DNA from: a virus
Length of the DNA stretch: 26,927 nt
IMG/VR virus record: IMGVR_UViG_3300028030_000055
Span: 1-26,927 of that record
Reading direction: 5' to 3' (one strand)
The notes beneath the pieces are model-generated. The model was given only the letters and a program-made list of their open reading frames with translations, searched no databases and was not told the origin of the DNA. Positions 1 to 26,927 of the stretch are shown piece after piece (the stretch's first letter is position 1; each line of letters starts with the position of its first letter). A program made the position numbers and the translations under genes.

Positions 1-55
1 ATCAGCCACCCATCAGCCACCCATCAGCCACCCATCAGCCACCCATCAGCCACCC
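1..55. repeat. 11-bp tandem repeat, five perfect copies
   Basis: Five exact copies of ATCAGCCACCC run from the first base of the window, so the array may extend further left. It lies in non-coding sequence. The core CATCAGCCA is also found in the 18-bp array at 2089-2178. A contig beginning inside such an array could reflect an assembly break as well as biology. Confidence 0.9.
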
Positions 56-57
56 TA

Positions 58-74
58 TGTTACTTATGGTAACA
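58..74. promoter_or_regulatory. Palindrome TGTTAC-N5-GTAACA, possible operator
   Basis: TGTTAC TTATG GTAACA is a perfect 6-bp inverted repeat with a 5-nt spacer, followed by C. The same arms with the same spacer length recur at 8656-8674 in the leader of the plus-strand operon. Two copies of identical arm sequence suggest a dimeric repressor or activator site. No regulator gene is visible in the window to pair with it, so the role is inferred. Confidence 0.4.
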
Positions 75-320
75 CTTGGTCACCTTGCGGAGGAATAGCA
101 GGCAATTTAAGAGGGGCTTAAGGTTTATTTTGGTAAAGGGGAGGGGTAATATTTGGTATGCTTTTGGTCGCTGGTTGCCAAGCAGCAACATACGGATCGA
201 CTTTTGGGTGAAAACCTAACACGCCGGGAGCACACCACAAGGTGATTAAAAGTAACAGAGGGGAAGTAAAAAGGAACAATGAGAAAATGGTGAGCCAAAG
301 GCTTGCTCCCGTTGGTCGTT

Positions 321-416
321 TTGTGACCGGTGGTGAGCAGGAGGTGATAGGAGATGTCGCTTTGTGACCGGTGGTGAGCAAGAGGTGATAGGAGATGTCG
401 CTTTGTGACCGGTGGG
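321..416. repeat. 41-bp tandem repeat, two copies plus a partial third
   Basis: Unit 1 (321-361) and unit 2 (362-402) differ at one base (340 versus 381), and a third begins at 403 and stops after about 14 bases. On the plus strand unit 1 contains AGGAGGTGAT, the perfect Shine-Dalgarno complement of the 16S rRNA tail, followed closely by an ATG. On the minus strand, which is the direction of the adjacent operon, it reads ATCACCTCCT, like the 16S tail itself. Confidence 0.85.
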
Positions 417-448
417 AACCTAAGGGGACCGGTGGTGCGCTGGAGGTA

Positions 449-3142
449 TCAGCGCTTCTTGTTAGCTTTCTTCCTCCAACCAAATTGGGATTTCCATCTG
501 GTGGGTATCTTCTTGAGGAACACTTTGGCATCCTTAAGATACGTGAGGGTGTTGAAGCGACTATAAAGCACATTAGGGTTGGGCTCCTGTGGTGTAGCAT
601 GTATAGGAACCGTAAAGTGCTTCGCCCAGTGGCTGATGGACATGGAGACGTATTGGATGCTGTCTGCGCCTTTGGTCTTAGCACCCTTGGTTCCCTTATT
701 CTTAGTGGTGCCACTCGCAACATATGTGTGTATATCAAACAGAGATTCTGTTGGCACATTAAGTGTCACAGGTTTAGTATCAGCGTCGGGTTTTACATAG
801 ATGGTAAAGACCGTTGGGTTCACTGTATGTCTGGTGGCCATATGTGTGGCCGTTGTATAGTCGATGGCTCCCGGGTGTTTTGAGCTATTTTTCCATTGGA
901 TGGGTGCCCGCTGTGTGCGCTTGAAGGCTGGACTCATGGTGGAACTAAAAGCTGATCTAATATAATCAGATGGTGTCTGCCCTCTGGTGCCTATGTAGTT
1001 CCTGTTGGTGTGGATACGTAGTGCAAGGTGGTCACACTCCAGTACTGTATCATCGGACAGGAAGGCGTTGCATTGAGAGCACACTATAGCTGTTTTAACT
1101 TGTATCTGTGCTGTGCCCTTAAGTTTCGTTTTGTATATGTTGGGGGCTTTAGGGTTTAACATAAAGTTCGGGGAGTATGCATTAGGTCGCCTTAGGTGTT
1201 TCAAGAGGTTGTCATTACGTCTTGGATTGTGCCATATAGGTTTTGTTGTTAGGTCGTATAGTGGATGGTTGGTGTAAAATGGGTTATAGATGTTTTCTGG
1301 TAGTATGTATCTAAAGTTATTGTTCTTGTCCCTTAGCGGTGAACAGTGTGCTCTTTCATTAAGGTTTGGCTGTATGTAACGCTTAGGGAATTCATAGATG
1401 CGCGCCTTAATGTAGTCTGTATGTGGGCCTTTAATGATGTTAAAGTCTGTATCGTAGTCATCCCTGATGTATTCCACAGGTACGTTAACAAACCTAATGT
1501 TTCTATTGGCGTAACCAGAGGCTCCCATATGGTGCACCGTTAGGATTGGGTAGGTGTTACCGGATGCTTTGTAGGTATACGACATGCCGGTGGTTCTATA
1601 GGCGGACCTATTGGAATGTACAGTTCGTAGCATATTGTTAACGAATACATTCCTATCGGTGTCTGCCAGTATGTTGTACTGATAAAATAGCCGGTAGGAA
1701 TCTATAGGGGATGCCAGTTCTACCTTATCGTACTCATCTGTGTCCATATGTTTTCTGAGTGTGTTGAGCAAGCTATTGGTCGCTTTGGACTCCTTGGGGC
1801 CAATGCCGTCCTTTGGTGGTTGGAAGAATGTGGGCGCAATGTCACTAGTGGTATTTTCCATTGCCAGTGTGTGCTGTATGTACGCTAGGTAATTAGAGAC
1901 CAAGGAGGTGCTGTAGCCAACCTCATAACCTGCTGGTCGTTTAAAGTATGCCCTAGGTTTCCTCTTTAGTAACATATCGCTGGAATTACTCACACGGTAT
2001 GTGGTGGGTACTGTGTGGTAGTTAGACTTTATGATGCCATTATGGATGACCGAGGGGGAGGTTGTCTGTACCTTCCTACCGTTGGCTACCAACGGGGTGT
2101 CATCAGCCAACGGGGTGTCATCAGCCAACGGGGTGTCATCAGCCAACGGGGTGTCATCAGCCAACGGGGTGTCATCAGCTAAATATACCCCTTGACCCTC
2201 ATCTTCTCGAAATAATCCAGAAGGTTCTCTTCCAAGTACATGTGGAATACTCGAGTAAGTGAACGTAAGGTTTGCTTGGAAGTCCTCAAACTGGATATTA
2301 TTCCCAGTGTGCCAGAAGTCGGGGTGAAACACTTTCCGGTCTTTAAGATCGTGGTTAGCGCCCCAGTCAGCTTGTATGTTCTTCTCACAGATAGTAATTT
2401 GCTTTTCCGCCATCTGTTCAAAGAAATCTTGCCGAAGTAACTCCTTTTGGGTTAACTGGTCGGTACTTTCAAACGGTGTCATGGTGGTGGTGTGATCATA
2501 GACGTCTCTTTCTGTATCTGCATCCCACATCCTAGAGCTGTCTGTTACTACTATTAGTGGAAATTGTGGTAAGCCAACTCTGGCAGCCATCTTACTTGCT
2601 ACATGTTGATCAATGGCACTCATATTTAACAAGTGCATGAACAAGCGGGGGTCATGCGTAACGCCGGATGCCGCTAGTATTAACTCTTCGTCCGCCATGC
2701 GTGGCCTTTGGGTTTGATGAAGGGCAGCTGCTTGGTGGATACGATCGGTGTTTTGGGGGTCCTGTGGTAAGCCATCTATGTGTTTGGTGGTAGCTTGTGA
2801 GGTATTAGATGGACCCCTGTGCATATCCCCAAGGTAAACAGCCTCTGGATTGTCTTGTACCCTACGCATATCGTCAGCAGCCTGTAGCCCTATCTCTTTT
2901 ATACCCTTCTCGAGGTTCCGTTGGCGGTCTAAGGCCTCCTCTTTGGACATGGTGAATATGTTTGCGTCTACTCCATATGTGGATATGACCCTTTGGTAAT
3001 CTCTACGGTGTTTTTGTGCGGCTGTCATGACGTGCCCAGAGGGGGTTAGCTCCTCCCCTTTGTCGTTGAATACCCTCTGGGGGCCGGTAGGTTGCTCCTC
3101 TCCGTGGGTCGAAGGCTTCTGGTCGCTGTTGGTCGCATCCAT
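449..3142 (-). CDS. 897-aa hypothetical protein with Cys/His cluster and LADDTP repeats
   Basis: I do not recognise this family. The start at 3142 is chosen because GGGAGGTGA stands just upstream; an in-frame start at 3205 would overlap the preceding gene. The N-terminal third is charged and helical-looking. About five LADDTP repeats follow near residues 323-352, from an 18-bp DNA repeat, then a long tyrosine/asparagine-rich region. Near the C-terminus Cys688, Cys691, Cys703, Asp704 and His705 form a CxxC...CDH arrangement, compatible with a zinc knuckle or the front half of an HNH-type nuclease, but the second half of an HNH motif is not evident. The last 25 residues are strongly basic. It is the last gene of the terminase operon, 4 nt after its neighbour. 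A packaging accessory protein, an ejected virion protein or a nuclease are all possible; none is shown. Confidence 0.8.
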   Translation of the reverse strand: MDATNSDQKPSTHGEEQPTGPQRVFNDKGEELTPSGHVMTAAQKHRRDYQRVISTYGVDANIFTMSKEEALDRQRNLEKGIKEIGLQAADDMRRVQDNPEAVYLGDMHRGPSNTSQATTKHIDGLPQDPQNTDRIHQAAALHQTQRPRMADEELILAASGVTHDPRLFMHLLNMSAIDQHVASKMAARVGLPQFPLIVVTDSSRMWDADTERDVYDHTTTMTPFESTDQLTQKELLRQDFFEQMAEKQITICEKNIQADWGANHDLKDRKVFHPDFWHTGNNIQFEDFQANLTFTYSSIPHVLGREPSGLFREDEGQGVYLADDTPLADDTPLADDTPLADDTPLADDTPLVANGRKVQTTSPSVIHNGIIKSNYHTVPTTYRVSNSSDMLLKRKPRAYFKRPAGYEVGYSTSLVSNYLAYIQHTLAMENTTSDIAPTFFQPPKDGIGPKESKATNSLLNTLRKHMDTDEYDKVELASPIDSYRLFYQYNILADTDRNVFVNNMLRTVHSNRSAYRTTGMSYTYKASGNTYPILTVHHMGASGYANRNIRFVNVPVEYIRDDYDTDFNIIKGPHTDYIKARIYEFPKRYIQPNLNERAHCSPLRDKNNNFRYILPENIYNPFYTNHPLYDLTTKPIWHNPRRNDNLLKHLRRPNAYSPNFMLNPKAPNIYKTKLKGTAQIQVKTAIVCSQCNAFLSDDTVLECDHLALRIHTNRNYIGTRGQTPSDYIRSAFSSTMSPAFKRTQRAPIQWKNSSKHPGAIDYTTATHMATRHTVNPTVFTIYVKPDADTKPVTLNVPTESLFDIHTYVASGTTKNKGTKGAKTKGADSIQYVSMSISHWAKHFTVPIHATPQEPNPNVLYSRFNTLTYLKDAKVFLKKIPTRWKSQFGWRKKANKKR
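2089..2178 (-). repeat. 18-bp tandem repeat inside the 897-aa gene (five copies)
   Basis: Five perfect copies of CCAACGGGGTGTCATCAG (plus-strand reading) keep the frame and encode the six-residue unit LADDTP on the minus strand. The absence of any base difference between units points to recent slippage expansion, and copy number probably varies between relatives. The acidic Pro-containing repeat is probably a flexible linker. Confidence 0.95.
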
Positions 3143-3146
3143 TGGC

Positions 3147-3743
3147 TCACCTCCCGCGTCTATGTGGGAACTTAGCAGGGGCAGCAGGTGTCGCAATGTC
3201 CCCATCCGTGATTAAATCATCCAATGGAGCAGGTGGCGGGACTACAAAGTCACCTGCGGCGTTTAATCCGTCACATAAGGCAGCCACTTCCAGTTGGTTG
3301 TTAAGTTCTTGTGGACTAATACCGGTTTTTTGTAGGTCTTTTATGGCTTGTACATCAATTCTGACCTCTTCATCCCCTATAGAGATCATACAAGTCTCAC
3401 CATCGGAGGCTATTTGCCCAATATCGGAGGTAAATTGTGCTATAAATTCCAAATCGGAGTCCAAAAGGAGCAGAGTTGGGATGATAATTGGCTCTTTCCC
3501 TATGTTTTTATGGTTATGTTGGAGTACATCTTCCATAATGTTGAACCCTAAGCGTTGTGTATTTACTATATGGTCTAACAAATCAGCGGCCTCAGTACTT
3601 TTTGTTGGGTGATAGAGGTCTTCTATGATCGCTTTCATGTCGTAATCACCTGTTAGTAGTTTTTCTGGATTTACTACGTAACCTAAAGTGGAAAGCCACT
3701 CGGGAGTTTCTGTTGTTGTGCCTGTATAAAATAAGATAGTCAT
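3147..3743 (-). CDS. 198-aa acidic hypothetical protein
   Basis: No family is recognised. The protein is acidic, with an isoleucine/leucine-rich centre (about residues 80-100) that looks like the core of a small fold, not a membrane span. A Pro/Ala-rich acidic linker follows near residues 165-190, and it ends in a short basic tail, HRRGR. An AGGA sits 7-8 nt before the ATG. The gene lies between terL (90 nt upstream) and the 897-aa gene (4 nt downstream), so it is most probably cotranscribed with packaging genes and may belong to that module. That is inference from position only. Confidence 0.75.
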   Translation of the reverse strand: MTILFYTGTTTETPEWLSTLGYVVNPEKLLTGDYDMKAIIEDLYHPTKSTEAADLLDHIVNTQRLGFNIMEDVLQHNHKNIGKEPIIIPTLLLLDSDLEFIAQFTSDIGQIASDGETCMISIGDEEVRIDVQAIKDLQKTGISPQELNNQLEVAALCDGLNAAGDFVVPPPAPLDDLITDGDIATPAAPAKFPHRRGR

Positions 3744-3768
3744 TATGTAATCCTGTTGTGTTATTTGA

Positions 3769-3787
3769 AGGTTGCTGGTGGCAACCT
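3769..3787. other. Hairpin AGGTTGC-N5-GCAACCT in the terL downstream gap
   Basis: A 7-bp perfect inverted repeat with a 5-nt loop lies in the only sizeable gap (3744-3832) of the minus-strand operon. It has no U-run on either side, so it is not a typical intrinsic terminator. Its arms carry the AGCAACC word that is repeated through the genome. Confidence 0.5.
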
Positions 3788-3832
3788 GTGGTGGGCCCGA
3801 GGGCGACTGGGTGTTATCTGATCACCATTGGG

Positions 3833-5377
3833 CTACATATCTGGCCCTTCTGGTAGCGCATCAGAGCCCTCCGGTAGCCCCCAGTAGCGCTTAACAGATG
3901 CAACTAGGTATCTGAATGCGTGCGCAGAGTCGAAGTGGTGACCTTTAACCCTTACGAAGGGGTCGCCTCTAACACCATCTGGTGCCATACCATCTGCTAT
4001 TTCCTTGAACGACAGTCCTTCAATTTGCTCCTTAAACTCAGGCTGATCATCAGGAATAGACAGAGAATTAGTTTTAAATAGTTCATTTATGGTATCTATT
4101 CCCCATTTGATTTTATTGTATGCCGGTAAGTTCTCTATATCGTGGTCTTCGGCTAAATCGGCTCGCGATAAGGCGGCGGCGGGGTCGATGTATAGTGCTC
4201 CTTCGTCGACTGAGAAGCCGTTAAGCTCCCATTTTTCCAACATTTCAGTTATTTTAAGTGCCAAAGGTTCCGTCCGGAGGCCAGAGGCAGAATAGTGGTC
4301 CAGTATGTACATTGTGTTATCAAGTACGGTGCCAATTACGATGGCTGATCTATCTGTAAACCCTATATCCACACCAACAAACAGTGCCAGCGGTGGGTCA
4401 TTAGGTTGTGGTTTTATTTTATCCAATAGTTCCTGTACGTTATATAGATGGTTGATAGTGAACTCTGTAAAGGCACGCGTAGCAGACATATGGATGAATT
4501 CTGCCAAGTACTCTGTTTGCCACACTTTCATACCTTCTGATTTATTAGAAAGTGTTGATATGCGAATAGCTTCAATAAGGTCTGGTGTCAACAGCGGGCT
4601 GTCAAATATGTTGTACCTTAGGGAGACAACACCATTAAATATCTGTAGGTTATTCCTCCAATTCTTGCTGGAACTTCTGGCAGCTAACGGTGGTATGCCT
4701 TTCTCATAGTCAACATGAAAGTCAGAGCCGATAGTACGTGGTGAACTCACTCGGACAACCTTACTGACGAATGTGGCTGTGCCTTCGGTGCCATCATGTA
4801 CATAGCTACCGTAGTCAAGTCTCATCGGCCCAAGTAGTCTGTCGTAGTCTTCTGAGTAGTTGTATGTACCACACTCATCCAGCATTATCATTGAGGCTCT
4901 GGAACCAATAAGCCCATCCATTGTTTTGTGTACGGTGCACCTTAGGTGTGCATTGCCATTAACGGTTAGTTGGTACTGTTGGGTATTTAGTTTGGTGATG
5001 GGCAACCCAAGTTGCTTTACAAACTTAACGATCTCATTAAAGTTATTGGTCAAACTCTTAGCAGACTTAGATACCAACAGTGTGCTTGAATGTGGTTTAA
5101 GGAGCTCCAAGACAACCATGATGGCCAACGTAAAGGTTTTCCCTGAGCGTCTGGAAGCTACCAAATTTAACTCTGACCAGTCTTCTATATGGTCATCGAA
5201 TAGTTTGATGATGTTCTCCTGCATAGGTGTTGGGGTCACCTCAAGGAGGGCAAATAGCTTGCCTAAGGAAACTAGATGAGAGGCCTCCCGATATTCCAGC
5301 GTTTCAGGATTGGTTATCAGGTTGGTGCTGGTTGCTACTGGTTGTGGTACCACTGGTGGGCTTTCGGTCTCTATCAT
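3833..5377 (-). CDS. terL: Terminase large subunit (packaging ATPase/nuclease)
   Basis: This is the motor that drives DNA into the prohead and cuts it. In the 514-aa product a Walker A motif SRRSGKT (residues 75-81) is followed by Walker B MIMLDE (163-168, Asp167-Glu168) and a motif III-like SSPR (211-214). The C-terminal RNase H-like nuclease domain begins with VGVDIGF (Asp337), with further candidate metal ligands Asp398 (YIDPAAA) and Asp483 (FDSAHAFRYL). Length and motif order fit full-length large terminases. The start overlaps the terS stop as ATGA, with no strong ribosome binding site, so it is probably translationally coupled to terS. Its strand is opposite to the portal and capsid genes, which is odd, since these normally run together. 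Confidence 0.95.
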   Translation of the reverse strand: MIETESPPVVPQPVATSTNLITNPETLEYREASHLVSLGKLFALLEVTPTPMQENIIKLFDDHIEDWSELNLVASRRSGKTFTLAIMVVLELLKPHSSTLLVSKSAKSLTNNFNEIVKFVKQLGLPITKLNTQQYQLTVNGNAHLRCTVHKTMDGLIGSRASMIMLDECGTYNYSEDYDRLLGPMRLDYGSYVHDGTEGTATFVSKVVRVSSPRTIGSDFHVDYEKGIPPLAARSSSKNWRNNLQIFNGVVSLRYNIFDSPLLTPDLIEAIRISTLSNKSEGMKVWQTEYLAEFIHMSATRAFTEFTINHLYNVQELLDKIKPQPNDPPLALFVGVDIGFTDRSAIVIGTVLDNTMYILDHYSASGLRTEPLALKITEMLEKWELNGFSVDEGALYIDPAAALSRADLAEDHDIENLPAYNKIKWGIDTINELFKTNSLSIPDDQPEFKEQIEGLSFKEIADGMAPDGVRGDPFVRVKGHHFDSAHAFRYLVASVKRYWGLPEGSDALPEGPDM

Positions 5378-5928
5378 TTCTTGATCGCTTGTAGCACATT
5401 AATTACAACGTTAGCACTATTCCCCAAATCAGCTTTCTCCCGTTCTTTCTGGATGCTATCTAGCATTGCTATAAGGTCGGCGGTATCTTTATTGGACAAA
5501 CTGGACATGTCATCACCTTCGGCCATATTATTAAGTCTGGCCTCTATGATTTGGCTCAGTAAGACTTCTCGATTCTTCTTATCAGCAACTCCTATTTCTT
5601 GGTGGGCGTCCTGTACGTATTTCTGGACGTGCCTTCGTCGACCTACAGTATTTATGGTATCAACAGGCATTTCCAACATGGTAGCTATAGTTGCCCGGCT
5701 TAAGCCTTCTACCATATAGTTCGCTATCTGTTTCTCTATGGTGGTCAGGCCATTGGGTACCAGATCACCATTGGTTGCTGGTGGCTGTTCGCTAACTACC
5801 GGTGGGCTAACAGCCTCCTGCGAGCCAATGACTTCCGGTAGCGTTTGGTCGCTGATGGTTTTCTCTATTAGCTTCTCCACCAGTTCCGGTGGGGCATCTG
5901 GTAATAGGTCTCCTAATTTGTTTGACAT
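5374..5928 (-). CDS. terS: Terminase small subunit (DNA-recognition component)
   Basis: The 184-aa product probably binds the packaging start site and delivers DNA to TerL. After an acidic, Pro-rich N-terminal arm of about 60 residues comes a helix-turn-helix-like segment (about 62-90, containing EKQIANYMVEGLSRATIATM) of the kind found in small terminases. A helical oligomerisation region follows (REVLLSQIIEARLNN onward) and the protein ends in a charged helix. AAGGAGATATA lies directly upstream of the ATG. The four-base overlap with terL supports the call. The N-terminal arm is longer than in many small terminases. Confidence 0.85.
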   Translation of the reverse strand: MSNKLGDLLPDAPPELVEKLIEKTISDQTLPEVIGSQEAVSPPVVSEQPPATNGDLVPNGLTTIEKQIANYMVEGLSRATIATMLEMPVDTINTVGRRRHVQKYVQDAHQEIGVADKKNREVLLSQIIEARLNNMAEGDDMSSLSNKDTADLIAMLDSIQKEREKADLGNSANVVINVLQAIKK

Positions 5929-5929
5929 A

Positions 5930-6703
5930 TTATATCTCCTTATGTAAAGTGGTATTTGCGGAGCCCATTAAGGCTTCCAGTTGTGTTCGGCACCTGTCAA
6001 TAACCGCTGGTGTTGGGTCATTTAATAAGTGTAAGGGTATCACGTCTTGTGCGCTTCTGTTCGCTATCGGCGCACTTGGTTTAAAGGTTGCCCCGTGGTA
6101 GTTGCGGTTAACAAACTTTCGGATAGTGGCCCCTTTTTTGTGATGAGCTTTGTTAAAAGCGGGCAGTGACTTATGGCGCAAATGGTACTCTATAGCACAA
6201 TTATACGTAAAGTCACCGGGGTCGATATAGACCAAGTGGTTGTTAGTCTCCACCATGTTTTTGATTGTGGATGCGAACTGTTGGCTTAGTGTAGTTGGGC
6301 TGTTCGTGTCCATATTCTTAATTGCAACCCAATCGGCAGACAGTTCTGTAAATTGTAATAGCGCTTGCGGTAACGGTGTGACATCTGTTGTTAAGCTAAC
6401 AGTGGATTTGTTATAGTTTCCGTTATCAACCAACTTGTCAATCACAGTTGACTGCAAAATGGTAAATGGTTGTAAAGCTGTATGTCGGTTGTCATAATGT
6501 ACCTTCGGTCCTTGTAGTAACCCAACGTAAGTGGCGCTAAAGTCTGGATGTAAGCTTTCGAACAGAAAGCGCGTATGGTGTACAGCATTCACAAAGGCGG
6601 TGCCTGATGTAGAGAAGTTATACAAATCAACTGGCACCAACAGGTGGTCGTCTGATTGTTCTAGCCGGTACAGTAGGTATCTGGTGGTTGGCCTATACAG
6701 CAT
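5930..6703 (-). CDS. 257-aa hypothetical protein upstream of terS
   Basis: I recognise no family. The product is soluble-looking, with no signal peptide or membrane span, and is rich in His, Asn and Thr. A segment around residues 155-190 (LVYIDPGDFTYNCAIEYHL, then a KAHHKKG basic patch) is the most structured-looking part. AAGGAGACAC precedes the ATG. It overlaps the upstream gene by 11 nt and ends 1 nt before the terS start codon, so it is translated as part of the packaging operon. A role in packaging or in an early step controlled with it is inferred from position. Confidence 0.75.
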   Translation of the reverse strand: MLYRPTTRYLLYRLEQSDDHLLVPVDLYNFSTSGTAFVNAVHHTRFLFESLHPDFSATYVGLLQGPKVHYDNRHTALQPFTILQSTVIDKLVDNGNYNKSTVSLTTDVTPLPQALLQFTELSADWVAIKNMDTNSPTTLSQQFASTIKNMVETNNHLVYIDPGDFTYNCAIEYHLRHKSLPAFNKAHHKKGATIRKFVNRNYHGATFKPSAPIANRSAQDVIPLHLLNDPTPAVIDRCRTQLEALMGSANTTLHKEI

Positions 6704-7280
6704 GTGTCTCCTTGTCGTTAAACTCTTTATTGAATGTGAATACCCAGAGGCACCTTAAGCTCCATGTAGGAACATCTGAATCTTTACAACCCCGCTGTAA
6801 CCACCGGTCGTAGAGGGCGGTCATGGTGTCACCAACTACACCTGGGGCTTCTAAATCAGCACGTTTAACAGGTGTAGGATGGACAGGCGGCGTACAGTCC
6901 TTAGTATCCTCTGGTTGCCATCTGTCCAACATAAGAGTAATCAACTCATGGTAGTCCTCCTCTGGTGCTTTACCATCCCGTTCGGTAACGATGGTGAGAA
7001 GGTCACCGGATGTGGTGTGCACGTACTTCGGCTCTAATGTGGGGTTTATTGGTATCGTGTGTATCCATAGACATCTTCTGGTCGCTTTCGGTATGCCAAC
7101 TTCCTTACGTCCACCGTCCACCCATTTAGCGTATAGTTCCTTGAAGTCGCTATCGGTTGCAAGTTCCTTATAGAACTCATATAGTTCCATATCAGTAGTT
7201 GGAACACTATTTGGTGTTACGATCACTGGATGTTTGCTGTTGGCAAGTAAGGCAGTTATTAGGTCGCTTTTTTGTATCAT
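6693..7280 (-). CDS. 195-aa hypothetical protein with internal duplication; first gene of minus operon
   Basis: The start at 7280 is supported by GGAG six nt upstream; the same frame stays open to a TTG at 7388 without a ribosome binding site. The product has two gap-free 27-residue repeats, residues 49-75 and 156-182. They share the pattern LYxxW...G.K...P....RCLW..T, with 11 identical positions by eye. The link between them contains an acidic stretch and a Pro-rich segment. The conserved Cys-Leu-Trp core and the duplication suggest two copies of a small fold, possibly for binding nucleic acid or a partner. Family unknown. It is preceded by an unusual hairpin leader, so it may be under RNA-level or autogenous control. 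Confidence 0.8.
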   Translation of the reverse strand: MIQKSDLITALLANSKHPVIVTPNSVPTTDMELYEFYKELATDSDFKELYAKWVDGGRKEVGIPKATRRCLWIHTIPINPTLEPKYVHTTSGDLLTIVTERDGKAPEEDYHELITLMLDRWQPEDTKDCTPPVHPTPVKRADLEAPGVVGDTMTALYDRWLQRGCKDSDVPTWSLRCLWVFTFNKEFNDKETHAV

Positions 7281-7286
7281 GCGTAT

Positions 7287-7360
7287 CTCCATGGTATTTT
7301 GTTGTGACTTACAGGAACCACCAGTACCATGGAGGGTTTCATAAGTGGTTCCTGTAAGTC
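7287..7360 (-). promoter_or_regulatory. RNA leader: 16-bp hairpin whose loop complements the ribosome binding site
   Basis: On the minus-strand transcript a perfect 16-bp stem (7345-7360 pairing with 7306-7321) encloses a 23-nt loop. The loop holds CTCCATGGTA (7334-7325), which is exactly complementary to TACCATGGAG (7296-7287), the segment containing the GGAG of the downstream gene. Pairing would form an H-type pseudoknot and hide the ribosome binding site. The 9-nt linker left to cross a 16-bp stem is short, so partial melting or an alternating structure is more likely than a rigid pseudoknot. The inverted repeats could instead be a protein operator on DNA. Confidence 0.55.
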
Positions 7361-7401
7361 GCAGTTGGTTAAATGGTCTAATTATCAAAAACTATAAACA
7401 T

Positions 7402-7476
7402 AGTTTACCATAAGTTTCCTTAAAGTTAGCTTAAATTATAGAGAAAACTTAAAAATAACTGAAATTTAGGTAAATT
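7402..7476. repeat. Divergent-region element A, copy 1
   Basis: An AT-rich stretch matching 8582-8646 in the same orientation. Shared blocks are TTACCATAA, TTCCTTAAA, TAGCTTAAATT and AACTGAAATTT, with a roughly 10-nt insertion in this copy. The two copies lie close to the two ends of the non-coding region, near the two operons. A shared protein-binding or replication-related site is inferred. Confidence 0.75.
7435..7463 (-). promoter_or_regulatory. Candidate sigma70-like promoter for the minus operon
   Basis: On the minus strand a perfect TATAAT (7440-7435) lies 17 nt downstream of TTCAGT (7463-7458), a weak -35 with three of six consensus bases. It would start transcription near 7428, giving a leader of about 150 nt that includes the 7287-7360 hairpin. 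The region is AT-rich, so chance matches are easy. Confidence 0.35.
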
Positions 7477-7766
7477 TAAGGATAGTTCTAGTGGTTTCTT
7501 AGCATGTTGTAAAACTTATTGTGATTTCTGCCCAATAATCTACCTTATATTTTTACCTTACAGATTTTATACATTTTGTGTTGTATATATCTACTAGGAA
7601 TTCCCTTAAAGTATCACTACGTTCAAAATCGGTGATTAGGTAAATTTTAGGTTTTCATGCAGATGTTTGGTTTGATAAGATTATTTATATGCGTTTAAAC
7701 GAACGTAAAGGCGGTTTTAAGCGCGAAACGGGGGTGAGGGTATACCATGGGCTGGGTGACTATATA

Positions 7767-7797
7767 AAATGGCTTTAAGGTGCCTCCCACGCAAGAT
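7767..7797. repeat. Element B, copy 1
   Basis: AAATGGCTTTAAGG followed by a CCTCCCACGCAAGATT-like tail matches 8287-8316 in the same orientation, with a few substitutions. Both copies lie shortly after a GTTTAAAC octamer. Both open with ATG GCT TTA AGG in frame, but neither has a ribosome binding site. Confidence 0.65.
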
Positions 7798-7845
7798 TTT
7801 AAAATTTAGTTATTTTCGGGTAAAGCTGCTGGTTGCTTTTGGTGC

Positions 7846-7969
7846 CCCTCCCCCCTCAGACAAAACAAAGAGGTTCCTTCTTTCCTCCTTCTTTTCCCCA
7901 GACCCCTTATTAACCTCCTATTATCCTCCAGAAACAAAAACTCAAACCCCCCCTCCCCACCGTCATTAG
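7846..7969. other. Pyrimidine-rich tract
   Basis: Over some 120 bases the plus strand is mostly C and T, with C-runs at 7848-7856 and about 7949-7956 and several CCTCC words. A plus-strand frame is open through it but codes for Pro/Ser/Lys low-complexity sequence and has no ribosome binding site, so I do not call a gene. Strong strand asymmetry can favour R-loop or triplex structures; that is inference. Confidence 0.5.
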
Positions 7970-8285
7970 AGCTGACTAGGTTAGACATTATTACGTGTTG
8001 GGATATTAGCATCCTTAAGCTCCATAAGTTGGACATTAAGTACTTCCCACTCCGTTACGCTTACGCTTCACTCCGCTCCGTGCTGCGCACTGCTTGATTG
8101 ACTTCGCCAATCAATCCTTAAATTTAGTACCTTAATCTCTTAAATTTGTACAGAATACCAGAAATACTTAAATCAGTACCAATCAAACAATTAATCTGAA
8201 ACAGAATGTGTGTTTAAACGCACAGAATAGCACTTTAAAGGCAATTTAACACCTTAAGTAATACCTAGACATACCTAACACTTAA

Positions 8286-8317
8286 AAATGGCTTTAAGGC
8301 CCCTTCCAGACAAGATT
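8286..8317. repeat. Element B, copy 2
   Basis: Matches 7767-7797 over AAATGGCTTTAAGG, then CCCCTTCCAGACAAGATT. The frame starting at the ATG encodes 18 codons (MALRPLPDKI onward) to a stop, and copy 1 begins MALRCLPRKI. The resemblance may be just the DNA repeat, since no Shine-Dalgarno sequence precedes either ATG. Confidence 0.65.
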
Positions 8318-8581
8318 ATGACTATTAAGCAAAACAGATGGTGATTAACCACCAAAAGCAACCATCAGAACCTTAAGCAAGTACAACCTGAAATCTACTC
8401 ACCAAAGGCAACCAACGCTTCGCTTCGCTCAGCAAACCCCCCGAGTTCCGAAAACCCCCCTTTGAGACCACCAGCAACCACAAAACCGTCCAACTTTAAA
8501 TATTCTGCTATATATGTCTCTATTAGCTCTATTAGTTACTAGTGGTGTATTACTGGTCTTCACTTCCGTTCGACCAAGACA

Positions 8582-8646
8582 AGCTTACCATAATCTTCCT
8601 TAAACCTAGCTTAAATTCCAAGAAAAAACTGAAATTTGTTGAAATT
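8582..8646. repeat. Divergent-region element A, copy 2
   Basis: Matches copy 1 at 7402-7476. It lies just upstream of the plus-strand operon leader and ends in two near-repeats GAAATTTGTT and GAAATTTCTC. Its position, about 10 nt before the 8656 palindrome, suits a regulatory or promoter-proximal role. Confidence 0.75.
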
Positions 8647-8655
8647 TCTCCCAAA

Positions 8656-8674
8656 GTGTTACAATTCGTAACAC
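8656..8674. promoter_or_regulatory. Palindrome GTGTTAC-N5-GTAACAC, possible operator of the late operon
   Basis: A perfect 7-bp inverted repeat (GTGTTAC AATTC GTAACAC). It overlaps a TACAAT (8660-8665) that could serve as a -10 with TTGAAA (8639-8644) as a -35, although the 15-nt spacing is short. The arms match the palindrome at 58-74. A bound regulator here would cover the promoter. Confidence 0.45.
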
Positions 8675-8699
8675 CTGTCAGCACAAAAGTGGATTAATC

Positions 8700-8712
8700 C
8701 AAGACCCTAATA
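8700..8712 (+). promoter_or_regulatory. CAAGACCCTAATA motif, copy 1 (late-operon leader)
   Basis: First of four exact copies of this 13-mer, all on the plus strand of the structural operon. It lies 150 nt before the portal start and just before the GAGGGGA hairpin. A promoter, RNA-processing or factor-binding role is possible; see the matching copies. Confidence 0.5.
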
Positions 8713-8720
8713 CTCTCACT

Positions 8721-8738
8721 GAGGGGAGAAATCCCCTC
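8721..8738 (+). other. Leader hairpin GAGGGGA-GAAA-TCCCCTC
   Basis: A 7-bp perfect stem closed by a GAAA tetraloop, a very stable RNA fold. No U-run follows, so it is not a standard terminator. It is one of several hairpins in the 200 nt before the portal gene and may protect the 5' end or bind a factor. Confidence 0.6.
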
Positions 8739-8772
8739 AACATTCGGCTCTGGTCAAGTCCGTATCCTTTGG

Positions 8773-8790
8773 TGGTGCCTTCGGGCACCA
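8773..8790 (+). terminator. Leader hairpin TGGTGCC-TTCG-GGCACCA, possible terminator or attenuator
   Basis: A 7-bp perfect stem with the extra-stable TTCG tetraloop is followed by only three T residues (8791-8793). It could be a weak intrinsic terminator or attenuator in front of the structural operon, or a structural leader element. A further 6-bp stem, GAGCAT/ATGCTC, follows at 8796-8816. Confidence 0.45.
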
Positions 8791-8863
8791 TTTACGAGCA
8801 TAGTTGCAAAATGCTCAGGATAGCACACAACCAGCAACCAAAAACAACCCACAAAGGAGACGT

Positions 8864-10252
8864 ATGTGGCCATTTAGCAAACCTAACAACAGCACAGCAC
8901 CCCCAGAGGAGCTGGAAACAAGAGCACATGGGGTGACCAGAGATTCAGGTATCTCGACCAGAACGGTAACAGCACTAAAAGGTATGTTTACAAGCAACAC
9001 ACGGAACAGTCGTATAAATGAGGAATCAACTTACGCAACCAGCGACCTTGTGCATAGCTGTGTAGGCTACATAGGGAAGCAAGTATCTCAAGTAAGATTT
9101 AACCCTATAGAGATCGTAGATAAGTCCCAAAATAAGAGCATTCCGGTAAAGCACAAACTACTACAAGCAATGTTTACTGGGCAACCTAATCCATACCAAA
9201 CATGGAACGCATTTAACACTATAGTATCTCACAGTTTGTCACTTTATGGCAACGCCTTTATCTCCTTTGAGAAAATAAAGGGGCGCTATGAGCTATGGGC
9301 AATACAAGACCCCAAAGCTGTAAGCGTTATATTGGACGAAGATGGACTACCAGAAGGTTACCTAGTAGGGGAAGAAATTACTTACTCCACTGAGGAAATG
9401 TTGCATATAAAATCAACCACATTGGGATCAGGAGTGTATGGTCTATCACCATTATCCCCGTTATTTGACCAATTAGCAATTGAAAGTTACGCAACCACAG
9501 ACATTAAGGACTTCTATAAAAATAGCCTAGTGTCAACCTCCCTATTGACATCTGAACAACCGTTGACAAAAAAGCAAGCGGCAGCATTGACAGAAAGTAT
9601 CGGGGAGCAGTATAAAATCTCCAAAGGGCGCCATAGTTTAATTGTGTTGCCTAACAATTTGTCTGTTAAAGGGTTACGCTTGAGCCCCAAAGAATCCTTG
9701 CTTTTGGAAAGTTTGGATGTGGCCGAGGATAGAATCTTAGGATTGTATAGCCTCCATAAAATGTTGGTTGGTGGTAATATAGAGAGTTATACTCACAACC
9801 TAAGTGAGTTGATGAACGTACAATTTGCATCAGCAATTCGCCCAGTTGTATTTGATATACAAGCGGAGCTGGAAGCATTCCTACAGCGAGTATTGAAAAA
9901 GCCTAATCTGGTAATTGAGGTAGACTTTAGTAGGATACCAGAAGTTAAGTTAGCGCTGTTGACACATATGGAGAGTGCTAGATCACTTTACATATCAGGA
10001 GTTGGCAGCTTGAATGAATCCAGAAAGATACTAGGGCTACCAAGAATTGAGGATAGTGAGTTGGCAGACCAGAACCACTTACCATCATTCCTTATTGGCT
10101 CTGATTTGAATACCATCCAGAACTTAGATGCAGAAAGCATCAAGAAGATACAGGAAAGCAACCGGGAAGTAACAGGTAGCACACCGGTGGACACCCCAAG
10201 TACTACAGACCCTATGGGTGGTAAAAATACAGGCAAGAAGGACAAGCAATGA
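8864..10252 (+). CDS. HK97-family portal protein
   Basis: The portal dodecamer forms the DNA channel at the packaging vertex and nucleates capsid assembly. The ATG at 8864 is chosen because AAAGGAG (8853-8859) precedes it. The frame extends upstream to a TTG at 8804, but that lies within the hairpin leader and lacks a ribosome binding site. The 462-aa product opens MWPFSKP and shows the usual features of this family: an early YATSDLVHSCVGYIGKQVS helix, SLSLYGNAFI, a MLHIKS segment, GLSPLSPL, and a C-terminal portion beginning DVAEDRILGLYSLH. The acidic/polar tail ends in a Lys-rich stretch. The stop overlaps the protease start (ATGA), so the two are coupled. Confidence 0.95.
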   Translation: MWPFSKPNNSTAPPEELETRAHGVTRDSGISTRTVTALKGMFTSNTRNSRINEESTYATSDLVHSCVGYIGKQVSQVRFNPIEIVDKSQNKSIPVKHKLLQAMFTGQPNPYQTWNAFNTIVSHSLSLYGNAFISFEKIKGRYELWAIQDPKAVSVILDEDGLPEGYLVGEEITYSTEEMLHIKSTTLGSGVYGLSPLSPLFDQLAIESYATTDIKDFYKNSLVSTSLLTSEQPLTKKQAAALTESIGEQYKISKGRHSLIVLPNNLSVKGLRLSPKESLLLESLDVAEDRILGLYSLHKMLVGGNIESYTHNLSELMNVQFASAIRPVVFDIQAELEAFLQRVLKKPNLVIEVDFSRIPEVKLALLTHMESARSLYISGVGSLNESRKILGLPRIEDSELADQNHLPSFLIGSDLNTIQNLDAESIKKIQESNREVTGSTPVDTPSTTDPMGGKNTGKKDKQ

Positions 10253-10842
10253 TTACACAGGATACCATAACATTTAAAACGGTTGATACCACCGATGACT
10301 ACATTCTAATCTCGGGGTACGCAAATAAGTACGTAACCTCTGGTGAGGCAGTAGTTGACATGGAAGGTACAATTATCTCCCCTGCTGGGATTGACCTATC
10401 ACGCTTTGAGAAGAACCCAATAATTCTGTATGAACACGTAAGTGGTGCCTCAGTTGGTAGAGCTACAGTGGCAGAGGTAAGAGAAGATGGTTTATATTTG
10501 GAAGCTAAGATTTTCAAAGATATTGACCCTATAGTTTATGCTAAAGTAAAGAACGGGGTTGTCAACACCATGTCAGTAGGGATGATTCCAACGGATGGCT
10601 ACTGGTCGGATGTGTTTGAAGCCTACGTAATTACAGAGTGTCAACTATTTGAGGTGTCACTAGTTGACATACCATCTAACGAAGATAGTGTTATAGAGCA
10701 TGTCCAATTGTGCGACTCTAATGAGTGCACGATGGTACGTAGTGTGTCTAAGGAAGCTGAAAGCAAACTAAAAGCTAAGGCCGGTAGGGACAGAGATAAA
10801 GCAATGATTCGCAGTGTAGTTGAAAAGCTACTGGTGCAATAA
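10249..10842 (+). CDS. Prohead protease, S78 (HK97 gp4) family
   Basis: This serine protease digests scaffold and capsid extensions during maturation. The 197-aa product has the expected order: an ILISGYAN strand, then NPIILYEH with candidate catalytic His63, NTMSVGM with candidate Ser109, and FEVSLVDIPSN (residues 134-144), typical of the family. The C-terminus after about residue 155 is charged and helical and may be removed on activation. The start overlaps the portal stop by four bases. Placement between portal and scaffold/capsid genes matches HK97-like phages. Confidence 0.93.
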   Translation: MITQDTITFKTVDTTDDYILISGYANKYVTSGEAVVDMEGTIISPAGIDLSRFEKNPIILYEHVSGASVGRATVAEVREDGLYLEAKIFKDIDPIVYAKVKNGVVNTMSVGMIPTDGYWSDVFEAYVITECQLFEVSLVDIPSNEDSVIEHVQLCDSNECTMVRSVSKEAESKLKAKAGRDRDKAMIRSVVEKLLVQ

Positions 10843-10860
10843 CATAACAAAGGAGAAGAC

Positions 10861-11316
10861 ATGACCAAAGAAGACCTAACCGCAATGGTACAAGAAGTAT
10901 TAGAAGAGATAAAGGGTGCAGAGCCTGACGCACCAGAGGAGCCAACAACGGAAGAAACACCTGTTGTGGAGCCTGAAGCACCGGCGGTGGAAGAGCCTGA
11001 AGCACCAGCGGTGGAAGAAGCACCAGAGGAAACACCACCGGCTGAAGAGCCACCAGTAACCGTAGAGCCGCTGAATGTTGATGATATTGTAACACAAGTT
11101 ATTGATAAACTGGGGGAGACGCCAAGGCAAGACCCTAATACTACTGTAGCCGATGAGAGCTTTAAGAGTACCTTAAGTAAAATTGAGGAGTCTTTGACCA
11201 CATCAGGTGAATTCACCGAAGAGGAAACCGCATTACTTGACTTCATTCTTGTTAACTACGATGGTATTAACGAACGTGTAGATAAGCTACTTGGGGTCAC
11301 CCCTTCACAATCTTAA
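10861..11316 (+). CDS. Acidic Pro/Glu-rich protein, probable scaffold
   Basis: A 151-aa, highly acidic product. After a short helix comes a low-complexity Pro/Glu/Ala segment (about residues 20-75, repeats like EAPAVEEPE), then a helical C-terminus (about 78-150). AAAGGAGAAG lies before the ATG. Sitting between prohead protease and major capsid protein, and with a capsid protein that has only a short N-terminal extension, it is well placed to be a separate scaffold digested by the protease. The gene carries an embedded copy of the CAAGACCCTAATA motif. Scaffold function is inferred; low-complexity sequence prevents a family call. Confidence 0.75.
   Translation: MTKEDLTAMVQEVLEEIKGAEPDAPEEPTTEETPVVEPEAPAVEEPEAPAVEEAPEETPPAEEPPVTVEPLNVDDIVTQVIDKLGETPRQDPNTTVADESFKSTLSKIEESLTTSGEFTEEETALLDFILVNYDGINERVDKLLGVTPSQS
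11118..11140 (+). promoter_or_regulatory. CAAGACCCTAATA motif, copy 2 (23-bp repeat, inside scaffold-like gene)
   Basis: These 23 bases are identical to 15199-15221, with the 13-mer core at 11128-11140. This copy is inside coding sequence, 193 nt before the major capsid start. Exact identity between a coding and a non-coding copy argues for selection or recent copying at DNA/RNA level. It could supply extra capsid mRNA, but no transcription data exist here. Confidence 0.55.
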
Positions 11317-11333
11317 TTTAAATTGGAGAACAT

Positions 11334-12494
11334 ATGGGTATTACTGCTCTTAAAGACATCCAAGCTGAAGTAACCAGCTTGAAAGCAAAACTAGACGAAG
11401 TACAGACTAGAAAAGGCAAAGGTGTACAAACACCAGTATTTTCCCGCGACGTTGAATTGGACAAACGTGGTGCTGACATGTACGTCATTGGAAAAGTTAC
11501 GGGTGCTGACTTTGAATCCATGAAGGGATTTGAGAAAGCTGTTGAGTATGGTAAGAGGGCCGCTATGGTTCCCGGAGACCTTCCTAACTGGGTAGAAGAA
11601 AGTTTCGCAAATGACATTCTTGAGAGAATGACTGTTATTGCAGAAGTTGCTAATCTATTCCCTAAGTATACCATTCCAAATGGAACACAAACACTGAGTA
11701 TCCCTCAGAAACTAACCAAGACAAAAGCATACCTAATTGCCGCTGGTGCTGATGCAGTACAATCTGCAATCACTTCTGGTAAAGTAAGCTTTGCTACTCA
11801 ACGCCTTGTAACTCTTGTAGCTCTTGCCGACCAAACAGACTTTGAAACAGTCGTTGCTCTGGTAGAAGTTATTAAGAATGACATTGCTGAAAGTCTTGTA
11901 TTGGCACTTGAAGAGGCTATCCTCAATGGTGACACTGACATTGCCACTGGTATCAACGGTGTTGTACCTGCTAACGACGTAAGAGCTACCTTCGATGGTG
12001 TTCGTAAAGTTGTTAAAGATAGAGGCAATCAGGTAGACTTCGGCGGCGCTATGACTTACGGTAAGCTCCTTGAAATGCGTAGAGCACTTGGAAAAGATGG
12101 TATCTCTCAGAAAGACCTAGCGTTTATTGTTAGCCCTTCTGTATTCCATCAGCTAATCTCTATGCCAGAAGTACTCACAATGGATAAGTATGGTGCGCAA
12201 GCTACTGTAATTACCGGTGAGGTTGCTAAGATTGGTCAAATCCCTGTATTGGTATCTGAGTTTATCCCAGAAGATGTACAAGCGGATGGTACTGGTAGTG
12301 GCGACACTAACACACTGATTGTTCTTGTTAACCGCAGAGCATTTGGTTTGGCCAGTAGAAAGACAATTGGGTTTGAAGCTGATAGAAATATCGTGAATGC
12401 TACTAACCTCTATGTCGGACACCAAGATGTTGACTTTAAGCCTCTTCTTCCTCACAAAGAAGTCGCCTCTGTTGGTATCAACATTCCTGCCTAA
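11334..12494 (+). CDS. Major capsid protein, HK97 fold
   Basis: The 386-aa product would form the icosahedral shell. A short N-terminal helix (about residues 1-35, heptad-like ALKDIQAEVTSLKAKL) stands in for the long delta domain of HK97 gp5. Family-typical features follow: an N-arm/E-loop region with VPGDLPNWVEESFANDILERM, an A-domain containing EEAILNGD and a FIVSPSVFHQLISMP segment, and a C-terminal strand region with LVNRRAFGLASRKTIGFE. TTGGAGAACAT precedes the ATG. Codon use is rich in GTT/GCT/ATT compared with neighbours, as often seen for a highly expressed gene. Position after protease and scaffold agrees. Confidence 0.93.
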   Translation: MGITALKDIQAEVTSLKAKLDEVQTRKGKGVQTPVFSRDVELDKRGADMYVIGKVTGADFESMKGFEKAVEYGKRAAMVPGDLPNWVEESFANDILERMTVIAEVANLFPKYTIPNGTQTLSIPQKLTKTKAYLIAAGADAVQSAITSGKVSFATQRLVTLVALADQTDFETVVALVEVIKNDIAESLVLALEEAILNGDTDIATGINGVVPANDVRATFDGVRKVVKDRGNQVDFGGAMTYGKLLEMRRALGKDGISQKDLAFIVSPSVFHQLISMPEVLTMDKYGAQATVITGEVAKIGQIPVLVSEFIPEDVQADGTGSGDTNTLIVLVNRRAFGLASRKTIGFEADRNIVNATNLYVGHQDVDFKPLLPHKEVASVGINIPA

Positions 12495-12699
12495 TCGGTA
12501 GGAACTCCTTGACCCTACTAATTCACCGTAGGGTTGCATTAACATCACAGTAAGCCCATACACACGAGGTATGGCCTGTGATACTTCCTCATAACACTCC
12601 CCAAACATTCCAACATAATACATAATTTGCCTAGGCAAGACCCTAATATTTTTAATAGATCGGGCTACACCCTGATACTTTAATTTTAAAGGTTAACTT
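12495..12699 (+). other. Structured intergenic region after the capsid gene
   Basis: This 205-nt gap has two good stems: ACCCTAC/GTAGGGT with a 9-nt loop (12512-12534), and a two-part hairpin with outer ATCACAG/CTGTGAT and inner CCATAC/GTATGG arms (12544-12582). No T-run follows either. The third CAAGACCCTAATA copy comes later, at 12636-12648. It could limit read-through, stabilise capsid mRNA or start a new transcript. No small gene was found. Confidence 0.55.
12629..12648 (+). promoter_or_regulatory. CAAGACCCTAATA motif, copy 3
   Basis: Twenty bases matching copies 2 and 4 with a single substitution (T at 12632). The end of the motif is 51 nt before the ATG at 12700, almost the same spacing as copy 4 has to the tail-tube start (50 nt). 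TAATAT at its end resembles a -10 box, but no convincing -35 lies 17 nt upstream. Confidence 0.55.
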
Positions 12700-12972
12700 A
12701 TGAAATATTTTGTTAAGTATATTGCTAATGGTGTCTATCGTGGCCCAAATGATACGGTAATCCCTAAAGGTACCGAGAAAGAACTAACACAGGAAATGTA
12801 TGAATACCTAAACAGCACCTTCGGTGATTCTGGTTGGTTTACATTCAGAACAGAAGGCGCAAAGGCTAAAGCTAAACCAGTAGCTAAAGATGAACCTACT
12901 GAAGATGTAAAGGTAGAAACCCCTAAACCAAAGAGAGTAGCCCCTAAAAGAGCTACTAGAAAAAAAGACTAA
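12700..12972 (+). CDS. 90-aa protein with Lys/Ala/Pro-rich tail
   Basis: A folded-looking N-terminal half (about residues 1-51, with GVYRGPNDTVIPKGTEKEL and GDSGWFTFR) is joined to a highly charged, Lys-rich tail ending KRVAPKRATRKKD. The basic tail could contact DNA or the acidic capsid surface. AAAGGTTAA precedes the ATG. Located between capsid and connector genes, it may be a minor head or decoration protein, but I recognise no family. Confidence 0.75.
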   Translation: MKYFVKYIANGVYRGPNDTVIPKGTEKELTQEMYEYLNSTFGDSGWFTFRTEGAKAKAKPVAKDEPTEDVKVETPKPKRVAPKRATRKKD

Positions 12973-12990
12973 TGTTGATAGGGGACAATC

Positions 12991-14172
12991 ATGATTAATC
13001 AAAAACGAATCATTACCCCACACCCCCTTTTACCACAATTTACAGAATGGGGACAAACAGACCTGACCGATAGCATAAACTATTATGCTGTTAACAGTTC
13101 TCTGTATGCCGCTGAAGCTTATATCAAGAAGAGGTTTGACCTTAGACTATTTGCAACCAATAAAGTGGACGCAGGTAGACTCCTTGGTGCCTTCGGTGAC
13201 TCCCCACTACTCCCAAAGACTACATACTACACAGGTACTACGTTTAAAACACTTCCAGCAACACTTGCTAACATAAAGCCTCACATCCAGAATTGGAGTG
13301 AACTCTCTGATCTAGTAGTACAATGGAATGAGTTTCCTAACAATGGGGCCAACTTACAGTATACTGAATACGTCGATGGGTACATTGTGCCTAGTAGCCC
13401 CTCTGCACAAATAGATGAGGCGACCTCAAGTAGGACAGCTAGTGCACCTTTTGTAGAAGTGGATGAGGCATACCAGTATCCATTTGTAACACAGGCAACC
13501 ACACTAGATGTGATTGTACATGGCGCAGATGGCTATGGTGTGTTTGTGGATGGTGAGGATAGCACTAAGGTGGTAACTGGGGGAACTGCAACCATAACGG
13601 TTGACTCAAGCAGACCTTCAACATATAGTATAGCACTAAAGGCACCAACTGGCGCCGTCAGCGACCCTAGAAACATAATGGTAGTAAATGGTCCAGTAGA
13701 GCAACCATACATTGTACTCATAGGACAAGACATTGTAACTAATGGTGCCACCTGCGACATCACGGTGTTCGTGAACTATTCAGGCACTGTAAATGGACTA
13801 GTTGTAACCGAGGGACTCAACCAGATAGCACTACCAGTAACCACTGATGTGACACAGATTACTTACGTGGCCAATGGAATCACTATTGAAGGACCTATGG
13901 TAATATGTAAGGTGGATAATACGCTACCAGACGCGGCTGTTAAGTCTTATAATAAGGTGCATGGAAGAGCTGTAGAGGACGCCAATATGCCCCCTGATTT
14001 ACTTATGGCATACTTTAGGGTTGCCTTGGCGTTCTTCAAAGAGGCATTAGGTAAAACGGATGATATTGAAAGGTACAGCGCCGGTATATCTAAAGCAATT
14101 ACCTTCAACGGCCATAAGATATCGAAAGATATTATTGCAATATTGAGTACCTATATGGTGTATGAGTGGTAA
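12991..14172 (+). CDS. Probable head-tail connector (adaptor) with inserted Ig-like domains
   Basis: The 393-aa product has helical ends and a beta-rich centre. Residues about 1-65 (with SSLYAAEAYIKKRFDLRLF) and 330-393 (PPDLLMAYFRVALAFFKEAL, then a helical end) look like the two parts of an alpha-helical connector. Residues about 165-325 read as two immunoglobulin-like beta units, rich in Val/Thr/Gly (for example GYGVFVDGEDSTKVVTGG). Ig-like decorations on head, neck and tail proteins are known in phages and are thought to bind surfaces weakly. GATAGGGGAC lies before the ATG. Position between capsid and neck genes supports the connector call; the insertion makes it much longer than usual adaptors. 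Confidence 0.65.
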   Translation: MINQKRIITPHPLLPQFTEWGQTDLTDSINYYAVNSSLYAAEAYIKKRFDLRLFATNKVDAGRLLGAFGDSPLLPKTTYYTGTTFKTLPATLANIKPHIQNWSELSDLVVQWNEFPNNGANLQYTEYVDGYIVPSSPSAQIDEATSSRTASAPFVEVDEAYQYPFVTQATTLDVIVHGADGYGVFVDGEDSTKVVTGGTATITVDSSRPSTYSIALKAPTGAVSDPRNIMVVNGPVEQPYIVLIGQDIVTNGATCDITVFVNYSGTVNGLVVTEGLNQIALPVTTDVTQITYVANGITIEGPMVICKVDNTLPDAAVKSYNKVHGRAVEDANMPPDLLMAYFRVALAFFKEALGKTDDIERYSAGISKAITFNGHKISKDIIAILSTYMVYEW

Positions 14173-14186
14173 CATAAGGAGGCCCT

Positions 14187-14738
14187 ATGGCTGTTAGAGT
14201 TTTACAAGTTGATAACACATATAAGAAGTGGAAACAATCCATGAAGAAATATGGGTTTGTTGATGAGCAACTTAAGGTAGCAGAAACTGTAGAAACCTCA
14301 CTTATGGCAGAACAGCAAGTTATTCAAAATGCTGTTTATCAAACCACTAAGAACAGAGTGACCCGCTGGGGTAATAAGCTCAAGCGGTTGCTCAGTACAC
14401 CAATACCTATTAAGTATATGCATAAGAAGCGCCCAGCGCTTCGGAAGCTCCCTTATATGGTGAGTGGTGCTATGGCTAACAGCCTTGAAGTAGATTTGGT
14501 ACGCACGAAGAAGCGAGCTAGTTGGGTATACACAATGACGATACAGGTGGACGGATTCTCGGACCACACCACAGAGCAATCCCATGCTGAACATACAAAC
14601 TTGGGACACAAGAGTACTAGAAACGTTCGATGGGAACACTGGACGGATAACGTACTTGGAGATACCCCACACACAGCTAAGATTGTCTCCGCCGGTATCC
14701 TTATGCGGGAATACCTATTTAAACCAGTAAGCCTTTAA
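14187..14738 (+). CDS. Probable neck / tail-completion protein (HK97 gp10-like)
   Basis: A 183-aa basic protein with a long N-terminal helical region and a compact C-terminal part (SHAEHTNLGHKSTRN, then a hydrophobic end). A strong AAGGAGG sits 5 nt before the ATG. In HK97-like gene order the position between connector and tail terminator is that of the head-closure or tail-completion protein with a gp10-like fold. Basic charge, size and order fit, but sequence motifs alone are not conclusive. Confidence 0.6.
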   Translation: MAVRVLQVDNTYKKWKQSMKKYGFVDEQLKVAETVETSLMAEQQVIQNAVYQTTKNRVTRWGNKLKRLLSTPIPIKYMHKKRPALRKLPYMVSGAMANSLEVDLVRTKKRASWVYTMTIQVDGFSDHTTEQSHAEHTNLGHKSTRNVRWEHWTDNVLGDTPHTAKIVSAGILMREYLFKPVSL

Positions 14739-14751
14739 CGAAAGGAAGGAC

Positions 14752-15198
14752 ATGACAGAAGACAAATTACTACACTCGTTTGCAGAGACGTTAAGAGAAT
14801 TAAAGGAAGACCCTTCAGATGCCTTCTCTCCTAACCTATTTGCGGACGTGATAGAGAACAACGTACCACCTTGGACTTCCTTAACTAACTTCCCTACAGC
14901 GGCAGTTGCATTAGGGCAGGCGGAGTATGGTAGAATCAATAGGGACCACCAACAGGTAACAATTCAGATGACAGTGTATGTCTATAATAAGTATCGGGTT
15001 AACGGGTTATCTCTTCCAGACATCTTATCTTATCCTATATCACGGGTAAGGGCTGCTGCTAATACAGTAGTTGATGCAAATATACTGTCATCAACTGTTA
15101 TATCATCCACAAGAGACAATGGAACTATACACCCGTACACGGTAGCTGAGTTGCTGGTGGAAGTGGTAATGACCCAAAAAGTGCGAGAAGCCTGTTAG
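14752..15198 (+). CDS. Probable tail terminator protein
   Basis: A 148-aa product with an alpha/beta pattern: an N-terminal helix, PTAAVALGQAEYGRINRDHQQVTIQMTVYVY strand region (about residues 48-80), a helix, and a final beta strand ending VAELLVEVVMTQ. This resembles the gpU-type fold that caps the finished tail tube. AAAGGAAGGAC precedes the ATG. Placement directly before the tail tube gene supports it. Call rests on order and size more than on diagnostic residues. Confidence 0.6.
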   Translation: MTEDKLLHSFAETLRELKEDPSDAFSPNLFADVIENNVPPWTSLTNFPTAAVALGQAEYGRINRDHQQVTIQMTVYVYNKYRVNGLSLPDILSYPISRVRAAANTVVDANILSSTVISSTRDNGTIHPYTVAELLVEVVMTQKVREAC

Positions 15199-15221
15199 GA
15201 CGCCAAGGCAAGACCCTAATA
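15199..15221 (+). promoter_or_regulatory. CAAGACCCTAATA motif, copy 4 (23-bp repeat before tail tube gene)
   Basis: Identical over 23 bases to 11118-11140. It begins immediately after the terminator-gene stop and ends 50 nt before the tail tube ATG. Between motif and start lie short palindromes (GGATATCC, TGTGCACA, ATATTAATAT). The tube protein is needed in very high amounts, so a dedicated promoter or mRNA processing site here would make sense. Confidence 0.6.
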
Positions 15222-15271
15222 TAGCTACAATGGATATCCTCCATGTGCACATATTAATATAAGGATTTCTA

Positions 15272-16270
15272 ATGGCAATTCAGAAAACACGAGCAACCTA
15301 CGTTGCAGTTAAAGAAGAGACCACATTTAAAGGTGCTCTTACATTCGCAGATGGTGATGTTATCGCATATGATAGCTTTACTATGAAACCAGATGTAGAG
15401 TCAATTACAAGGGACTACGTTAATAGTAGAACACTACTTAAAGGCCAACCCCTCCAAGGTAAGTCTACAGCATCCGGCTCAGCAACTATTGAGGTTGTAC
15501 CAGATGCAGCCGACAGTAAGAAGCTGGCAGGCCATGTCCTGTATGATACAACATTTGGTAAGTTTACTTCTAATGGTGCAACTATTGATGCAGCCACTAT
15601 TGGGGATCATATTGCAGCCACAGATGGTGATGCAGGTGTTTACTACCTAAGTGATGCTAGTGACACTATGAAGTCATTAGGTGTCAAGTACGCCATTGGT
15701 GGTACAGAAGCAAACAGTGTTGATATTAGGGGTGTGCTTGTTAGCTCACTTAAAATCAACTTCCCTACTCAAGGTATTGTAACAAGTGACTTTTCACTTG
15801 AAGGTTCCACAGGATTTATTCCAGTAGCACAAGGTGCAACACTGGCAGAAGCTTGTAGTTCTAAAACACCATACGTAGCTAGAGGAATGACCGTTATCGT
15901 TGGTGGTGCATCTGTTTGTGCGAGTGACTTGTCAATAGACATCACAAACACAGTAACAGACTTCACTTGTGTAACTGATACAGGAACAGGGGCTAAGACA
16001 GTAACTGAGCGTGCGATTAAAGGTTCGTTTAAGATTGCGTTTGAAAACCTCGATGAAGTGAATGCCTACAACGCGGCTACCAGTATGTCTATATTTGCTA
16101 AAGCCACCAGTCTTGATGGTAACGAATTTGCAGTATACATCCCAGTAGCTTCAAGAACAAGCCTTGATATTGGTGATGACTCAGGGACCGTTGTCCAGAC
16201 AGTAGAATTTGAGGTAGCTAGCTCATGTGGAGCAGGTGCAACTCAACCAATTATGATTGCTAGTAAGTAA
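15272..16270 (+). CDS. Major tail tube protein
   Basis: A 332-aa beta-rich product with many Thr, Ser, Ala, Asp and Gly and no membrane span, as usual for tube subunits that stack as hexamers. It starts MAIQKTRATYVAVKEET and includes repeated strand-like segments (VRGV-type VDIRGVLVSSLKINFP at about 155-170, and ERAIKGSFKIAF at about 247-258). ATAAGGATTT precedes the ATG. Its place between tail terminator and chaperone genes is diagnostic in siphoviruses. It is longer than minimal tube proteins, so an extra surface domain is likely. Confidence 0.8.
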   Translation: MAIQKTRATYVAVKEETTFKGALTFADGDVIAYDSFTMKPDVESITRDYVNSRTLLKGQPLQGKSTASGSATIEVVPDAADSKKLAGHVLYDTTFGKFTSNGATIDAATIGDHIAATDGDAGVYYLSDASDTMKSLGVKYAIGGTEANSVDIRGVLVSSLKINFPTQGIVTSDFSLEGSTGFIPVAQGATLAEACSSKTPYVARGMTVIVGGASVCASDLSIDITNTVTDFTCVTDTGTGAKTVTERAIKGSFKIAFENLDEVNAYNAATSMSIFAKATSLDGNEFAVYIPVASRTSLDIGDDSGTVVQTVEFEVASSCGAGATQPIMIASK

Positions 16271-16295
16271 TCCAACTAAAACAAGGGAATGACAA

Positions 16296-16721
16296 ATGGC
16301 CATAGTCAAAAACAAAACCAGAGTACCATCGGAGTTTAAATACATACCAATAAGTGAGAGGGAAGATAAAAAACCCTTTAGTGTGACATTCAAACGAATG
16401 TCGCTAGAGGACACTTCCTCTGTCATGGATGGGTCTGTAATAATCGACCAACATGGTAGATATACAATGCAAGTCAACTCACAATATACTGCTATCCTGA
16501 AAGCCACTGTAAAGGGTTGGGATAACATGATAGACGAGAAAGGCAAGCAAGTAGGCATCACCATAGAACATGGTGAACTAAGTGATGAAAGTTTACTAAT
16601 GTTACCAGAGGATATCAGAGCAGAACTTGCTATGGTAATTCTGGCGGTCAGTAAGTCTCCATCAGATTGGGAAAGTATTATTTCTGGGCCGGTCGATGAA
16701 GCAACAGACGAAGATAAGTAA
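16296..16721 (+). CDS. Probable tail assembly chaperone (gpG-like)
   Basis: A 141-aa product: N-terminal KPFSVTFKRMSLEDTSSVMDGS, a helical middle, then a hydrophobic helix (RAELAMVILAVSKSPSDW) and an acidic end. This matches the size and place of chaperones that hold the tape measure before tube assembly. The last 26 bases overlap the next frame, as in gpG/gpGT pairs where ribosomal frameshifting joins the two. It starts 25 nt after the tail tube gene with a weak ribosome binding site (AGGGAATGAC). Confidence 0.65.
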   Translation: MAIVKNKTRVPSEFKYIPISEREDKKPFSVTFKRMSLEDTSSVMDGSVIIDQHGRYTMQVNSQYTAILKATVKGWDNMIDEKGKQVGITIEHGELSDESLLMLPEDIRAELAMVILAVSKSPSDWESIISGPVDEATDEDK

Positions 16722-17334
16722 TCTTCCAGTAAGCACGGTGTTCCTCTCGGAGCACCTTTTACAAATACCCTCTGGACTCTCGTGGGGTATACGAACACTT
16801 TCCCATAAAGAACTACACCAAGTTTCCGCAAGATTCCCAGATAGTAACAGACTTAAGTATGAGGTAGCCAAACTAGGCTCTATAGACAACGTAGATGACG
16901 TAGTACTCTCAATAAAAGATATTGAGTTTATAGCAGAAGCTATTATGCACATTAGCACACTGAATGCAGATATCATAGATGGTGTTACTACACTTTTAGA
17001 TATTAAAGACGAAAAGATGGTGTCACAACCAGATTTCAAATGTGATGTATGCCAAGAGAAGGGCTTAGACAAAACACGCAATTGCCCACTATTAGATAAA
17101 GACACACATGAACCTTCACTGTTCTATTTACTTGGAAACAAGAAGTACACTGAATGTCCTATGGATATAATTAACAAGTATGTAGAAGATACCTATACGA
17201 CATTCAACATACTAAACAGCAAATTCCTTCCAGAGGTTGGGGGGATGGTGGACCAGACTAAATTTGTTTTTACTTTGGGGCCTTACATCGTTGGCAAGAT
17301 GAAAACACTTTCTGATGACATAAGTGACAACTAA
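16696..17334 (+). CDS. Second tail chaperone-like protein with Cys4 cluster (possible frameshift partner)
   Basis: The 212-residue reading frame lies in the +1 (or -2) frame relative to the preceding chaperone gene and overlaps it by 26 nt. The ATG at 16696 has no good ribosome binding site, so it may be made only as a frameshift fusion. Cys116, Cys119, Cys130 and Cys154 (KCDVCQEKG...NCPLL...TECPMD) form a likely zinc site. A C-terminal helix-rich region precedes the tape measure gene by 12 nt. Position just before the tape measure fits the gpT part of a chaperone pair. The actual start is uncertain. Confidence 0.65.
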   Translation: MKQQTKISNLPVSTVFLSEHLLQIPSGLSWGIRTLSHKELHQVSARFPDSNRLKYEVAKLGSIDNVDDVVLSIKDIEFIAEAIMHISTLNADIIDGVTTLLDIKDEKMVSQPDFKCDVCQEKGLDKTRNCPLLDKDTHEPSLFYLLGNKKYTECPMDIINKYVEDTYTTFNILNSKFLPEVGGMVDQTKFVFTLGPYIVGKMKTLSDDISDN

Positions 17335-17346
17335 TTAAGGATTTAC

Positions 17347-20300
17347 ATGGCTATAACCACACACACCACTGAATATGATGTCAAGATGGTGATGGATACC
17401 AAACAGACCCAAGCCATGCTCGACGGACTCAACAAAACTCTAAACATCACAGAAGGTATGGTAAAAGACTTAACTAGGACATTGGGCAAATTTCATAAGA
17501 TGTATGTAAAGTCACTGGACACACAGGCTAGACAACAGGCTGCGATTATTAAGATGACTAAAGAGCAGCTGCGAACAAAAGTTCAACTGTCTACCCTTGA
17601 CACAAAGAGTGGGAAGGTTAGGAAGGACTTACTTAAGCTTGTTAAGTTACAAGTAAGAGCAGAGGACTCCAGACTTCGCGTTGAAAAGGGGATAACAGCA
17701 GAGAAAGAAAAGCAATCACGTATACCTATTCTGCCCCCACAAAGGGTGCAACGGGTGAGTAGTACACCCAGTGGTAACTCCGCTATGTCTTTAGGGACGG
17801 ATGAACACACAGGACTATTGGCCACCACAAAAAGGGCAATGCAAACCATTCCAGCGTTCTACACCACCTTCGCAGCAATGCAGGGTGTTGGAGCACTCTT
17901 CTCAGGGGCTATAGAGCAGGCGCACCTATTTGATACAACCCTACGTATGCTATCAGCAGTTACAGGGGAGAGCACAGCTAAGACTAAAGAGCTCACACAT
18001 CAGGTAATGCAACTGGGGGATGTGTACGGTGGGGATATGGCTGACATAGCAGAGACTGTTAATGAACTTTCTCGGGCAGGTATAAAGCTACAAGATGTTG
18101 TTAAATCAACAGAGATTACAGCGCAGTTATCAATGATTACCGGAGATACTATACAGTCAGCCGCTAGTGCTATTATCTCATACAATCAGGTATACGCTAA
18201 GTCAAATGACAAGGTTATGTACAGTGTAACAGAGCTGGGTGACAAACTAGCGTACATGGCGAACGCATCAAGACTTACAACACAAGACATTGGTACACTA
18301 TCTAACTACGCACTGGCAGCGGCTAAATCAGTCGGACTTACAGTGGACGTTGTTGGTGGCTTATCAATCGCCTTTAGTAACGCAGGTAACAGTGCATCCA
18401 CAATTGGTACACAGATTCGTAGATTTACAAACACACTACATAGTAACAGCACATCTGTTAAGGAATTTTATAAGGCTACCGGTACAAACAGAACAGCCTT
18501 ACTCCAAAACTTACAAAAATCAAAAGATGGGACTAGAGAAGGTATAGTTAAATCAAATGAAGCCTTCATAGCATTTGTCCATAACGTACAGAAGCTTTCC
18601 AGAACAGACTACGCAAACGCCATCAAAGGTATGAGTGTACTTGATAACCAATTCTTTAACCAGTTGCGAAACAATGGTGATGAGATAGTTAATGCACTAC
18701 AGACCTCATTTTCTGATCTTGCAGGGGAACTGGATAAAACAGGTGTTGCCGTAGGGTCTATGGAGAGACAGTGGCAAGCATTATGGAACTCTGTGAAAAA
18801 TGGATCTTCTGGGGCAGGGGGGGCTGTATCGCAGTTCGCTTACAATAGTGTGGTGGCTACTGTCAACTCTATTGCCACAATAAAGGACCTCTTGTTAAGT
18901 GGGGATGCCCTGTTTGGTAATACATCAAGGTTTGATGCTATACGGGCGCGTAACGGTTTAGCTAAAACTCGAATGGCCCAGCAGAATATAGCTGACATAG
19001 AAGATAAGAAGGAACTAGAGATAACAAGTCAACTCCTGCTAGTTGAGGAGAAGATATGGGTCACTAAACTAAAACAAGCAGAATTAGGCCATGAACACAA
19101 AAAACTAAGTGAGGACGAGGCTGCGGCCTTAGCAGTAAATCTGGCTAAATACACGGCGCTGACGAAAAAGGCGAAAGAGTATAAAGATACAGGTGCTACC
19201 TTTGGGTTTTCCAAGATAGACAAAGACCTACGTGTGGCGCTCGATCTCATAGAGAAGCAGTATGAAGCCCGTAAGCTTATTAATGCATCCAATAAGTCTG
19301 GTGATAGTCTACAGACAGAATATCTTAAGGTGCACCAAGAGATAAATAGAGAAGCAACCAAAGAGCTTAACACAAAAATCCTACTTAGAAACATTGACAG
19401 GAAACGTGTTAGAGCATTAAGCGCATATAGTAGAGCAGTTAAGGAACAAGCGAAATTAGGTGGGAATGTTGATACAGGTGCTTACACATCTAGTATGGCA
19501 GGTGTACTTGGGAGGCAAAGCCAAGCGTCTAATGAGTATGCTAATCACCAACTGGTATCACAAAACATACTGTTAACAGATAGAAACAAACTAAATGTCT
19601 CTAACCTTATGGAGCTACGGGATACTGAACAGACTCTGTTGAAACAAGGTAAGATACTTGAGGCACAAAAAGTAAGTGTAAAAGTAACCTCGGAGCTCTA
19701 CCAAGAGCGTGAGAATGCATTGGCCAACATAGAGAGATTGAAACAGAAAGACCCCGAGAGTGATCAGATTGCTTTCTTAGAGCAACAGTTGGCGTCACTT
19801 AATGAGCTTATCACAGCGACAGGTATGTCCAACAGGGTCTACAATCAGGTGAGTGCTACCTTACAAGCTATACGTAAGCAAACACTGGATTGGGAGAACG
19901 CACAACGTAAAGTATCCCTTGAAGTTAGTAAAACATTCAATGCACTAGATGTTGCGGCTGGTAAACTATCCCCTTACACAGCCAAGGTGTTGAACCTACA
20001 AGACATACTACAAAGTGCTAATGATAAACTGGTGAGCTTGCAGGCGGCTAACTCAGGTACCAATAAAGAAGCGTTAGCTATAGTAAGTCAAGAAAACAAC
20101 ATCAGGAAAGCGTCCCTTGCGTTAATGCAGGAAGGTAGTAAGATCAACCTTACGTTGCTGACCCAAGATCAAGCTAGACAAGCCGCTATAGTATCCAGTA
20201 TGCAAACATCTGCCACAGGCTTCGCTAAAGAGAAAAACCACATAGAGGCCTTGAAGCAGAACATACAGGACCTTGTTGTACAACGAAACGCTGTTGCAGA

Positions 20301-23300
20301 CAATGCTGAAAAGACCCGCGTTATAGACGATAAGATACTAGCAGTAAGCTCACAGTTAAATGCGGCGTACAGTGGGCTAGCTAACAGCACCCTACAGTGG
20401 GCTAACAATATGCAACAGGCACTATCTGCCAGTAAGAACATTGCAAGTGGTTTTCAGGTTGCTTACGGTAACATGGGCACGGTACAACAACAAACCCTAC
20501 AGAAGCAGAATGAAATACTCGATGCGCAACTGGCATATGACAATGTTGTAAAAAGTGGCCTAACAGGTAAAGACTTAGAGCTTGCTTTGAAGCGCGCTGA
20601 TAATGTTGTACAACAAAAGAAACTTGAGTTGTTGCAATTAGGTATCAAATATAGTGACAAAGAGGCTAAGCAGAACAAGCAACTTATATTATCCACACAG
20701 GCACTAAATGCTGTTAAGAGTGGTAAGGACAGTAAACTTGCAGCAGTTGAGGAGGCACAAACAAAACTGCGATTCGCGCGACAGGAACTAGCTGATGCCC
20801 AGAAGAACAATAAAGATGTCCTAGCGGCGAAGATAAAAGTAACAGATGCAGAAAAAGAGTTGGTACAAGCAACTGTTAAGGTGAATGAGGATGCTGCTAA
20901 GGCATCAGCTAAAGCGTGGAAAGATGCTGCCAAGGATGCCGCGGACGAATGGAAGAAAACCTTTGGTATCTTTGAGTCTGGAATCAACGGGATACTTCAC
21001 GGTAACATATTTGATAGTATAGGGAGTACACTAAGTAAACTTGGCGACCAAATGTTAAAACCTACCATTGATAAATGGGCAGCAGGGTTGACCACCGCAT
21101 GGACGGGCATCGTGAAGCCCCAAGGTGGCTTTGGTGCGGAAATGGCTAAGACTGTAAGTGATTCAATAACCAATGGAATACAGCAAGGGTTGACCCCAAA
21201 ACTTGCATCAAAGATTGCAACAAAGGATTTTAAGACAACACTCACAAAGGGCTTACAGCCTGACGTGGTAGAATGGTTTAATGCATTCAAGCAATATGCC
21301 GCACGGCATGGTGAGTCAATCCGAATTGCTCCACAAGGTGGTTTTAGGACAGCAGAACAACAAAAGGCTATATATAATAGAAATACACCCGAACAATGGT
21401 TAACATCAAAAGATGGGTACATTAAGAAGTCGGTGCATCAGTATGGTAGGGCTATGGATATTATATCTACTGCTGGATATAAAGCGGTAAAAGCAAATAC
21501 ACATATTGCCAAACTCATGCGTTCATTTAGCAAAGTAAATAGTGCAAGTGAGCGCTTCCTTAGTATGGCAAAAGACCCGAATCATGTAGAGATAAATAGG
21601 AACGGTGTCAAGACCTATAAAAAGAACGGAGAAGCACTAGCAAAATCATTTAGTAAACATATGCCTTCTGCTGGTAAACAATTAGCAGCTCCACTACTGA
21701 AAGAGGGTGAAGGGCAATCAGGTAACCTATTGGGTGGGTTTGGATTAAACCTTGCTGGTATGTTTATTAGTGCGCTTCCGTCAATCTTAGGTTCACTCTT
21801 CGGGCACAAAGTCACAGAAGCAGAACGCAAAGCTGCTACAGGGCAGACAGACTTTAGCGGTGACAACTTTGCATCTGTCATGACAGCGTTTAACAATTCT
21901 CAGTACAAGCTATTGGAATACACCCAAAAGCAAAATATGCACCTAAGAAGCATGGATAGCAATTTCCTAACAGTTGCCCGTGCATTGTCTCCAGATGGGG
22001 CAGGGCTCACATCTATGTCCCCATCAGGCGCAAACTTTGCATCCAAGCAGTCCAATGTACTCTTTGGGCTCTTCAGTAGCACCACACAGCTTATTAGCTC
22101 TGGTATGAATCTAGTAGTAAAAGACTTTGCCACTGGCTTCGAGAAGATACAGACTTACTACACACAGCAGAAGGATAAGTCATATCTATTTGGGCTATTT
22201 AGCTCCAGCAGCATCAGTACATCCTTTACCGATGTAGACCCACAGACTGCCAAGCTGTTCAACACCGCACTACAGGGTGGCTATGATTCTATCTTGCAGG
22301 CGGCAGTCTCACTAGGGTTTGATAAAGAAAAGACGATCAAGGCACTAAACAGTGCAAACCTCACGATAGGCAAAGACGGCAAGATAGACATGAAAGGCTT
22401 ATCCCCAGAACAGCAGTCCGAGAGACTCAAGCAAGCCTTTGGAGAGATGTTTAGCGGAGTAGTGTCGCAGCTAGGCAGCATTAGCACTATTACTGATCAA
22501 TACACCGAAGGCATGGAAAATCAATATGAAACACTATTGAAAATCGCCACAATCAACGACCAGGTGACAGCAGGGCTCAAATCTATAGGCATATCATTTT
22601 CCGACATAACGGTAGTTACTGAAAAGCTGCACAAGAGATTCTTCGGTCTTAGCACAAGAATGGTCAAAGTGTTTTCCACATACACCGCCACACAGCAACG
22701 CCTTGACATGATAACAGGTGCTGCATTTGGCGAAGATATGAACACTGGTGCGAAGAATTTCCAGCAGGGTATCAACGACTACTACGCAAACTTTATGACG
22801 ACAGAGGAGCAGTATAAATCAAGCTTCTCTCAGATACAAGGCTACCTCCACGGTATCGGAGTAGAAGCTAAGCAATTTGACGACCCAGAGAAGATGAAGG
22901 AATGGTGGAAAAATCTCATCAACGGATGGGATCATTCCACCAAAGCATCGAATGAAGCTTTCGGGCAGTTGCTTACGATGAGTGGACAGTATAGCCAACT
23001 TATTAGCTTAGAGGAGCGACTCAGCAAGACTAGAGCAGACGGCACAAAGTCTCTACTCGACCTCTACACAGGACAGTACAGCCCTCTAAGAATGGCAGAA
23101 AAGACAGCCTTTGCCAACAATGTATATAGAAACGACACGACAGACCCACTCAACACCTCAAAGAGAGCCTTAGAGCTTGCCTACAAATCAGCAAGGACGG
23201 ACGAAGATTACCAAAAAGAGTTTTTGCAGTATCAAAAAGAGCTTATCAAACAAGGGGCTGATACTTCTTTGAAGGATATAAAAGATGAAATGCTAGAGAG

Positions 23301-23391
23301 TCGTAAGATACAGACAGAGATGCGGGACGAGATGCACGAGCTAAGACTATCAAACGAGCGTATAGTAGAGCTACAAAAGGGCAGAGCATGA
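17347..23391 (+). CDS. Tape measure protein with embedded M15-type peptidase domain
   Basis: The 2014-aa product sets tail length and leaves the tube on infection. At the usual ~0.15 nm per residue it implies a tail near 300 nm. A helical N-terminus leads to a PhageMin-type tape measure region (about residues 180-400, with DVYGGDMADIAETVNELSRAG), then long coiled coil (about 540-1220). Residues about 1306-1420 are an M15/VanY-like zinc peptidase: GGFRTAEQQ (Arg1334), SVHQYGRAMD (His1364, Asp1371) and NHVE (His1413, Glu1415). These residues correspond to the HxxxxxxD...HxE zinc and catalytic set. A hydrophobic stretch follows near 1462-1485. The peptidase probably cuts peptidoglycan stems during DNA entry. 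The start has TAAGGATTT upstream, and the stop overlaps the next ATG. Confidence 0.95.
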   Translation: MAITTHTTEYDVKMVMDTKQTQAMLDGLNKTLNITEGMVKDLTRTLGKFHKMYVKSLDTQARQQAAIIKMTKEQLRTKVQLSTLDTKSGKVRKDLLKLVKLQVRAEDSRLRVEKGITAEKEKQSRIPILPPQRVQRVSSTPSGNSAMSLGTDEHTGLLATTKRAMQTIPAFYTTFAAMQGVGALFSGAIEQAHLFDTTLRMLSAVTGESTAKTKELTHQVMQLGDVYGGDMADIAETVNELSRAGIKLQDVVKSTEITAQLSMITGDTIQSAASAIISYNQVYAKSNDKVMYSVTELGDKLAYMANASRLTTQDIGTLSNYALAAAKSVGLTVDVVGGLSIAFSNAGNSASTIGTQIRRFTNTLHSNSTSVKEFYKATGTNRTALLQNLQKSKDGTREGIVKSNEAFIAFVHNVQKLSRTDYANAIKGMSVLDNQFFNQLRNNGDEIVNALQTSFSDLAGELDKTGVAVGSMERQWQALWNSVKNGSSGAGGAVSQFAYNSVVATVNSIATIKDLLLSGDALFGNTSRFDAIRARNGLAKTRMAQQNIADIEDKKELEITSQLLLVEEKIWVTKLKQAELGHEHKKLSEDEAAALAVNLAKYTALTKKAKEYKDTGATFGFSKIDKDLRVALDLIEKQYEARKLINASNKSGDSLQTEYLKVHQEINREATKELNTKILLRNIDRKRVRALSAYSRAVKEQAKLGGNVDTGAYTSSMAGVLGRQSQASNEYANHQLVSQNILLTDRNKLNVSNLMELRDTEQTLLKQGKILEAQKVSVKVTSELYQERENALANIERLKQKDPESDQIAFLEQQLASLNELITATGMSNRVYNQVSATLQAIRKQTLDWENAQRKVSLEVSKTFNALDVAAGKLSPYTAKVLNLQDILQSANDKLVSLQAANSGTNKEALAIVSQENNIRKASLALMQEGSKINLTLLTQDQARQAAIVSSMQTSATGFAKEKNHIEALKQNIQDLVVQRNAVADNAEKTRVIDDKILAVSSQLNAAYSGLANSTLQWANNMQQALSASKNIASGFQVAYGNMGTVQQQTLQKQNEILDAQLAYDNVVKSGLTGKDLELALKRADNVVQQKKLELLQLGIKYSDKEAKQNKQLILSTQALNAVKSGKDSKLAAVEEAQTKLRFARQELADAQKNNKDVLAAKIKVTDAEKELVQATVKVNEDAAKASAKAWKDAAKDAADEWKKTFGIFESGINGILHGNIFDSIGSTLSKLGDQMLKPTIDKWAAGLTTAWTGIVKPQGGFGAEMAKTVSDSITNGIQQGLTPKLASKIATKDFKTTLTKGLQPDVVEWFNAFKQYAARHGESIRIAPQGGFRTAEQQKAIYNRNTPEQWLTSKDGYIKKSVHQYGRAMDIISTAGYKAVKANTHIAKLMRSFSKVNSASERFLSMAKDPNHVEINRNGVKTYKKNGEALAKSFSKHMPSAGKQLAAPLLKEGEGQSGNLLGGFGLNLAGMFISALPSILGSLFGHKVTEAERKAATGQTDFSGDNFASVMTAFNNSQYKLLEYTQKQNMHLRSMDSNFLTVARALSPDGAGLTSMSPSGANFASKQSNVLFGLFSSTTQLISSGMNLVVKDFATGFEKIQTYYTQQKDKSYLFGLFSSSSISTSFTDVDPQTAKLFNTALQGGYDSILQAAVSLGFDKEKTIKALNSANLTIGKDGKIDMKGLSPEQQSERLKQAFGEMFSGVVSQLGSISTITDQYTEGMENQYETLLKIATINDQVTAGLKSIGISFSDITVVTEKLHKRFFGLSTRMVKVFSTYTATQQRLDMITGAAFGEDMNTGAKNFQQGINDYYANFMTTEEQYKSSFSQIQGYLHGIGVEAKQFDDPEKMKEWWKNLINGWDHSTKASNEAFGQLLTMSGQYSQLISLEERLSKTRADGTKSLLDLYTGQYSPLRMAEKTAFANNVYRNDTTDPLNTSKRALELAYKSARTDEDYQKEFLQYQKELIKQGADTSLKDIKDEMLESRKIQTEMRDEMHELRLSNERIVELQKGRA

Positions 23392-24761
23392 TACGATTAC
23401 TATTAATGACACTCATCCTACTAACGGGGTGTGACAAACAAGGAGAAGATATGACTATATTCCCATTTTTGGAGGTTAATACAACGGCGTTTACTACGAA
23501 TGTTGGCGACTCCACATCACTATTTGTAAAGGGTAACAACTACCCATACGGAACGATTGTTAGGCTAGACGACAAACTATACACTACAAATGAATTACCA
23601 AAACAAAAGACTAGGCTTATATCCAAAAAAGTAGGGGACAAGGAGTTTTATTCTGTGGATGGTGAATATTACGAGGTGTATAAAGCCATCAACCCGATGG
23701 ATTATACTACAACTGAATATTCTTCACCGACATGGGAACAGCTCACAACTGTCGACTCCACAACTGTTGTTGGGGACTACTCATTTGATACCCATTGGTC
23801 GGGGATAGCACCGAATCTTGCTATTACTGTAGCAATAACAAAAATATCGACAGGTGAAGAAGTAGAAAAAAGTAAAGTCCTTGCAAGCGTGAAGGATGGC
23901 GATGTGGTGGACTATAGCAATAATGGGTATGTCGGACATCCATCTTGCCCTATCTGCAAATGTGTATTTGAGGATGGCTTAGTAAAAATTCTAAACCGAG
24001 GTGATATACCATCCCCTACAGATACGGGCTACTTTGTAAAATTATTAGAACCTACAGACTGGGGATTGGTGGATGTCTCTGTATCCTATCCACTCATGCC
24101 ATTTGACGACAAATCCTACACCGCAGCATCTGCGACTGGACATCTATATTACGACAACATAGTATCCGCAGACGCTGGAGAGTTCAGCACTGTAGCACTC
24201 TACGGCATGGTAGCCGATAGTTACAAGGTCACCTTTGACAATGGAGAGATACACGAGGGCACGATACCACTCACAGAAGCAGGGATTACACGATTTATCA
24301 AAGCAGATAACACGACCTCACACTGTAGGATAGACCTATACCGTGCAGACGGGGGCAAAGTGTCTATCGGAGGTATCGGTATCAGCCGTGAAGCTATCGA
24401 CATGGGAGGCACTAAGTTTTCAGCAGATGGCACGATGAACGACAACAGCCCTTATGAGACTAGAAAAGGTGGAGTAGTGGATTATCGCCCTGGAATTACC
24501 ACATTCAAAGACGGGGTGACGACCATCATCCCTATAGAAAACGAACAGACATTGGAAAACCTACGGACTACCATAAAAATGGTAAAGCGCAGAAGATTGG
24601 CGTTTGATATAGGGGATGCTTGGCATCAAAAAGACGACATAAATGTGGCCATGCAAGTAGTAGCTAGAGCAGAAAGCATCTCCTATAATCTACGCTCAGG
24701 CGGTAAAGACGAGCCACCAGAGTACATTGAGGTCAGGTGGAAGATAGGAGAGAGCTCATGA
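23388..24761 (+). CDS. Distal tail protein with two in-frame starts; longer form begins with a lipobox
   Basis: From 23388 (ATGA overlap with the tape measure stop) the product is 457 aa and begins with a lipoprotein signal: a hydrophobic run, then LTGC with Cys15 and Asp16. From 23451, Met22 has an excellent AGGAGAAG ribosome binding site and starts MTIFPFLEV, giving 436 aa without the signal. Both are plausible. The main body is beta-rich, with a CPICKC cluster at about residues 189-194 and a charged C-terminus. Its place right after the tape measure suggests a distal tail or baseplate protein. A lipidated form would be odd for a virion part and may act in the membrane of the infected cell. 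Family not recognised. Confidence 0.75.
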   Translation: MIRLLLMTLILLTGCDKQGEDMTIFPFLEVNTTAFTTNVGDSTSLFVKGNNYPYGTIVRLDDKLYTTNELPKQKTRLISKKVGDKEFYSVDGEYYEVYKAINPMDYTTTEYSSPTWEQLTTVDSTTVVGDYSFDTHWSGIAPNLAITVAITKISTGEEVEKSKVLASVKDGDVVDYSNNGYVGHPSCPICKCVFEDGLVKILNRGDIPSPTDTGYFVKLLEPTDWGLVDVSVSYPLMPFDDKSYTAASATGHLYYDNIVSADAGEFSTVALYGMVADSYKVTFDNGEIHEGTIPLTEAGITRFIKADNTTSHCRIDLYRADGGKVSIGGIGISREAIDMGGTKFSADGTMNDNSPYETRKGGVVDYRPGITTFKDGVTTIIPIENEQTLENLRTTIKMVKRRRLAFDIGDAWHQKDDINVAMQVVARAESISYNLRSGGKDEPPEYIEVRWKIGESS

Positions 24762-25240
24762 GTTGCCCTCAGTCGGTACCAACCTACGGCTTTGACACCT
24801 GCGGACAGGCTATCATGCTCACACGGGATGGAGACGGTACTACTCAAGAGCACACCCAGCTAATGGGTGGGCGTAGCTATAAACTAGCAAACGACAAAGC
24901 TACCATATCCCTAGTCATTACAGATGATATGGTCATGCAAGAGACGCGCAATTTCCTCGTCGATAACAGAACTTTTGCCATCTACACTATCCATCTGGGA
25001 CGCAAAGCATGGCATATCGTCAGACATTCAGGCGCAGGGGTGACATTTAAAGCCCCCCACCCTAACTATTGGGAAGGGCAACTCAAGGTCGATGTACTAG
25101 GCTACACAGACACGGCAACACCTATGACTATGCCAAAGGTAGTGGTAGATGACGCAGGCAAAGAGGTAACAGACGACAGTGGTAGAGTTGTCGTCACAGA
25201 CATGGTAGCAGGCGTGGCTACAGGATGCAAAGAACTATAA
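24758..25240 (+). CDS. 160-aa probable tail-tip protein
   Basis: Start at 24758 is supported by AGGAGAG and by ATGA overlap with the upstream gene. The product has a small Cys-containing N-terminus (MSCPQ...DTCGQ), a central beta-rich region (about residues 28-110, with RNFLVDNRTFAIYTIHLGRKAWHIV), and a C-terminal acidic part VVVDDAGKEVTDDSGRVVV that reads as a small beta hairpin repeat. It probably belongs to the tail tip, between the distal tail gene and the receptor-binding candidate. No family is recognised. Confidence 0.7.
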   Translation: MSCPQSVPTYGFDTCGQAIMLTRDGDGTTQEHTQLMGGRSYKLANDKATISLVITDDMVMQETRNFLVDNRTFAIYTIHLGRKAWHIVRHSGAGVTFKAPHPNYWEGQLKVDVLGYTDTATPMTMPKVVVDDAGKEVTDDSGRVVVTDMVAGVATGCKEL

Positions 25241-25250
25241 AGGATTAAAC

Positions 25251-25601
25251 ATGGCAGAACAAATAAATCAAACGGACGCACTACTAGAAGATGCGGAGTT
25301 AATAAAAGATATTGCTCGTGGGTCAATCGATAACCATTTTGAAACAGCGAACAGAGTACCGGGGACAACATATACGAATAACACGGGGAAACCAATGACC
25401 ATAGGCTTTGCCGCATACTCCGCTGGCGGCGATGGCAATATTTATATCCGCGCGGAGGTGAACGGTTCGATTGTTACCATGGCGGAAAATTCAGATAATA
25501 TGTGGACTCCCATTACATTTGTTGTCCCTAAAGGCGGAAGCTATAAAATTTCAGACCATCATGATAATTTTCACGACACGAGATGGGTAGAGTCGTACTA
25601 A
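25251..25601 (+). CDS. Small receptor-binding / tail-fibre-tip-like protein
   Basis: A 116-aa product with an N-terminal helix (about residues 5-25) and a beta-sandwich-like body (about 35-116: PGTTYTNNTGKPMTIGFAA, GGDGNIYIRAEVNG, VPKGGSYKIS). This pattern resembles C-terminal head domains of short phage fibres. AAAGGATT precedes the ATG. Its codon choice (GGC, CGC, GCG, TCG) differs by eye from its AGA/CTA/ATA-rich neighbours, suggesting a swapped module, as is common for receptor-binding parts. No separate long fibre gene is seen in the window. Confidence 0.6.
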   Translation: MAEQINQTDALLEDAELIKDIARGSIDNHFETANRVPGTTYTNNTGKPMTIGFAAYSAGGDGNIYIRAEVNGSIVTMAENSDNMWTPITFVVPKGGSYKISDHHDNFHDTRWVESY

Positions 25602-25861
25602 TGGTACTTAGACCAAAATGGCTAGAGTCCATCGGAAAAGATAAGCTAATCCACTTCATCATCGGAGTATTCACAATGACAATCGCAGGGCTATTCACCA
25701 CCACAGCATGGGTACTGGCAACTGTATTAATAGCCGTAGCCTACGGTATTGAGATTAGCCAAAAAGTGCTAAAGTGGGGTGCGTTTGAGCATTTGGACGC
25801 GTGGGTGGTGATACTCGGTGGCTTGACAGTGGCGATAACTATATATAAAGGGAGTCTATGA
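25601..25861 (+). CDS. 86-aa small membrane protein (holin candidate)
   Basis: The start at 25601 shares TAATG with the upstream stop; an in-frame ATG at 25583 would add six residues but has no better ribosome binding site. A DKLIHFIIG segment opens a long hydrophobic span (about residues 16-45), and a second span follows (about 61-84, VVILGGLTVAITIY). The DKxxHF start of a membrane span occurs in VanZ/YfiM-type small membrane proteins. Being the first of a set of membrane genes before the spanins, it may be a holin or anti-holin. Function is inferred. Confidence 0.65.
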   Translation: MVLRPKWLESIGKDKLIHFIIGVFTMTIAGLFTTTAWVLATVLIAVAYGIEISQKVLKWGAFEHLDAWVVILGGLTVAITIYKGSL

Positions 25862-26253
25862 CAAATACAGAAATACTCAATGCAGGGGTAGCAGGCGCTG
25901 GGTCAGTAGCCACGGCGGTCACTACTACCAACCTAGAGCTAAACAAAGTCCTATTTGTTGGTGCTCTCGGAGCGGTAGCCTACCTCATGAAAAACTTTGA
26001 TGTACCAAAGTTTAAAGAGAATAAACTAGCTGAGCTAAAGACTATACCAGCACGGATACTTACCCCTATGGCAGTAACAGCTATAGTCTATTATGTCGGT
26101 ACGGATGGTCTCAATATATATGTGAAGGACGTAGGCACACCCGTCTGGACTTTTGCAGGGTTACTTGCAGCACTCAACTATGAAGTGGCAGTAGGGGGGA
26201 TTGGAGACATCCTATCCATAGGCATTGAGAAGCTGAAAGGGTGGAGGAGATGA
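25858..26253 (+). CDS. 131-aa membrane protein, probable holin
   Basis: Start overlaps the previous stop (ATGA), with AAGGGAG upstream. Hydrophobic segments lie at about residues 30-48 (VLFVGALGAVAYLM), 66-84 (ARILTPMAVTAIVYYV) and 96-120 (VWTFAGLLAALNYEVAVGG), with a basic C-terminus KLKGWRR. Three spans and a basic end are usual for class I holins, which make the inner-membrane lesion that times lysis. Its position two genes before a spanin pair fits. The exact topology is not certain. Confidence 0.6.
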   Translation: MTNTEILNAGVAGAGSVATAVTTTNLELNKVLFVGALGAVAYLMKNFDVPKFKENKLAELKTIPARILTPMAVTAIVYYVGTDGLNIYVKDVGTPVWTFAGLLAALNYEVAVGGIGDILSIGIEKLKGWRR

Positions 26254-26360
26254 AGCACTTTTATGTCGAGGATAAGCCGCTATGGGTGAGGATTGTCGCG
26301 GATGTGATTATCTGCTCTGTATTGGTAGGTGTTTATCTGTTGATATGGGGGGCAAAATGA
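26250..26360 (+). CDS. 36-aa single-span membrane peptide
   Basis: A short frame with AGGAG just before its ATG, linked by ATGA overlaps to both the upstream holin candidate and the downstream i-spanin-like gene. It encodes MKHFYVEDKPLWVR, then one hydrophobic span (VADVIICSVLVGVYLLIW) and a short GAK end. Tight packing on both sides is the best evidence that it is real. It may modulate the holin; that is inference. Confidence 0.65.
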   Translation: MKHFYVEDKPLWVRIVADVIICSVLVGVYLLIWGAK

Positions 26361-26620
26361 ACTCCTTAAGCGGGAAGATTTGGGGTGTATTAGCTTCCAT
26401 CTTTGCCATTATAGCCTATGGTCTCAAGCTACGAGGAGATCACTACAAAGAGGTCTCTGAGGGTAAAGACGAGCAGATACAGGCAAATGACGCTAGGGCA
26501 TCCAAAGAGGTGTACGAAGCTATCAACGCACAAAAGGCAACACAAGCAAAGGAGAATCTAAATGAAGAGACTAAACATAACAGTAATGGTACTCACCACA
26601 CTTCTATACGCGGGGTGTAG
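26357..26620 (+). CDS. Probable inner-membrane spanin (Rz-like)
   Basis: Starting at 26357 by ATGA overlap gives 87 aa with one N-terminal membrane anchor (about residues 7-22, IWGVLASIFAIIAYGL). A charged, Lys/Glu/Ala-rich coiled-coil-like periplasmic domain follows (about 27-75). This is the architecture of i-spanins, which pair with an outer-membrane lipoprotein to fuse the membranes at the end of lysis. The frame extends upstream to 26282 but no ribosome binding site supports that. The last 59 bases overlap the lipoprotein gene in another frame, as in Rz/Rz1. Confidence 0.75.
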   Translation: MNSLSGKIWGVLASIFAIIAYGLKLRGDHYKEVSEGKDEQIQANDARASKEVYEAINAQKATQAKENLNEETKHNSNGTHHTSIRGV

Positions 26621-26816
26621 CACGGCACAGTACATCGCTACTCCTTGTCCTAGTGTCAAAGTGTTGCCAAAGGTTGGCAACCTTGACTATGATGTACATA
26701 ATGGGGTTATAGACAAAAAGGACACACCATCGGTAGAATCTTGGATAAAAAGGGCCGCTATAGCATTAGGGTATTACCGCCCAGAGATTATCAGACTTAA
26801 CAAGGAGACCTTATGA
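26562..26816 (+). CDS. Probable outer-membrane spanin lipoprotein (Rz1-like)
   Basis: An 84-aa product with a lipoprotein signal: MKRLNITVMVLTTLLYAGC, lipobox YAGC, lipidated Cys19. Ser20 at +2 suits outer-membrane sorting by the Lol rule known from enterobacteria. The mature part has a CPSVKVLPKV segment and helical C-terminus. AAAGGAG lies upstream. The gene starts inside the i-spanin frame, like Rz1 in Rz, supporting a two-component spanin and so a Gram-negative host. Confidence 0.78.
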   Translation: MKRLNITVMVLTTLLYAGCSTAQYIATPCPSVKVLPKVGNLDYDVHNGVIDKKDTPSVESWIKRAAIALGYYRPEIIRLNKETL

Positions 26817-26917
26817 TAATAACAATAACAAATGAACCACAACAAATAGACCCACCGTGTAAGTTGGGCTTTACCGCTTCTAGTAGACTCTTATATGTGG
26901 TTGGAACAGCGGGGTAG
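26813..26917 (+). CDS. 34-aa hypothetical peptide
   Basis: A short frame with AAGGAGACC directly before its ATG and ATGA overlap with the spanin stop. It encodes MIITITNEPQQ followed by a mixed polar/hydrophobic stretch and ends at TAG (26915-26917). Another ATG follows directly at 26918 and runs off the window. The ribosome binding site and coupling suggest it is translated, but size alone makes it uncertain. Confidence 0.45.
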   Translation: MIITITNEPQQIDPPCKLGFTASSRLLYVVGTAG

Positions 26918-26927
26918 ATGGTGATAC

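Follow-up and report, generated by a model that had tools for sequence, protein, structure and literature searches.

A 13-mer, CAAGACCCTAATA, occurs exactly four times in the viral DNA studied here, at 8700, 11128, 12636, and 15209, always on the plus strand of the structural operon, and this repeat is a real, non-random, regulatory-looking element. We propose, at a probability of about one half, that it is a low-copy, phage-specific, single-element late promoter that would work like those of phage phiEco32. The window is the whole stretch that was analysed, namely, the entire 26,927-base fragment that makes up IMG/VR record IMGVR_UViG_3300028030_000055, and it is not a complete genome. In this fragment the packaging genes are oriented to the left (7388 to about 449) and the structural operon to the right, in the order portal, protease, capsid, tail terminator, tail tube, tape measure, and spanin-like genes, the spanins being assigned by inspection. 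Between the tail tube and tape measure genes, where tail assembly chaperones are usually encoded as a frameshifted pair, ORFs 16296-16721 and 16696-17334 overlap. Tandem repeats of 11, 41, and 18 nt lie at 1-55, 315-457, and 2071-2200, in the left end and the leftward genes, and the 18-nt array encodes a repeated ADDTPL within a 918-aa orphan protein. The copies of the motif and the genes that follow them are as listed.

8700..8712, plus strand: motif copy 1, exact CAAGACCCTAATA, before the portal gene
8864..10252, plus strand: portal protein gene (PF04860, E 1.2e-36), AAAGGAG before its ATG
11128..11140, plus strand: motif copy 2, inside ORF 10861-11316, where it reads Q-D-P-N; upstream of the capsid gene
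11334..12494, plus strand: major capsid gene, HK97 type, distant T5-like (PF05065, phrog_267)
12636..12648, plus strand: motif copy 3, within the gap of 205 nt that precedes the 90-aa gene
12700..12972, plus strand: 90-aa gene, function unassigned, first gene past copy 3; no family match
15209..15221, plus strand: motif copy 4, within the gap of 73 nt that precedes the tail tube gene
15272..16270, plus strand: tail tube gene (PF18906, E 1.9e-19), first gene past copy 4

Copy number, strand, and placement of the 13-mer

The first-pass annotation had reported four exact copies confined to the plus strand of the structural operon, and our exact-match scan bears this out. No copy with one or two mismatches was found on either strand of the whole window, and matches with three mismatches numbered nine against about 10 by chance. 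Four copies of a dispersed 13-mer never arose in 200 dinucleotide shuffles, in which the highest count was three, seen once. When the same repeat scan was run on T7 as a positive control the T7 promoter came out as the top word with ten copies; most other phage loci examined had no dispersed 13-mer with even three copies, and most T5-like loci gave nothing. The longer identities that had been described were reproduced by alignment: 11118-11140 (copy 2) and 15199-15221 (copy 4) are identical over 23 nt, and 12629-12648 (copy 3) matches both over 20 nt with one change.

The placement of the motif is not random. Only 2.4% of the structural operon is noncoding and only two gaps inside it are longer than 28 nt, 12495-12699 and 15199-15271, each of which holds one copy. 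Copy 1 is in the 1.5-kb divergent intergenic region, and copy 2 is within an acidic 151-aa ORF (10861-11316) and ends 193 nt before the capsid ATG. The chance of the whole four-copy placement is about 3.5e-5, and the divergent packaging-gene operon carries no copy on its strand. Copies 3 and 4 were said to end 51 and 50 nt before start codons, and they do, the codons being ATG 12700 and ATG 15272. That copy 1 precedes the portal gene and copy 2 the capsid gene holds for the order of the elements but not for an equal spacing. The probable start of the portal gene is ATG 8864, rather than TTG 8804, because the AAAGGAG ribosome site lies ahead of this ATG, and copy 1 therefore ends about 151 nt upstream. 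Thus, the spacing of about 50 nt is common to copies 3 and 4 only, and over the four copies the distance from motif to start ranges from 50 to 193 nt.

A strict word confined to one strand is characteristic of nick sites (PMC3517423), and a possible but unlikely reading is that a phage endonuclease cuts the plus strand at the motif, leaving localized single-strand interruptions in the virion DNA of the kind known from T5, phiKMV-like, and tf-like phages. Like the motif, nick motifs are strand-exclusive, strictly conserved, and few in number, with no degenerate copies, and T5-like phages, the distant relatives of the head genes, are known to have nicks. In phiKMV the published nick consensus, CGACN5CCTACTCC, is found exactly three times, at 6314, 13986, and 24128, each time inside an annotated putative phage-specific promoter (6306-6343, 13979-14015, and 24121-24157). 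The phiKMV-like consensus, CGACN5CCTA/CTCCGG, resembles our motif in having three exact-type copies on one strand with one just before capsid, and a position ahead of the capsid gene is compatible with nicking; it differs in that sequence likeness does not exceed chance and in that phiKMV, a podovirus, has an RNA polymerase of its own. The nick motif of the tf/LUZ24 group, TACT/RTGMC, is also a strict one-strand word, but it has 14 copies, mostly inside genes and some antisense to genes. In tf 10 of the 14 sites are wholly within a CDS and all 14 touch one, whereas here three of the four copies are noncoding and two of these are within an operon that is 2.4% noncoding. Also against nicking, the copies differ from the nick consensus sequences of T5, phiKMV, and tf, and a homologue of a nickase was not found among the proteins of the fragment. 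If the motif is a nick site, a further lineage would join a phenomenon that has lacked an explanation for 50 years, and the coincidence of nick sites with annotated promoters in phiKMV would become a sharper question.

Dyads, pyrimidine-purine step, and hairpins around the copies

The sequences flanking the copies contain the following features.

8690..8701: perfect 12-bp palindrome TGGATTAATCCA, sharing two bases with the start of copy 1
11121..11128: imperfect dyad GCCAAGGC, adjoining copy 2; 3-bp arms, not significant alone
12627..12638: perfect 12-bp palindrome TTGCCTAGGCAA, sharing three bases with the start of copy 3
15202..15209: imperfect dyad GCCAAGGC, adjoining copy 4; 3-bp arms, not significant alone
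8718, plus strand: putative start site of copy 1, a purine after a pyrimidine, 6 nt past the motif
11146, 12654, and 15227, plus strand: putative equivalents of 8718 for copies 2, 3, and 4
8720..8792, plus strand: two strong hairpins between copy 1 and the portal gene (RNA fold z -3.4)
12511..12582, plus strand: pair of hairpins without a U tract, immediately behind the capsid gene and ahead of copy 3

Perfect 12-bp palindromes number only five in the whole window, and two of these adjoin copies 1 and 3. The arm sequences of the dyads differ among the copies, and what they have in common is symmetry and not sequence; since the dyad region was inspected after the copies were known, any probability attached to it is indicative only. 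A third perfect 12-bp palindrome, GGTGAATTCACC, lies at 11206-11217 between copy 2 and the capsid gene. The symmetry would suit a site at which an antitermination, replication, or packaging factor binds dyad and core without the site being a promoter, and the location of copy 1 in the 1.5-kb repeat-rich intergenic region would also suit it. We consider such a binding site quite improbable because one dimer would not read all of these dissimilar dyads alike, and all copies share one orientation and are placed before genes. The intergenic region itself (7389-8863) is noncoding and divergent. It contains a direct repeat of 66 nt (7402-7467 and 8582-8647, 74%), a repeat of 33 nt at 7766 and 8285 (85%), and, near 7846-7960, a tract rich in pyrimidines, and it is possibly an origin, early-promoter, or packaging region.

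A pyrimidine-purine step follows all four copies: column +5 is C, T, T, T and column +6 is A, G, A, A. The chance of this is about 0.016 over four offsets, for a step that was noticed after the fact. From +10 to +19, counted from the motif start, the sequence is AT-rich with a mean GC of 0.25.

The hairpins past copy 1 are at 8720-8739 and at 8771-8792, the latter with a UUCG loop. Those after the capsid gene are a possible partial terminator or mRNA-stabilising structure, and the RNA fold of 12500-12600 has a z of -3.1. An RNA-level element, that is, a site of mRNA cleavage, stability, or translational control with the dyad forming a small hairpin, would agree with strong hairpins flanking copies 1 and 3, with dyads adjoining the same two copies, with a motif found on the sense strand only, and with leaders of equal length after copies 3 and 4. 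It is nevertheless quite unlikely, as folding of the leaders of copies 2, 3, and 4 gave no more stable structures than shuffled sequence did (z of +0.2, -0.9, and -0.6), the copies have no downstream structure in common, the distance to the next start varies from 50 to 193 nt, and no known structured RNA was found, Rfam giving no match even at E 5 except for two chance hits.

A promoter, an RNA-processing site, and a binding site for a late factor had all been suggested for the motif. Its strand, its occupancy of the long gaps, its spacing to start codons, and the common pyrimidine-purine step favour a transcription element, an RNA-site or nicking role being possible as well. These features, together with the leader lengths and the position ahead of the capsid and tail tube genes, make a late promoter the simplest reading.

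Searches for relatives and for known promoters

No scored sigma70-type promoter was present at any copy, in agreement with the earlier remark that a good sigma70 -35 is missing, and by eye there was no fit to the sigma54 and sigma32 consensus. Scans for T7, T3, SP6, K11, and Syn5 promoters were negative or not significant, only copy 1 being T7-like. This copy runs on as TAATACTCTCACTGAGGGGAGA (8707-8728), which scores highest against T7 in the whole window and is near the T7 promoter TAATACGACTCACTATAGGGAGA less one base. That the motif is the promoter of a T7-type single-subunit RNA polymerase is nonetheless very improbable, because the score was equalled in 6 of 60 shuffles, the other three copies show no T7 resemblance, the G at which known enzymes start does not come directly after any copy, and the polymerase gene is absent from the fragment. 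A tRNA scan was negative.

Homology scans with the capsid, terminase, tape measure, tail tube, and portal proteins and with a T5-like terminase alignment found no close relatives; the head proteins match T5-like phages at only 23-41%, and no T5-like match was seen for the tail tube or for a 393-aa protein. The 15-mer GGCAAGACCCTAATA gave 28 scattered hits in viral contigs, none of which had a second copy or encoded relatives. At least 120 contigs carry the 13-mer ahead of a ribosome site and an ATG. Almost all of the fetched contigs with the 13-mer look coding at that site (CAA GAC CCT AAT, which reads Q-D-P-N), and they contained no relatives except for one weak hit and no dispersed copies outside coding repeats. 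A 20-mer had zero hits in 85,000 bacterial and archaeal genomes, and a 41-nt search of phage records returned only 19-nt chance hits. The element thus appears to be private to this lineage, which is neutral as to its function.

A proposed late promoter and its counterparts in known phages

We infer from the sequence that the promoter would consist of the contiguous 13-bp element together with the dyad directly upstream in at least two copies, and that it would be read on the plus strand by host RNA polymerase with a phage sigma-like or appropriating factor whose gene would lie outside this fragment; no gene for a sigma factor or RNA polymerase was found in the 26.9 kb. The TAATA(Y) part would be opened as a -10-like region and RNA would start 6-8 nt downstream, at the purine near each of the putative start sites listed above. 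Separate late transcripts would then cover the whole operon (from the portal copy), the capsid gene, the post-capsid genes, and the tail tube gene. Capsid and tail tube are virion proteins needed in many copies and strong expression of them is expected, and it is these two genes that follow the identical 23-nt copies 2 and 4. The positions of copies 1 and 2, 151 and 193 nt ahead of their genes, count against a promoter, as does the use of sigma70 promoters for the late genes of T5. If it is one, the structural genes of a lineage without a close relative in the collections searched have four defined start sites, and a transcription factor encoded outside the fragment would be indicated.

Our confidence goes no higher than one half because there are precedents of repeats misread as promoters. 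In KP34 the longest repeat was named a promoter but the purified polymerase did not transcribe it (PMC6834552). In phage 7-11 four 12-bp repeats, with an E of about 1e-8, were called late promoters (PMC4331800), whereas the mapped late promoters have a different consensus, GTAAtg-16-aCTA (PMC8948821). It is highly improbable that the motif represents a new promoter class, in which a dyad of conserved symmetry but variable sequence (hairpin or cruciform) plus a fixed core of 12-13 bp would be used by a phage transcription factor and would possibly double as a nick site in the virion DNA; such doubling is suggested by the coincidence in phiKMV described above. Most likely, CAAGACCCTAATA is a new sequence of an already known kind of thing.

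T5 is the nearest recognisable group for the head genes, with distant relatives of the terminase, protease, and capsid, but T5 late genes have sigma70 promoters (TTGACA and TATAAT with 16-18 nt spacing) and there are none at the motif sites. The class III promoters of T7 are similar in that 23-bp near-identical copies lie ahead of capsid and tail genes; they differ in that only copy 1 is alike in sequence and that no G start comes right after the motif. T7 phi6.5, phi9, phi10, phi13, and phi17 start 33-85 nt before genes, and the 50/51-nt leaders of copies 3 and 4 are within the range of known late promoters.

In phiEco32, AAGACCTA is exactly 22 bp upstream of TAATGTATA at two late promoters, 9079 and 25992, and the three leftward copies of TAATGTATA shown are without AAGACCTA; by eye, no TAATGTATA-like element was seen at a 22-bp distance here. 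The late promoters read by the phiEco32 gp36 sigma have an unrelated consensus of 9 bp, tAATGTAtA, compared to the 13 bp of the core CAAGACCCTAATA. In leader length the two are similar: the phiEco32 elements end 33-38 nt before genes with leaders of about 35 nt, and copies 3 and 4 have leaders of 50/51 nt. Unlike in phiEco32, dyads abut the copies and the sigma gene is not seen in this fragment. The two are the same in being a single contiguous element with a TAAT core, present in few copies before structural genes and without a -35, and phiEco32 transcripts start 6-8 bp past this single element, an offset that the pyrimidine-purine step after our four copies fits.
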